Positions 1 through 64,000 of a stretch of 64,000 bases of DNA are shown one piece after another. Position 1 is the stretch's first letter, and every line of letters begins with the position of its first letter. The DNA comes from Notolepis coatsorum (lineage: Eukaryota > Chordata > Actinopteri > Aulopiformes > Paralepididae). The notes under the pieces are model-generated. The model worked only from the letters and a program-made list of their open reading frames with translations, searched no databases and was not told the DNA's origin. The stretch covers positions 124,291,604-124,355,603 of the forward strand of contig OZ020592.1 in the NCBI GenBank assembly GCA_963971535.1, read 5' to 3'. A program made the translations under genes and the position numbers.

Positions 1-112
1 GCAGTCGGCCCCGTGCACGTCGCAATACATTGACAGCTGTCTGTTATAATCACATTTAACATTTTAAGCATTTTATGAGCAAATTAAATTCGTTAGCTTG
101 GACATTTGAAAA
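1..112 (-). mobile_element. hAT fragment (CAGSGTTTCCGTTAG family)
   Basis: The first ~110 bases resemble the stretch near 31.08-31.17 kb inside a better copy of the same hAT family: the run tctgttataatcacattt, then a TTATGAGC-like segment, then TTGGACATTTG. It is a fragment cut by the window edge, without visible ends. Confidence 0.5.
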
Positions 113-207
113 CAGTCTTGAATGGCCAAAACATGTCTGGAGATTATAGCTTGCTAAACATTACCAATTAAAAAAAAGTTTACCTGATAAGGCGTGCTGA
201 TCAGCAG

Positions 208-1332
208 TAGGGCTGACCTTCGAAGCTTTTTTTGGCAAGGCCTAACAAAATTAATAGTTGGTTTCAGGTTGCCGACCGACCCTGCCGATTTAGGTGCGAC
301 CCAATATATTTTATGAGTCTTAAAAAAAAATTATAACATTTTTTTTTTCTTTTTTTTTAGAATAAAGTTTCATAGACATCTTAGTCAAACATTTAGTATT
401 ATGGATATTAAACATGCTGGCAGAGTACATGCATCCATGTTGTTGTGAACATTTTAATTAAATAAAGAAATTCCCTATCCATAGTCGCCGTGGGAAAGAA
501 TAAAAAAAAAAAAAATAATAATAAATTCCCTACCTACCCATGGCCAAACTGACAACCAACCTGAAACCAACTATTAATTTTGTTAGGCCCAATCGAAGCT
601 TTTATTTTTATTTTTTTATATTATGTTGTGGGACTTGTACAGCACTTTCGTAAACTTTGTTGTTTTTAAATGTGCTCTATAAATAAAGTGGATTGGATTA
701 ATGAATTAAGTAGCCCCTTTCGTGACTGTGACGCAGCCAACAAGGTTTCACTCGGCTGTGTGATTTAATTCAAGGTGGATCGCTGTTGTCGTTTGAACAA
801 CTTCAGATTTCATGGGAACTACCAATCCCCCAAATCAAGAATGTTTAAGATGAATGAAGTAAGATTTTGATTATTTGAAATATGGCCTGTGTAGACTAAA
901 CTATGCACAGAATTATGTCAGTCTACAAGGTCCGGATTCTACATGGTCCGGCAATGTAGACCTTGTAGACTCCACTACAGACCAATTATCAGTGAATGTT
1001 CATGCATTTTTAAGAATGGCTACTTCCACAAAAAAACAAAGAACTCACCAAAACATCTCAGTAGCACCTTATCTAAATGTTCTATTTCATATATGGAGAT
1101 TCATATTTATTTATGTATTACATGCATTTCTACATTTTATTTCCTATTTTGTTTATTCATCCCAGTATCTTTCTTTATGTGTGGAATTCTACAAGGCATG
1201 TAGGTGTATATGTGTTTGAGGATGATATCCTTCAAACAGGCAATAGTGATGATATAATTTGGGCAGTGCTGAGCTGGGTTACTTTCCTCCAGTGTATTTG
1301 TCCCCCGGCCCCACCCAATGGCCCCATATATG

Positions 1333-1375
<43 letters not shown>

Positions 1376-1517
1376 CGAAGTAAAAAAAATTATTAAAAAA
1401 ATTATTTTTGAAAAGAAAATTATAATTTTTAACTTTTATTTTTTTTACTTCGATTTTTTTTTAATGTTCGAAGCTTGTGCCATCGAACGAAGCTTCGAAG
1501 TATTTAAGACAGCCCTA
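208..1517. mobile_element. Non-autonomous hAT element, copy 1, with 8-bp TSD
   Basis: The ends are TAGGGCTGACCTTCGAAGC on the left and, inverted, CTTCGAAG...CAGCCCTA on the right. The flanks are a perfect 8-bp duplication ATCAGCAG at 200-207 and 1518-1525, the hAT signature. No transposase is visible. The interior has an (AC)n tract near 1340-1371 and A/T-rich stretches. A second copy lies at 42854-45102, and the two share blocks such as the CAGCCAACAAGG segment near 735. This copy contains a nested MITE at 239-589. Confidence 0.9.
239..589. mobile_element. MITE with perfect 33-bp TIRs, nested in the hAT
   Basis: Positions 239-271 and 557-589 are perfect inverted repeats that start GGCCTAACAAAATTAATAG. 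The flanks are CAA at 236-238 and 590-592. The other hAT copy (near 42892) reads straight through GGCAATCGAAG, so it supplies the empty site. A 3-bp TSD with GG-initial TIRs suggests PIF/Harbinger, although the usual target is TWA, so the superfamily is provisional. Confidence 0.8.
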
Positions 1518-1734
1518 ATCAGCAGTAATGCAACGTCATGATTGTCGATTGATGGGAGTATAGATAAATAGACACATTTGTTTATGTAGGCTATATTAAG
1601 CAGCACATATAAATGACGAACTAACTTAGTTAAAAATCCCTCCAGGGGGTTGGGCGAGGGGCTAACATCCCCACCCCGTAAAACACTATATTGTTACAGA
1701 AACGCCAACAAGAGATAAACAAGACTTCAACACC

Positions 1735-2350
1735 TTGGCCCAGGGAAGAGAAGTGTCTTCGATAAGAAGGTCTATGACACCATGTGGTGAAAGCCAGAAG
1801 TCTCTGGAAGCCACACGGCCGATCACCCTTCTTTCGTCCAGGGCTGCCCATATCGGTACGTGGAACGTGAGAACCATGTATGAGACGGGTAAGACATTTC
1901 AAGTAGCAGCAGCGATGAGGAACTATAATCTCACGCTGCTCGGAATAAGTGAGACAAGATGGACACAGTCCGGACAGAAACGACTGGCCTCAGGAGAGTT
2001 ACTGCTGTACTCCGGACACGACGAGTACAATGCCTCACACACCCAAGGAGTAGCACTGATGCTATCTAAAACAGCACAGACAGCGCTCATAGGATGGGAA
2101 GCCCATGGTCCAAGGATCATCACCGCATCCTTTTCGAACCAAGAAGAAGAGGATCAATATGAACATCATACAGTGCTACGCTCCTACCAATGACAGCGAG
2201 GAAGCAGACAAAGACCAGTTCTACAACAGACTGCAGTCTATTATAGAAAAGCACCCAGAGAGAGACATCACAATCCTGATGGGAGACCTTAATGCCAAGA
2301 TCGGAAGTGACAAAATAAAAATAAACGCTATACTGGCATCCTCTCAGTGA
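1735..2350 (+). pseudogene. LINE endonuclease, N-terminal part
   Basis: The translation shows EEP-family endonuclease motifs: GTWNVRTMYETGK, LLGISETRWTQSG and, in the next frame, NIIQCYAPTND and ILMGDLNAKIG. In LINEs this domain nicks target DNA to prime reverse transcription. The domain changes frame near 2105-2190, so it is broken by a frameshift. It ends before the SDHH motif, which lies beyond an inserted segment. The start at 1735 is the first ATG of the open frame; translation may begin further upstream in the 5' leader. Confidence 0.8.
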
Positions 2351-2479
2351 AGAGAGCACCGCAAATATGCTGCGCTATTTGAAGAGGATAAACACAGCAG
2401 AAGAAGATGGAGAACAGACACACACTGCAACAGGGAACTGCATCCAACAATACAACCCCTGACTCTAACGTAAGGACAC

Positions 2480-2726
2480 ATTTAAATAACAGAAGTGTAA
2501 TGTTATCCGCAACGCCCCAACCCTGGACACCTTCAAAACTGCTCTAAAAACACACCTCTTGACCAAGGCTTTTCCCCATCAGTTAGTTTAGATTAGATTA
2601 GGTCCATTATCCATTATCCCTAACCTTCCCTCATCCCCTTTTTCCCCCCTATTTCCCTAGCCCTATTTTTTGTCCTGATTGTGAAGCGACCTTGGGTTCT
2701 ATGAAAGGCGCTATATAAATTTGATC

Positions 2727-2766
<40 letters not shown>

Positions 2767-3005
2767 GGAACTGTATATTATCGACACGTTCTAGTTATAG
2801 CTGCTTATTATATTTGTGCTTACAATAATCAAAAGGTACGGTACACAGTTGGTCTCACCTTCTGTGCCATTATAAGCACAAAATATGTCCCCATATGATC
2901 AAATTGACGTTGATATATTATATATATATATAAAAGAAAATTGGGACGGTTTACATTCACTTTGGGACGGTTAAAACTGTATTTCGGGACGGTTCTGGGA
3001 CGGTG
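2480..3005. repeat. Inserted segment within the LINE, including an L2-type 3' tail
   Basis: This stretch interrupts the endonuclease. Positions 2505-2768 match the general form of fish LINE 3' ends: an ACCTTCAAAACTGCTCTAAA block, then GAAAGGCGCTATATAAAT and an (ATT)n tail. The remainder, to about 3005, holds four copies of GGGACGGTT and a short (TA)n and is not recognised. No clean target duplication was found. Confidence 0.55.
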
Positions 3006-3785
3006 GTGAAAAAAGTTAGTCTGGAGCCCTGGTCCATGCAGGATATAAGAGTAAAGAGAGGAGCAGATGTGGCTTCAGACCACCACCTTGTCGTAGCCAG
3101 CCTGAAGCTGAAGCTGAGAAAGAACTGGATGTCGGCACATACAACACGACACAGGTACAACACAGCTTCCTTGAAAGACGCCAGTAAGCTGGAAGAGTTC
3201 AGAGTAACACTCTGCAACAAGTTCCAAGTTTTACAGGAGCTGTTGGAAGAGGACGAGTGCACCCTGGAGAACAGTTGGAAGGAGATAAAAGAGGCAGTAA
3301 CGTCTACCTGCCAGGAAGTTCTTGGCCCCAAGAAGCACCAGCACAAGGAGTGGATCTCAGGGGACAGTCTGTAAAAGATCCAAGAGAGGAGGGAGAAGAA
3401 GGCGGCAGTGAACAACAGCCGGACAAGAGCAGAGAAGGCCAAGGCACAAGAAAGGTATGCAGAAGGAAACAAGCTAGTAAAGAAGAGCATCAGAGCAGAC
3501 AAGCGAAGGTATATGGATGACCTGGCAACAGAGGCAGAGCAAGCAGCAAGAGAGGGGAATATGAGAGAACTGTACAACATCACCAAGAATCTGGCAGGAA
3601 AGTACAGCAAACCAGAACGACCTGTGAAGGACAAAGAGGGAAGACCGATAACAACGGGAGAGGAGCAACAGAAGAACAGATGGATGGAGTATTTTGAAGA
3701 ACTTCTAAACCGGCCAGCACCACAGAACCCACCAGACATCGCACAGGCTGACAGACCTACCCATAGCTTGCAACGCACCAACTAG
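3003..3785 (+). pseudogene. LINE endonuclease C-terminus and linker
   Basis: Resumes after the inserted segment with VKRGADVASDHHLVVASLKL, the C-terminal SDHH catalytic region of EEP endonucleases. A charged linker follows, rich in K, R, E and Q ([16 protein letters not shown]), as found between endonuclease and reverse transcriptase in LINEs. Frame changes near 3375-3410 and near 3770 separate it from its neighbours. Confidence 0.75.
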
Positions 3786-5268
3786 GGAAGAAATTAGGAA
3801 GGCTATCAAGCAGCTGAGGAACGGAAAGGCTGCAGGACCAGACAACATCCCTGCGGAGGCACTGAAGTCAGATATAGAAACCACGGTGAAGATGCTCCAC
3901 CCACTCTTCATGAAGATATGGGAGGAAGAAGACGTGCCAGGAGATTGTAAAGAGGGCTATCTCATCAAGATCCCAAAGAAAGGCAATCTTAGCAATTGCG
4001 CAAATTACAGAGGGATCACACTGCTATCAGTGCCAGGGAAAGTTTTTAACAGAGTCATCTTGAACAGGATGAAGGACCTCATCGATGCACAACTCCGCGA
4101 TGAGCAAGCTGGTTTCCGCAAGGACCGATCCTGCACAGACCAAATTGCAGTGCTGCGCATCATCGTGGAGCAGTCGATAGAGTGGAACTCGCCCCTGTAC
4201 ATAAACTTTGTGGACTATGAGAAAGCCTTTGACAGCCTAGACAGAGAGACCCTCTGGAAGCTTCTCCGACATTACGGGGTGCCGACCAAGATTGTTTCCA
4301 TCATCAGGAACTCCTATGAGGGACTGACATGCAAGGTGGTTCACGGAGGGCAGCTCACAGAGGCATTCCAAATGAGGACCGGGGTCAGACAAGGTTGTCT
4401 GCTCTCGCCCTTCCTCTTCCTGCTGGCCATTGACTGGATAATGAAGACCTCCACAGCACAGAGAAGGTATGGGATTCAGTGGACACCTTGGACGCAACTG
4501 GACGACTTGGACTATGCTGACGATTTGGCACTACTGTCGCACACCCAACAACAGATGCAGGAGAAGACCAACAACGTGGCATCGACTTCCGCGCAAGTGG
4601 GACTCAACATCCACAAAGGCAAGACTAAGATCCTCAAGACCAATGCAGCAAACAACACCAACGCAATCATGCTGGATGGCGAGGCTTTGGAAGAAGTTGA
4701 AGCCTTTACCTACCTTGGCAGTGTTATTGACAAGCAGGGCGGCACAGATGCTGACATTAGAGCACGAATAAGGAAAGCACGTACAGCATTCGTGCAATTA
4801 CGGAACATCTGGAGCTCAAAAGAACTGACTTCCAACACCAAAGTCAGATTCTTTAACACCAACGTCAAGGCAGTCCTACTATACGGAGCAGAGACGTGGA
4901 GAACTACAGCTGCAACCATCAGGAAAGTGCAGGTCTTCATTAACAGCTGCCTGCGGAAGATCATCCACATCCGATGGCCAGACACCATCAGCAACTGCGA
5001 ACTCTGGCAGAGAACAAACCAGCTGCCCGCAGAAGAAGAAATTAAGAAACGCAAATGGCGCCACACCCTGCGACAAGCCCTAACATGGAACCCGCAGGGC
5101 AAGCGGAAAAGGAGCAGCCCGAGAAACACCTGGCGCAGAGACCTGGAGGCAGACACCAAGACCATGAAGATGACCTGGAACCAACTGGAGAGAACAGCTC
5201 AAGACAGAGATGCTTGGAGATCACTTGTTGACGGCCTATGCCCCAGAAGGGGTAGCAGGCGTAAGTAA
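3775..5268 (+). CDS. LINE reverse transcriptase (RTE-like)
   Basis: An open frame running through all reverse transcriptase blocks: [70 protein letters not shown] (first catalytic Asp), [20 protein letters not shown] and [12 protein letters not shown] (catalytic YADD). A thumb-like region with [13 protein letters not shown] follows, and a basic C-terminus ends [14 protein letters not shown] at a TAA. It copies the element RNA at the nicked target. The conventional ATG at 3886 lies inside the domain; the frame opens further upstream. The RT part looks intact although the endonuclease part is broken, so the locus as a whole is unlikely to be active. Confidence 0.85.
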
Positions 5269-5286
5269 AGTAAGTAACTTAGTTAA

Positions 5287-5636
5287 TTAATAAGTAACTA
5301 ACATAAATAGCATGGTAATAATACGTAGGTTATTGATCAATGAATGTATTGATAAATTCATTTATATTACAAATGATACACCAGTAGAAGTCATGTTATT
5401 TCCTCATTGTGAACTTGCTGCGCGATCGTCGCTCGAACATCTCCTGCTGTGTGGATTCTCTCATTCATAACAATGGAAGCGATAACATGCTATCGGTCGC
5501 CTGGCAAAAATCGCCTGCCGTGTTTATTGGATTTAAGAGCTTCCCTCTCCCCCATGTCGGGTTTATTTCCCCCCCTTCCTGTTATCTGCCAACAGCGCTG
5601 GCAGGTGCAGACTGCTCCGAGCTAATCGCGCGCAGT
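5287..5636. other. Unassigned stretch
   Basis: No coding or repeat signature was recognised. It contains CGATCGTCGCTCG and GCGATAACATGCTATCGG-type short palindromic patches and a (C/T)-rich stretch near 5545-5580. Confidence 0.3.
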
Positions 5637-5790
5637 TAACCCTTTCACTACCACACTACAGAAGGTTACCCCTTTACTATCACACTACAGACAGCCTTTG
5701 TCGTGTGGCAGTGAAAGGGTTAACCTTCTGTAGTGTGGTAGTGAAAGGGTTAACCTTCTGTATTGTCGCAGTGAAAGGGTTAATCGCGCG
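5637..5790. repeat. Inverted ~35-bp repeat array (TTAACCCTTTCACTACC)
   Basis: One copy plus a shortened copy read TTAACCCTTTCACTACCACA forward, and then at least three inverted copies read GGTTAACCTTCTGTAGTGTG. The array is flanked by GCGCGCAGTTAA and TTAATCGCGCGC, so the whole block is palindromic. The same unit returns at 47899-48016. Confidence 0.75.
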
Positions 5791-5896
5791 CAAGGGTGCT
5801 ATTCGCCCCATCAGTATGTGGCGCAGCAGCAAAGCAGACATCTTCCACCAAGATCATTTTACAGATGTGTACAGCACTCTCTCCATTTCTTCATTC

Positions 5897-5914
5897 TCAC
5901 ACACACACGCACAC

Positions 5915-5948
<34 letters not shown>
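5897..5948. repeat. (AC)n microsatellite
   Basis: About 25 AC dinucleotides with occasional CG interruptions. Open frames across it are repeat artefacts. Confidence 0.95.
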
Positions 5949-5950
<2 letters not shown>

Positions 5951-5955
5951 GCCTA

Positions 5956-6292
5956 TACGGGTTTATGCTACATCGGGGGGACCAATGACTGTATACAGCC
6001 TGATGGGATCCAGCCTTTCTAAAGGGTCTAGAGACATGATTTTAACTGCTAAAATCATTTAAAAAAATTGTTAACACAAAAACCACTTGACATTTTCCAA
6101 ACTCCAAAAAAAAAATCTGATATCTACGGGTTTATACTACCTCATGGGGACCACATGACTGTATACAGCCTGATGGGATCCAGCCTTTCTAAAGGGTCTA
6201 TCTAGAGACATGATTTGAACTGCTAAAATCATTTAAATTTAACACAAAAACCACTTGACATTTTCCCAACTCTCAAAAAAAAAATTTACCTG
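5956..6292 (+). repeat. Tandem duplication, ~170-bp unit
   Basis: Two units begin ACGGGTTTAT (near 5957 and 6126). Both contain GACTGTATACAGCCTGATGG and AACCACTTGACATTTTCC and end in an A-tract. The second is followed by CCCCATGGGGACCGGTCCCC, a palindromic motif related to GTCCCCACGG at 27995-28080. Confidence 0.8.
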
Positions 6293-6316
6293 AAATCCCT
6301 CCCCCCATGGGGACCG

Positions 6317-6850
6317 GTCCCCATGGTTTCAAGTTTCTTTAATAGTTGTCATACAGAAGTACAGAATACTTTTATACAAAATGCTTCTTACTGTTACGCT
6401 CCAGAGACTGTGCAAGACAAGATAGTATGAAATAAAATAACATAGTAAAATTAGAAGTAAAAAAAAAAATTAGGTCACAGTGTTCAGTTTAGACATATGT
6501 ACAATGTTCGATGCAGAATAGACATAACTGAGTTACCATATAATATACAATACTGTGCAGTGTACTAATTTAATATACAATACTATATAGTGCAAGGCAG
6601 AAATGGGACGAGGTGCAATTTAGGTACAATTTACAGTAGGTGTACGAGTTGTAGTGCAAATCCTTTATCAATAAATATAAAGTGTAAAGTGTGTTTGTGT
6701 GATCTAAAGTGTGGAGAGTGGGTGCTGCAGTGTGTTGTTTGTTTGAGTGAGTGTGGGTGTGTGTGCTGTGTGCATTTGATGGTTGTTGCATAGTGTTTAT
6801 TGTTCGTTTAGCAGCCTGATGGCCTGGGGATAGAAGCTTCCAGGGGGGAG
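6317..6850 (-). mobile_element. LINE 3' end (L2/Rex-type), reverse strand
   Basis: Reverse complement of the 3' UTR at 41060-41560: shared blocks include CAAGTTTCTTTAATAGTTGT, GCTCCAGAGACTGTGCAAGA and the segment around CGTTTAGCAGCCTGATGGCC, which encodes the C-terminal IRLLNE residues. It is a 5'-truncated LINE fragment. Confidence 0.8.
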
Positions 6851-7029
6851 GATTTCAGTGTATGTTCATTGGCATACTATCAACATCACTGTTAGGCACT
6901 GCACAGAACCAAAAAAAGCAATACTTGCTTGCCTTTTCAACATTAAACATTAAAGATGTTCTCTCAGCACAATGGTGACCTTTATACCATACAATCAATT
7001 AAAAAGAATGGTACACCTATACCTCTTGT

Positions 7030-7617
7030 ACAAAAAAGGAGGCACAAATTGAGTTCATATTGTCAAAGCTTTTATTTCAAACAGCTGTTGCATTTTATTT
7101 TAAATATATGTCCCCTGACAAATGCTTTTTTTTTACTTTGGGACACAAAAAACAGGGTACTGTTATATGTATTTAAGTTCCGGTGTCTTTACTTTTCTTG
7201 AGCAGCACAGGATGGACCCAAGTGTGGTGTTAAACCAAGAATAAACTTTATTCAAGGCGACTGGATGTGCAAAACAGACAATGGGTCTCATTCTCCAACG
7301 GACTTAAGACATAAAGTTTGCTCTTAGGGCACAAATTGAGTTCATATTTTCACAAAGCTTTTATTTCAAACAGCTGTTGCATTTTATTTTAAATATATGT
7401 CCCCTGACAAATGCTTTTTTAACTTTGGGACACAAAAACAGGGTACTGTTGTATGTATTTAAGTTCTGGTTTCTTTACTTTTCTTGAGCAGCACAGGATG
7501 GACCCAAGTGTGGTGTTAAACCAAGAATAAACTTTATTCAAGGTGACTGGATGTGCAAAACAGACAATGGGTCTCATTCTCCAACGGACTTAAGACAGAA
7601 AATTTGCTCTTAGGGCC
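7030..7617. repeat. Tandem duplication, ~295-bp unit, unassigned origin
   Basis: Two near-identical units start GGCACAAATTGAGTTCATAT (near 7040 and 7329). Each contains CAAACAGCTGTTGCATTTTA, GAGCAGCACAGGATGGACCC and GGTCTCATTCTCCAACGGAC. No TIR or coding signal was recognised. Confidence 0.75.
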
Positions 7618-8745
7618 ATTTAAGACATTAGATTTTGGGATTCCCCAACCGTGTTAAATATCCGTTTTATTGATACATTTGAAAGAATGCAGGTTATAGC
7701 CAACATGCAATATATCGCATTGGGACGGCTTGGGCGGTATGACGGTATTACGGTATACCAGGGTATTTAGAAATCCCGACGGTATTGAAAATCAATACCG
7801 TCAAAATCACACTGAAACGGAGTTTTGACTGGTTCGTTGTAGTGCACACACGCGCCAGCAGAGGGCGAGACCAGTCCTCACTAGTGGAGCGAGCCGCAGA
7901 GCTGGTTGTCTACACACAGGAGGAGGAGGAGGGGAACCCCGCTTCAGTGGGGGAAATTAAATGAGACACGCTTACTGTTGCTGGTGCTGCGGGCTAACTG
8001 GCTATTCTGAGAGCTAACTGTTGTGTATGTGTACGCTGAGGCTCGTGCACACTTTCACGTATTTGCATACCAAAACCGCCCCGATTAACCATATACGGTA
8101 ATGGAACACCCCCATGAAATGTGGAAAAATGGACTAAACCGAGGGAAGCGTGTTATGAGACAGGCTGACAGACGTGTACACGTACGGTGATGTCGGATAT
8201 GTTATCTATTAACCATTGCTGCCTGGGCAGCGCAAACACTAATAAAGACCGTGCTGGAGTATGACTGCCTTTTTTCGTTTTGTTTGATTAATACCCAGGG
8301 ATTAAAGTTCTCCTCAATTTTATTCCAAATCGCGACGGATTTTCCGTCAATTTTCTACCTGCTGCATATGATTTCTAGAGGCATACAATCTATTTTGATG
8401 TCAGTATTGGGTAGCCTATATAAACAATAATACAAGAGCATATACAGGAACAATGAATCTTACTGCCATGTATGATGTAGCCTGCCTATGTGATCAATAC
8501 ATGAACTTGAATTCCATCATGTTTGAGTGCAGGAGCTCACAAGGCTGTTGTCACAATGGGTGGTAGTACAGTAATAACAGTCTACACAATATCACGATGG
8601 ACCATGCCATGTAGCCTATGTTCTATTATGACATGATCTGTGTTGACAAATGTTCTAGAATGTTTGATTATGACATCATACTCTGACAGCATGCCTATGA
8701 TCAATAAAAACGCGAACTTGAATCCCATCATCATATTTACATAGT
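7618..8745. other. Unassigned stretch with a possible hAT end near 7725
   Basis: GGCGGTATGACGGTATTACG near 7735 resembles one end of fish hAT elements built of GGTATACC-like words, but no matching second end or TSD was found. Two diverged copies of a ~40-bp segment (GCCTATG...CAATACATGAACTTGAA) lie near 8483 and 8694. No gene was seen. Confidence 0.35.
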
Positions 8746-8753
8746 CTGTCCAC

Positions 8754-9662
8754 TAGGGGTGGACGGTATAAACGGTATACGGTATAAACGGTATGAATTT
8801 GCTCTACGGTATGGATTTTGACTATATTGTGTAACCGGGTAGAGCAGCTCTAAAATAGCAATGACGTCATGTAACCACAGCGCGACTATTTCAATCGCAT
8901 TTGCCCCTAAAAATAGATCGAATTAGTCATAGATAATACATATGTGCAAACTGGAAAAAGTTATTTAGGAGGCTTCGCGCAGTGGGCGTGTCAACACGCA
9001 ATTGTCATTTCATAATAAACACATATCACCGCGGCGCACAGCAAGTTTCAATTTCAGTTCCTGGCATTTTTAACCAGTGGAGAAAGGTAAGAGATCTTAC
9101 CTATCGTTTTTCTTATATGAATTATTCTACGTTAATAAAACATACCTGGTGATCAACTACAGTTTGCTGTAAACATTATGATATGTGTGTAGTGTTATGA
9201 TAACGACGGGAGGACGGCTGCAGCAGTGGATTTGCGAAATAGCATGCAGCTGCAGAGCCGCAGAGCCAGTGGCTCTTTCAGGTCTGGTCACAGGCCCGCT
9301 CAACAGCGCCCCCCCCCCACCAAACGGCTGAACGACCTGAAAGAGCCACTGGCTCTGCGGCTCTGCAGCTACATATGCTTCTAGCAAAATCCAGCCCCGC
9401 TGTTTGCAATGGGAGCAGCACGGAGTCTCGACTCGGGACTTATTTTATTTGGAATATAATGACTTTATACGCAAAAGTAGCCTAGTTTTAAGTTAAAATA
9501 TTATAAATCTACATGCCTTGAGGATGTCATTCTTTATATAGCCTGCCTATCAGGCAAAACAAATTATTCTAACGGAAACACTGATACCGTGATATATACC
9601 GTTACCGTCTATGCTTCAAATTATACCGTGATATAAATTTTAGACCATACCGTCCACCCCTA
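8754..9662. mobile_element. Non-autonomous hAT (TAGGGGTGGACGG), 8-bp TSD
   Basis: The ends are TAGGGGTGGACGGTATAAAC and, inverted, ...CCGTCCACCCCTA. The flanks are the perfect 8-bp duplication CTGTCCAC at 8746-8753 and 9663-9670. No transposase was seen. A second hAT fragment (about 9225-9583) is nested inside it. Confidence 0.9.
9225..9583 (+). mobile_element. Nested fragment of the CAGSGTTTCCGTTAG hAT family, with hairpin
   Basis: Positions 9415-9583 match the right part of the element at 26550-27436 (CAAAAGTAGCCTAGTTTTAA, CATGCCTTGAGGATG) and end ...CTAACGGAAACACTG. The left end is missing. Positions 9247-9286 and 9327-9370 form an imperfect inverted repeat around CAGAGCCAGTGGCTCTTTCA. 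Confidence 0.65.
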
Positions 9663-9695
9663 CTGTCCACTATCTTTATTACTTTGTTATTCCCC

Positions 9696-9799
9696 CCCCC
9701 CCCCCATCTATGTAAAGCGACCTTGCATGGGTCTCTTGAAAGGCGCTATGTAAAATGAAGCTATTATTATTATTATTATTGTTGTTATTATTATTATCA
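9696..9799 (+). mobile_element. LINE 3' tail fragment
   Basis: A poly-C run, then AAAGCGACCTTGCATGGGT, GAAAGGCGCTATGTAAAA and an (ATT)n tail: the terminal form of fish L2-type LINEs, also seen near 2685-2768. Confidence 0.65.
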
Positions 9800-9814
9800 T
9801 GTCTGTGTGCTGAG

Positions 9815-10231
9815 TAGGGATGGGTACCTTTCACATTTGAACCACCGGTACCTGTGAATCGATACCGGTACCCAACGGTACCTTTTTTCAGTACTTTAGT
9901 CTCAAGAAATTTAATTTACCTACCTCAGTCGTAAAAAAAAATCCAAACTTCAAATAACTACAATTTCGACAGTTTTCGGCTTGCCATTGCTCCGACTGCT
10001 TTGTTGTTGAATCAAGTCAAATCCTAGGTAAGCATATATTATGCGTGTGAACGTTGACATGAAAAGAAAAAAGTAAAAAAAAAACAAAAAAAAGTAAAAA
10101 AAAAAATTAATAAAGATTTTTTGTTTTTTTGTTTTAATTTTTTTTTGGTTTCTCACTTGATTCGATACTCGGTAGTACCGACGTGTTTCGGTTCGGTACC
10201 TCAAAAGTACCGAATTCGGTACCCATCCCTA
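9815..10231. mobile_element. hAT MITE (TAGGGATGGGTACC), 8-bp TSD
   Basis: The 417-bp element starts TAGGGATGGGTACC and ends GGTACCCATCCCTA. The flanks are GTGCTGAG at 9807-9814 and 10232-10239. The interior is rich in GGTACC/GGTACCG words and A/T tracts and is non-coding. Confidence 0.92.
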
Positions 10232-10239
10232 GTGCTGAG

Positions 10240-10735
10240 CTCAGTGAAGTTTCAACGGAGCGAGGTAATCTATTCTAATCAACAAATTGAAGTAGAAAGC
10301 ATTCCGTTGTGGCCAATCTTATTTGGAAACATGACACAAAATAATAGTATGTCGCTTTTTATTTGAAACAATATTTAATGGCGTTTGGAGGTGGGTGTTC
10401 TGCTTCTGCCCCCCGTGCCAAACAAGCAAGCCAACCTCTTGTTCCCGCATGAGCCCGTTATAATTACACTACTGTCGCTATTTTACAATGAACTATAATG
10501 AATTACGGGTCATACAGAAGTTGAACACGCCAGTGTTGGAAGTAATGCACGGAAGCTTATTTCCGCGTTGAAACTAATGCATTAACTGAGGAGCGCATAT
10601 GCCGTAGTAACGATATTCTACCACTGGGCGTCAGCTAAGCATGCTCAGAGCTGTGCGTAGACATAAGCACAAAGTCAAGCACAAGTTCAAATTGATAGAT
10701 CCCACACTTTGCTTAGAAATGGTCGTACGCACGGC
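10240..10735. other. Unassigned stretch
   Basis: No recognised coding or repeat content. Its right edge, CGTACGCACGG, mirrors TGTGCGTACG just beyond the Kolobok element, so the Kolobok probably inserted into the middle of an older short palindromic repeat. Confidence 0.35.
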
Positions 10736-11012
10736 TTAAAGTGGAGATGAAGCAGTGAGCAATGTGATCCTAGTTTGTTTGTTGTGTACCTTGTGTAAGA
10801 CAGGGTTCTATAATCAAATGTGAAATCTATCTTATTTGTCTGAAAAATATAATATAATATCCCTGTTTTCAACATGGGCGCCGCCATTTTGTTGCTGACG
10901 TCATGGCTGACGTCATGCCGGGGGTTGGGTGTATACACTCTGGTTAGCTGCCTATATTGAATGGGTCAGTCAGCAAATAAAATGTTGCCTACAAAACAAC
11001 GGGACCGCGGTG

Positions 11013-11258
11013 GTTCTGTTTGTATTGCTCCTGGCTGTTCAAACTAATTTTACCATGTGAGAGAGAGGAAAGTTGGTTAATTTCCACAAACTACCAGTGA
11101 AAAAAACAGTGTTGTCGACATGTTGGCTCGGGCTGGCTGCACTCAGGCGGCGCGACCAGCCTGTTGGACAGGGAAGGAGGATCTGCAGCGAACACTTCAT
11201 TGCCTCGGATTATGTTGTTGGGGTGGGATGTTTGTCCAGAAGACCACTAATCAGCTGA
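11013..11258 (+). pseudogene. Decayed THAP-domain exon, left arm
   Basis: The reading shows the THAP C2CH pattern: CIAPGCSN near 11026, then NFHKLP, CWLGLAALRRRDQ and the terminal RICSEHFIASDY. THAP domains bind the transposon ends in P and Kolobok transposases. A stop after CSN and a frame change before NFHKLP break it. There is no DDE-type catalytic part downstream. It could be a captured host THAP exon, but the TTAA-flanked setting favours a Kolobok origin. Confidence 0.75.
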
Positions 11259-11384
11259 AGCCGGACGCGGTTCCCTCGGTCTTCGACAGACAGACCGGCG
11301 TTAGCTCTCGGGAGCGATCGCTAGCTAGTTGGCACCAGCCGGGGCCCGGCGTTAGCTCTCGCTAGCTAGCGTTAGCAACCGGAG

Positions 11385-11560
11385 CGTCGCGGAGCATTCA
11401 GCCTGCTGGCTACCTAGACCCACTTCAACCAGCGTCGCGGAGCATTCAGCCTGCTGGCTACCTAGACCCACTTCAACCAGCGTCGCGGAGCATTCAGCCT
11501 GCTGGCTACCTAGACCCACTTCAACCAGCGTCGCGGAGCATTCAGCCTGCTGGCTACACA
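11385..11560 (+). repeat. 48-bp tandem repeat inside the left palindrome arm
   Basis: Units start CGTCGCGGAGCATTCAGCCT at 11385, 11433, 11481 and 11529. The right arm has only one such unit, so the array expanded after the palindrome formed or collapsed on the other side. Confidence 0.9.
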
Positions 11561-11690
11561 AGCTGTGTAGCCAGCAGGCTGAATGCTCCGCGACGCTCCG
11601 GTTGCTAACGCTAGCTAGCGAGAGCTAACGCCGGGCCCCGAGAGCTAACGCCGGTCTGTCTGTCGAAGACCGAGGGAACCGCGTCCGGCT

Positions 11691-11920
11691 TCAGCTGATT
11701 AGTGGTCTTCTGGACAAACATCCCACCCCAACAACATAATCCGAGGCAATGAAGTGTTCGCTGCAGATCCTCCTTCCCTGTCCAACAGGCTGGTCGCGCC
11801 GCCTGAGTGCAGCCAGCCCGAGCCAACATGTCGACAACACTGTTTTTTTCACTGGTAGTTTGTGGAAATTAACCAACTTTCCTCTCTCTCACATGGTAAA
11901 ATTAGTTTGAACAGCCAGGA
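11691..11920 (-). pseudogene. Decayed THAP-domain exon, right arm
   Basis: Mirror copy of the exon at 11013-11258: the same NFHKLP and RICSEHFIASDY motifs, and the same in-frame stop and frame change. Sharing the lesions means the arms were duplicated or homogenised after the exon had decayed. Confidence 0.75.
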
Positions 11921-12362
11921 GCAATACAAACAGAACCACCGCGGTCCCGTTGTTTTGTAGGCAACATTTTATTTGCTGACTGACCCATTCAATATAGGCA
12001 GCTAACCAGAGTGTATACACCCAACCCCCGGTATGACGTCAGCAACAAAATGGCCGCGCCCATAATGCTAAATGCTTCAGAAATGTACACAACAAATCGT
12101 TTTTTCTTAGAAACTGCTTATTTTTATAACGTGACTTCTTCTGTGGCTTATCTAAATACTAATGTGATGCTATGAATATGTATTTATCGCACTGCTTCAT
12201 TTCCACTTTAAGCACATATCTGTGCGTACGTCACGTTGATACATGAGGGCCCAGGCTTCTTTCCTAAGGGTGAAAAACAATACACTTGAATTGAAATTGG
12301 AATGAAGCTTTGCATGTCTGTAGTCATATTACGGAGTCATGACCCTAAAAAAACTGAGTTTG

Positions 12363-12396
<34 letters not shown>

Positions 12397-12656
12397 TTAT
12401 TGTGGTTTAGAGACATCATCCAAGGGATAAAAACATGAAAATGCAAGCACTTATTTCCATCATGGTCCCTGGTATTAAAAAAAACAGGACATACATCAAC
12501 ATAAAACAACATCATAAAAACATCAACATAAAACATTAAGATACAATATGCATATACAGTTGAAGATAAAAGAATAATAAATAAAAATGCTACCCCTCTC
12601 TTTCCTATGCCGATAGCCATGATCGTACATGCTTTTTGAAGCCAGTTAACCCGGGG

Positions 12657-12979
12657 GCGTCTATGCTTTACACAAACGGTTCATGCGTTTTGCAAATCTG
12701 ATTGGCCACTGACGTTTCTGGTCATGTGACATGTGCGCCCAATCGCGTGACGCGCCCATTTCCGCCTCGACCAGCAGCAAACCCTAACCCTAACCCTAAC
12801 CGTTCTATCGCCATGCTCTAAGTCAAACTCTAACCTTAACCAACTTCGAAAGAGTGCCTAAGCTTAACCGGGGAAAGAACTTGCCGTTACACGATTGGTG
12901 CGACCAGAAACATCAGTGGCCAATCAGAGCGCAAAACGGGAATGCGGAAGCATGCACTGTTTGGGTAAAGCAATGACGC
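12657..12979. mobile_element. MULE-like MITE, 9-bp TSD, ~65-bp TIRs
   Basis: The ends are GCGTCTATGCTTTAC and, inverted, GTAAAGCAATGACGC. The inner TIR match (TCTGATTGGCCACTGA) extends to GACGTTTCTGGTC. The flanks are AACCCGGGG at 12648-12656 and 12980-12988. A 9-bp duplication with long TIRs points to Mutator-like elements. It lies in the last codons of the L2 ORF. Three telomere-like CCCTAA units at 12780-12801 lie in its centre. Confidence 0.8.
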
Positions 12980-12988
12980 AACCCGGGG

Positions 12989-14448
12989 GCCTGTTTAATG
13001 CTGCTGGGCAAGCTGTTCCACAGTACTGCTGCTGAGTAAAGGAAGGTCTGCTGGCCGTAGGAAATGAGTCTAAATCTAAATGGAACTATGTTTGTGTCTC
13101 TACCTCTGGTTTCATGGCTATGGTTGTTCCTTACATACTGAAAGTAATCTTGAAGGTAGCTTGGCACCTCCCCTTTATAAACTCTATATACTAGGCATAG
13201 CTTTATCATTGATACTCTTTTTTCCACCCTCAGCCACCCCAGGCTGTTGAAGTGGGGCTGGTCTAGGTGAGTACGAGTGGGGAGCTGCAGGACTATCCTA
13301 ACTAGCTTGTCCTGGGCAGTTTGAAGTCTAGTTCTCAAGTTGCTGGGGGCACTGGCATACCAGGAGTCAGGACAAGCAAGCATAGTCAAAATGACACTGA
13401 ACCAGTGCCCCTGCAAGTGCTCTAAGAGCTTTCCTGTCGGTATTTTGAGTTTCTAGCTAGGATTTTTTTTTTGGTGTTGACCTTGGCTTTTTTTGCCATG
13501 CTTTCCCCTGAGAGTGTGTTTTCTAAAGTACACCCTAGATACACCACTGATTTGGTACTGGTGACCATTGAGCTACCTAACTGTATTTTGAAACCTTCCT
13601 GTGTTTTCTGTTTCCTAGTGGTAGTAAATAAAATGGATTCTGTTTTACCTAAATGGAGAGACAGCCGGTTTTCTGACAGCCACTGACTGACATTCCCTAA
13701 CTCCATGCTAAGTCTGCTTTCAATATCCGTTTTGCTTTTATTTGACACCATGAGAGCCGAATCATCCGCGTAGAGCAGGAGATCACATTAGCAGGCTGAC
13801 TGCATGTCATTTATATAAAGGAGGAAGAACAAGGGCCCCAGCACACTTCCCTGAGGGACCCCGCAGTCCACCGTCCTCAGATCTGAAAGGACCCCTCCCA
13901 CCTCTACACGTTGTTCCCTTCCCCTCAAGTATGAGCTGGCTCAGTTTGTGGCCATATCATTAGAACCTATCGCTGTTAACTACCTTAAGAGGATAGTGTG
14001 GTCCACCGTGTCAAATGCCTTTTGTAGGTCTAACATCACCATGCCACAGAGATTTCTTCTGTCTATCTCTTTCTTAATGTGATCTGTTAGAAACAGAAGA
14101 CTGGTGTCTGTGGAGTGGGACTTTCTAAAACCTGATTGAAATTCATATAGAAAGTTATGGGATGTAATATATTGATCAATTTGTTCATATATAATCTTTT
14201 CTATGACCTTGGACATGACACATAAGATGGACACAGGCCGGTAGTTACCATGGTCCTGCTTGCTGCCTTTTTTGTAAAGTGGTATTACTCTGGCCAGCTT
14301 AAGCTCACTTGGAAACGTTCCCGATTCAATGGAAAGATTCACAATATGCGTTATACTGGGCGAAATAACCTGAGCTGCATCCCTAAGGAACCTAGCGGGC
14401 ATGTTGTCTACTTCTGTAGCTTTAGTAGGGTTGAGCTCCAGAAGCTTT
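12989..14448 (-). pseudogene. L2 reverse transcriptase, main part
   Basis: Read on the minus strand: NMPARFLRDAAQVI, LARVIPLYKKGSK, NYRPVSILCVMSKVIEKIIY, FQSGFRKSHSTDTSL, MLDLQKAFDTVDH (catalytic Asp), GVPQGSVLGPLLF, LLYADDSALMVSNKS (catalytic YADD near 13765), WLSENRLSLHLGKTE, and the C-terminal AAVLWNSLPSSIKQAPG. This is the usual fish L2 order. At least two frame changes (about 13980 and 13420-13450) and an internal stop break it. L2 versus the neighbouring Rex1/CR1 clades cannot be settled by eye. Confidence 0.85.
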
Positions 14449-14702
14449 TTAACCCTTTAATTGTCAAGGACGACTTTAGACGTCATTCCTCGCCATGCGT
14501 AAACTGCCAATGACGTCGTACAGCGTCTTTGAGATCAATATTTCAAAAATCTGTCATGGCAATCATATTTCACCCACGGAGGCTTGAGATCTCCTGTAGA
14601 TCTCCTCTCAACTCTCCAACGGTTCAAGACCGCTATCTGGTGGCCGATCGGCGAATCGCCAAAACCGGAAGTGAGCGGCCGGAAGTGGTGCTCACCCATA
14701 TT

Positions 14703-15669
14703 TAGGGATGGGAATTGATAGGATTTTATCGATACGATTCCATTATCGATTCTGCTTATCGATTCGATTCTTTATCGATTCCCTTATCGATACCTGATCA
14801 ATTTATAATTTAAATAAATAAATTGGAAATGCAACAGAAGCTGGTTAGAATAACAACATGCAACTTGACATTTCTGATTGTCATTTATTGTTGAGCCCCC
14901 ATGTCAGAAAAATACAAAAACTGTAAAAAATAAAACATTAACTATAGCCTACACTTAAATAAAATAATGAATTTGAGATTCTCTTAAAATGTATTTATTT
15001 TTTTATTCTTAAACTAATTTAATCTATTGAATAACAGGTCGTTATTCCTCTGACTTCTGTCTCACACACACACACCCTCGCTTGAGCACAGACTAAAGAC
15101 GGTGCCTAATTGCCTCTACGAATGGAATGTAACACATGTCTTCACAACAAGTTAGGTGTGAATGTATCTGAGAACGTATTTAACACACCTGACGACCGGC
15201 GCTATTGATATGCAAATAGCGAGTACTTATCTGTCCCATGAAGAATGCATGCCTGACAACAGCCCCCACCCGCTGTTTTATTGTATTTGTACTTGTACTA
15301 TACGCTGTCAGCTGTTTATCTCTCTCTGTGAGCTTGATTAACTAGCGTTAGCTCACCTTAGCTAGCGTTAGCTCTGCGGCTAATTTGAGCTCACCCTGAA
15401 CTAAATCAATGACTAGGTTCTAAAGCATTCAAGTAGTTTTCACTGCACATAGAAGTAGCCAAACAGCGGGAGCATTTCGGGAGCATATGACCAAAACCCA
15501 GGCAATTTCAAGCCCTTAAGGAATCAAATAGTCTGCCATGGCTAGTTACATGCTAACGCTAACGTTATTGCGCAACTGTAGGAAAAACCTGGCAGCGATA
15601 AGGGAATCGAAAGTCACGGGAGCCACGCGATTCCAGGCATCGGACAATTAGGAACCGGTTCCCACCCTA
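14703..15669. mobile_element. hAT element (TAGGGATGGGAATTG), 8-bp TSD
   Basis: The ends are TAGGGATGGGAATTGATAGG and, inverted, ...GGTTCCCACCCTA. The flanks are CCCATATT at 14695-14702 and 15670-15677. The interior has ATCGAT/CGATTC words and GCTAGCGTTAGCT patches and is non-coding. The paralogous site near 29489-29510 in piggyBac-like copy 2 is empty. Confidence 0.9.
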
Positions 15670-15758
15670 CCCATATTTCGTCCGGCCACTCGCTATCGCT
15701 CGCGGGACTCCATCTCGACACTGGATATCGATCCGTTGCCAATAACTCGATAAACAAC

Positions 15759-15893
15759 ATGATTTGGACGTATATAGTATTATACAACCTGGAACTGGAC
15801 CAACTAGATCGACATCCCATAATAGCGAACTTTCTGCTCCACGCTGATCGCCCAATGCTACGAGGAAGCTGCGGTGAGTTTCAGCGTGTTTGA
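15759..15893 (+). CDS. Short conserved ORF of the piggyBac-like family, copy 1
   Basis: 44 codons starting MIWTYIVLYNLELDQLDRHP. A GGTGAG splice-donor-like site lies at 15873-15878, near the end of the similarity with copies 2 and 3. The equivalent frame in copy 2 starts MIWTYILLYNLEMDR (29578), and copy 3 has MISAFIATYKPEMDL (62475). Conservation of Y-x-x-E-[LM]-D and of the donor-like site suggests a first coding exon whose downstream exons were lost in these copies. The function is unknown; it may instead be conserved terminal DNA that happens to be open. Confidence 0.45.
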   Translation: MIWTYIVLYNLELDQLDRHPIIANFLLHADRPMLRGSCGEFQRV

Positions 15894-15975
15894 TTATTAT
15901 TATACATACAAACTGCTCCGATCAACATATCACCCATACTACATAAATGATTTAACGTCGGCCACGGACTTATAA

Positions 15976-15976
15976 A

Positions 15977-16003
<27 letters not shown>
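15976..16003. repeat. Poly-C tract
   Basis: About 27 consecutive C, directly after ACTTATAAAC. The homologous position in the other piggyBac-like copies also has a C-run (about 12 near 37832, about 10 near 62696, 5 near 29799). Confidence 0.85.
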
Positions 16004-16007
<4 letters not shown>

Positions 16008-16395
16008 GTCACCAGCAGATGATGAGGCATGACGTTTAGGACCTTGTACAATTTAAATTTTTAATCTGACGTCAATCGGTATCAAACTACATTTGATGAT
16101 CTAATATATGTATTTATGGTTATAACTCACGTTCTATGGAATGCTGCAGAAAACGATAAAAACATATTTATACTTTAGACCATATTTTAGTATGAATGTG
16201 TGAATGAAAAAGTAGAACGTTGCTACATCCTATATACGATAGATACTTGATGTTGAATGGGCCATAGTAATGTCAATTTAGCAATACAATTAAAAAAGTT
16301 ATAGCCCTGCAAAGAAGGGGAACATCTCCATAGACTTACAGTGGTGGCAGTGAGTGGATTAAGATCAGAATAATCTCTGGCAGATAAAAGGTTAA

Positions 16396-16510
16396 GCACT
16401 GTCTCCTCTGTCACTTTTTGAAAGGAAAAGGCATTTGTCTGTACCCCCTTTTTTGCATAGTGATCCTGGATATGGGCTATTCCATATCGGTCTGTCTGAA
16501 TGGGCAATTT
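16396..16510 (-). pseudogene. L2 ORF, upstream remnant beyond the TTAA insertion
   Basis: On the minus strand this reads DRYGIAHIQDHYAKKGVQTN and AFSFQKVTEETVL up to the TTAA site. It is the segment just upstream of NMPARFLRDAA in L2-type LINEs, so it is the 5' continuation of the same copy. Confidence 0.75.
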
Positions 16511-16790
16511 AGCGATTTAGTGTTGGCATTAAGGAGATTAATAGTAAGATAAAAAATACTTGATTGACACTTACTAATGTCTTGGAAGCTGCACGTTGCT
16601 CACATATATGTTCCGGTGTTGAGGTTGTGGCGCCGTCTTTTTCGGGACTTTCTGAGGGCTAACATAGACAGACAGGATATGTATTACAATTTCACCTGAA
16701 TATACGTTTTGTGTAGAGTTAACATGAATGAACCCCCCCTCCCGAAAAGGGCCCTTAAAAATCGGGTTTGCGTGCTACGCGCGCTCGGTT
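16511..16790. other. Unassigned stretch
   Basis: The L2 similarity fades here. There is nothing else recognisable apart from a CCCCCCCTCCC run near 16733. Confidence 0.3.
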
Positions 16791-16806
16791 AAAAGACACA
16801 CAGGTA

Positions 16807-17282
16807 GGGGGCGGTCAGGTGGCGTAGCGTAGATTGCGCTCGTCACCAACGCAGGAGATGCTGGGTTCGAGCCCAGCTCTCGGCGTTGCCACCAGCTTGG
16901 CTGGCCGTTCACACTAATACAATTGGCAGTATTAGGGGGTGGGGAAGCTGGCGGGTGGGAATCTGGCGTTGTGGACAGCGACGCCTACAGGTCAGGTCTC
17001 GGCGCTTGCTAAGCGGGGCAGGACTTGGTGGAGATAGCGTGCCCTCCCACGCGTTACACTTCACCAATGAGAGTCCTCGCTGCCAAGTGAAAAGACGTCA
17101 CTGGCTGTCGGCGCACGTCTCGGAGGAAGCATGCGATCGACTCGGGACGCCCTTGTACCGACTCGTAGGAGAACATGCATACAGCAGCCAGGTAGGGGAG
17201 GGGGGGGGAATTGGCACAATGACTAATTGGGACGGGGAGAAAAATCGGAGAAATCAGAAACAAAAAAAAAATAAAAATAAAA
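16807..17282 (+). mobile_element. tRNA-derived SINE, family A, with TSD
   Basis: The head GGGCGGTCAGGTGGCGTAGCG resembles a Pol III A box and GGGTTCGAGCCC a B box. The body continues with CCGTTCACACTAATACAATT and ends in an A-rich tail. The flanks are near-identical AAAAGACAC(AC)AGGTA at about 16791-16806 and 17284-17296. A reverse copy with its own TSD is at 41604-42095. Confidence 0.85.
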
Positions 17283-17337
17283 AAAAGACACAGGTATAGT
17301 GCCATTTTCAGCCTTTGAGCACCTGCCCCTCTAAAGT

Positions 17338-17510
17338 CCTGTGCACGTCCCTGTGTACAGATATAGATATAGTAACTAGAAAGAGTAGGCTAGGGATAGA
17401 AATCTATGGGATATGTACAGATATAGTAACTAGAAAGAGTAGGCTAGGGATATGTACAGATAGATATAATAACTAGTAGTAAGAGTAGGTAAGGGATATG
17501 TACAGATGCA
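17338..17510 (+). repeat. ~60-bp tandem repeat, three diverged units
   Basis: Units read GTACAGATATAGATATAGTA, then ACTAGAAAGAGTAGGCTAGG, starting near 17355, 17415 and 17454. Confidence 0.7.
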
Positions 17511-17531
17511 TGTGATGTCTTGGGCATTATC

Positions 17532-17860
17532 ACGGCTAATAACGAAGCCAGATAGCTTTCTACTGAATGGACAGAGACACACAAAGCCAGCATGTAGGCG
17601 TTATTTATTTCTAGCATGTGAATGAATGAATGAATGAATGAAAACTTTATTTAACAGATTGCAGAATGGGTACAATACAGTACGGCTCAATACACACAAT
17701 TGTTAAGGGGATGCAGACCAGAGAAAGACGTTTGTCTACATCAGGGTCCCCCATTTTCAATTCATATGACGGCGTCATTCATTCATTGACCCATTCTGTA
17801 GAAAGCTATCTGGCTGACTTCTCCAAAGTCGTTATTATTATTAGCCTAGCTTAGCACAAT
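17532..17860. mobile_element. Inverted-repeat (foldback-like) element with a nested LINE tail
   Basis: GGCTAATAACGAAGCCAGAT and AGATAGCTTTCTAC near 17534 are mirrored by GTAGAAAGCTATCTGGCTGA and GTCGTTATTATTATTAGCC near 17803-17848. The centre holds a (GAAT)n-initiated LINE/SINE tail. No TSD was found. A stray copy of the AGCCAGATAGCTTTCTACAG motif lies near 23739. Confidence 0.5.
17623..17770 (-). mobile_element. Retroposon 3' end, family G (AGATTGCAGAATGGG)
   Basis: (GAAT)n tail, then AACAGATTGCAGAATGGGTA, CACACAATTGTTAAGGGGAT and TCAGGGTCCCCCATTTTCAA. Other copies lie at 26150-26310, 27520-27655 (opposite strand) and 47190-47345. The simple-repeat side is taken as the 3' end. Confidence 0.7.
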
Positions 17861-17959
17861 TATCTGAATTAAAAAAAAAAAAAAAACCTTACTAACCATA
17901 CTGTCATGCACTTAATAAACTAACCTACACTGTAGCACTCAACACTTTGACGAACATTG

Positions 17960-18075
17960 TTACTCAGCTGATAGAGTTGTGCCCTTCCTGATGGCTTGTC
18001 GTACAGAACTTGTAAGTCGCTTTGGATAAAAGCGTCAGCTAAATGACTAAATGTAAATGACTAAATGTAAATGTA
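17960..18075 (+). mobile_element. SINE/LINE 3' tail (GCTTTGGATAAAAGCG)
   Basis: GTCGTACAGAACTTGTAAGT, GCTTTGGATAAAAGCG and GCTAAATGACTAAATGTAAA: the common 3' tail of fish SINEs and their LINE partners. A second copy is at 58979-59095. Confidence 0.75.
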
Positions 18076-18159
18076 ATGGAAGCGGACAGTGCGGGTTAGC
18101 TAGGCGACATCATCGTTGGATTCACTCTCGCTTTCGCTCGCCTGCTCAGACCGTGACAA

Positions 18160-18190
<31 letters not shown>

Positions 18191-18401
18191 GCCTAATATC
18201 TGTCCTCTTCGGTGTGAACACAGAATTCTCCAATACGATTGATAGTGGTGAAAATAAAAAAGTACAGTAGATTACAGTAGATTTCGTTATCTGTTCTTAT
18301 GCACGCCTGGTGATACTAAATCCAAATTGAAATCGGCCATTTGAAAGATAATATATGTATATATATAAATGTGCAAATTGGCTATAATAAGGTAATTCAT
18401 A
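18076..18401. other. Unassigned stretch with (AAT)n
   Basis: Contains an (AAT)n tract near 18160-18189. No gene or classified repeat was seen. Confidence 0.35.
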
Positions 18402-18406
18402 AGCCT

Positions 18407-18620
18407 TATTATATATGTGACCCGGTACAATGGTAGCATATTAATCACACTGGATACGCTGTTTACAGGGACTACAGACTATGGCTGTAGCTGTCTTTAT
18501 TGCCATAACAACTAACCCGGAAGCGGGCTGAGCTGTCACCTTAAGAAGTGCTCGCCCTCCCCCTAGAGGGCAGGAATAGGAATGGTGAGGTCGTAACACA
18601 CCAACAGCCACATACATCAC
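18407..18620 (-). repeat. Gypsy 3' LTR
   Basis: 214 bp. On the plus strand it runs from TATTATATATGTGACCCGG to CCACATACATCAC. The exact outer base could shift by one because of the TG/CA convention. Confidence 0.88.
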
Positions 18621-18775
18621 ACTCCTCCCCACTTAATCGTATCGCTGTCCCCACTTCCAAACCCAGTACCTAATATAGTGACAAAGTGCCCCTGAATGAC
18701 CCCTCCTAATATAACACCAAAAAACAATAGTGCAATAACCCCCATAGTCCAACTGAGACTGTCAGAACGTCCCGC

Positions 18776-21700
18776 TCAATATGTGAGACGATCAGGAGGC
18801 CTAGTTACCCTCACCGGGTACCTCCTACTAGTCTCTGTAGATGTTCTGGTTGGCTCTAAGTCAGCTGCCTCAGTGTGAGTGACTGAGGGACCGGTTAAGG
18901 AGGACTCCTGTCCGCCCGCTGGGGAAACGGTCACTGGATCTGGCATAAGGACTGTCGTAGTTTGTGCCAATGGGGCTGGTGGTATAGGCTCCCCTGAAGT
19001 GAGTAGCATCGGGTCACAGGCCCGCATCTGTTCTGTGTGGCGTTTCCAATGCCCCGAGCCTACCCCGACTGTGTAGGATACTGGCCCCTCCTGGGAGACC
19101 ACCACCCCTGGCATCCACTTATCCTCCCCCCGTCTATAATCACGGACCAGCACCGGGTCTCCCGATGCAAAGTCCTTGTCTCTGGCGAACTGGGCTCTGC
19201 GATCCTGCTGGACTGTCTGAGCTTGATCCACCACCGCTGCCACACTGGGTTTGAGAAGGTCAAGGCGGGAGCGGAGCCGGCGGCGAAGGAAAAGCACCGC
19301 CGGAGACTCATTAGTCGTGGCGTGGGGAGCATTTCTGTAGCTGAGCAGAAACGAATCCAGTCTGTGCTGCACTGTCGTCGCTCCTCGGGACTCTTTCAAT
19401 GAGCGTTTTAGTGTCTGTACAAAGCGCTCCGCTTGACCGTTCGTGGCCGGGTGGAAAGGAGCAGAGCGCATGTGCTTCACTCCATTTCCCTTGAGGAAAG
19501 ACGCAAACTCATATGAAGTAAACTGCGGCCCATTGTCGCTCACCAGAACTTCTGGCAATCCATGGCGACTAAACAACCCCCGCAGTACTTGAATAGTCTT
19601 AGCGGTTGTGGTGGAGCCCATCAGCTTCACTTCTGGCCACTTGGAGTGAGCATCCACCACCACCATAAACATATGACCCTCAAAGGGCCCTGCAAAGTCC
19701 ACATGTATCCTCTGCCACGGAGTGCCTGGCCACGGCCAGGAGTGAAGTGGGGAGAGACCGGGAGATCTCTGGTTGCGCTGACACGACTGACACACTCTGG
19801 CCTGTTGTTCTATTTGAGCGTCAATCCCCGGCCACCAGATGTAACTACGAGCCACACCTTTCATTTTAACTACTCCCGGGTGGCCTGCATGCAGCTCCTG
19901 TAGTAATTGGGGTCTCAATTTTGGAGGCACAATCACCCGATTTCCCCACAACAAACACCCCTGTACCACTGAGAGTTCATCTTTTCTTGTGTAATAGGGA
20001 GTCAGTGCACTGTCCTGCCCTTGCGCCACAGGGAAGTGTCCTGACAAACACATGTCCATCACCTGAGCGAGTACTGGATCATACCTCGTTTCCTTACGAA
20101 TGTCAGTGCTGCCTACTGGCAGCGATTCAAGGTGATGTATCAGTACCGTATCCACTGAACCTGGTTTGTCCTTATGCTCAACCGGCAGTGGCAGGCGTGA
20201 GAGGCCGTCCGCATTGCCATGTTCCGTCGCCCCCCTGTACTGAATCGTGTAGTTGTGAGCAGCTAATATTAGGGCCCATCGCTGCAGTCTAGCAGCCGCC
20301 ATCGATGGGATAGCTTTACTGGGGCTCAATATTGTAGTCAGGGGCCTGTGGTCTGTGAGTAGGGTAAAATGGCGCCCGTACAGATAGGCGTGGAACTTGC
20401 GCACGCCAAATATGATCCCCAGGGCCTCCCTCTCAATCTGAGCATAATTTTGCTCCGCTTTACTCAATGTCCTGGAGGCAAACGCTATGGGCCTCTCTTG
20501 ACCTCCCGGCATCACATGCGAAATCACCGCGCCCACGCCATAGGGCGAGGCGTCACACGCCAGTATGATTGGCAGTTGGGGATTGTAATGTGTCAACACC
20601 CTCTCCGAGAGCAGTTGATCCTTAGCTGAGCAGAAAGCTTTCCCACACTCCTGTGACCATTTCCATGGTGTCCCCTTATGTAGTAACGCGTGAAGGGGGC
20701 TGAGTGTCGTTGCCATGTCCTGAACAAACCGACCATAATAATTAATTAATCCCAGGAAGGAGCGCAGCTGGCCCACATTTGTCGGGGCTGGGGCCTCAGC
20801 AATCGCCCTGAGCTTTTCTGGGGATTTATGAAGGCCCGTGGCGTCAATATAATGTCCCAGGTATTCCAGTGAGTCCTTGAAAAACTCACATTTCCCTCGC
20901 TGCGCCCTGAGACCAAACTTCTCCAATCGACCCAGCACCCCCTCCAGATTCTTCAGGTGCTCTGCATCATTACACCCAGTTACCAATATGTCATCCAAAA
21001 AGCAGTGCACATTGGGAAGCCCCTGGAGGACTTGATCCATAATACGCTGAAAGATAGAGGGCGCTGACGTTATGCCGAAAGGCAGTCGGTTATAGCAGAA
21101 CATCCCCTTGTGCGTTGTGATGGTGAGATATTTGCGTGAACTCTCCTGCACCGGCACCTGCAAGTATGCGTGAGCCAGATCCAGCTTGCTGAACCGCTGC
21201 CCCCCGCTAGCGAAGCAAACATATCCTCTATCCGGGGTATTGGATAATGTTCAGCACAGAGGGCCGGGTTCACCGTCACTTTAAAATCCCCGCAGATGCG
21301 CACACTGTCATTCTTCTTAATGATAGGCACAATGGGGGTTGCCCATTCACTGAACTGCACAGGCGAAATTACATTTAGCAGTTGCAGGCGCTCTAGCTCA
21401 GCGTCCACCTTTGGCCTAAGTGCATAGGGAACCACCCGGGCCTGACAGAACTTCGGCTGATGTTCGGGCTTGAGTGTCAGAGCTACCTCAAAGCCCTTCA
21501 ATGTCCCCAGTTCATCCTTAAATACATTGGCATGCCCCTTTAACACTGCTTCCAGCGTGTTCCCCTGCATGCGTTGTCCAGATCTAACTGTTTTTATGGC
21601 TCTCCAGTCCAGTCTCACTCTTCTCAGCCACTCACGGCCGAACAAGGGGGGTGCATCGCCTTTCACCACATATAGTGGGAGCCGTGCTTGGTCTCTGTTC

Positions 21701-22943
21701 ATTTGAACCTTCACCTTTACCACCCCCACTGGTGCGATCACTTCACCTGTATATGTTTTCAGCAGGATGTGGGTGTGGCGCAGGCGAATATGACTGAACT
21801 TTTCACTATACATTTTCTCTGATATAAGTGAAACGGCTGCCCCCGTGTCAAGCTCCATGTCAATCATTTGCCCCTCCACTTTTGGCCTAACCCAAATCAC
21901 TGATGAGGCTGAACCGCCCTGCTGAGACACATCACCTGCTGCATCCACCCTGTGCAGGGCTAATTCCCCATCTGAATCAGACCCTGTATCACTCTGCATC
22001 CCCCTGGTGTTCATCTTATTTATCCGCCTTTTTGACCTTTCTCCCCCTCTGTCTCTTTGCTCCCATCTTGTGTTAATCCCCCCTCTGTCTCTTTGCTCCC
22101 ATCTTGTGTCACTTGCTGCTTTATTTTCCTGCTTGCTCTCTCTGCATGTACGTGCAATATGGCCTTTCTTACCGCAACGGTGACAGGCCTGGTCCTTGAA
22201 GAAACAGCCACTCTCCACATGATTCGTCCTCCCACACCGGGTGCATTTTCTCCCAGGTGTAGATGAGAGAGACATCGCATTCACTTTTACAGAGCTGCTG
22301 AGCTGTTGTGCCTCCCTCGCCACCGTTTCCATAGCAACGGCTATTTCCACCGCTCTGTGATAGGTGAGAGCATTCTCGGTCAATAGTCTCTTCTGTATGG
22401 ACTCGCTGAGGAGACCACACACGAACCGGTCCGGTAACGCGTCTGACAGGTACGTGCCAAACTCGCAGTGCTCCGACAGCTTCTTCAAATCCGCAATATA
22501 CTGGGCTATTGTCTCCCCCTCCGATTGATGTCGTTTATGGAAACGGAATCTTTTTCTGCAATCACAATGGGCTTGGGAGAAAAATGGCTTTGCAGTGCTT
22601 GCACAGTCTGAGTATAAGTTATATCCCCCGGTTTATCCGGAGCAATCAAACTGCGCAGTAACCCGTATGTTGTTGCCCCTATTAGACTCAAAAACACCGG
22701 AAGCCTCTTCTCATCGGAAATGTCATTTGCAGCCACAAAATGTTCAAACCGTTCCACATAAGTCGGCCACTGCTCCGTCGATTCCTCAAAAGCCACGATA
22801 TGCCCGATGATATCAGCCATCCCTCTGTGTGATTGTCCCGCGGCAGATCCGCCGACGTTAGCCCCTTCGCTAACCGGCGTCAGTGTAGATTCCTCTTCCA
22901 CTCGTTCCGTCATCAAACAAACGTTAGCGTGGATTCTTTTCAA
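18776..22943 (-). pseudogene. Gypsy gag-pol region (fossil)
   Basis: Parts in minus-strand order: a gag segment, two CCHC-type zinc knuckles (the second CHRCGKKGHIARTC), an aspartic protease (DTGAAVSLIS), a reverse transcriptase with the FLDDILVTG catalytic box, RNase H (LLTDHRPL), and an integrase with a zinc-binding region (CQSCQRN) and a DDE core (SDNGPQFTSYEF), followed by a GPVSYTV-type C-terminal region. Domain order and motifs match K02A2.6-like Ty3/gypsy pol. It is not intact, so no working product is expected. Confidence 0.88.
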
Positions 22944-22981
22944 CCAGTGCCGTCACTGGATGAACCGTACTCGTCGCCATT

Positions 22982-23195
22982 TATTATATATGTGACCCGG
23001 TACAATGATAGCATATTAATCACACTGGATACGCTGTTTACAGGGACTACAGACTATGGCTGTAGCTGTCTTTATTGCCATAACAACGAACCCGGAAGCG
23101 GGCTGAGCTGTCACCTTAAGAAGTGCTCGCCCTCCCCCTAGAGGGCAGGAATAGGAATGGTGAGGTCGTAACACACCAACAGCCACATACATCAC
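22982..23195 (-). repeat. Gypsy 5' LTR
   Basis: The 214-bp partner of the LTR at 18407, equal in length and nearly identical. Internal sequence starting ATGGCGACGAG (minus strand) follows directly, the expected primer-binding position. The tRNA was not identified. Confidence 0.88.
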
Positions 23196-23200
23196 AGCCT

Positions 23201-23884
23201 GTTATTCTATATTATATAATAATATTACAAATTGCATTGGTCCGGATGGGAGAATTCAGTTCTGTAAGAGGTTAAGGAATTAAATAGTCTGCTATGGCTG
23301 CATGCGTGGCGCTAACATTATTATTATTATTATTTTTTAATGTGCAACATTTGAAAAACAGACCTATCCTTACCTGTTTTACGTGTTCCATGTCCCCGGA
23401 TAAGCATTTCTTGTGATGCTGCATCTTCCACCTGGTAGATTGTGCTGTCCGACTGTAGGCATTAAATAACAAAAACAGCTGATGTTACATTCCAGATGGC
23501 TTTCAGTCAGCTTGGTGCATTAGGGTGGGCCATTTTAATGGGGAATTAAAATATGAGTACATTTTTGGGATAGGAAAACTAACCTACATCATTTTGGGTT
23601 TCAAAATGGTCAAATTGGTCATACAAGGTGGCAGAATGAAAATCCTAATCCTTTCTTTTTGCACTTCAAGGGTACAGAGGTTTGTAAGTTGTCTGAAGTG
23701 CAGTATTAGAAAATTCACTAGAATGCAAGATTTGAAAAAGCCAGATAGCTTTCTACAGTTTTCCATAACACCCCCCCCCCCCCCCCCCCTCGTTCCCATA
23801 AAGTATATTTCATTTCTGCGGGAATCACTGAGTGTATTACCTTACCTAGCACATGCAAGTCTAGCTAGCATTAGCACCGACTAA
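23201..23884. other. Mostly unassigned; short hAT fragment and C-run
   Basis: GGAATTAAATAGTCTGCTAT near 23276 resembles a piece of the hAT at 14703-15669 (near 15520). A C-run lies at 23771-23789. No gene was seen. Confidence 0.4.
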
Positions 23885-24425
23885 ATCAAATCCACCTGTG
23901 GTGGGGGGATGGGCGGATGGCGCATGGGCGATGAACGATGGTAAACCTTTGGTCCAAAATAAGTCTGTATATTTTTAAGCAGCTCTGGGCTGCGCGAGTC
24001 AGGACATGTTCTGGTGACAAGCTATGTCTATCTAGCATTAGCACCAAACATCAGCATGTCATTAGCTTCATAGCCGGCAAACACGTTAGCCTCAGTGTAA
24101 TTAATAAACAGTTCAAAATGTGCTTTTTTTTTTATTTGCTTACCTCGTCGTATCCATTTCATCTTTTCCTCTGGCCTATATCGATATGTTTGTACGGCAT
24201 GTGGTACTGCTGCGCCCTGCTACAACAGCCCCTCTGCTGTCCCATGCTAGTCTGTCAGTATACTGAATCAAATGCACCTGTGTTGGGGGGATGGGCGGAT
24301 GCGGATAGAGCATGGGCGATGAACGATGGTAAACCTGGGGTCCACATAATTCAGTATATTTTTAAGCAGCTCTGGGCAGACTGGGCTGCGCAAAAGTCAG
24401 GACATGTTCTTGAACGACGTGTGCT
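23885..24425 (+). repeat. Direct duplication, ~160 bp, spaced ~383 bp
   Basis: ATCAAATCCACCTGTGGTGG through GATGAACGATGGTAAACC and AAGCAGCTCTGGGC...CAGGACATGTTC occurs at 23885-24010 and again from 24268 to 24410 with small changes. Confidence 0.75.
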
Positions 24426-24511
24426 TGTTTGTTTGGAGAGTTTGACGTACAGTTAATGTGCTCAATGGACCAAAAAAAAACGATTTGTGTAGGTGGAGAG
24501 CTACATAGTAA

Positions 24512-24742
24512 TATAATAATAATAATTTTATTTGTATAGCACTTTTCATATAGAGATTGCAGTTCAAAGTGCTTCACAACAGTAAAAAATACAGGCATAA
24601 GCGAGCATAAAAAAGTAAATACAAAAAGATAGAGGTAGCAAGGTATATATAAGGTAAATCACAGTTTTTCAGTAATACAGATAATAAAATACAATAGATT
24701 AGATAGAGTAAAAAAGTGCGGTTTGATTCAGTTTAAAATAGG
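24512..24742 (-). mobile_element. LINE 3' end, reverse strand
   Basis: (AAT)n, then TTTTATTTGTATAGCACTTT, CAAAGTGCTTCACAACAGTA and an A/T-rich UTR: a frequent fish LINE 3' end in reverse orientation. Confidence 0.65.
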
Positions 24743-25583
24743 CTAATAATAATATAAAAAATGTGTCATGCTCATAGTTAAAATGTTTGAATTAAGCATA
24801 ACTTCTTTGCCTACATCTATAGTTGATTGGCTGCTACAGCTTTCCTTTGAATGTACAATAGATCCGTACAGTTTATTGTCCAACTCGCCCCAAATTTGCT
24901 CGATGGGGTTGAGGTCCAAACTTTGAGGGGGCCAGTCCATCATTTTCAATGTTCCAACAGATTCCCTCTGTTGCAGATAGCTTGTTGCCAAACTGTTCAA
25001 AATTGGACTCATCAGTCCACAACACTCTATACCAATCTTCCTTTGTCCATTTTTTGTGTTCTTTTGCAAATTTCAGGTGTTTCACTATATTTGTCTCTCT
25101 CTGTAATGGTTTCTTTGTAAAGTAAAGTCCTAGTTCTCCCAGTTTCCGACGCACAGTTCTTGAAGACACTGTTGCACCATTAGTCATTGTGGTGTTGATC
25201 AGTTCTCGTGAGGTCTTTCTTTTGGTCCTTTAGACTGAGAATTATGAGATGCTTCACTTATCTGAACGTTTATTTTTCCTACCTCTCCCCTTTCGGGTTT
25301 TGGTATGAATTGGTGTCATCATGGCGGTCTAAAGTGTACTTTATAGTGATTGGACTGAAGGAACATGATTGTGTGACATTGACAGTGAAATAGGCCTAGC
25401 TAGTTTTTTGTAAGGAAAATAGCGTAAATCTCCTTATGATGGCTTTATTCTATGGTTTATAGAGCATAACGATGACTTTGTATATATTACATTTGTTTTA
25501 TGGGTATTTTAATGGTCAATTGAACAACAACAACTGAAACCTCTTAAATATGCCAAGTGTTCTAATCATTTTGGCCACAACTG
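24743..25583 (-). mobile_element. Tc1-like transposon remnant
   Basis: The right edge ATTTTGGCCACAACTG is the inverted CAGTTGTGGCCAAAA terminus of fish Tc1 elements. Minus-strand translation gives SSRTVRRKLGELGL, FAKEHKKWTKEDWYRVLWTDES (second catalytic Asp region), and WPPQSLDLNPIEQIWGELD (third acidic residue). The N-terminal helix-turn-helix part is not readable, a segment between the D and E motifs is shortened, and the other terminus is missing. It is inactive. Confidence 0.85.
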
Positions 25584-25611
25584 CATATGCCAGGAAAGTA
25601 GCTCACATTAG

Positions 25612-25636
25612 GGGGGGGGGGGGGGGGGGGGGGGGT
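25612..25636. repeat. Poly-G tract
   Basis: About 25 consecutive G; possible quadruplex former and assembly-sensitive. Confidence 0.9.
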
Positions 25637-26150
25637 TGTACAGTCTCCTTCCTCCCCATCATATGTATATATTTTCTGTTAGGATATGGGTAACAGTACT
25701 GTATATTTGCGTATCGTATATGTCACAAATGTAACAGTACTACCTGTATGTCATGTATGTCCCTATGTCATAAATGTCATCATGAACTAGCAGCTAGCAG
25801 CTGGTGTAGCTAGTAGCTGGTGTGGCTAGTAGCTGGTGTAGCTAGTAGCTGGTTAGTATGGTTGTGATGTCTATAGCAAATAGCTAGTTCATTTGGCCAG
25901 ATTAGCATGATCCTTTAGCCTGAACAGTATATCTAGCTAGCTATTACCATAATCTAGTCTTACTACCATTATGTATTACTACCATACAAGTTATAGCTAG
26001 GTCACTAGCTTGCAACCTAGTTTGCAAGTTAGCTTCCTCTTTAGCTTTTGGCTTATCATACCTACTAGCAAGCTAACTAGCGATCTAGCTAGCGAGCTGA
26101 TTAGAGTGAGCTAGCGCAAGCTAACTAGACAGCTAGTTTAATGTATGGTT
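25637..26150. other. CTAG/GCTAGC-rich low-complexity stretch
   Basis: Repeats of TAGCTGGTGTAGCTAGTAGC at 25797-25855, and dense GCTAGCTA words to 26130. TGTATGTCATGTATGTCC near 25747 recurs near 27494. No gene was seen. Confidence 0.6.
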
Positions 26151-26310
26151 TGATTGATTTATTGATTTTACATTTTATTAACAGATTGCAGAATGGGTAC
26201 AATACAGTATGGCTCAATACACACAATTGTTAAGGGGATGCAGACCAGAGAAAGACTTTCGTCTTGTTTACATCAGGGTCCCCCATTTTCAATTCATCAT
26301 AACATACAAG
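26150..26310 (-). mobile_element. Retroposon 3' end, family G
   Basis: Tail TTTGATTGATTTATTGATTT, then TTAACAGATTGCAGAATGGG and on to TTTTCAATTCATCATAACAT. It faces the copy at 27520-27655, with a hAT between them. Confidence 0.7.
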
Positions 26311-26549
26311 ATATAAAAATATACAGTACTGTTTATTTACAGACAGAGTCCCCCCCCCACCTACTCAACCCCTCCCACACCACCTACCCAACCTCCTCCA
26401 ATGTACAGTTTCTTCCCCCTCAAATGTATATACTCTCAAATGTATATAATGTATATATATACTCTTCTTAGATACTCTGTCTATTAATCAGAGTTTCCAA
26501 CGCCAGGGTCTATATGACAGGCGTTGTACTCTTAAACAGTACTGTATAT

Positions 26550-27436
26550 CAGCGTTTCCGTTAGCCGGTAATTACCGGTATTTGACCGGCAAAATCTGTT
26601 GAAGTCCGACATATGTAATCTCTCCGGTCTTAATGTCCGGTGAAAATAATTCCCTGAGTCTAAGCACAATTTGATTATTTGAATTGTATTAAAATAGGCT
26701 AAAATTAAATAGCCTATGCGATGAACGAAACGATCATTACATTTGTTTCCTCGTTGCTTCTAATAATGACAACGACGTTGTCAGCAAGAGCTTACTGCTG
26801 GGTGTGCGAACTTTTGTGAAGCTGCAGAGCCAGAGCAACAACAGCACAATGCAGTATTCCAGCAGTACTCCAATTCAGCCATTTTCAGCCAATGTTGGGT
26901 GGGGGGCGCTGCTGTGCGGTTCCCAGAAAAGAGCCAATAACAGCTAAATGAGCTGCTCTGCAGCGCCATACTCTTTGCAAATAAGTCGTTGCGAGGTGGA
27001 GAGAGTCGTCACGCAAACCACGATAATGTTGCCGTCTCTCTGCTTTCTCAGTTCTTCGCTTGATATAATTAATACAAATGTCCAATATAACGGAATTCGT
27101 TAGCTCATAAAAATGTGATTATAACAGACTGCTGTTTAGTGTCGGACCGACTGCCCACATACGCGGTCTATTTTATTTCAAGTCAGCAGCAGCACGGAGT
27201 ATCGAGGGACTTATTTTATTTGGAATATATTAATGACTGTATACGCAAAAGTAGCCTAGTTTTAAGTAATAATATTATAAATCTACATGCCTTGAGGATG
27301 ACATTCTTTATATAGCCTGCCTATCAATTGTTTTAAAGCTCAATAAACTATGACCGGAATTAATCTCATTTGTCCGGTAGATTGAAATCTTGCAGGTCAC
27401 GGAGACCGGCAACAATTTTTTCTAACGGAAACCCTG
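26550..27436 (+). mobile_element. hAT element (CAGSGTTTCCGTTAG), complete ends, 8-bp TSD
   Basis: The ends are CAGCGTTTCCGTTAG and, inverted, CTAACGGAAACCCTG. The flanks are CTGTATAT at 26542-26549 and 27437-27444. The interior contains ACCGGTAATTACCGGT-like palindromes and no transposase. Partial copies lie at 1-112, 9225-9583 and 30998-31716. Confidence 0.92.
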
Positions 27437-27519
27437 CTGTATATTTGTAGATCTGGTATGTCATAAATGTCTAGATGTAGCAGTACTGTATCTGTATGTC
27501 ATGTATGTAATGTATGTTA

Positions 27520-27655
27520 TGATGAATTGAAAATGGGGGACCCTGATGTAAACAAGATGAAAGTCTTTCTCTGGTCTGCATCCCCTTAACAATTGTGTGT
27601 ATTGAGCCGTACTGTATTGTACCCATTCTGCAATCTGTTAATAAAATGTTCAATC
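27520..27655 (+). mobile_element. Retroposon 3' end, family G, opposite orientation
   Basis: Reverse complement of the copy at 26150-26310, running from ATGATGAATTGAAAATGGGG to CTGTTAATAAAATGTTCAAT. Confidence 0.7.
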
Positions 27656-27769
27656 CTTTGAATACAGTAATTTAATTTACAGTGCAATGAAATGAGGACT
27701 ATTGTTTTTATAGTGCTACTATGTGCACAAATGACCAAATGTTGTGGAGGTTGAACTAACAGTCATAGA

Positions 27770-28098
27770 TTATATGATTACACACACACACACACCGCAA
27801 TACCGTGTGTAACCACAAGGGCACACACACAGATTCAGGAAACGGACCCCGCCAAGCAAACTCACACACCGCAATGCCGTGTGTAACCACAAGGGCACAC
27901 ACAAAGTCTTGAAAATGTACTTCCAGGGGACCATTTTTATTTATTTTTTAACAGCACCAGGCATACCAGCAAGCTATTTTCTATTGATTGCAATGCTCGT
28001 GCCCGTGGGGACCAGGACTCGGTCCCCACGGGAAAAATGGGTCCCCACGGCGTGAGTGATATGTCAGGTCATGGTCCCCAGCAGGATAGAAAAACAAA

Positions 28099-28158
<60 letters not shown>

Positions 28159-28168
28159 ACACACACAC
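27770..28168. repeat. Duplicated CGTGTGTAACC motif, GTCCCCACGG repeats and (AC)n
   Basis: CACACCGCAATACCGTGTGT...AAGGGCACACACA occurs at 27790 and again at 27865. Copies of GGTCCCCACGG follow near 28030-28060, then (AC)n at 28101-28168, the usual neighbour of that motif in fish DNA. Confidence 0.7.
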
Positions 28169-28243
28169 TAGGGCTGCACGATTAATCGTTTTTTAATCGA
28201 AATCGCGATTTGGAATGATGCAATTATCAAATCGCCAAGCCTG

Positions 28244-28283
<40 letters not shown>

Positions 28284-28647
28284 ACCAGGAAGTCCCATTG
28301 AGATACACGATCTCCTTTGCAAGGTAGACCTGGCCAAGATGACAGCAATAACATTTGCAATACATCACACAGCAATAAAATGTGCGATACATCACACAAG
28401 AACATAATAAATGTGCATGTATACAATACATCACATGTAAACACAAAGCAGAATAGTCTACATGATAGTAAAAGTGTATAATACAGGGTAATACAGTAAT
28501 TTTGCAGTTGGGACCCGACTACAGAAAGCAGCAACATTCTTCTTGTACATTTTTTTTTAAATATGTTATAATCGCATCGCAAATCGCAATCGCAATATCT
28601 GTCAGAATAATCGCAATTAGATTATTTCCCAAAATCGTGCAGCCCTA
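28169..28647. mobile_element. hAT MITE (TAGGGCTGCACGATT) with a nested T-tailed insert
   Basis: The ends are TAGGGCTGCACGATTAATCG and, inverted, AATCGTGCAGCCCTA. The target ACACACAC lies on both sides (28161-28168, 28648-28655), so the TSD sits within a microsatellite. A T-tract at 28248-28277 followed by AACCAGGAAGTCCCATTGAG looks like a reverse-oriented LINE 3' end inserted in it. Confidence 0.85.
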
Positions 28648-28779
28648 ACACACACACACACGGTGTAGCCGGGTGTGCAGATGTGTCCTGACCCCGTCTT
28701 CAGGCTAAATGTGCCGACTAGGAGTTTTCCACTCCTTATGAAATAAGAGAAGGAGACATGGATGCTGTCCAAGAGGCTG

Positions 28780-29058
28780 AGCACACGCGCACACACACAC
28801 ACACACACATACACACATACACACACAGACATACACACACACACAGACAGACAGACAGACACACACACACATGCACACACACACACAGAGACACACACTG
28901 AGACACACACACATGCACATGCATTGCACACACGTGCACATATACACAAATGCACACTTACACACACACGCACGCGCACGCACACACACTGACATACACA
29001 TACACACACTGTCATAAACACACACTGACATGCACACAGACACACACATGCACATACA
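28780..29058. repeat. Complex (AC)n array
   Basis: CACACA with ACACAGAC, CATGCACA and CATACACA interruptions. All frames across it stay open and are artefacts. Confidence 0.95.
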
Positions 29059-29061
29059 CAC

Positions 29062-29230
29062 TAAGGCTGTCCCCGAACCCTGTTTTTAGGGTTTGAACGT
29101 TCGCCAGGGTTTATCGAACGAACGTTCGAACGTTCGTTTTTTTAATTTTTTTAATAAAATTTGTTTTTAATAAAATAATTTTTTTCATTTTTTTAATAAT
29201 TTTTTTTTGTATTGTATTATTATAGATCCT
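29062..29230. mobile_element. hAT MITE end (TAAGGCTGTCCCCGAA family)
   Basis: TAAGGCTGTCCCCGAACCCT, then CGAACGAACGTTCGAACGTT, matches the left part of the complete element at 32197-32599. The right end is missing. Confidence 0.75.
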
Positions 29231-29310
29231 ACGGAGGGTGGCATTGCATAGTCTATTGGTGAAAAACATGTTGTTTACAGTGGTGGCTGTTCATGTAAAC
29301 ATGTAATTAA

Positions 29311-30195
29311 TACTTTAACTGCCGGACGACGCTTTTAGGCGTCCTTCCCCGCCATGCTCAAGTTGCCGAAGACGCCGTAACTCGTCTTTGATATCAATAT
29401 TTCAAAAATCTGTGATCGGATTCATATTTCCGTTCCGCCATCTGGATCGAAAAAACGGATGTTACCTTTAACCCGGTAGGACTCACTCCATATGGGGTCC
29501 GGGCACTCGCTAGTGTTAGAGAGACTCAGTCTTCACACAGTGAACATTGATCGCTGCAAATAACTCGAAAAAACAACATGATTTGGACGTATATATTATT
29601 ATACAACCTGGAAATGGACCGGATATTTCTATATCCCATAATAGGAAAATGTCTGTTCCACGCTCATCGCCCAACGGCGCGAGGAAGATACAGTAAGATT
29701 CAGCGTTATTTTTCAATGTGTACGATACTAACTGCTATGATGAACATTTGACCCACATTAGATGAATGGTATAACGCTGCCCACGGAATTATAAACGCCC
29801 CCTCGGCCATCCGGTCAACATCAGATTACGTGTAGTAACTTCCAGAAGTCCGTCCAGTTGGATTTTTTTATATCGTGCCGATTGCTATCAAACTGTATTT
29901 GATCATCAATATAATGCATTTGGGGCTATAAATCACGTTCTGGAGAAAGCTGCAGAAAGAGATGAAAACATACTTATACTTTAGATCATATTTTAGTATG
30001 AATATGTGAATGAAAAAGTTTAACGTTCATACACCCTGAACAATACATATAGGACATTGAATGGGCCCTAATAATGGCAATTTAGCAATAGAATTTAAAA
30101 AGTTATAGCCCTGCAAAGAAGGGGAACTTCTACATAGACAAATAGAGCTGGCAACCTATGGTATATCATGAATTTAGCCTTAGGCAATCAAAGTG
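29311..30195 (+). mobile_element. piggyBac-like TTAA element, copy 2
   Basis: The flanks are TTAA at 29307-29310 and 30196-30199. The ends are TACTTTAACTGCC and, inverted, CACTTTGATTGCC. Paired palindromes of the form GACG-N8-CGTC lie at 29328-29343 and 29371-29386. A short ORF starts at 29578 (MIWTYILLYNLEMDR). Its order matches copy 1 throughout, without the hAT insert. Confidence 0.8.
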
Positions 30196-30199
30196 TTAA

Positions 30200-30572
30200 A
30201 GGGGAACTATTTGACTATTTCTTTCACTATTTGGGTACTTTTACACAATTCCTGTGAGTCTATGGAACACCTCTGTAATATATATATTTTTTTTATTCAT
30301 TGTTTTGTATTTCTAATCAAGTCCTCAAAAACAGCATTTTTCTACCTCAAGATCTCGAGCCGTTTTGAGCCTGGGCTGCAGGGCGGCTCCTAAACCACTG
30401 CGCAGCGTCGTCTTCGCCTGAACATTAACATGCAGCAGTGACTATATGACATCACATATAGGCACATTTTCAAACGACTCAGTTCAGTGAGGGTGAATAT
30501 TGTGAGAGGAGAATTGGAAGAATGCGCCAATATGAGAATTTTAAAAGGCCATTTATAAGATAGTTCCCCTTT
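30200..30572. mobile_element. Kolobok-like MITE, unit 1
   Basis: The ends are AGGGGAACTAT and, inverted, ATAGTTCCCCT, with TTAA at 30196-30199 and 30573-30576. It is non-coding. TTAA targets with AGGGG termini fit Kolobok/T2-type MITEs. Confidence 0.8.
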
Positions 30573-30576
30573 AAAG

Positions 30577-30993
30577 GGGAACTATTTTACTATTTCTTTC
30601 ACTATTTGGGCACTTTTACACAATTCCTGTGAGTCTATGGAACACCTCTGTAATATATATATTTTTTTTATTCATTGTTTTGTATTTCTAATCAAGTCCT
30701 CAAAAACAGCATTTTTCTACCTCAAGATCTCGAGCTGTTTTGAGCCTGGGCTCCTAAACCACTGCGCAGCGTCGGCCCCGCCTGAACATTAACATGCAGC
30801 GGTGTCTTTATGACATCACATATAGGGCACATTTTCAAATGACTCAGTTCAGTGAGGGTGAATATTGTGAGAGGAGAATTGGAAGAATGCGCCAATATGA
30901 GAATTTTGAGACATAGATCATATTAATATAAGTTCACATAGCTAGGAAACAATGCTAAACACTCAAAAAGGCCATTTATAAGATAGTTCCCCT
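30577..30993. mobile_element. Kolobok-like MITE, unit 2, adjoining unit 1
   Basis: Same ends and orientation as unit 1 and highly similar over most of its length (ATTCATTGTTTTGTATTTCT, AAGATCTCGAGC). It shares the TTAA at 30573-30576 with unit 1 and ends before TTAA at 30994-30997. It has ~44 extra bases near its right end. Confidence 0.8.
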
Positions 30994-30997
30994 TTAA

Positions 30998-31716
30998 AAC
31001 TAGGCAACTTTTGCGTATAGTCATTATATTCCAAATAAAATAAGTCCAGAGACTCCGTGCTGCTGCCGACTTTAAATCAAATAGGTGTCTGTGGGCAGTC
31101 GCCCGACATTAATAAACAGCAGTCTGTTATAATCACATTTTTATGAGCTAACGAATTCCGTTATATTGGACATTTGTATTAATTATATCAAGCGAAGAAC
31201 TGAGAAATTTGGCAGAGAGACGGCAACATCGTGGGTTTGCGTGACGACTCTCTCTCTCTCCACCTCCCAATGACTTATTTGCGAGAGTATGTCGATGCAG
31301 AGCAGCAGATTCAGCTGTTTTCTGGCTCTTTTCTGGCTCTTTTCTGGCTCTATCTGGAGACCGCTCAGCAGTGCCCCCACCCAACAGCTGAATTGCCAAT
31401 GGCTGAATTGGAGTACTGCACTGTGCCGCTGCTGCTCCGGCTCTGCAGCTGCACATGCATTCGCAAACCCAGCACTAAGCTCTCGCTGACAACGTCGTTG
31501 TCATTATTAGAAGCAACGATGAAACAAATGTAATGATTGTTTCGTTCATCGCATAAGCTATTTAATTTTAGCCTATTTTAATACAATTCAAATAATCAAA
31601 TTGTGCTTAGAGGGAATTATTTTCACCGGACATTAAGACCGGAGAGATTAAATATGTCGGACTTCAACAGATTTTGCCGGTCAAATACCGGTAATTACCG
31701 GCTAACGGAAACGCTG
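30998..31716 (-). mobile_element. hAT, CAGSGTTTCCGTTAG family, truncated exactly at TTAA
   Basis: Reverse copy of 26550-27436. The complete terminus CTAACGGAAACGCTG is at 31716. The other side stops at AACTAGGC directly after the TTAA that bounds the Kolobok MITE. The full copy reads TTAAAACTAGGC (reverse complement) here, so the TTAA is native to the hAT. Confidence 0.8.
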
Positions 31717-31762
31717 ATGTACACAAATGCACACTTACACGTATCCATACACAACAAACTTA

Positions 31763-31913
31763 AGGCTCATGGGGGGGGGTGCAGGCTCATGGGGGGGGGG
31801 GGGGGGGGGTGCAGGCTCATGGGGGGGATGCTGGCTCATGGGGGGGGTGCAGGCTCATGGGGGGGGGGGTGCAGGCTCATGGGGGGGGGGGGTGCAGCAT
31901 GTTGGGGGGTGAA
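31763..31913 (+). repeat. G-rich minisatellite (GCTCATGGGGGGGG)
   Basis: Six units of the form GGCTCATG followed by a run of 7-19 G and TGCA. Strong quadruplex potential. Confidence 0.9.
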
Positions 31914-31974
31914 CACAGGCTGAGGGAGCAGCAGTAACAGTAGATTGTGTAAAGGTTGTTCCTCTGGGTGATGG

Positions 31975-32034
31975 TTGTGTCAGTGTTTGTGTGTGTGGAT
32001 GTCAGTGTGTGTGGATGTCAGTGTGTGTGGATGT

Positions 32035-32074
<40 letters not shown>

Positions 32075-32740
32075 ATGTCAGTGTGTGTGTGTGTGTGTGT
32101 GTGTGTATGTCAGTGTGTGTGTGTGTGTGTGGATGGTTGTGTGTGTGTGGATGGTTGTGTGTGTGTGTGTGGATGTCAGTGTGTGTGTGTATGTCATAAG
32201 GCTGTCCCCGAAGCCTGTTTTTGGGATTCGAACTTCGTCAGGGTTTTTACGAACGAACGTTCGAACCTTCGTTTTTAATAAAAAAAATTAAATAAAAAAA
32301 TAAAAGTTTAAATTTTTTTAATTTAAATTTTTTTTATATATCCTCAAACTAAATCCTCAATTTGAATAAAGTGATTAATCTGATTAAATTAGTCTCTTTT
32401 TTATTAAATCAACTTTCTTTAATGAATATAACGTTTTTTTTAATACTATAATATTAGTGTAGCCGAATCTTTATCTGCAACTGTGAAGAAAAACCACATA
32501 AAAAAAAAGAAAATATTAAAAATGAAAAATTCGAATTTTGATTTAGAATTCGAATGTTAACATAACGAACGAACATTCGAACATTCGGGCTCAGCCTTAG
32601 TATGTCAGTGTGTGTGTGTGTGTGTGTGTGTGTGGATGTCAGTGTGTGTGTGTGTATGTCAGTGTGTGTGTGTGTGTGGATGGTTGTGTGTGTGTGGATG
32701 GTTGTGTCAGTGTTGCACAGAGAGGCGTCAGAGAACAACC
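31975..32740. repeat. (GT)n / GGATGTCAGTGTGTG array, interrupted by a hAT
   Basis: (GT)n with GGATGTCA interruptions from 31975 to 32196, resuming at 32600-32710. The gap is exactly the MITE at 32197-32599. Confidence 0.9.
32197..32599. mobile_element. hAT MITE (TAAGGCTGTCCCCGAA), 8-bp TSD
   Basis: The ends are TAAGGCTGTCCCCGAA and, inverted, TTCGGGCTCAGCCTTA. The flanks are GTATGTCA at 32189-32196 and 32600-32607. It is A/T-rich and non-coding. Confidence 0.9.
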
Positions 32741-32858
32741 TGACAGAAGCCAGAGGATCATGATAAAACTTGCTTTAGGGTGGAAATTCCACCAATTACG
32801 CAAAGGCAGAGGTTTCTCCCCCCAAAAACGTGATTTTATTTTCTTCTGTTTTTATATT

Positions 32859-33050
32859 AGTGGCTCAGGGGGTAGAGCGGTCGTCTGGTAATCAGAAGGT
32901 TCCCGGTTTGATTCCCACTCCTCCCGGGCAGCGCGTCGTGCAAGACACTTAACCCCCTAACTGCTCCCGATGAGCAGGTTGGCTCCTTGCATGGTCGCCT
33001 CCGCCACCAGGTGTGTGAATGTGTGAGTGAACAACAATTAAGAAAGAAAT
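32859..33050 (+). mobile_element. tRNA-derived SINE, family B
   Basis: A-box-like TGGCTCAGGGGGTAGAGCGG and B-box-like GGTTTGATTCC, then AAGACACTTAACCCCCTAAC and GGTGTGTGAATGTGTGAGTG. Other copies lie at 46900-47077, 57496-57715 and 58119-58362. Confidence 0.85.
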
Positions 33051-33224
33051 TTTTCATTTACAGCCCCCTATAATATCTACAATGATTTGTTGCATTTGCA
33101 ATTCTCCATCCTTGCTAATGGCGATGTTTCCCTTATTTTGGGGTTTTGCACATCCTGCTCATGTGACAGGCTCACCTGGGTTGTGTTGTGTGAAGAGTGA
33201 CTAAAGTGAAATAAACAGTGTAGT

Positions 33225-33288
33225 TACTGGTGGGATACTGGTGGGATACTGGTGGGATACTGGTGGGATACTGGTGGGATACTGGTGG
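33225..33288 (+). repeat. 11-bp tandem repeat (TACTGGTGGGA)
   Basis: Six near-perfect copies. Confidence 0.92.
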
Positions 33289-33307
33289 GTCGATGAATGA
33301 CCAGACT

Positions 33308-33370
33308 AGGAATGCACCGATCCGATATTGATATCGGATATCGGCCCCGATATGACTAAAATAGCTGGAT
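33308..33370. mobile_element. hAT terminal fragment (AGGAATGCACCGATCC)
   Basis: Reads AGGAATGCACCGATCCGATA, then TATCGGATATCGGCCC, a common fish hAT end. No second end was found. A related end is at 49846. Confidence 0.6.
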
Positions 33371-33523
33371 CCTACCTACCTCAAAGATCTCCTCACCCCA
33401 GAAGCCTCCACCCGTAACCTTCGCTCCGCCAACACTAACCGCCTCCTTCCCCCCAGGACCAAGCTCCGCACCATGGGGGCGACCGGGCCTTCTGCTGGGC
33501 TGCTCCTCGCCTGTGGAACTCCC
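33371..33523 (+). mobile_element. LINE 3' ORF end, left half
   Basis: Translates with frame slips to a LINE C-terminus: TYLKDLLTPEAS-like, then a PRTKLR motif and the region preceding LWNSLP. It breaks off at GTGGAACTCCC and continues at 35283 after the LTR-like insertion. Confidence 0.6.
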
Positions 33524-35282
33524 TGTTACGATTATGCTTCTTCGGCATGGTGAACCCAGGTGGCAGAGTAAATAACGATGATAGATGAGACAGAAGTCGA
33601 CGTGGTGATGATAACAGTTTACTTTACAAGACAGGAACAATACACGACTGACAAACATAGGTAACATTTAAAGGTCAACCTCCACGTTGTATTTTTGTTC
33701 AATAAACAATGTGGACTAGGCCAACAGTGGCTTTCATGAAGAAGGGGAAAAAAAGTATTGAAATTGACCCAGTTTTAGCGTTTTTATCAAACATTTTGTC
33801 TGCCCAACACAATCACCACGCACGTGCATATTTTAATCAATGGTTCATAACGTGCGTGTGTAATCGAAATGATCGTCACAACAGGTGCAGGACAACAGGT
33901 GCAGGGCACCAGGGGGCTCACCAGGGGGCGCTGAGAGTCACACAGCTAGTAGCAGGCAGAGAGCCTTGCTACCATAGATATATGCTTGCTACTACTAGCC
34001 GAATGAAAATGTATCTGTTTCACCTCACTATTGCTCCGTGATTATAGCCATCCATCCATCTCTAAAGCTAACCACTATTTGTAAAAGCCACAACCACGTT
34101 ACCATATTTGTAATAATGTAAATCATTGTGTCGTTGTACACATATTGTGTTTATAACATTAGTAGATAACATAGCTTAGCTTGGTAGCTATTGTGCTAAC
34201 AACATATCCCGACATCCGGCTCGCTGGCCGGCATGAACGGCCGACCCAAAATGGTTCTCTCCTCTCTGTACACCCCGTCCCCACGGGTGCCCTGCCGGGG
34301 GGCCCATGGACGCGACGGCGGCGGCAGCCGTAGGGTGCTCGAGCCCGTAAAGGCTAGTGTTACACGATAGCTATGAGCTAACTAGCGCACAAGCTCCTCC
34401 GCGGGGACGGGGGCACACAAAGAGGAGAGAACCACCCGCAGGGACGGCGGGCTATAGGCTAACGTCAGTGAGTGTAGTGGTCCCGACTGTAGCAGGGACG
34501 GCGGAGATATAGGCTAACTGTGATGCACCGAGTGAGCCACCATTGATCTAGTACTATGACCCGGACGGACATAAGGCATTCGTTTCCTGAAGTGACGTCA
34601 CGGCCGTGCTAGGTGCTAGCGTCTGATAAGCTTTTAGATTCGGCTCATTAATATGCACCTGTTGTCCTGTTGTGACGTCGGCGTTTGATAAGCTTTTTTG
34701 ATTCGCACGTGCATGTTATTCGTGCGTGGACCTTTTTAACTCTTTCAGAGTGGCATTTCCGGTGTCAAATGGAAAAAAATAAATAATGAAATTATATACC
34801 AATGATGTAAACTACCCATAATTGATCAGTAGGGTTTATCCTGGAGGTTGGGCTTTAACAATGAACCCGCAAGGGACTGCTGGCCCACAACACCTAATAT
34901 ACAGACACTGATAGACACAGAGGGTAATTACAAACAGGACACAGGTGTGGTAGACAGAAACAACAGAACACAGCACACTGGGAAAACAATAACAATTAAA
35001 CAACCAGACTAAAACATATTTACAAAACACAGACAGGGGAACACAAGTCTAACAAAGTGGAGACAACAACGACAACACAGACAATAAACATAATAAACAT
35101 AACTGGCAGTAAATAATAATAAGCTGGTGTGTGAGCTGATGCCAGATCTGCATCAGCCCACCGGTTGGCAATGTTATGTTATGAGGGTTATTGATGGGGG
35201 GTTGTGAATGTCTGGGTCCTGGACCAACCGAACCGGGCGGAGGGTTGCCGGCTGGTCCCACAGGACCGGGGGAAGTGTTACA
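33524..35282 (-). mobile_element. Probable solo LTR with a nested Kolobok-like element
   Basis: Read on the minus strand it starts TGTAACACTTCCCCCGG and ends CATAATCGTAACA, an LTR-like TG...CA frame. Without the nested element it is about 570 bp. It splits a LINE 3' end. No clear target duplication and no coding parts were seen, so the identification is tentative. Confidence 0.45.
33672..34854. mobile_element. Kolobok-like element, TTAA TSD
   Basis: The flanks are TTAA at 33668-33671 and 34855-34858. The ends are AGGTCAACCTCCACG and, inverted, CTGGAGGTTGGGCT. Inner inverted segments (CACGCACGTGCAT..., TCACAACAGG...ACAACAGGTGCA near 33818-33905) match 34652-34730. No transposase was recognised. 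Confidence 0.75.
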
Positions 35283-35507
35283 GCCATCCCTGACTACCTC
35301 AGAGCACCACAGACCACTGCTTCCTTTAAAAGAGGACTTAAAACATACCTCTTCACGAAAGCCTTCCCTTAGTTTTAACCTTTTTATACATGCCTTGTGT
35401 GTTTTATCCCTTTTTTTATGCTTTCATGCCTTGTTCTTTTTAATTGCCTATGTTTTTAAAGTCTATGTTTTACGCTGTAGCACTGTAGTCGTCATGTTTC
35501 TGTTGTA
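35283..35507 (+). mobile_element. LINE 3' end, right half
   Basis: CCATCCCTGACTACCTCAGA, AAGAGGACTTAAAACATACC and TCTTCACGAAAGCC: the standard end of fish L2-type ORFs, continuing the fragment at 33371-33523. Confidence 0.65.
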
Positions 35508-36229
35508 CAGGACACTGGACTCACCATCGCTCCATCTCTCTGTTCTACAGGATACTGGACTCACCATCGCTCCATCTCTCTGTTCTACAGGATACTGGGC
35601 TCACCATCGCTCCATCTCTCTGTTCTACAGGATACTGGACTCACCATCGCTCCATCTCTCTGTTGTACAGGACACTGGACTCACCATCGCTCCATCTCTC
35701 TGTTCTACAGGATACTGGACTCACCATCGCTCCATCTCTCTGTTGTACAGGATACTGGACTCACCATCGCTCCATCTCTCTGTTCTACAGGATACTGGAC
35801 TCACCATCGCTCCATCTCTCTGTTCTACAGGATACTGGACTCACCATCGCTCCATCTCTCTGTTGTACAGGATACTGGACTCACCATCGCTCCATCTCTC
35901 TGTTCTACAGGATACTGGACTCACCATCGCTCCATCTCTCTGTTCTACAGGATACTGGACTCACCATCGCTCCATCTCTCTGTTGTACAGGATACTGGAC
36001 TCACCATCGCTCCATCTCTCTGTTCTACAGGATACTGGACTCACCATCGCTCCATCTCTCTGTTCTACAGGATACTGGGCTCACCATCGCTCCATCTCTC
36101 TGTTCTACAGGATACTGGACTCACCATCGCTCCATCTCTCTGTTCTACAGGATACTGGACTCACCATCGCTCCATCTCTCTGTTGTACAGGATACTGGGC
36201 TCACCATCGCTCCATCTCTCTGTTGTACA
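35508..36229 (+). repeat. 40-bp minisatellite, ~18 copies
   Basis: The unit begins GATACTGGACTCACCATCGC and ends TGTTCTACAG (or TGTTGTACAG). It resumes for one unit at 37040-37081 after a hAT insertion. Because 40 is not a multiple of 3, one frame passes through all three readings and stays open for 349 codons; this is not evidence for a gene. Confidence 0.95.
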
Positions 36230-37039
36230 CAGGGAGCTAAATTAACTTTTTGACTCACCGGCCAGTGGCGGGTAGATGGGAAGAATCTACCCGCCAAGCA
36301 TATTTCTTACCTGCCAACTTTTTTTTGATAAATTTTTTTTTATTATTATTTTATATAATTTTTTTTAAATAAAATATATATATTATATAATCATACTTGC
36401 GATTGTGTTATCTGCGAGACATCGCCACCTCGCTGTCTGCAAACAGCTCCACTGTCTGTGTGTGTACTCGAGTGGCCTCCAGCTCCAGCAAGGATTCTCC
36501 GGCGCTGCACCTGGCCCCTAAACTCTACATTCAGCATGAAAGGATTCTCCTGCGCTGCACCTGGACCCTATTCAGCAGCCCTCATGCGATGTAAGCCAGG
36601 GACTCGAATACGCATGTTGTTGTTGTAGGACATTGATGCCAGGAGCTATCTGTAGCTACTGCTGGATGGCGTTGGGACAACGCCTCAGTGAACTATTTAG
36701 TTTACTGCGACATTTCGTAGTGACTAGTGAGCTACCTAGCCAACGGAGGTATTATGCACTGGACTATTGCTGGAGGATTTGTTGATGTCTGGAGCTATCA
36801 GTAGCTAGCCGGCTGGATAACGTTACACAATGCCTCATGTATTAAAATAGTGAATAGCGCGCTGCATGTCTGTGCTGAGACAGCGAGTGAGAACTCCGCT
36901 AAAGAATTGGATCATGATTTTCGGTTTTCACGTGACTATTTGATTGCCCGCCACACGGCGGTCAGACCTCTCAGTGGGAGGCGCCAAACGTAAAAACTGA
37001 GCGCAAATGGCGGGTGGCGCTCTCTAGTTTCGGTCCCTG
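36230..37039. mobile_element. hAT element (CAGGGAGCTAAATT), 8-bp TSD, inside the minisatellite
   Basis: The ends are CAGGGAGCTAAATTAAC and, inverted, GTTTCGGTCCCTG. The flanks are GTTGTACA at 36222-36229 and 37040-37047. A GGCGGGTAGAT / ATCTACCCGCC palindrome lies near the left end and a related GCGGGTGGCGC near the right. No transposase was seen. Confidence 0.88.
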
Positions 37040-37183
37040 GTTGTACAGGATACTGGACTCACCATCGCTCCATCTCTCTGTGGTTCTTTGCTTCATTGCT
37101 TCAGTCTGATGTGTAAAATGGTGCCTAAGTGGAGAACATGGCTTGAAGTGAACACGGCAGTAATGAGACCTTTGCTCGTCAGG

Positions 37184-37262
37184 GGAGGCAGGATGGCCCT
37201 AGAGGTAAAGAGGCCAGCCGGTAACCAAAAGGTTGCTGGTTCGATCCCTGGCCCTGCTTTAG
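37184..37262 (+). mobile_element. tRNA-derived SINE head
   Basis: GGATGGCCCTAGAGGTAAAG resembles an A box and GGTTCGATCCC a B box. The downstream body is cut by the piggyBac-like copy. Confidence 0.6.
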
Positions 37263-37272
37263 ACATGTCTAA

Positions 37273-38130
37273 CTCATTCGGGGCCATCCACGTAATATTA
37301 CGTGTTTGCCCGACAACCGTTAGGTGCCAGCCATGTAATATTACGTTTTTGGTTAGTTTTTCTTTTTTTTCTCGATATTAATATCCTATTCACTGTCACA
37401 GAGCTGTATTTTGTCTGGAAAAGGCATATTGGGACTCCGAAAGTGCAGTACCGGCCAGATCCTGGTAGTGGCGCTGTCTCGAGAATGCAGTTTCCCCTGT
37501 TGCAGACCTGGTGTCACACTGTTTAGTGTTTACGCTCCAGGCGGACTTCTCTGTTAGTCTGAAGCGAGGACTTCACTAGATCGCATGGAATACTTCTTGG
37601 GATGCCGAATTCATTATGCAGTAAAGGATTATGGCATGGGCCATATGATCTACCAGATGGCGATCAAATAATTGGAAAATTTCTTTTGGAATCCAACCGG
37701 CCAAAGGTAAGAGCAATTTGACGTCAATTTCAGCTTGATTGTGCTAGGATTTAATAGCCATCCCCCAGATCAGCCTATGTTGTGGTAATAACGAATGCCG
37801 TTATTGGCAATCAATTAATCGGAAACGACTTCCCCCCCCCCCTTTCATGCATTCATGATTGAACATAATAGCGATCATATCCATTTGGATTTTTAACTGT
37901 GTCGTGTGTAGGGACGAAACGCCAATGGATTTAACGTTATTAGCTTAGCGCCTTATAAATAGCCTTGCAGGAATTATCCCAGATCATTCCGATATAACAC
38001 TCATATTCACCACGGTATAAAACAGGAACGTATTGATGAAAAAAATATTTCTTTTATGCATCTTGAATGGAAGGTTCTTACTGTGTCAATTGACAATGAT
38101 ATTGGATACATAGCTATAATATAAAATATA
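37273..38130 (+). mobile_element. piggyBac-like element, copy 4 (most diverged)
   Basis: Begins after a degenerate CTAA. Paired palindromes ACGTAATATTACGT (37290-37303) and ATGTAATATTACGT (37333-37346) have the same spacing as in the other copies. GGTAAGAGCAATTTGACGTC near 37704 matches the splice-donor region of copy 3, and a C-run lies near 37832. The right end was not located. Confidence 0.6.
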
Positions 38131-38135
38131 GATTT

Positions 38136-38600
38136 AAGTTCAAGTTCAAGTTTCCTTTATTGCCACACAACCAGGTTGGTGGTATTCTTGATCGGTACAG
38201 GCCAGGGTGGATACATAATACAGTACAACATGACACAATAAATACATAAATACAGCACAGCACAACACAGCACAACATAAACACACAGAAGAATCTAGTC
38301 CATCGGTCAGGAGCTTGGTTAGTGTGGGGGCGGAAGGGGGAGAGGGGGGTCAAGGGAGTTCAGGGTCCGAATGGCGGTGGGGAAGAAGCTGTCCTTGAAG
38401 CGGGTGGTTTTTGAAAGGATGGACTTAAAGCGCCTACCTGACGGCAGGGGCTGAAACAGGGGGTGAGGGGTCCTTGGACATTTTTCTGGCACGGGTGGTT
38501 GTGCGAGGTGAAGATGGAGTCCAGGGAGGGAAGGTCACATCCTATGATTTTGGAGGCCTTGTTTATGATGCGCTGACGTTTTTGAATGTAGAGTTTTTAG
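38136..38600 (-). mobile_element. LINE 3' UTR, reverse strand
   Basis: CAAGTTCAAGTTTCCTTTAT, then a UTR with GAAGAAGCTGTCCTTGAAGC and TTTGGAGGCCTTGTTTATGA, all reverse complements of a fish L2/Rex-type ORF end and UTR. Confidence 0.7.
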
Positions 38601-38696
38601 CTCTACAAACAACGTGACGCACAGTGAAAAGTTGTAATGGAAAGCTGGCCTAACTACAGCGGGCCCAGTCTAATAGCTGGCACCCAATCTGTTAAA

Positions 38697-38880
38697 GTAT
38701 GAATGTCTTGCAATTCTGAAATTATGTTGTTGTTGTTTTTGTTGTTGTTGTTGTTTCTTTTGAGTGGGCGGGGCTAGCAATTCAGGGGCTGCTTCCAGGC
38801 TAATCAACAGTGCATTGTATTGATTGACGGATGCCATTAATCCCACTCTAAGGTCAAATGAGCCCAGGAGGGTGTATACT
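38697..38880 (+). repeat. Direct repeat, left copy
   Basis: GTATGAATGTCTTGCAATTC, a (GTT)n tract, then GAGTGGGCGGGGCTAGCAAT and CAACAGTGCATTGTATTGAT. The right copy is at 39789-39957. The pair brackets the 28-bp minisatellite. Confidence 0.85.
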
Positions 38881-39004
38881 GAAGGGTGGCTAGTATTACA
38901 TCTACGGTGCCCACCATCTCTGCCTAAATGCCCTTGAGCAAGGCACTGAACCCCAAAACGACTCCACTGCAGGCGAGCCTGTGCTCTGACCTCTCTGATG
39001 AAAT

Positions 39005-39630
39005 CATAATGTGTGGAGGACTGTGTGTATGTGTAACTAGGAGGGATATGAGGACTGTGTGTAACTAGGAGGGATATGAGGACTGTGTGTAACTAGGAGG
39101 TACATGAGGATTGTTTGTAACTAGGAGAGACATGAGGACTGTGTGTAACTAGGAGGGATATGAGGACTGTGTGTAACTAGGAGGGATATGAGGACTGTGT
39201 GTGTGTAACTAGGAGGGATATGAGGACTGTGTGTAACTAGGAGGTACATGAGGATTGTTTGTAACTAGGAGGGACATGAGGACTGTGTGTAACTAGGAGG
39301 GACATGAGGACTGTGTGTAACTAGGAGGGATATGAGGACTGTGTGTGTGTAACTAGGAGGGATATGAGGACTGTGTGTAACAGGAGGGATATGAGCACTG
39401 TGTGTAACTAGGAGGGATATGAGGACTGTGTGTAACTAGGAGGGATATGAGGACTGTGTGTAACAGGAGGGATATGAGCACTGTGTGTAACAGGAGGGAT
39501 ATGAGCACTGTGTGTAACTAGGAGGGATATGAGGACTGTGTGTAACTAGGAGGGATATGAGGACTGTGTGTATGTGTAACTAGGAGGGATATGAGGACTG
39601 TGTGTGTATGTGTAACTAGGAGGGACATGC
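39005..39630 (+). repeat. ~28-bp minisatellite (GAGGACTGTGTGTAACTAGG)
   Basis: About 22 units of GAGGACTGTGTGTAACTAGG + AGGGATAT with (GT) length variants and occasional ACATGA versions. Confidence 0.95.
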
Positions 39631-39788
39631 GAAAAGACACATTTAAATTGTACATTTACAATAAAATAGTATTGTAATAATAATATAAAATAGCATATCA
39701 GAGAATCATAGCGGTTGAAAAAGGCCTTCTTTGTCTACATGGAGGTACATGACCTATGGTTTCTCAAAGATTGCTTTAGACATGCTTT

Positions 39789-39814
39789 AGTATGAATGTC
39801 TTGCAATTCTGAAA

Positions 39815-39849
<35 letters not shown>

Positions 39850-39957
39850 GTTTTGAGTGGGCGGGGCTAGCAATTCAGGGTCTGCTTCCAGGCTAATCAA
39901 CAGTGCATTGTATTGATTGACGGATGCCATTAATCCACTCTAAGCTCGACTGAGCCC
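39789..39957 (+). repeat. Direct repeat, right copy
   Basis: Same order as 38697-38880, with a longer (GTT)n tract. Confidence 0.85.
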
Positions 39958-39984
39958 TGTGATCTCCCCAACATTGTGCTTTTG

Positions 39985-40100
39985 GAGAGAGAGAGCGAGA
40001 GAGAGAGATAGGGAGGGAGGGGGAGGGAGGGAGAGAGAGAGAGACAGCAGGGCAGTAGGACAGAGGGAGAGGGAGAGGGAGAGAGAGAGGCAAGTGAAAG
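39985..40100. repeat. (GA)n / GGGA-rich tract
   Basis: Purine-only low complexity on the plus strand; possible triplex former. Confidence 0.9.
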
Positions 40101-40439
40101 AGGGGAGGAATGGAAAGCTATAAATAGAATGAGAGATGGTGCTGAGAGTCAGAAATGGCAGTGAAGCAGCAGTTAGATTATGTCCTGTTTCAAATCGAAT
40201 GCCCCCACGTAATGAGTGGCTCAAGGGCCCAGAGCCCGGGCGTCCGTCCAGACTGGCACACCTCGTCCCTCCGGCCCGGGAGACAAGGCCAAGCAGGCCA
40301 AGGCAGGGCACCTTAACCCTCTAGTCACCCATCAAAAACCCACTACCTGTCTCCCTAGTGACTGAAACGGCGATCTCAGTAAAACATATCTTTTTCATGT
40401 ATTGTTCCAATTCTTTTTCATGAATATCATTATTAACTG

Positions 40440-41086
40440 CAAACGACGAGAGGGCCTATCTGGAAGAGGTCAAGGTCCTGGCGGGATGGTGCCAGGAGAA
40501 CAGCCTCTCCCTGAACGTCAGCAAAACAAAGGAGATGATTGTGGACTTCAGGAGGTCGGGGGTCAAGGACTACAGCCCCCTCAGCATCGACGGGGCACCG
40601 GTTGAGAGAGTGAACAGTTTTAAGTACCTCAGAGCCCACATATCCGAGGACTTGACATGGACCACACACATTGACAGTGTTGTGAAGAAGGCACGACAAC
40701 GCCTCTACTTCCTCAGGCGCCTAAGGAAGTTCCAAGTCAGTCAGAAGATCCTTAAGAACTTCTACTCATGTACAATAGAGAGCATCCTGACTGGCAACAT
40801 CACCTCCTGGTTTGGGAATAGCACTGCACAAGACCGAAGCAGACTACAAAGAGTGACACGTTCAGCCGAACGCACAATTGGAGGGGGGCTCCCCACCCTC
40901 CAGAACATTTACAACAAGCGGTGCAGGGGTAAGGCTAAGAGAATCATCAAGGACTCCAGCCACCCGAACAACTGCCTCTTTGAACTGCTGCGGTCAGGCA
41001 AGCGATACCGGAGTCTCAAGGCGAGCACAGAAAGACTCAGAAGAAGCTTCTATCCCCAGGCCATCAGGCTGCTCAACGAACAATAA
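40440..41086 (+). pseudogene. LINE reverse transcriptase C-terminus
   Basis: An open frame reading WCQENSLSLNVSKTKEMIVD, FKYLRAHISEDLTWTTHID, ARQRLYFLRRLRKFQVS, WFGNSTAQDRSRLQRVTRSA, and ending RSFYPQAIRLLNEQ-stop. These are conserved post-catalytic blocks of fish L2/Rex1-type elements. The YADD catalytic part is absent through 5' truncation, so it cannot make a working enzyme. Confidence 0.85.
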
Positions 41087-41566
41087 ACACTATACAACAA
41101 CCATCAAATGCACACAGCACACACATCCACACGCACACACTCACTTTAAACAAACAACACACTGCAGCACCCACTCTCCACACTTTAGATCACCTAAACA
41201 CACTTTATATTTATTGATAAAGGATTTGCACTACAACTCGTACACCTTACTGTAAATTGTACCTAAATTGTACCTCATCCCATTTCTGCTTTGCACTATA
41301 TAGTATTGTATATTAGTACACTGCATAGTATATTGTATATTATATGGTAACTCAGTTACTTCTATTCTGCATCGAACATTGTACATATGTCTATACTGAA
41401 CACTGTGACCTCATTTTTTACTTCTAATTTACATGCTATACTATTTTATTTCATACTTATCTTGTCTAGCACAGTCTCTGGAGCGTAACAGTAAGAAGCA
41501 TTTTGTATAAAAGTATTCTGTACTTCTGTATGACAACTATTAAAGAAACTTGAACTTCAGTCCTCA
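40440..41566 (+). mobile_element. 5'-truncated LINE (L2/Rex-type), 3' half
   Basis: An ORF end followed by a ~480-bp UTR and the terminal GTATGACAACTATTAAAGAA + ACTTGAACTT tail. It starts abruptly within the RT thumb region. Reverse or partial copies of the UTR occur at 6317-6850 and 47660-47895. Confidence 0.85.
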
Positions 41567-41603
41567 CCATACATATTGAATATTTATTCATTTTCAGGAT
41601 TTT

Positions 41604-42095
41604 TTTATTTTATTTTTTTTTATCTTTTCCCCCCTCCTTTTTCCTCCGATTTTCTCCCATCCCAATGTTAGTCGTTATGCCAATTCCCAATCCCCTTCCT
41701 GGTCGCTGCGCACTTACCCCCCACAGTCGGTCTGGGAAAGTGGAGGCTACCACGTTCTTCCTCCGACACACGTCCAGCCAATCAACCGCTTATTTTCACC
41801 TGGCAGCGCGGATTCTCACTGAGAGGGCGTAGCGTGTGGAAGGATCACACTATCCCACTTAGATCCTATCCGCGCTTAGCAGGCGCCCCGACCGAACTGT
41901 AGGAGTCGCTGTTTACAACGACCCGGACCCACCCCGCCAGCTTCTCCCACCCTCTAATACTGCCAATTGTATTAGTGTGAACGGCCAGCCAAGCTGGTGA
42001 CAACCCCGGAGCTGTGAGCTGGATTCGAACAGGCGAATCCAGCCGCTCCGGGGTTGGTGACGAACGCAATCTCCGTTACGCCACCTGACCGCCCC
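41604..42095 (-). mobile_element. tRNA-derived SINE, family A, 14-bp TSD
   Basis: Reverse copy of 16807-17282. The flanks are ATTTTCAGGATTTT at 41590-41603 and 42096-42109. The head (GGGGCGGTCAGGTGGCGTAA) is at the right and the T-rich tail at the left. The shared core is AATTGTATTAGTGTGAACGG. Confidence 0.9.
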
Positions 42096-42124
42096 ATTTT
42101 CAGGATTTTAACCATTTCTTAAAT

Positions 42125-42192
42125 TAGGGTTGGGGTTAGGGGGTTAGGGTTACCCTAGGGTTACCCTAACCCCCTAACCCTAACCTTAACCT
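42125..42192. repeat. Telomere-like repeats, head to head
   Basis: TTAGGG-type units (GGGTTAGGGTTA) run into inverted CCCTAA units (CCCTAACCCCCTAACCCTAA) around CCCTAGGG. It is short and imperfect. Confidence 0.8.
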
Positions 42193-42196
42193 GTTC

Positions 42197-42690
42197 ATTT
42201 CTGCGACTAGGGTGAAAGGTGTGACACTTATGATAGTGATTTTTGAAAAAAATAAAACATGGATTATTGTAATGTGAGTCCAAGATGTGATACTGAGCAA
42301 CTTTTTTGGCATATACATCAAATCTAGCCAACGCTATCCACAAACACACGTGAAAGATTTGACCAGAATTGCGACAAGGGTGACTGGAGGGTTAAAATAC
42401 TAGAAGAAATTCACCACTGGAATATCCAGTCTCTTGTGTCGCCAGTGCATTCCTCCGTGACACATGGCAGCTGCTGTATTTGCAGCTATGCTACGCCGCC
42501 AGTTCAGTCAAGGATTGCTTCACGAGTTGTTAATCATTTATCGCGCCCAACCTCCATCCCTAGCCTTCCCTGTCCTCAGCCTCAACTGTGAGCGGCATAG
42601 CAACAAGTAACCACAGGATAAAAGGCCTCAAGGCTCCGTAGTGTGACCTGTACGTACACTAGAGATGAAGAGGAGAAGAGAGAGAGGGAG
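42197..42690. other. Unassigned stretch
   Basis: Nothing recognised apart from an AGAGAGAGGGAGGG patch near 42680. Confidence 0.35.
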
Positions 42691-42699
42691 GGTGTCAGG

Positions 42700-42853
42700 G
42701 TATTTTCACAAAGTAAACGATGTATGTACTGTATTCTCACAAAGTAAACGATGTATGTACTGTATTCTCACAACGTAAACAATGTATGTACTGTATTCTC
42801 ACAAAGTAAACGATGTATGTATTGTATTCTCACAAAGTAAACAATGTATGTAC
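42700..42853 (+). repeat. 31-bp minisatellite, left part
   Basis: Units of CACAAAGTAAACGATGTATG + TACTGTATTCT. The array is split by the hAT 42854-45102 and continues at 45103-45306. Confidence 0.93.
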
Positions 42854-44914
42854 TAGGGCTGACCTTCAAAGCTTTTTTTGGCAATCGAAGCTTCGGGGGC
42901 CGAGCTTCGATTTTAATTCGAAGCTTCGATTTTTTTATTTTTTTATTTTTTTATCTTATGTTGTGGGACTTGTACAGCACTTTGGTAAACTTTGTTGTTT
43001 TTAAATGTGCTCTATAAATAAAGTGGATTGGATTAATGAATTAAGTAGCCCCTTTCGTGACTGTGACGCAGCCAACAAGGTTTCACTCGGCTGCAGGGCT
43101 GTACGCTAAGCTTTTTCACTAGGGGCACACTTGCCCCTAAATGAGAAATTTAGGGGCAAAAAAATTTTTTAGGGGCAAATTTTTTAATAACAATTTTACC
43201 ATTATTAAAAAAATATGTTCCTCCTGCCTCATTACTGTGGTCCTTTTATTTAACATTTAAGTGTGTTTGTTTTCAGGTTTGTATCTTTTATAATGAACCA
43301 ACTGAGAAAGTGTGTAAATCACTAATAGAACAAAAACAACAAACTGTGTGTGTGTGTGTGAGCGCGCGCGCTTGTGTAGTGCTCCTTGAATGAGATCACC
43401 ACAACACACACACACCATTGCATTAATCAGGAGGACAAGAAACTCTGCATACATTTGTTTCACAATGAAAAGTGCTTTAGAAATCAAATGAATTATTATT
43501 GTAAATAACCCCATGAAAGGTTTATTTGTATGGGTAATTACCTGCTTCATATTTGTGATGTTACTGGTTTCAGTGTGTGCCTAAAGTGATCAATGTGTTG
43601 GGCCGTTTATAGAGATCTATGCCAATTAATGTTTATGTATATCCGGGACTTTTTTTAATAAGAATTGAGAGGTATTTGTATATGTGACCTTTATTTTGAA
43701 AACCGTGTTGCGACGCAACCTTATTTACATTTGCGCTTTTGACAGTGAAATGTTCAGTCCAACTTAGCTGGAAGGAAAGACTAATCAAAAAGGTTTAATT
43801 GACCCGTATGAGGCTCTTACGGTAGGACTACTCACCTAATGCATAGCTGAACCTGAACGTTAGAAGTGTCCGTGTCCCCGTCAATCAATCATCACATCAT
43901 CACGTCAATCATCATCATCTTATCATCTCTCCACATCGGACGTGGTTGTCATAAGATGGACTGATATCCACTCCGTTGTTCTTTTTTGCGTCTTAAATGT
44001 ATTGAAATGAGGTGCTTCTTTGGCGATGCAATAGCCCATATTGAAAGGAAGAGAGCCCACATTCAGTTTCGTTTTGCTAGGAATTATGGGATTTGGTGTT
44101 GGATGTATAGACTACGCAGATAGGGACATGGTCTTTAATCGCACGATAGACTACAAGTACCAGGTACTGTATATAGCGTGACCCAGATTCACTCCACACG
44201 CAAATCTTTTTTTTCACTCAGGCTATCGGTGATTGCAGTAAGTTCATTCATTGCCGACAGATTCTTTCATAGCACCACGACATTGTGTCGCACTGTACAG
44301 CCCTGGTTGTAGGCTAATGTTTTTTTTTTTTTTTTATCCAATTTGTATGGATTAATTTAGGAGTGAAATGCGAATGAAGGGTTGAAATCACAACTCGCAA
44401 CGTTGCTCCCAAATAATATTTCCAACTCGCAACGGCCAAATTAAGGGGCAATTTGCGACGAGATCATCGCACTGTACAGCCCTGGGCTGTGTGATTTAAT
44501 TCAAGGTAGATCGCTGTTGTCGTTTGAACAACTTCCTGTCGATTGCCACCTCAGGCGACAAAATCCGTTCTCTTTTTTTTTATCCACTTTTTCTCCTCTT
44601 TTTCTATTTTTCTCCCATCCCAATCCCAATAACTCACCAAAACATCTCAGTAGCACCTTATCTAAATGTTCTATTTCATATATGGAGATTCATATTTATT
44701 TATGTATTGCATGCATTTCTACATTTTTTTTCCTATTTTGTTTATTCATCCCAGTATCTTTCTTATGTGTGGAATTCTACAAGGCATGTAGGTGTATATG
44801 TGTTTGAGGATGATATCCTTCAAACAGGCAATAGTGATGATATAATTTGGGCAGTGCTGAGCTGGGTTACTTTCCTCCAGTGTATTTGTCCCCCGGCCCC
44901 ACCCAATGGCCCCA

Positions 44915-44982
<68 letters not shown>

Positions 44983-45102
44983 TCGAAGTAAAAAAAAAAT
45001 TGAAAAAAAAATTTTTTTTTATTTTTTTTAAACTTCGATTTATTTTTTATGTTCGAAGCTTGTGCCATCTTACGAAGCTTCGAAGTATTTAAGACAGCCC
45101 TA
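42854..45102. mobile_element. Non-autonomous hAT, copy 2, 8-bp TSD
   Basis: The ends are TAGGGCTGACCTTCAAAGC and, inverted, CTTCGAAG...CAGCCCTA. The flanks are GTATGTAC at 42846-42853 and 45103-45110, a word of the host minisatellite. It is the same family as 208-1517 and contains a second hAT-like element at 43094-44484. It also carries a piece of SINE A tail near 44565-44635. Confidence 0.9.
43094..44484. mobile_element. hAT-like element nested in the hAT, 5-bp TSD
   Basis: The ends are CAGGGCTGTACGCTAAGC and, inverted, CGCACTGTACAGCCCTG. The flanks are GGCTG at 43089-43093 and 44485-44489. Copy 1 of the host hAT has the uninterrupted CACTCGGCTGTGTGATTTAA. A 5-bp duplication is known for hAT5-type elements, but an eroded 8-bp one is possible. 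The interior has TTAGGGGCAAA repeats. Confidence 0.8.
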
Positions 45103-45306
45103 GTATGTACTGTATTCTCACAAAGTAAACGATGTATGTACTGTATTCTCACAAAGTAAACAATGTACGTACTGTATTCTCACAAAGTAAACGATGTACG
45201 TACTGTATTCTCACAAAGTAAACAATGTACGTACTGTATTCTCACAAAGTAAATGATGTATGTACTGTATTTTCACAAAGTAAACGATGTATGTACTGTA
45301 TTTTCG
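45103..45306 (+). repeat. 31-bp minisatellite, right part
   Basis: Continues the 42700-42853 array; about six units. Confidence 0.93.
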
Positions 45307-45319
45307 AATGACTACTTAC

Positions 45320-46274
45320 TAGGGATGCACCGAAATTTCGGCACCGAAAGTTTTCGGCCGAAAATGGCAAAAAATTGCCTTTCGGCTTTTGGCCGAAAGA
45401 GTTTTTTCACCGAAAATATATCACCGAAACAGAAACAATCTCGCGTGTTGTTGTGATGATGTCGCGCTGTCGGGAGTCGCGCTGCCCCTATGTAAACTCT
45501 GCGCGCAACGCGTCCAACAAATGCGTCTTCAACATGCTTCCATATCCTCATTCACTATTATGCCCATTGCGGTAGGAGTGATCTATGCATATCATTTGCG
45601 TGTTGTTGTGATGATGTCGCGCTGTCGGGAGTCGCGCTGCCCCTGTAAACTCTGCGCGCAACGCGTCCAACAAATGCGTCTTCAACATGCTTCCATATCC
45701 TCATTCACTATTATGCCCATTGCGGTAGGAGTGATCTATGCATATCATTTGCGTGTTGTTGTGATGATGTCGCGCTGTCGGGAGTCGCGCTGCCCCTGTA
45801 AACTCTGCGCGCAACGCGTCCAACAAATGCGTCTTCAACATGCCTTTACATCCCCATTCACCATATGCCCGTCGCGGTTAATCACCGAGTGATCTAATAT
45901 GCATATTATTCACATTTTGACGCTGTCTACTGTGCCGAGTCAAGCGAGCACATTCAGCTGGGGACTAGAAAGGTGCGCTCAGTAGAGCACAGATGTCCGC
46001 TGCGGCAGCCAGAGAAAAGATGGAATTAATGTACTGTATGCATTCAGAAGTGCTGAATAAATGTTTTATGGACCCATAATAGTGATTATTTATTATTTAA
46101 GTTAAGTTTTGCCATAATCATATATTTTTCCATAATCATAATGTTCCACAACATTGGTAAAAAAAAATCTATTCCATGAATCATTTTCGGCCTTTCGGCT
46201 TTCGGTTTTCGGCCAACTGTTTTCTATTTTCGGTATCGGTTTCGGCCAAGAATTTCCCATTCGGTGCATCCCTA
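45320..46274. mobile_element. hAT element (TAGGGATGCACCGAA), 8-bp TSD
   Basis: The ends are TAGGGATGCACCGAAATTTC and, inverted, TTCGGTGCATCCCTA. The flanks are CTACTTAC at 45312-45319 and 46275-46282. It is rich in TTTCGGC words and non-coding, with a ~155-bp tandem repeat inside. Confidence 0.92.
45443..45895 (+). repeat. ~155-bp tandem repeat within the hAT, three units
   Basis: Units start GCGTGTTGTTGTGATGATGT at 45443, 45598 and 45751. The third is diverged at its end. Confidence 0.9.
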
Positions 46275-46282
46275 CTACTTAC

Positions 46283-46899
46283 TGTATGTTGTCGTTGTCT
46301 TTGATGTTCTCGGGCCTCTCTGGTTTGTCTTTGTTCCAAAGGGTTCTATGACCCTCCCCTCTGAAGGGGGGGGGGGGGGTGCTTTGTTGTACTTACCTGG
46401 GGTGACAGGGTTCGGCAGCTGTCAGGCACTGAAGGAGAATCTTGGTTAATCTCCCTCTCCCTCTTTCTTTTCTTTTTTTTAAACTTTGACCAGTCAGCTG
46501 GTTCTTTTAGCGTTTATCGCTTTTTCATCGCATTCATACTTGGTCAAGTTCGACCGACAGAAGCAGGCTGAAAGGGTTCAGATGGGGGGGAAGACACTCT
46601 GGGAAAGGCACGGCTGCCGTCCGGGATTCGAACGCGCTCAGCCCCAGATCCGTGACGAGCACGGTTGTCCACGGCGCTGAAATAGCACTCGCGGTACGTG
46701 GTGAGCTACTGGAGCTCCCCCTCTCCCTCTTTCTTAATCTCTCTCTTTCTCGCCGTACGCCATACCGAGCACTCGACCACCCTCACTCTGCCCTCAGGAC
46801 TGGCTCCTCTCTGTGGAATGCTGTTGAGGGAGGGAGGGAGGGAGGGAGGGAGGGAGGGAGGGAGAGAGAGAGAGTCTGCATGTAAAACTGACTGCATGT
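46283..46899. other. Unassigned stretch with G-run and (GGGA)n
   Basis: A G-run lies near 46367-46378 and GGGAGGGA repeats at 46829-46875. GGGATTCGAACGCGC near 46621 is tRNA-like but has no A box. No gene was seen. Confidence 0.4.
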
Positions 46900-47077
46900 C
46901 TATAGCACTTTTATCCAAAACGCTTTACAACTTATGTTTCACGTTCCCGGCAGAGGTGACCATGCAAGGTGCCAACCTGCTCACCACTTTAACGTGCTGC
47001 AGAGAGGAGCCGGGAATCGAACTGGGAACCTTCTGATTACCAGATGACCGCCCTACCTCCTGGGCCACTGTCGCCCA
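46900..47077 (-). mobile_element. tRNA-derived SINE, family B, reverse
   Basis: GGGAATCGAACTGGGAACCT (inverted B box) and CCTCCTGGGCCACTGTCGCC (inverted head). The tail side is TTTTATCCAAAACGCTTTAC. Confidence 0.85.
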
Positions 47078-47118
47078 GACTGTGTGTGTGAGTTGTTTGT
47101 GCAAGCTGCTGAATCAAC

Positions 47119-47119
47119 A

Positions 47120-47187
<68 letters not shown>
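47119..47187. repeat. (GA)n microsatellite
   Basis: About 34 GA dinucleotides. Confidence 0.95.
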
Positions 47188-47189
<2 letters not shown>

Positions 47190-47191
<2 letters not shown>

Positions 47192-47345
47192 ATGATTGAT
47201 TGATTGAAAATTGTATTAACAGATTGCAGAATGGGTACAATACAGTACGGCTCAATACACACAATTGTTAAGGGGATGCAGACCAGAGAAAGACTTTCGT
47301 CTTGTTTACATCAGGGTCCCACATTTTCAATTCATAATGAATTGT
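47190..47345 (-). mobile_element. Retroposon 3' end, family G
   Basis: Tail (TTGA)n, then TTAACAGATTGCAGAATGGG through CCCACATTTTCAATTCATAA. Confidence 0.7.
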
Positions 47346-47404
47346 AAGTAAGGGTGCAATTAGCACCGTGCAATCCATTTTTTGTGGATCTAGCCCTAGG
47401 TCTT

Positions 47405-47572
47405 GACTCTTGTATATAGGCTAGATTTGGTATCCTGGGTCATGTATATAGGCTAGATTGGGTAGCCTGGGTCATGTATATAGGCTAGATTTGGTATCCT
47501 GGGTCATGTATATAGGCTAGATTTGGTATCCTGGGTCATGTATATAGGCTAGATTGGGTAGCCTGGGTCATG
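47405..47572 (+). repeat. ~31-bp minisatellite (GTATATAGGCTAGATT)
   Basis: Five units of GTATATAGGCTAGATTTGGT + ATCCTGGGTCAT. Confidence 0.92.
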
Positions 47573-47659
47573 GCTAGTTGTGAAAAGCAAGGATAAGAAA
47601 CCAGATAGCCGGCCTCACACGGACGGGGGACCGAGCAGGTAGTGAGGTGTTGTTCAGCA

Positions 47660-47895
47660 GCATCTGATACAGTAACATCAGCAGGAGCCCAGCGTGGAAG
47701 AGACATCGCTCTTTATATTGAACACTTTTGTCTACGTACTTGACTTCTATTTTATACTCGCTATACTTATTTTATACTTATCTATTTTTATCTAGCACAA
47801 TCTCTGGAGCAAAACAGAAAGAAGCATTTTATATAAAAGTGTTCTGTACTTCTGTATGACAACTAATAAAGAAACTTGAACTTGAAACTTGAACT
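47660..47895 (+). mobile_element. LINE 3' tail
   Basis: TCTAGCACAATCTCTGGAGC, AGAAGCATTTTATATAAAAG, GTATGACAACTAATAAAGAA and an ACTTGAA tail, related to 41460-41560. Confidence 0.8.
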
Positions 47896-47898
47896 TAA

Positions 47899-48016
47899 CC
47901 GTCTGTAGTGTGATAGTAAAGGGTTAACCTTCTGTCATGTGGCAGTGAAAGGGTAACCTTTTGTATTGTCGCAGGGAAAGGGTTAACTGTTTGGTAGTGT
48001 GGTAGTGAAAGGGTTA
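47899..48016. repeat. ~35-bp repeat array (second locus)
   Basis: Four diverged copies of GGTTAACCTTCTG...GTGGCAGTGAAAGGGTT, the same unit as at 5637-5790. Confidence 0.75.
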
Positions 48017-48134
48017 AAGACGTGAACTCAGGGACTTCAATCATCTGAAAGTCTGTTAATATCTGACTACTAATGTATCTTGCCTGTCAGTCATTCAAAT
48101 CAAATGTGAACAAATGATTAATACACGAGTTCCA

Positions 48135-48410
48135 GTTTCGAGTTTCAAGTTTGTTTTTATTTGTCACGTATAAAGTACATTACAGTGAAATGCTTGGTTC
48201 TGTATGAGCCTTGAGCCCCCTGAGAATGTGCTTCATACAGTAAAAAAAAAAGTAAAAGAGAAATAAAGTCCCAACACTATACAAATATACAATATACAAT
48301 ATACAGACTAAAGTACAACCTAAAGTACACTGAGAGTACAATGAAGTAAAATACAGACAATCAGGTACAAAAATGATCCACTTAACTGGCAACGGCCCCG
48401 GGCCCTCTTT
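48135..48410 (-). mobile_element. LINE 3' tail, reverse strand
   Basis: GAGTTTCAAGTTTGTTTTTA, ATTACAGTGAAATGCTTGGT, then an A-rich UTR with TATACAATATACAATATACA: typical of reverse-oriented fish LINE ends. Confidence 0.6.
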
Positions 48411-48484
48411 AGAATGATTTGCCCACCGGCGCGACACAACACTTTGGCGGCCCCTAGTGGCTCGGGCCCTATTAAAGCCCTATT

Positions 48485-48850
48485 TGTTGCCGGATTGCCA
48501 CCTCAGGCGACAAAATCCGTTCAGCGGTTCTCTTTTTTTTATCCACTTTTTCTCCTCTTTTTCTATTTTTCTCCCATTCCAATTCCACTGTGCCAATTCT
48601 TCCCTCCCCTGTCTTGAACGTTGCTCGCATATGCCCCCCACTGGCCGGTTGTAGGGAGGATAGAAGCCTTGCATCACGTGTCCCCTCCGGTACACGAGGA
48701 GGCAGCCTGTCACATCTTTTCACCTGCCAGCGCGGACTCTCATTGGCGAGGTGTAACGTGTGGGAGGCTCACACTACCCCCGCCATTTCCTGTCTCTGCT
48801 GTGCAGGCGTCCCCAACCGACCTGTAGGAGTCGCTGTCCACAACATCCAG
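48485..48850 (-). mobile_element. tRNA-derived SINE, family A, 5'-truncated, reverse
   Basis: T-rich tail (TTTCTCCTCTTTTTCTATTT) and SINE body up to TGTAGGAGTCGCTGTCCACA; the head is missing. It is preceded by GATTGCCACCTCAGGCGACA, which also precedes the SINE-tail piece in the hAT at 44540. Confidence 0.7.
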
Positions 48851-49845
48851 ATTACCACCCATCGACTTGCAAGACTCCTGAGGCTCTAGCTCCGTCAATC
48901 ATTTGGCGATCTCGAAGATTATTGGACAGGGTTGTCGACAATGAGTGTGGCTTTCCAATGTTACCCCACGTGGGGATCTGCGTATCAGGGATCTAGGTGA
49001 AAAAATATGAGCGAAAACCAGAAAAGAAAAAAACGCTGAATGAATTGAAGTCAATGAGGAAATGGAATCCTGGAGAGCTTTCTTTTTGTACATAGTTTAC
49101 CAAAATCGCTCCTAATCACTCATTTCTGAATGGATCTTTATGAAATTACAGTACATTATTTATGTACTACATAATACTTCAGGCTATGGACCCAGGGTGT
49201 TTTCCAGCTTATACCAATTTTTTTGGATATACTATTTCAACTACTACAGAAAAACGTCTACAACTCAAGTTCAGACCTATGTTACTCTATTTCATTAGCA
49301 CTAAAATAATGTTATCTTTCAAAAGAGACCAGACGTATGCATGTGCAAGTATATAAAGTATAAAGATACGCTTTTCAAAAAAAGTATGCAGTCCTCAAGT
49401 TCAATAAAAAAAATTGCCACTTTTCTCTGCGCCAGTTAAGTGGTTAAAAAAAGTACAAAATGCAAAAACGAGGTATGGATGTAGTGCAAATCTCTTTTAA
49501 TAAATAGATAGACACAGTGTTATCTTTAGGCTTACACACTGTATGCCCTGTATGCCGTGACAAATAAAACTCTTGACTCACAGGGACGTGCAGTATAGTA
49601 GATTATATTGCTGACAATACATCAGCTGATGATTGATGATTTCCTTTATTAATTATCGGTTCTGACGGGAAGAACAACTGAGCAGATATGAACAATGGAT
49701 GATTATTGCTCTGTCTAGACGCACAGTGTTGTGTTTCTCTGCTGAGTGGGTTTTGTTTGGTCACATTCTTGTACATAACAGCGTTGAAGCGTCGAATAGA
49801 CTGCAGACGCAGAAATAAAGACAGATTATTTTCCATTTCACAGTA
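48851..49845. other. Unassigned stretch
   Basis: A/T-rich and non-coding, with short frames only. No repeat ends, TSDs or gene motifs were recognised. GCTTGTTTAATAAATAG-like words near 49490-49510 suggest an old LINE tail but are too weak to call. Confidence 0.3.
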
Positions 49846-50534
49846 GAGATGCACCGATCCACTTTCTTCAGTACCGATATCTGCATCTGGATATCGGACA
49901 CCGATGCTAGAGCTCCTTTTTCTTGGATAATAACTATTAATAAATATAATAAATATATAATAATTATTATAATCTGTAAGGGTACATGAGGCTGTAATAA
50001 ACACACAGCACTTCTTACTAGAAAGAGTAAAAAATAAACAAAAACACATTACATTTGAATGTATTCCAAAGCAATAAATTATAATTGCTTTTATATAAAT
50101 AAGTAGCTTCAAAGACAAACTGGCAGTAATAGACATCCAGAGTTCTGAGTAGAGCTGGGTCGGCCTCCAGAGTTCTGAGTAGAGCTGGGTCGGCCTCAGC
50201 AGTTCAGAACCTTTAATCCCTGTCCGATCGCATCAGATTTAGAAATCCCATGTTTTGTCTTGCAGGATCAGACAGATTTTGACCTGGTATTTCAAAGCAA
50301 TTCAGGACGGGATCACCCTGATCCAGATTCAGACTTCAAGATGACCAAATCCTGAATATCAGTGTTAAATCCTACCTATCTCCGTCTACTGGATATGAAG
50401 AACAACATAAGCAAGACAGACATTATAGCAATTTAGAGACATTTATTGAGGATATAATGATGAATTATATTTTCCAAGTACATACCACTGGCTTAAAATC
50501 ATAATGGAATTGTAGTAACAAATAATGAATCTAA
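49846..50534. other. hAT end fragment plus unassigned sequence
   Basis: AGAGATGCACCGATCC near 49846 and CCGATATCTGCATCTGGATA match a hAT end; the partner end was not found. A 30-bp direct duplication (CCAGAGTTCTGAGTAGAGCT) lies at 50139-50198. No gene was seen. Confidence 0.45.
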
Positions 50535-50735
50535 TGCCTCTTTTCCATTGCATAGTACCTACTTGACTCTACCCTACCCTACTCTACCCGCTTTAGGTAC
50601 CTGGTACTTCGTTCCTTTTCCACTGCAGGTAGTACTCCGTTTGTCTCCGTGTGGGGAGGCGGGGCCGCTGGCGTACAGCATGAGAGCTCCAGCATAGCTA
50701 TGTCCGTGAGGGCTTGGAGCAAGCCAGAGTAAAAC

Positions 50736-50741
50736 ACAGTT

Positions 50742-50790
<49 letters not shown>
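50736..50790. repeat. (CAAT)n microsatellite
   Basis: About 12 CAAT units. Confidence 0.95.
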
Positions 50791-50793
<3 letters not shown>

Positions 50794-50907
50794 CAACATT
50801 AACCAGACTCTCGTTGTGTCTATTCTGCTAACGTTAACGTTACCTCTCCTCGTGTCTATTCTGCTAACGTTAACATTACCTCTCATTGTGTCTATTCTAC
50901 AAGCTTT

Positions 50908-52861
50908 TGTTGAGGTTTGTAACCGACCCCAATCGCACAACACAAGACAGGTATGAGAGTAAGCCAAGAACTGGGCATTTATTGAATAACACAGAAAAGC
51001 GGCACTGTCCCTTTAAGGGAGAACACAAAAATACTGGAAACAGGGAAACAAGGGCAATGTGCCTTTAAGAGGCGAGCAGGCTAAGGGGAAGGCTTAGGGA
51101 GAACACAAAATACTGGAAACGAGAATTAGGGAAAATTGGCACTGTGCCTTTAAGAGGCGAGCAGGCAAAGGGGCTAAGGCTAAAGGACAGGGCCAGGGCA
51201 AAGGACAGGGCAGGAACAGGGACAACGGAGAGGGGAACAGGGACAGAGGCCCGCGGAGGCGGGCTGGAGACAGGGACAGAGAAAACAGGGTTAAGGCCTT
51301 GGACAGGGCGAGGGACAAGGGCACTGGAGAGGGGAACAGGGACAGAGGCCCGCGGAGGCGGGCTGGAGACAGGGACAGAGAAAACAGGGTTAAGGCCTTG
51401 GACAGGGCGAGGGCTAGAGCTGCTTACAGGGATGGAGTAGGAACGCGCAGGCTAGACGTCTGGAGGAGAGCGCGCCGGCTCGGAGAGACGCATCCTCCCG
51501 TAGAGAATTAGAGAGCGATGCGCGTCTGAAGTGGAGCGCGTCTGCTTGGAGAACGCGCCGGTTCGGAGAGCGCGCCGGCTCGGAGAGACACATCCTCCCG
51601 TAGAGAATTAGAGAGCGATGCGCGTCTGGAGTGGAGCGCGTCTGCTGTAGGAGCGCATCAGCGCGGAGTCTGGAGTGGTGCGCGTCTGGCGCGGGGTCTG
51701 GAGTGGTGCGCGTCTGCTTGGAGAACGCGCCGGTTCGGAGAGCGCGCCGGCTCGGAGAGACACATCCTCCCGTAGAGAATTAGAGAGCGATGCGCGTCTG
51801 GAGTGGAGCGCGTCTGCTGAAGGAGCGCATCAGCGCGGAGTCTGGAGTGGTGCGCGTCTGCTGTAGGAGCGCATCAGCGCGGAGTCTGGAGTGGTGCGCG
51901 TCTGGCGCGGGGTCTGGAGTGGTGCGCGTCTGCTTGGAGAACGCGCCGGTTCGGAGAGCGCGCCGGCTCGGAGAGACACATCCTCCCGTAGAGAATTAGA
52001 GAGCGATGCGCATCTGGAGTGGAGCGCGTCTGCTGAAGGAGCGCATCAGCGCGGAGTCTGGAGTGGTGCGCGTCTGCTGTAGGAGCGCATCAGCGCGGAG
52101 TCTGGAGTGGTGCGCGTCTGGCGCGGGTTCTGGAGTGGAACACTGGAATACCTCCCGTAGAGAATTAGAGAGCGCAGTACTGTGTCCCACTCCAGGCAAA
52201 ACGGCGACGGGCGGCGAAGGCTGGCACCTCGTCTCACGCCGGAGATGAAACAGCATCCAGAATACAGAAACAGAATACAGATAGGGAATCTCCCATAGGA
52301 GCTTACAGATAGAGATATGATACGGATACGGAATAGAGAGAATCTCCCGTAGGAGCTTACAGATAGAGATATGATACGGATACGGAATAGAGAGAATCTC
52401 CCGTAGGAGCTTACAGATAGAGATATGATACGGATACGGAATAGAGAGAATCTCCCGTAGGAGCTTACAGATAGAGAACGACCCGACAAGGACTGGGGGG
52501 AGATCCAGGTATTTAAAGCCCACTGGGGGCGCTAATTAGAACACACATCAGGTGCGTGAAGGTAATTGATACTTGACTAGAAGTGTGTGTTCGGCACGGA
52601 CCAATCAAACACATAATGAAAGATAGTCCAAGGGTGTGGGCTGCTGAAGAGCAGACGAGAGTAAACGAACGCGAGGGTGGGGGCTAGAGAGGTGAGGAGA
52701 CAGGGAATTAAAGGTCCAGGGAACAGGAATTAAAGGTCCAGGGAAGAGGCGAACCTCACAGTAACGACAACGCGAGGGTGGGGGCTGGTGAGGTGAGGAG
52801 ACAGGGAATAAAAGGTCCAGGGAACAGGAATTAAAGGTCCAGGGAAGAGGCGAACCTCACA
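50908..52861 (-). repeat. LARD-like 3' LTR
   Basis: 1954 bp. It holds internal minisatellites: a GAGCGCGTCTG/AGCGCGCCGGCTCGG block (about 51460-52130) and a ~57-bp unit around AGATATGATACGGATACGG (52300-52470). Confidence 0.85.
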
Positions 52862-52974
52862 GTACTCCCCCCTCCACGGGAGCCACCGGGCGACCCAAAA
52901 ACACAGACAGAGGGGCAGGGGACATAACCAAGGCAACAAACAAAAAATTGGGCCATGCTAGCGGGGAAGCTACA

Positions 52975-54320
52975 CCCAAAGTGGGACTAGCAATGGGACA
53001 GGGTAGCTGAGGGGTAACTAGGGTAGCTGAGGGGCAACTAGGGTAGCTGAGGGGTAACTAGGGTAGCTGAGGGGTAAACTAGGGTAGCTGAGGGGTAACT
53101 AGGGTAGCTGAGGGGTAACTATGGTAGCTGAGGGGTAACTAGGGTAGCTGAGGGGTAACTATGGTAGCTGAGGGGTAACAAGAGGAGCTGAGGGGTAACT
53201 AGAGGAGCTGAGGGGTAACTAGAGGAGCTGAGGGGTAACTAGAGGAGCTGATGGGTAACCAGAGGAGCTGAGGGGTAACTAGAGGAGCTGAGGGGTAACT
53301 AGAGGAGCTGAGGGGTAACTAGAGGAGCTGAGGGGTAACTAGAGGAGCTGAGGGGTAACTGCCAGGGCACTGATAGCTACAGGGCCTATGCTAGCTGTAA
53401 TGCTACATTAACATAGAGGCTGCGCTAGCTGCCGGAGCTAGGCTAGCAGACAGGGCTGGACCAGCATGAGAGATCAAGCTAGCTGGAAGGACAGTCCTAG
53501 CTGTGGGGAAACTGACCTTGCTAGCTGAAGGGGCAGTCCTAGCAGAGGGAGAAAACTGACCTTGCTAGCTGAAGGGGCAGTCCTAGCAGTGGGGAAACTG
53601 ACCTTGCTAGCTGAAGGGGCAGTCCTAGCAGTGGGGAAAACTGACCTTGCTAGCTGAAAGGGCAGTCCTAGCAGTGGGGGAAAACTGACCTTGCTAGCTG
53701 AAGGGGCAGTCCTAGCAGTGGGAGATACTGACCTTGCTAGCTGAAGGGGCAGTCCTAGCAGTGGGGAAAACTGACCTTGCTAGCTGAAGGGGCAGTCCTA
53801 GCAGTGGGAGAAAACTGACCTTGCTAGCTGAAGGGGCAGTCCTAGCAGTGGGGAAACTGACCTTGCTAGCTGAAGGGGCAGTCCTAGCAGTGGGAAGGCT
53901 ACACAAAAAGTGGAGGCCATGCAGAGGGACCGGGTTAGCTGCCTGGGCATGGCTAGCTACAGGGCCTATGCTAGCTGCAAGGGCTGCAATAACATAGAGG
54001 CTGTGCTAGCAGCCGGGGCTAAGCTAGCAGACTGGGGCCATGCTGGTAGTAGAGGCCTGGCAAGCTGCAGGGGAGCTAACGAGGCTAACAGGGAAGCTAA
54101 CAGGGGAGTCAACAGGGGAACTAACAAAAGCTAACAGGGGAGCTAACAGGGGAGACTAACAGGCTAACAGGGGAGCTAACAGGGAAGCTAACAGGGGAGC
54201 TAACAAAGGCTAACAGGGGAGCTAACAGGGAAGCTAACAGGGGAGTCAACAGGGGAACAAACAGGGGAAACTAAACAGGGAAGCTAACAGGGGAGCTAAC
54301 AGGCTAACAAAGGACAAACT
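52975..54320. repeat. Interior of the LTR element: three minisatellites
   Basis: A ~20-bp unit TAGCTGAGGGGTAACTAGGG (about 52990-53360), a ~42-bp unit TTGCTAGCTGAAGGGGCAGT (about 53510-53895), and a ~12-bp unit GCTAACAGGGGA (about 54060-54305). All contain AGCTAA/TAGCT words. No coding frame. Confidence 0.9.
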
Positions 54321-54370
54321 CAACATACACTGTCTGTGCTGGCTGGGGTCGTCGACTGGTCGGGTCGTAC

Positions 54371-56331
54371 TGTTGAGGTTTGTAACCGACCCCAATCGCA
54401 CAACACAAGACAGGTATGAGAGTAAGCCAAGAACTGGGCATTTATTGAATAACACAGAAAAGCGGCACTGTCCCTTTAAGGGAGAACACAAAAATACTGG
54501 AAACAGGGAAACAAGGTCAATGTGCCTTTAAGAGGCGAGCAGGCTAAGGGGAAGGCTTAGGGAGAACACAAAATACTGGAAACTAGAATTAGGGAAAATT
54601 GGCACTGTGCCTTTAAGAGGCGAGCAGGCAAAGGGGCTAAGGCTAAAGGACAGGGCCAGGGCAAAAGACAGGGCAGGAACAGGGGCAACGGAGAGGGGAA
54701 CAGGGACAGAGGCGGGCTGGAGACAGGGACAGAGAAAACAGGGTTAAGGCCTTGGACAGGGCGAGGGACAAGGGCACTGGAGAGGGGAACAGGGACAGAG
54801 GCCCGCGGAGGCGGGCTGGAGACAGGGACAGAGAAAACAGGGTTAAGGCCTTGGACAGGGCGAGGGCTAGAGCTGCTTACAGGGATGGAGTAGGAACGCG
54901 CAGGCTAGACGTCTGGAGGAGAGCGCGCCGGCTCGGAGAGACGCATCCTCCCGTAGAGAATTAGAGAGCGATGCGCGTCTGGAGTGGAGCGCGTCTGCTT
55001 GGAGAACGCGCCGGTTCGGAGAGCGCGCCGGCTCGGAGAGACACATCCTCCCGTAGAGAATTAGAGAGCGATGCGCGTCTGGAGTGGAGCGCGTCTGCTG
55101 TAGGAGCGCATCAGCGCGGAGTCTGGAGTGGTGCGCGTCTGGCGCGGGGTCTGGAGTGGTGCGCGTCTGCTTGGAGAACGCGCCGGTTCGGAGAGCGCGC
55201 CGGCTCGGAGAGCGCGCCGGCTCGGAGAGACACATCCTCCCGTAGAGAATTAGAGAGCGATGCGCGTCTGGAGTGGAGCGCGTCTGCTGAAGGAGCGCAT
55301 CAGCGCGGAGTCTGGAGTGGTGCGCGTCTGCTGTAGGAGCGCATCAGCGCGGAGTCTGTAGTGGTGCGCGTCTGGCGCGGGGTCTGGAGTGGTGCGCGTC
55401 TGCTTGGAGAACGCGCCGGTTCAGAGAGCGCGCCGGCTCGGAGAGACACATCCTCCCGTAGAGAATTAGAGAGCGATGCGCGTCTGGAGTGGAGCATGTC
55501 TGCTGAAGGAGCGCATCAGTGCGGAGTCTGGAGTGGTGCGCGTCTGCTGTAGGAGCGCATCAGCGCGGAGTCTGGAGTGGTGCGCGTCTGGCGCGGGGTC
55601 TGGAGTGGAACACTGGAATACCTCCCGTAGAGAATTAGAGAGCGCAGTACTGTGTCCCACTCCAGGCAAAACGCCGACAGGCGGCGAAGGCTGGCACCTC
55701 GTCTCACGCCGGAGATGAAACAGCATCCAGAATACAGAAACAGAATACAGATAGGGAATCTCCCGTAGGAGCTTACAGATAGAGATATGATACGGATACG
55801 GAATAGAGAGAATCTCCCGTAGGAGCTTACAGATAGAGATATGATACGGATACGGAATAGAGAGAATCTCCCGTAGGAGCTTACAGATAGAGATATGATA
55901 CGGATACGGAATAGAGAGAATCTCCCGTAGGAGCTTACAGATAGAGAACGACCCGACAAGGACTGGGGGGGAGATCCAGGTATTTAAAGCCCACTGGGGC
56001 GCTAATTAGAACACACATCAGGTGCGTGAAGGTAATTGATACTTGACTAGAAGTGTGTGTTCGGCACGGACCAATCAAACACATAATGAAAGATAGTCCA
56101 AGGGTGTGGGCTGCTGAAGAGCAGACGAGAGTAAACGAACGCAAGGGTGGGGGCTAGAGAGGTGAGGAGACAGGGAATTAAAGGTCCAGGGAACAGGAAT
56201 TAAAGGTCCAGGGAAGAGGCGAACCTCACAGTAACGACAACGCGAGGGTGGGGGCTGGTGAGGTGAGGAGACAGGGAATAAAAGGTCCAGGGAACAGGAA
56301 TTAAAGGTCCAGGGAAGAGGCGAACCTCACA
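54371..56331 (-). repeat. LARD-like 5' LTR
   Basis: 1961 bp, co-linear with 50908-52861 apart from small length changes in the repeat blocks. Confidence 0.85.
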
Positions 56332-56965
56332 GCTTTAACGTTACCTCTTGTGTCTATCTGCTAACGTTAACGTTAGCATTAGCATTAGGTAATAACCGGT
56401 TTAAAATGGATGATGATTACCTCACATTGTGTCTATTCTACTAGCATTAACGTTACTAGTACAAACAATCAATAGCGAGTTATATTGATCACGCTATGTA
56501 CACTAGCCATGGTCAAACGCAAGCACATTAGCACGTAAGCTAACAACAAGCTTTAACGTTACCTCTCGCGTCTATCTGCTAACGTTAGCATTAGGTAATA
56601 ACCGGTTTAAAATGGATGATGATTACCTCACGTTGTGTCTATTCTACTAGCATTAACGTTACTAGTACAAACAATCAATAGCGAGTTATATTGATCACGC
56701 TATGTACGCTAGCCATGGTCAAACGCAAGCACATTAGCACGTAAGCTAACAACAAGCTTTAACGTTACCTCTCGCGTCTATCTGCTAACGTTAGCATTAG
56801 GTAATAACCGGTTTAAAATGGATGATGATTACCTCACGTTGTGTCTATTCTACTAGCATTAACGTTACTAGTACAAACAATCAATAGCGAGTTATATTGA
56901 TCACGCTATGTACGCTAGCCATGGTAAAATGCAAGCACATTAGCACCTAAGCTAACAACAAGCTT
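56332..56965 (+). repeat. ~206-bp tandem repeat, three units
   Basis: Units begin GCTTTAACGTTACCTCT at 56332, 56550 and 56756, with CTAACGTTAGCATTAGGTAA and AATAGCGAGTTATATTGATC inside. The GCTTT at 56332 doubles as the LTR-element target. Confidence 0.9.
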
Positions 56966-57495
56966 AACAAATCAGCGATCTTTTTAAACTCTAGTAAACT
57001 CTCCGCTTGGTGGTAAATTGTGTTGATGTCGGTTTTGTTTCATCAATAAATGAGGCAGAATACACAGTGAATGTATCCTTTTTTGTTTATTGCACTTGTT
57101 CCTGCTGCAAACAAATAATGAATCCTAAGCGAGGCATTAAAGATGGCGGCTTTCTGTTTTTGTGCAGACGCTCCAACGTGTGACGCTTCTCTCTTCTGAC
57201 CAATCAGTGGTCTGCAGTGTTTCAAGTCACTTTTCTGGTACCAGTTCTACTCGCTTGGAACCTCGACAGAGCAGGGACTAAAAAAGAACCCAAAAAGTAC
57301 CTGGTATTTTGGTAATGGAAAACCGAAAATGCAGAGTAGAGTAGAGTAGAGTCGAGTAGGTACCATGCAGTGGAAAAGGGGCATAACAGGGTAACAACGG
57401 CAACAACTGGTCTTACCTGAGCCACCTTCCTATCTTTAAACCAACATGACATTAAAGGTACGCTAATTCTATCTCTAACCATTTCACTTGATTAA

Positions 57496-57715
57496 ATGGT
57501 AAATGGTGCATTTATCCAAAGCGCTTTACAATCCTGTTCCTCACATTGACTCACACATTCACACACTGACGGCGGAGGCGACCGTGCAAGGTGCCAACCT
57601 GCTCATCAGTCTTGCTCATGGACACTTCGACAAGCTGCCCGGGAGGAGCGGGAATCGAACCAGGAGCCTTCCGATTACCAGATGACCGCTCTAACTCCTG
57701 AGCCACTGTCGCCCC
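57496..57715 (-). mobile_element. tRNA-derived SINE, family B, reverse
   Basis: Complete-looking: tail ATTTATCCAAAGCGCTTTAC, inverted B box GGGAATCGAACCAGGAGCCT and inverted head CCTGAGCCACTGTCGCCCC. Confidence 0.87.
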
Positions 57716-58118
57716 CCCAGATTATGATTATAATGATGAATTATGGGAGAAAGCCTAGCATCTGCACAGTACTTCCCAAAAGAATACATAAGATTGTAAA
57801 CATGTTATTAACATAATATTTATATAAAAAAATATGTCTTTTGGCTTTCTCTAAATCATCCCACAGCCGGTCCAAGATCATGTCACATGTCGCCCCCTGG
57901 TGGGTCTTAACACTGGGTCACACACCATGACCTCTAACCCTAACCCTAACCCTGGGGGGTCCTAACACTGGGCTCGTGGGGGTCCGTCACGCACCCTGTC
58001 CTCTTACAAACCACAACAATACATCAGGAACCCAAACTACAGGAAGTGCAAGGAAACCAATAATATGTTTCTATAGCTGAATTGAAGCTTCAGTCATCGG
58101 CATGGTAATCAATACCGA
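57716..58118. other. Unassigned stretch with a short telomere-like run
   Basis: Two diverged copies of a GGTCYTAACACTGGG segment at 57903 and 57958 flank CTAACCCTAACCCTAACCC (57937-57955). No gene was seen. Confidence 0.5.
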
Positions 58119-58362
58119 GGGGCGACAGTGGCTCAGGAGGTAGAGCGGTCGGCTGGTAATCTGAAGGTTCCCGGTTAGATTCCGGCTCCACCCGGCTGTG
58201 GGTCAAAGTGTCCTTGAGCAAGACACTTAACCCCCTAATTTCTCCCAATGAGCAGGTCAGCACCTTGCACGGTCGCCTCCGCCGTCGGTGTGTGAATGTG
58301 TGAGTGAACGGATGAATGTGAGGCATAAGTTGTAAAGCACTTTGGATAAAAGCAGTCCATTC
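58119..58362 (+). mobile_element. tRNA-derived SINE, family B
   Basis: GGGCGACAGTGGCTCAGGAG head, GGTTCCCGGTTAGATTCC B box, AGACACTTAACCCCCTAA, and a GCACTTTGGATAAAAGCAGT tail. Confidence 0.88.
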
Positions 58363-58978
58363 AATAGAGGAGGGGAAAAAAATCTCTACAGCAATATATT
58401 GCAATATTCCTTTTTATTTTGCATGACAATCCCATTTCTCTGCAATAAACACAATTGGAATGAGGTGAACAGACTGAAAACCTTATCTTATAAAAAAAAA
58501 AACGATTATTTACTGTATATTTATTCCTATTGCAGATGTTAACAAAGTATACTTTGCAGTAATAAAGTATATGAATAAATCACAAAATATTGTGACATTA
58601 CAATAATGGTGACTCTAGTATGGTGATAATATGGTATCAAAGGTTCCCACCCCTAGCAATCAATATCAAAATCACTATTCAAATGTTTAATTCTCTTCCT
58701 TTCTTACTCCTCCAAAATCTGCCTATATATTAGAAATAGAAATAACTTATAGAAATAATAATAATAATAATCCAACATTCATCCCGAGAACCAGTTCTTC
58801 TCGGACAGCGTCGTCGTACGAACCTCGACCCCACAGCTCTCGCTGGTCCACCGTAGAAACTCTCGCGCTCGCAAAGAAACAAAGCTCGGACCTTTCCCAC
58901 GACGATTCCCACAGGAGCTCAAACAGAGTGGTGATCGACATCTATTGTGTTTCTTTATTATCACTCGACTCCGTCGCC
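58363..58978. other. Unassigned stretch
   Basis: A/T-rich. An (ATA)n tract lies near 58755-58772 and a more G/C-balanced 58780-58970 segment has no recognisable protein in any frame. CCCACCCCTAG near 58648 could be a lone hAT end. Confidence 0.3.
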
Positions 58979-59095
58979 CTCAGCTGACAGAGTTGTGCCC
59001 TTCTTGCTGTCTTGTCGTACAGAACTTGTAAGTCGCTTTGGATAAAAGCGTTTCAGCTAAATGACTAAATGTAAATGTAATGTAATGTAAATGTG
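58979..59095 (+). mobile_element. SINE/LINE 3' tail (GCTTTGGATAAAAGCG)
   Basis: Second copy of the tail at 17960-18075: GTCGTACAGAACTTGTAAGT and AAATGACTAAATGTAAATGT. Confidence 0.75.
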
Positions 59096-59130
59096 TCACT
59101 CGCGGGTTAAAATGTCCTGTGACCTGGATC

Positions 59131-61714
59131 TTAAAGCTGAGAGCAGACCAGACCAGAGCATCTTAAAGCTGAGAGCAGACCAGACCAGAGCAGACCAGAC
59201 CAGAGCAGACTTAAAGCTGAGAGCAGACCAGACCAGAGCATCTTAAAGCTGAGAGCAGACCAGACCAGAGCATCTTAAAGCTGAGAGCAGACCAGACCAG
59301 ACCAGAGCAGAGCATCTTAAAGCTGAGAGCAGACCAGACCAGAGCAGAGCATCTTAAAGCTGAGAGCAGACCAGACCAGACCAGAGCATCTTAAAGCTGA
59401 GAGCAGACCAGACCAGACCAGAGCATCTTAAAGCTGAGAGCAGACCAGACCAGAGCATCTTAAAGCTGAGAGCAGACCAGACCAGAGCATCTTAAAGCTG
59501 AGAGCAGACCAGACCAGACCAGAGCATCTTAAAGCTGAGAGCAGACCAGACCAGAGCAGAGCATCTTAAAGCTGAGAGCAGACCAGACCAGACCAGAGCA
59601 TCTTAAAGCTGAGAGCAGACCAGACCAGACCAGAGCATCTTAAAGCTGAGACCAGACCAGACCAGACCAGAGCATCTTAAAGCTGAGAGCAGACCAGACC
59701 AGACCAGAGCATCTTAAAGCTGAGAGCAGACCAGACCAGACCAGAGCATCTTAAAGCTGAGACCAGACCAGACCAGACCAGAGCATCTCAGAGCATCTTA
59801 AAGCTGAGAGCAGACCAGACCAGAGCAGAGCATCTTAAAGCTGAGACCAGACCAGACCAGACCAGAGCATCTTAAAGCTGAGAGCAGACCAGACCAGACC
59901 AGACCAGAGCATCTTAAAGCTGAGACCAGACCAGAGCAGAGCATCTTAAAGCTGAGAGCAGACCAGACCAGACCAGAGCATCTTAAAGCTGAGAGCAGAC
60001 CAGACCAGACCAGAGCATCTTAAAGCTGAGAGCAGACCAGACCAGACCAGAGCATCTTAAAGCTGAGAGCAGACCAGACCAGACCAGAGCAGACCAGACC
60101 AGACCAGAGCATCTTAAAGCTGTGAGCAGACCAGACCAGAGCATCTTAAAGCTGAGAGCAGACCAGACCAGACCAGACCAGAGCATCTTAAAGCTGAGAG
60201 CAGACCAGACCAGACCAGAGCATCTTAAAGCTGAGACCAGACCAGACCAGAGCATCTTAAAGCTGAGACCAGACCAGACCAGACCAGAGCATCTTAAAGC
60301 TGAGACCAGACCAGACCAGAGCATCTTAAAGCTGAGAGCAGACCAGACCAGAGCAGAGCATCTTAAAGCTGAGAGCAGACCAGACCAGACCAGACCAGAG
60401 CATCTTAAAGCTGAGAGCAGACCAGACCAGAGCATCTTAAAGCTGAGAGCAGACCAGACCAGACCAGAGCATCTTAAAGCTGAGAGCAGACCAGACCAGA
60501 CCAGAGCATCTTAAAGCTGAGAGCAGACCAGACCAGAGCAGAGCATCTTAAAGCTGAGAGCAGACCAGACCAGACCAGACCAGAGCATCTTAAAGCTGAG
60601 AGCAGACCAGACCAGACCAGAGCATCTTAAAGCTGAGACCAGACCAGACCAGAGCAGAGCATCTTAAAGCTGAGAGCAGACCAGACCAGACCAGAGCATC
60701 TTAAAGCTGAGAGCAGACCAGACCAGACCAGAGCATCTTAAAGCTGAGAGCAGACCAGACCAGACCAGAGCATCTTAAAGCTGAGAGCAGACCAGACCAG
60801 AGCATCTTAAAGCTGAGACCAGACCAGACCAGACCAGACCATCTTAAAGCTGAGAGCAGACCAGACCAGAGCATCTTAAAGCTGAGAGCAGACCAGACCA
60901 GACCAGAGCATCTTAAAGCTGAGAGCAGACCAGACCAGACCAGAGCATCTTAAAGCTGAGAGCAGACCAGACCAGACCAGAGCATCTTAAAGCTGAGAGC
61001 AGACCAGACCAGAGCATCTTAAAGCTGAGAGCAGACCAGACCAGACCAGAGCATCTTAAAGCTGAGAGCAGACCAGACCAGAGCAGACCAGAGCATCTTA
61101 AAGCTGAGAGCAGACCAGACCAGACCATCTTAAAGCTGAGAGCAGACCAGACCAGAGCATCTTAAAGCTGAGAGCAGACCAGACCAGACCAGAGCATCTT
61201 AAAGCTGAGACCAGACCAGACCAGACCAGAGCATCTTAAAGCTGAGAGCAGACCAGACCAGAGCAGAGCATCTTAAAGCTGAGAGCAGACCAGACCAGAC
61301 CAGAGCATCTTAAAGCTGAGAGCAGACCAGACCAGACCAGAGCATCTTAAAGCTGAGAGCAGACCAGACCAGACCAGAGCATCTTAAAGCTGAGAGCAGA
61401 CCAGACCAGACCAGAGCATCTTAAAGCTGAGAGCAGACCAGACCAGACCATCTTAAAGCTGAGAGCAGACCAGACCAGACCAGAGCAGAGCATCTTAAAG
61501 CTGAGAGCAGACCAGACCAGACCAGAGCATCTTAAAGCTGAGAGCAGACCAGACCAGACCAGAGCATCTTAAAGCTGAGAGCAGACCAGAGCATCTTAAA
61601 GCTGAGAGCAGACCAGACCAGAGCATCTTAAAGCTGAGAGCAGACCAGACCAGAGCATCTTAAAGCTGAGAGCAGACCAGACCAGAGCATCTTAAAGCTG
61701 AGAGCAGACCAGAC
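59131..61714 (+). repeat. 2.6-kb minisatellite (CATCTTAAAGCTGAGAGCAG)
   Basis: About 70 units of CATCTTAAAGCTGAGAGCAG plus 2-5 CAGAC pentamers and an AGAGC junction. Unit length is about 27-47 bp because the pentamer count varies. Long frames on both strands are by-products. Confidence 0.97.
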
Positions 61715-62141
61715 CACGGTCGCCACAGTCCAACACAACACTGTGGTTATTTATTTTAGTTTTTAATTATTTGTTCTTAGGCAGGCGGTGTGCAAACAGC
61801 CTCCACGTCGTTACATCCTCACAGTAGGCCTGACGTGCAAAGCGAGGATATGCAAAATGCACGTGTCAGATTTACTATATGCGCACCACGTACCACATCC
61901 CTCAGATTGTGCATGTTGTCCTGTCGCCTTCGGAGGGTAATCGGAGGGTTTTCATCAAACGGTGGCCTTTCACATCTCACGAGCGGTAGGCTAAGGGTGA
62001 CGGATCTTTAGTACGAATTAAATAACTGCCGTACCACATTATTGAGGCTCTTGCTCATGGTATTGATCCAGGCCAGTCATTTGATTGTGACTAAATGGTT
62101 GCGAAATGAAACAGGAACAGCTGGCATGTGCTTGTTGTTAA
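61715..62141. other. Unassigned stretch
   Basis: No repeat or gene recognised between the minisatellite and the piggyBac-like copy. Confidence 0.3.
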
Positions 62142-62800
62142 CACATCCACCGCCGTTCACGCTGTACAGCGTTATTGCCCGCCATGCGTTGTCTGCCACA
62201 CCACGCTGTACAGCGATATTGAGATCAATATTTCATTTTTTCGCCATGGCATTCATAATTCATATATACACCTCCGGCGCTGCAGCTGGACCCTACGGCT
62301 CAATACAACGACGACTCAATACCGCCGCCTGGTGGATGGTCGGGCGAGTTACACTGGTAAACAGGATATGGCTGCTGTGCGTCGATTAAATTCATCCGGC
62401 CGTCAGATATTGTCGCAAGGCTCCCGACAGACACTATGTACATAATGGATCGCTTTATAAACTTAATAATCGATATGATTTCGGCGTTTATTGCGACATA
62501 CAAACCGGAAATGGACCTAGGCGATCGACGTCCTATACCTGGGCTCTTTCACCGCCAGTCTCATTGGCAAACGGTAAGAGGACGCTGACGTTATTTTCAG
62601 CCCAATTGTTTATTCATTTCATTGCAAACCGATCTGATCAATATATCACCCATACTACATAAAGCATTTACTGACGATCACGGAATTATAAACGACCCCC
62701 CCCCCTTTCCTCCGCGCATGATGACGCATAACGTATAGGATCATATACGGTTGAATTTTTTAATATAGCGTGTATCAGGAATAAATGGCAATTGTAACTG
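62142..62800 (+). mobile_element. piggyBac-like TTAA element, copy 3
   Basis: Starts CACATCCACCGCC after TTAA (62138-62141). Paired palindromes ACGCTGTACAGCGT (62159-62172) and ACGCTGTACAGCGA (62203-62216). A short frame runs from 62445, or in frame 62475 (MISAFIATYKPEMD), to a GGTAAG donor-like site near 62572. ACGGAATTATAAACGA and a C-run follow at 62696. The right end was not found. Confidence 0.7.
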
Positions 62801-64000
62801 AGGGGTACAATTCCCTGACTGTATTAATCAAGTATGGTATCATTAAACCACTACCGTCTTATGTACATTATACTGGCCATACCGTACACGAGTATATGAT
62901 GAGAACACTTCCCCACAATGAATCGGTTCTACACAAAGTTGTCTTTAAGTATTTATTAGCAGCAAGAATACATAATATACTTTAATTGAATGCACTTGTA
63001 AGGCAAAGGAATGTGCGTAGGCAAATCAATAATGAATGTCCATTCTCATATTACGCATGAGATAATAATACAACTTGAATATTAGGAATTATATCTAGGG
63101 GATACTGGTAGGGGGGTTCCTACCGGTTGTAAGCCAGCAGGGGGAGGCAATGCTCTAATGCAAAGTCTGGTTCCACGGGGACTCAATAAGCTCCTGCTCG
63201 GGGAGGCGGTATTACTCCCTGGATCAGCGGACGAAAGGCAACCGCTGTAATCCCAGTATGCGTGCAGCACAGGTGGAAGCCGGTCAGCCTCTCCAATAGA
63301 GACGGGCTCGAATGATGTTCCTCACGGTAGATCCCACAGCAGTGGGTGTAGACGATTCTTATCCGCTCCAACAGCCTGGTACAAAGCAATAATAATAATA
63401 CTCCAGCCGGAAAGGGGCTCTGCATTCACCGGTGTAGATCCTCCGGTGCGCGGTACTTCACATTAACTAAGTTGAACTTGACGTTATTCAACCAAGCTCT
63501 GATACTTTCCTATCCTATTCGCACGCGGCTATAAGTGCTCTATTTAGACGCACGGTTGCTCCCTTCACTTGGTCTTTGACTCGTGATGAAGGCTTACTAG
63601 TAAGGAGCGAACGATACGTTGAACAAACGTATTAGGATAAGCAAGACTATCTTTGGGGCAATACGGGCCCACTTCACAGCACGTTGTATCGTAGTGTGAG
63701 GCTTCAACTTGTTATTAAGACTGAACTTCAACTGAACTGAACTACTTCTGTATTCACCTGCGCCATATTTATATGTACGGGGAATAAACTAGTGCCAGCC
63801 TCATTTCTGTCTCGTAGTCCTGGGCAGAGCCGGGCATGTACAGACATGTCTTGACGGTGGCTTTGAACTCGACTCTAGGGGCAAGACACTGGCGCTGGTG
63901 GCACGCCATCCAATAAGAGAACGAAATATTATGGTCTGTACCAGGCTAAAGGGATATTCCGTGTATATGTACAAAGAATACACAAGGGACATCAAACGAC
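62801..64000. other. Unassigned stretch
   Basis: No recognised gene or element. GTAAGCCAGCAGGGGGAGGC near 63129 and an (AAT)n patch near 63390 are repeat-like, and 63450-63780 has an LTR-like feel (CTCGTGATGAAGGC) but no ends were found. Confidence 0.25.

Follow-up and report, generated by a model that had tools for sequence, protein, structure and literature searches.

Structure of the element

The window, i.e. the whole stretch of 64,000 nucleotides from Notolepis coatsorum analysed here, contains an element of 1,468 bp (positions 10740-12207) which is flanked by TTAA on both sides and carries AGTGGA at both tips (Table 1). Its two long inverted arms account for 687 + 500 of the 1,468 bp and thus make up most of the element, as defines a foldback. 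The left and right terminal inverted repeats (TIRs) agree in 17 of 18 positions and differ in one base; with up to three mismatches allowed, the TIR is matched twice in the window compared to 0.10 matches expected by chance, and none of 100 shuffled sequences reached two. The TTAA flanks, the 18-bp TIRs and the two nearly spacerless arms of about 690 and 500 bp, all described in the initial annotation from the letters of the window, are therewith borne out. Beyond the TIR the outer ca. 134 bp on the left and ca. 144 bp on the right have only a word of ca. 12 bases in common. Both ends carry TTTGTTGTGTAC (10778-10792 and 12082-12096) at unequal distances from the tip, which makes it a candidate for a transposase site. 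The arms are composed of inverted blocks of 421 nt (98% identity), 74 nt (100%), 34 nt (100%, with the 3-nt centre) and 31 nt (97%).

Table 1. Coordinates of the foldback element and its parts in the window.
Feature	Position	Strand	Remark
Target-site copy TTAA, left	10736..10739	.	
Left TIR, 18 bp, AGTGGAGATGAAGCAGTG	10740..10757	+	same letters as left TIR of L098
Left end	10740..10873	+	likeness to right end restricted to TIR
Left arm, 687 nt	10874..11560	+	promoter-like piece, broken THAP exon, GC-rich linker, 48-bp repeats
Promoter-like piece	10874..10920	+	two TGACGTCA sites; short inverted copy at right end of L098
Left chimera junction	10920..10940	.	element positions 185-205 (+ 10735); directly after the two TGACGTCA sites
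THAP exon remnant, left arm	11015..11286	+	broken by stop and frameshifts; significant Pfam match about 11076-11201
48-bp tandem repeat, 3.6 copies	11383..11557	+	in left arm
Palindrome centre, 3 nt	11561..11563	.	
Right arm, 500 nt	11564..12063	-	left arm inverted; one 48-bp unit
THAP exon remnant, right arm	11663..11934	-	Pfam-significant part about 11748-11873
Right chimera junction	12009..12029	.	approximate, mirrors the left one
Right end	12064..12207	-	differs from left end
Right TIR, 18 bp, AGTGGAAATGAAGCAGTG	12190..12207	-	same letters as right TIR of L098
Target-site copy TTAA, right	12208..12211	.	

The piece with the two TGACGTCA sites is called promoter-like on account of these sites. 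A THAP C2CH exon had been annotated in each arm; a Pfam match is indeed obtained on both strands (24.6 bits, just over the cut-off of 23.9), but the exon is broken by a stop and frameshifts. The stop follows directly after CIAPGCSN, and CIAPGC and AVPSVF share one frame while FHKLP and ICSEHF lie in a different one. Because of this stop and the split frames the arm is non-coding as it stands. A functional THAP protein from the element is ruled out, the exact stop context being present in 52 of 58 distinct arms. Nor do the arms duplicate the DNA-binding exon only, as had been assumed, but the promoter-like piece together with the broken exon 1. In L094 (C1:261782466+), a foldback of the sister family described below, one arm contains an open THAP frame within an ORF of 332 aa (locus 1363-2358), which reads on through the 48-bp repeat in the form of peptide repeats of 16 residues and possibly specifies a THAP-only protein; the other arm also matches THAP.

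Elsewhere the window contains a reverse-transcriptase-like frame of 519 aa (3709-5268, +), of LINE type by eye, and two frames of 824 and 520 aa (18776-22632, -; overlap 21070-21250), by eye resembling an LTR retrotransposon. A number of tandem arrays are present two times with matching units (51203-53360 and 54667-56332), at a distance of about 3.45 kb, which suggests a duplicated block. Further arrays consist of about 70 copies of a 37-bp unit (59140-61716) and of 18 copies of a 40-bp unit (35499-36229), the latter with all three forward frames open.

Copies and insertion sites

A search with the left arm against the 3.42-Gb genome of the same species returned 1,421 candidates, and the 40 scored among them, including the window's own place, all match at 99-100% over the whole query. 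At eight loci obtained from a search without selection for TTAA (the window's own place, L002, and seven elsewhere) both termini are adjacent to TTAA in every case, and the flanks differ. The aligned parts of these copies are 0-2 substitutions apart; 1,476 bp are identical in L002, L004 and L006, and internal deletions are found in L001 (25 bp), L005 (96 + 1 bp) and L007 (336 bp). The genome-wide search for the 18-bp terminus proposed in the initial annotation, performed with the exact 22-mer of TTAA and TIR, yielded 889 + 898 = 1,787 matches (reversed control: 0), which corresponds roughly to 890 elements provided that the ends pair. The TTAA duplications expected at other copies are accordingly present at eight of eight loci, and an empty site with a single TTAA adds to them: the joined flanks of the relative L045 match the same host repeat without insertion (L029), i.e. 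a paralogous empty site. In a second match of this kind (L006/L011) the empty copy reads GTAA; the third match (L058/L001) sits in a simple repeat and is little informative.

Long palindromes are generally known to mis-assemble readily, which would favour an inversion made by the assembly. We nevertheless consider this explanation practically negligible because near-identical copies exist at many other places, with the same centre recurring between different flanks and with a paralogous empty site for one relative.

The structure of the family was analysed in a sample of 39 elements (eight chosen by identity, twelve from terminus pairs on C1 and 19 out of another 20 pairs), from which L057 with two outward-facing termini had been removed before the count; of the 100 terminus places listed, most unpaired ends and the pairs at 125.7, 138.6, 138.8, 150.2, 155.6 and 159.6 Mb lie outside the sample. 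One left-type and one right-type end are present in 39/39, both arms are at least partly present in 38 (one is gone in E24) and both are long in 35, with total lengths between 901 and 2,076 bp including the TTAAs. The window family, as sampled here, inherits the foldback form. As the structure is common to the family (38/39 elements), the window copy did not arise from one recent hairpin-type transposition error, the origin suggested in the initial annotation. An asymmetric centre variant in E18 (C1:18350992-18353067) is opposite in orientation to that of L002, as if flipped between the arms. Recombination between the arms as a cause of centre inversion was considered and set aside, with E18 as the one clear case among 39 being too few to build on.

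A full-length partner with the same ends

A search of the genome with the THAP profile gave 4,181 candidates, of which 150 were scored and 30 loci were read. Eight of these contain close relatives of the arms, the THAP frame being open in seven and interrupted by a stop in L090. With a catalytic piece of L084 as query, 41 matches were obtained, among which 14 lie in frames of 380-640 aa, and a full-length element (L098+L099, hereafter L098) was found at C7:117084000-117091700. It measures 6,227 bp with its TTAAs and consists of TTAA, AGTGGAGATGAAGCAGTG, a 158-aa THAP exon, a second frame of 636 aa, AGTGGAAATGAAGCAGTG and TTAA. Its TIRs are those of the window element, even at the one base separating left from right. 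Exon 1 matches PF05485 with 56.5 bits over the entire profile (1-87/87), contains AVPSVF and is followed by a possible GT donor after GAG. In the 636-aa frame GDGRYD, ATDCH and HTGQLESLH were picked out by eye as candidates for the DDE catalytic domain and the H2CH motif of Kolobok transposases; Pfam gave only a sub-threshold RVT_3 match (14.6 bits) for this frame, and a PDB sequence search with the catalytic frame one unrelated match (E 0.66). A full-length Kolobok-type element, for which the initial annotation had recommended to look, is present; it combines the termini of the window element with a THAP exon followed by a catalytic frame. However, the interior of the window element does not derive from it, since the THAP exon of L098 is only 84% like the arms. 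PF20700 (Mutator) was also considered as the Kolobok catalytic family and discarded: it has 51 matches, and the eight loci read are without DNA similarity to the element, although five of the eight contain a 10-base word resembling the TIR.

When the first 830 bp of L098 were searched in the genome, 2,781 candidates were obtained, and the 40 scored comprise seven copies at 99-100% (L098 included), 27 at 89-96%, five of sister type at 87-88% and one partial copy. At the places of the seven young copies the THAP frame is open and the catalytic frame measures 548-637 aa; one matching autonomous copy, L098, was read in letters. The exact word at the promoter/exon junction of L098 has six matches, five at places of young copies and one at C6:139311823. 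Six L098-like 5' ends (91-92%) lie within about 125 kb at C44:21525899-21650332 and form a local autonomous-like cluster.

The window element has TTAA target sites and the AG terminus, which together with the RR form serves as the Kolobok terminus criterion in the part of PMC6004289 drawn on here, and L098 has the THAP marks (C2CH, P-W-F and an AVPTIF-like box). TTAA, AG termini and the THAP exon thus support the assignment as a Kolobok-type foldback at the level of sequence.

Different affinities of ends and interior

Compared with L098, the promoter-like piece and the THAP part of the window element agree at 343/408 positions, and the ends at 138/138 (left) and 146/147 (last 148 bp on the right), each including its TTAA. 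The arms of the window element are 83.7% identical to L098 and 91.1 and 91.4% to the autonomous-type elements L084 and L086 of a sister family. In this family, eight arms of six other copies reach 90.9-95.0%, the closest being L088 left (95.0%), L094 left (94.2%) and L093 (94.1%), while L079 (90.9%) and L088 right (91.6%) show no greater likeness to the window arms than L084 and L086 do. Two arms are present in L088 and L094, one THAP arm in L093. The sister family has different TIRs, AGGGGAGATGAAGCATTG and ...CATAG, with 373 + 414 exact matches. Its left ends are 90.6-92.8% identical to that of the window element in L084, L086, L093 and L094 and only 79% in L088, which is disturbed past about bp 95; its right ends are 84-87% identical, with L084 compared without its right end. 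Five pairs of sister TIRs, each spanning 1,222 bp with TTAAs and 5.2-6.1 kb apart from start to start, are located at C1:76002313-76025293 and are probably a tandem duplication.

The change of affinity can be followed along the left side. The window element agrees with L098 at 198/200 of element positions 1-200 and at 284/348 thereafter; with the sister foldback L094 it agrees at 113/120 of positions 1-120, at 52/78 of positions 121-200 and at 333/354 beyond. Inside the left junction L098 is matched at about 82% and L094 at 94%.

Trees were calculated with 11 of the 39 window-family elements, L090 being excluded from the tree of the ends. The arm tree unites the window family in one clade (support 100/98) with L098 outside, and places the window arms inside the sister foldbacks with weak support (86-88%). 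In the ends tree, L098 falls within the window family (95/97), nested among the foldbacks beside the GA type, and the sister family is separate (100/99). Each topology was rejected when forced on the other data set (AU test, p 0.00095, 0.003 and 7e-89; clades named once the distances had been seen), while a weaker constraint merely joining window family and L098 on the arm tree was not rejected (p 0.127). Since the ends equal those of L098 but the arms are sister-like, the window family is, as far as these alignments tell, a chimera in which an older foldback interior and young autonomous ends are joined just inside the promoter-like piece.

A time order becomes visible at the left end. An older state occurs in older foldbacks, for example E11, E16 and L055, and a newer one in the GA-type foldbacks, L053, E26 and L098; the corresponding 26-mers have 252 + 293 (older) and 239 + 255 (newer) matches. 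The first 100 places per 26-mer were located; they cover C1 and C4, where four of the older autonomous copies (27 at 89-96%) reside. Three of these four carry the older word exactly at element position 105 (C1:262283550, 91%; C4:4148145, 89%; C4:97427878, 91%), and none has the newer word among the places listed on C1 and C4. The fourth (C1:65116182, 92%) is absent from the places listed for either word and for the window and sister TIRs. As judged at this single left-end 26-mer, their TIRs set aside, older helpers resemble older foldbacks and the young L098 resembles young foldbacks. These data fit foldbacks following their helpers and are compatible with either direction of the last exchange.

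Homogenisation of the arms

Arm distances were determined without E24, L007, L042 and L051, which lack two long arms; merging of six elements with identical arm pairs reduced the 35 remaining to 29 distinct ones. Left and right arm of the same element differ on average by 0.87% (median 0.53%, maximum 5.7% in E26), compared to 3.69% between left arms, 3.47% between right arms (406 pairs each) and 3.61% between left and right arms of different elements. Minority alleles are present in both arms in 294 cases and in one arm only in 170 allele-by-element cases; 82 alleles are confined to a single arm. When the partners were shuffled in 1,000 trials, the number of both-arm alleles amounted to 81 on average and 152 at most; kinship of the elements inflates this contrast with the observed 294, yet not that of within- and between-element distances. 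Likewise, E16 and E20 have small deletions, and E11 and L049 a common 5-bp insertion, in both arms. The arms are homogenised by arm-to-arm conversion or an equivalent copying process. In the exception E26 (C1:23546336-23548260), one arm contains a 14-bp micro-inversion and other changes.

Proposed origin and alternatives

We are fairly confident in a joint reading according to which the element is a Kolobok-type foldback mobilised in trans that originated by template switching, obtained its ends by exchange and has its arms converted. It would be a non-autonomous cut-and-paste foldback whose transposase comes from full-length Kolobok elements in this genome that share its ends. A single origin of the foldback shape, in the sister family or earlier, is probable. 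A likely route might be copying during repair after excision in which the template was switched at an inverted repeat, short and promoter-like, close to each end: copying from one end, annealing to the other repeat copy and running inward would leave the promoter-like piece and exon 1 inverted. L098 contains a subterminal inverted repeat with blocks of 31 and 25 bp (96-97% identity), the outer edge of which coincides exactly with the start of the foldback arms (positions 139 and 1328). Judged from this anatomy and in parallel with the model for Galileo, both the template switch and the exchange of ends may have occurred at a repeat of the L098 type. At the same promoter-like anchor the foldback lineage would later have swapped ends with another autonomous lineage, perhaps repeatedly rather than a single time, and the arms would go on converting each other and thereby stay near-identical within an element. 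We tentatively extend this proposal, as a possibility rather than an expectation, to a foldback lineage that outlives its helpers because both ends are repeatedly swapped for those of a young autonomous Kolobok, while the palindromic interior is passed on by descent and arm-to-arm conversion keeps it uniform.

The different affinities might also be explained without any exchange, if the element were a plain foldback of the L098 family whose ends were kept by selection while the interior drifted. Left ends are fairly well kept across the families (L084, L086, L093 and L094 as given above), and L098 as sister of the window-family arms was not rejected. However, this scenario leaves the 90.9-95.0% likeness of the interior to sister arms next to ends that are not sister-like, as well as the conflict between arm and ends trees, without a reason, and it is weakened by the abrupt shift of affinity at element position 185-205; we regard it as improbable. 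The exchange itself might have proceeded in the reverse direction most recently, the young autonomous element taking over the ends of a foldback. One event would suffice for the nesting of L098 inside the foldbacks on the ends tree next to the GA type; against it, three of the four older autonomous copies hold the end state of the older foldbacks at the one left-end 26-mer, and the autonomous lineage had therefore such ends earlier. The reversed direction appears rather unlikely to us, though clearly less so than a history devoid of exchange.

A further alternative concerns the maintenance of the arms, which could be preserved as a source of hairpin RNA or as transposase binders regulating the Kolobok family, by analogy with Mu killer and the Galileo TIRs. 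Both arms carry the promoter-like piece and exon 1 of the transposase, one arm of L094 has the open THAP frame, and the strand of the window element folds into a near-perfect hairpin (-1116 kcal/mol over 1190 nt), as any such palindrome does; for Galileo, long TIRs with several THAP sites are reported in the portion of PMC3688188 considered. On the other hand, the arm is just 84% like the exon of the young partner, the 48-bp unit has no 8-mer in common with either end, and conversion alone accounts for the identity of the arms. A role of the arms as a source of double-stranded RNA would be possible; that they are maintained for regulation we hold to be very doubtful.

Relation to known transposons

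P elements generate 8-bp target duplications. Membership in the P/Galileo group was rejected, as duplications of 7 or 8 bp are absent and TTAA is found at eight loci and at the empty site L045/L029. The TTAA-specific piggyBac elements have CCY termini and a transposase without THAP; with AGTGG termini and a THAP-containing partner, the window element was not assigned to them either. Tetris and Tm1, which have long inverted arms, are likewise termed foldback transposons.

Among known Kolobok elements, the Kolobok superfamily and the T2-type MITEs of Xenopus share TTAA, the AG terminus and a THAP transposase (C2CH/PWF/AVP-F) and include both recently amplified copies and non-autonomous MITEs, according to the excerpt of PMC6004289 used. 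In the same excerpt neither foldback arms nor an inverted exon or an exchange of ends are described, the terms foldback and palindrome being absent, and, unlike the Xenopus element as presented there, L098 has exon 1 and the catalytic part in separate frames. Among the papers listed when open-access literature was searched for a Kolobok foldback or for exchanged ends, none concerns a Kolobok foldback, judged by title and abstract opening.

A close precedent is Galileo, a member of the P superfamily in Drosophila, for which the account in PMC3573991, in the parts relevant here, reports copies of the structure TIR1-F1-F1-TIR2 and a model of recombination and conversion. In its 2RT copies, internal sequence adjacent to TIR1 is duplicated in inverted form beside TIR2 and tandem repeats are found in the arms, and its X-E-X chimeras combine the ends of one subfamily with the centre of another. 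Galileo is described there with 7-bp target duplications and 170 copies studied, a functional transposase not being found, whereas the window family is flanked by TTAA, comprises about 890 elements with near-identical copies among them and has a partner whose ends match. The window family is accordingly a variant of a known foldback/chimera kind. In Mu killer of maize, a dominant locus silencing MuDR, part of a transposase gene and a terminal region are likewise present in an inverted duplication (PMC3440606, as far as excerpted). Mu killer is a silencing locus and the window family is mobile and of high copy number, a role as hairpin being possible in form only.

After Galileo, Kolobok is the second superfamily with THAP transposases whose foldbacks recruit end-adjacent sequence in inverted form, and the analogy suggests a common mechanism. 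The question how non-autonomous transposons outlast their transposases can be approached here, since the parasite coexists in one genome with young and older helpers and with a sister family, and the junction between the different ancestries of ends and interior is mapped. Helper-switching via exchange of ends thereby becomes testable. To judge by its sequences, the window family is young and abundant and appears to keep moving by means of the ends of a full-length transposon.
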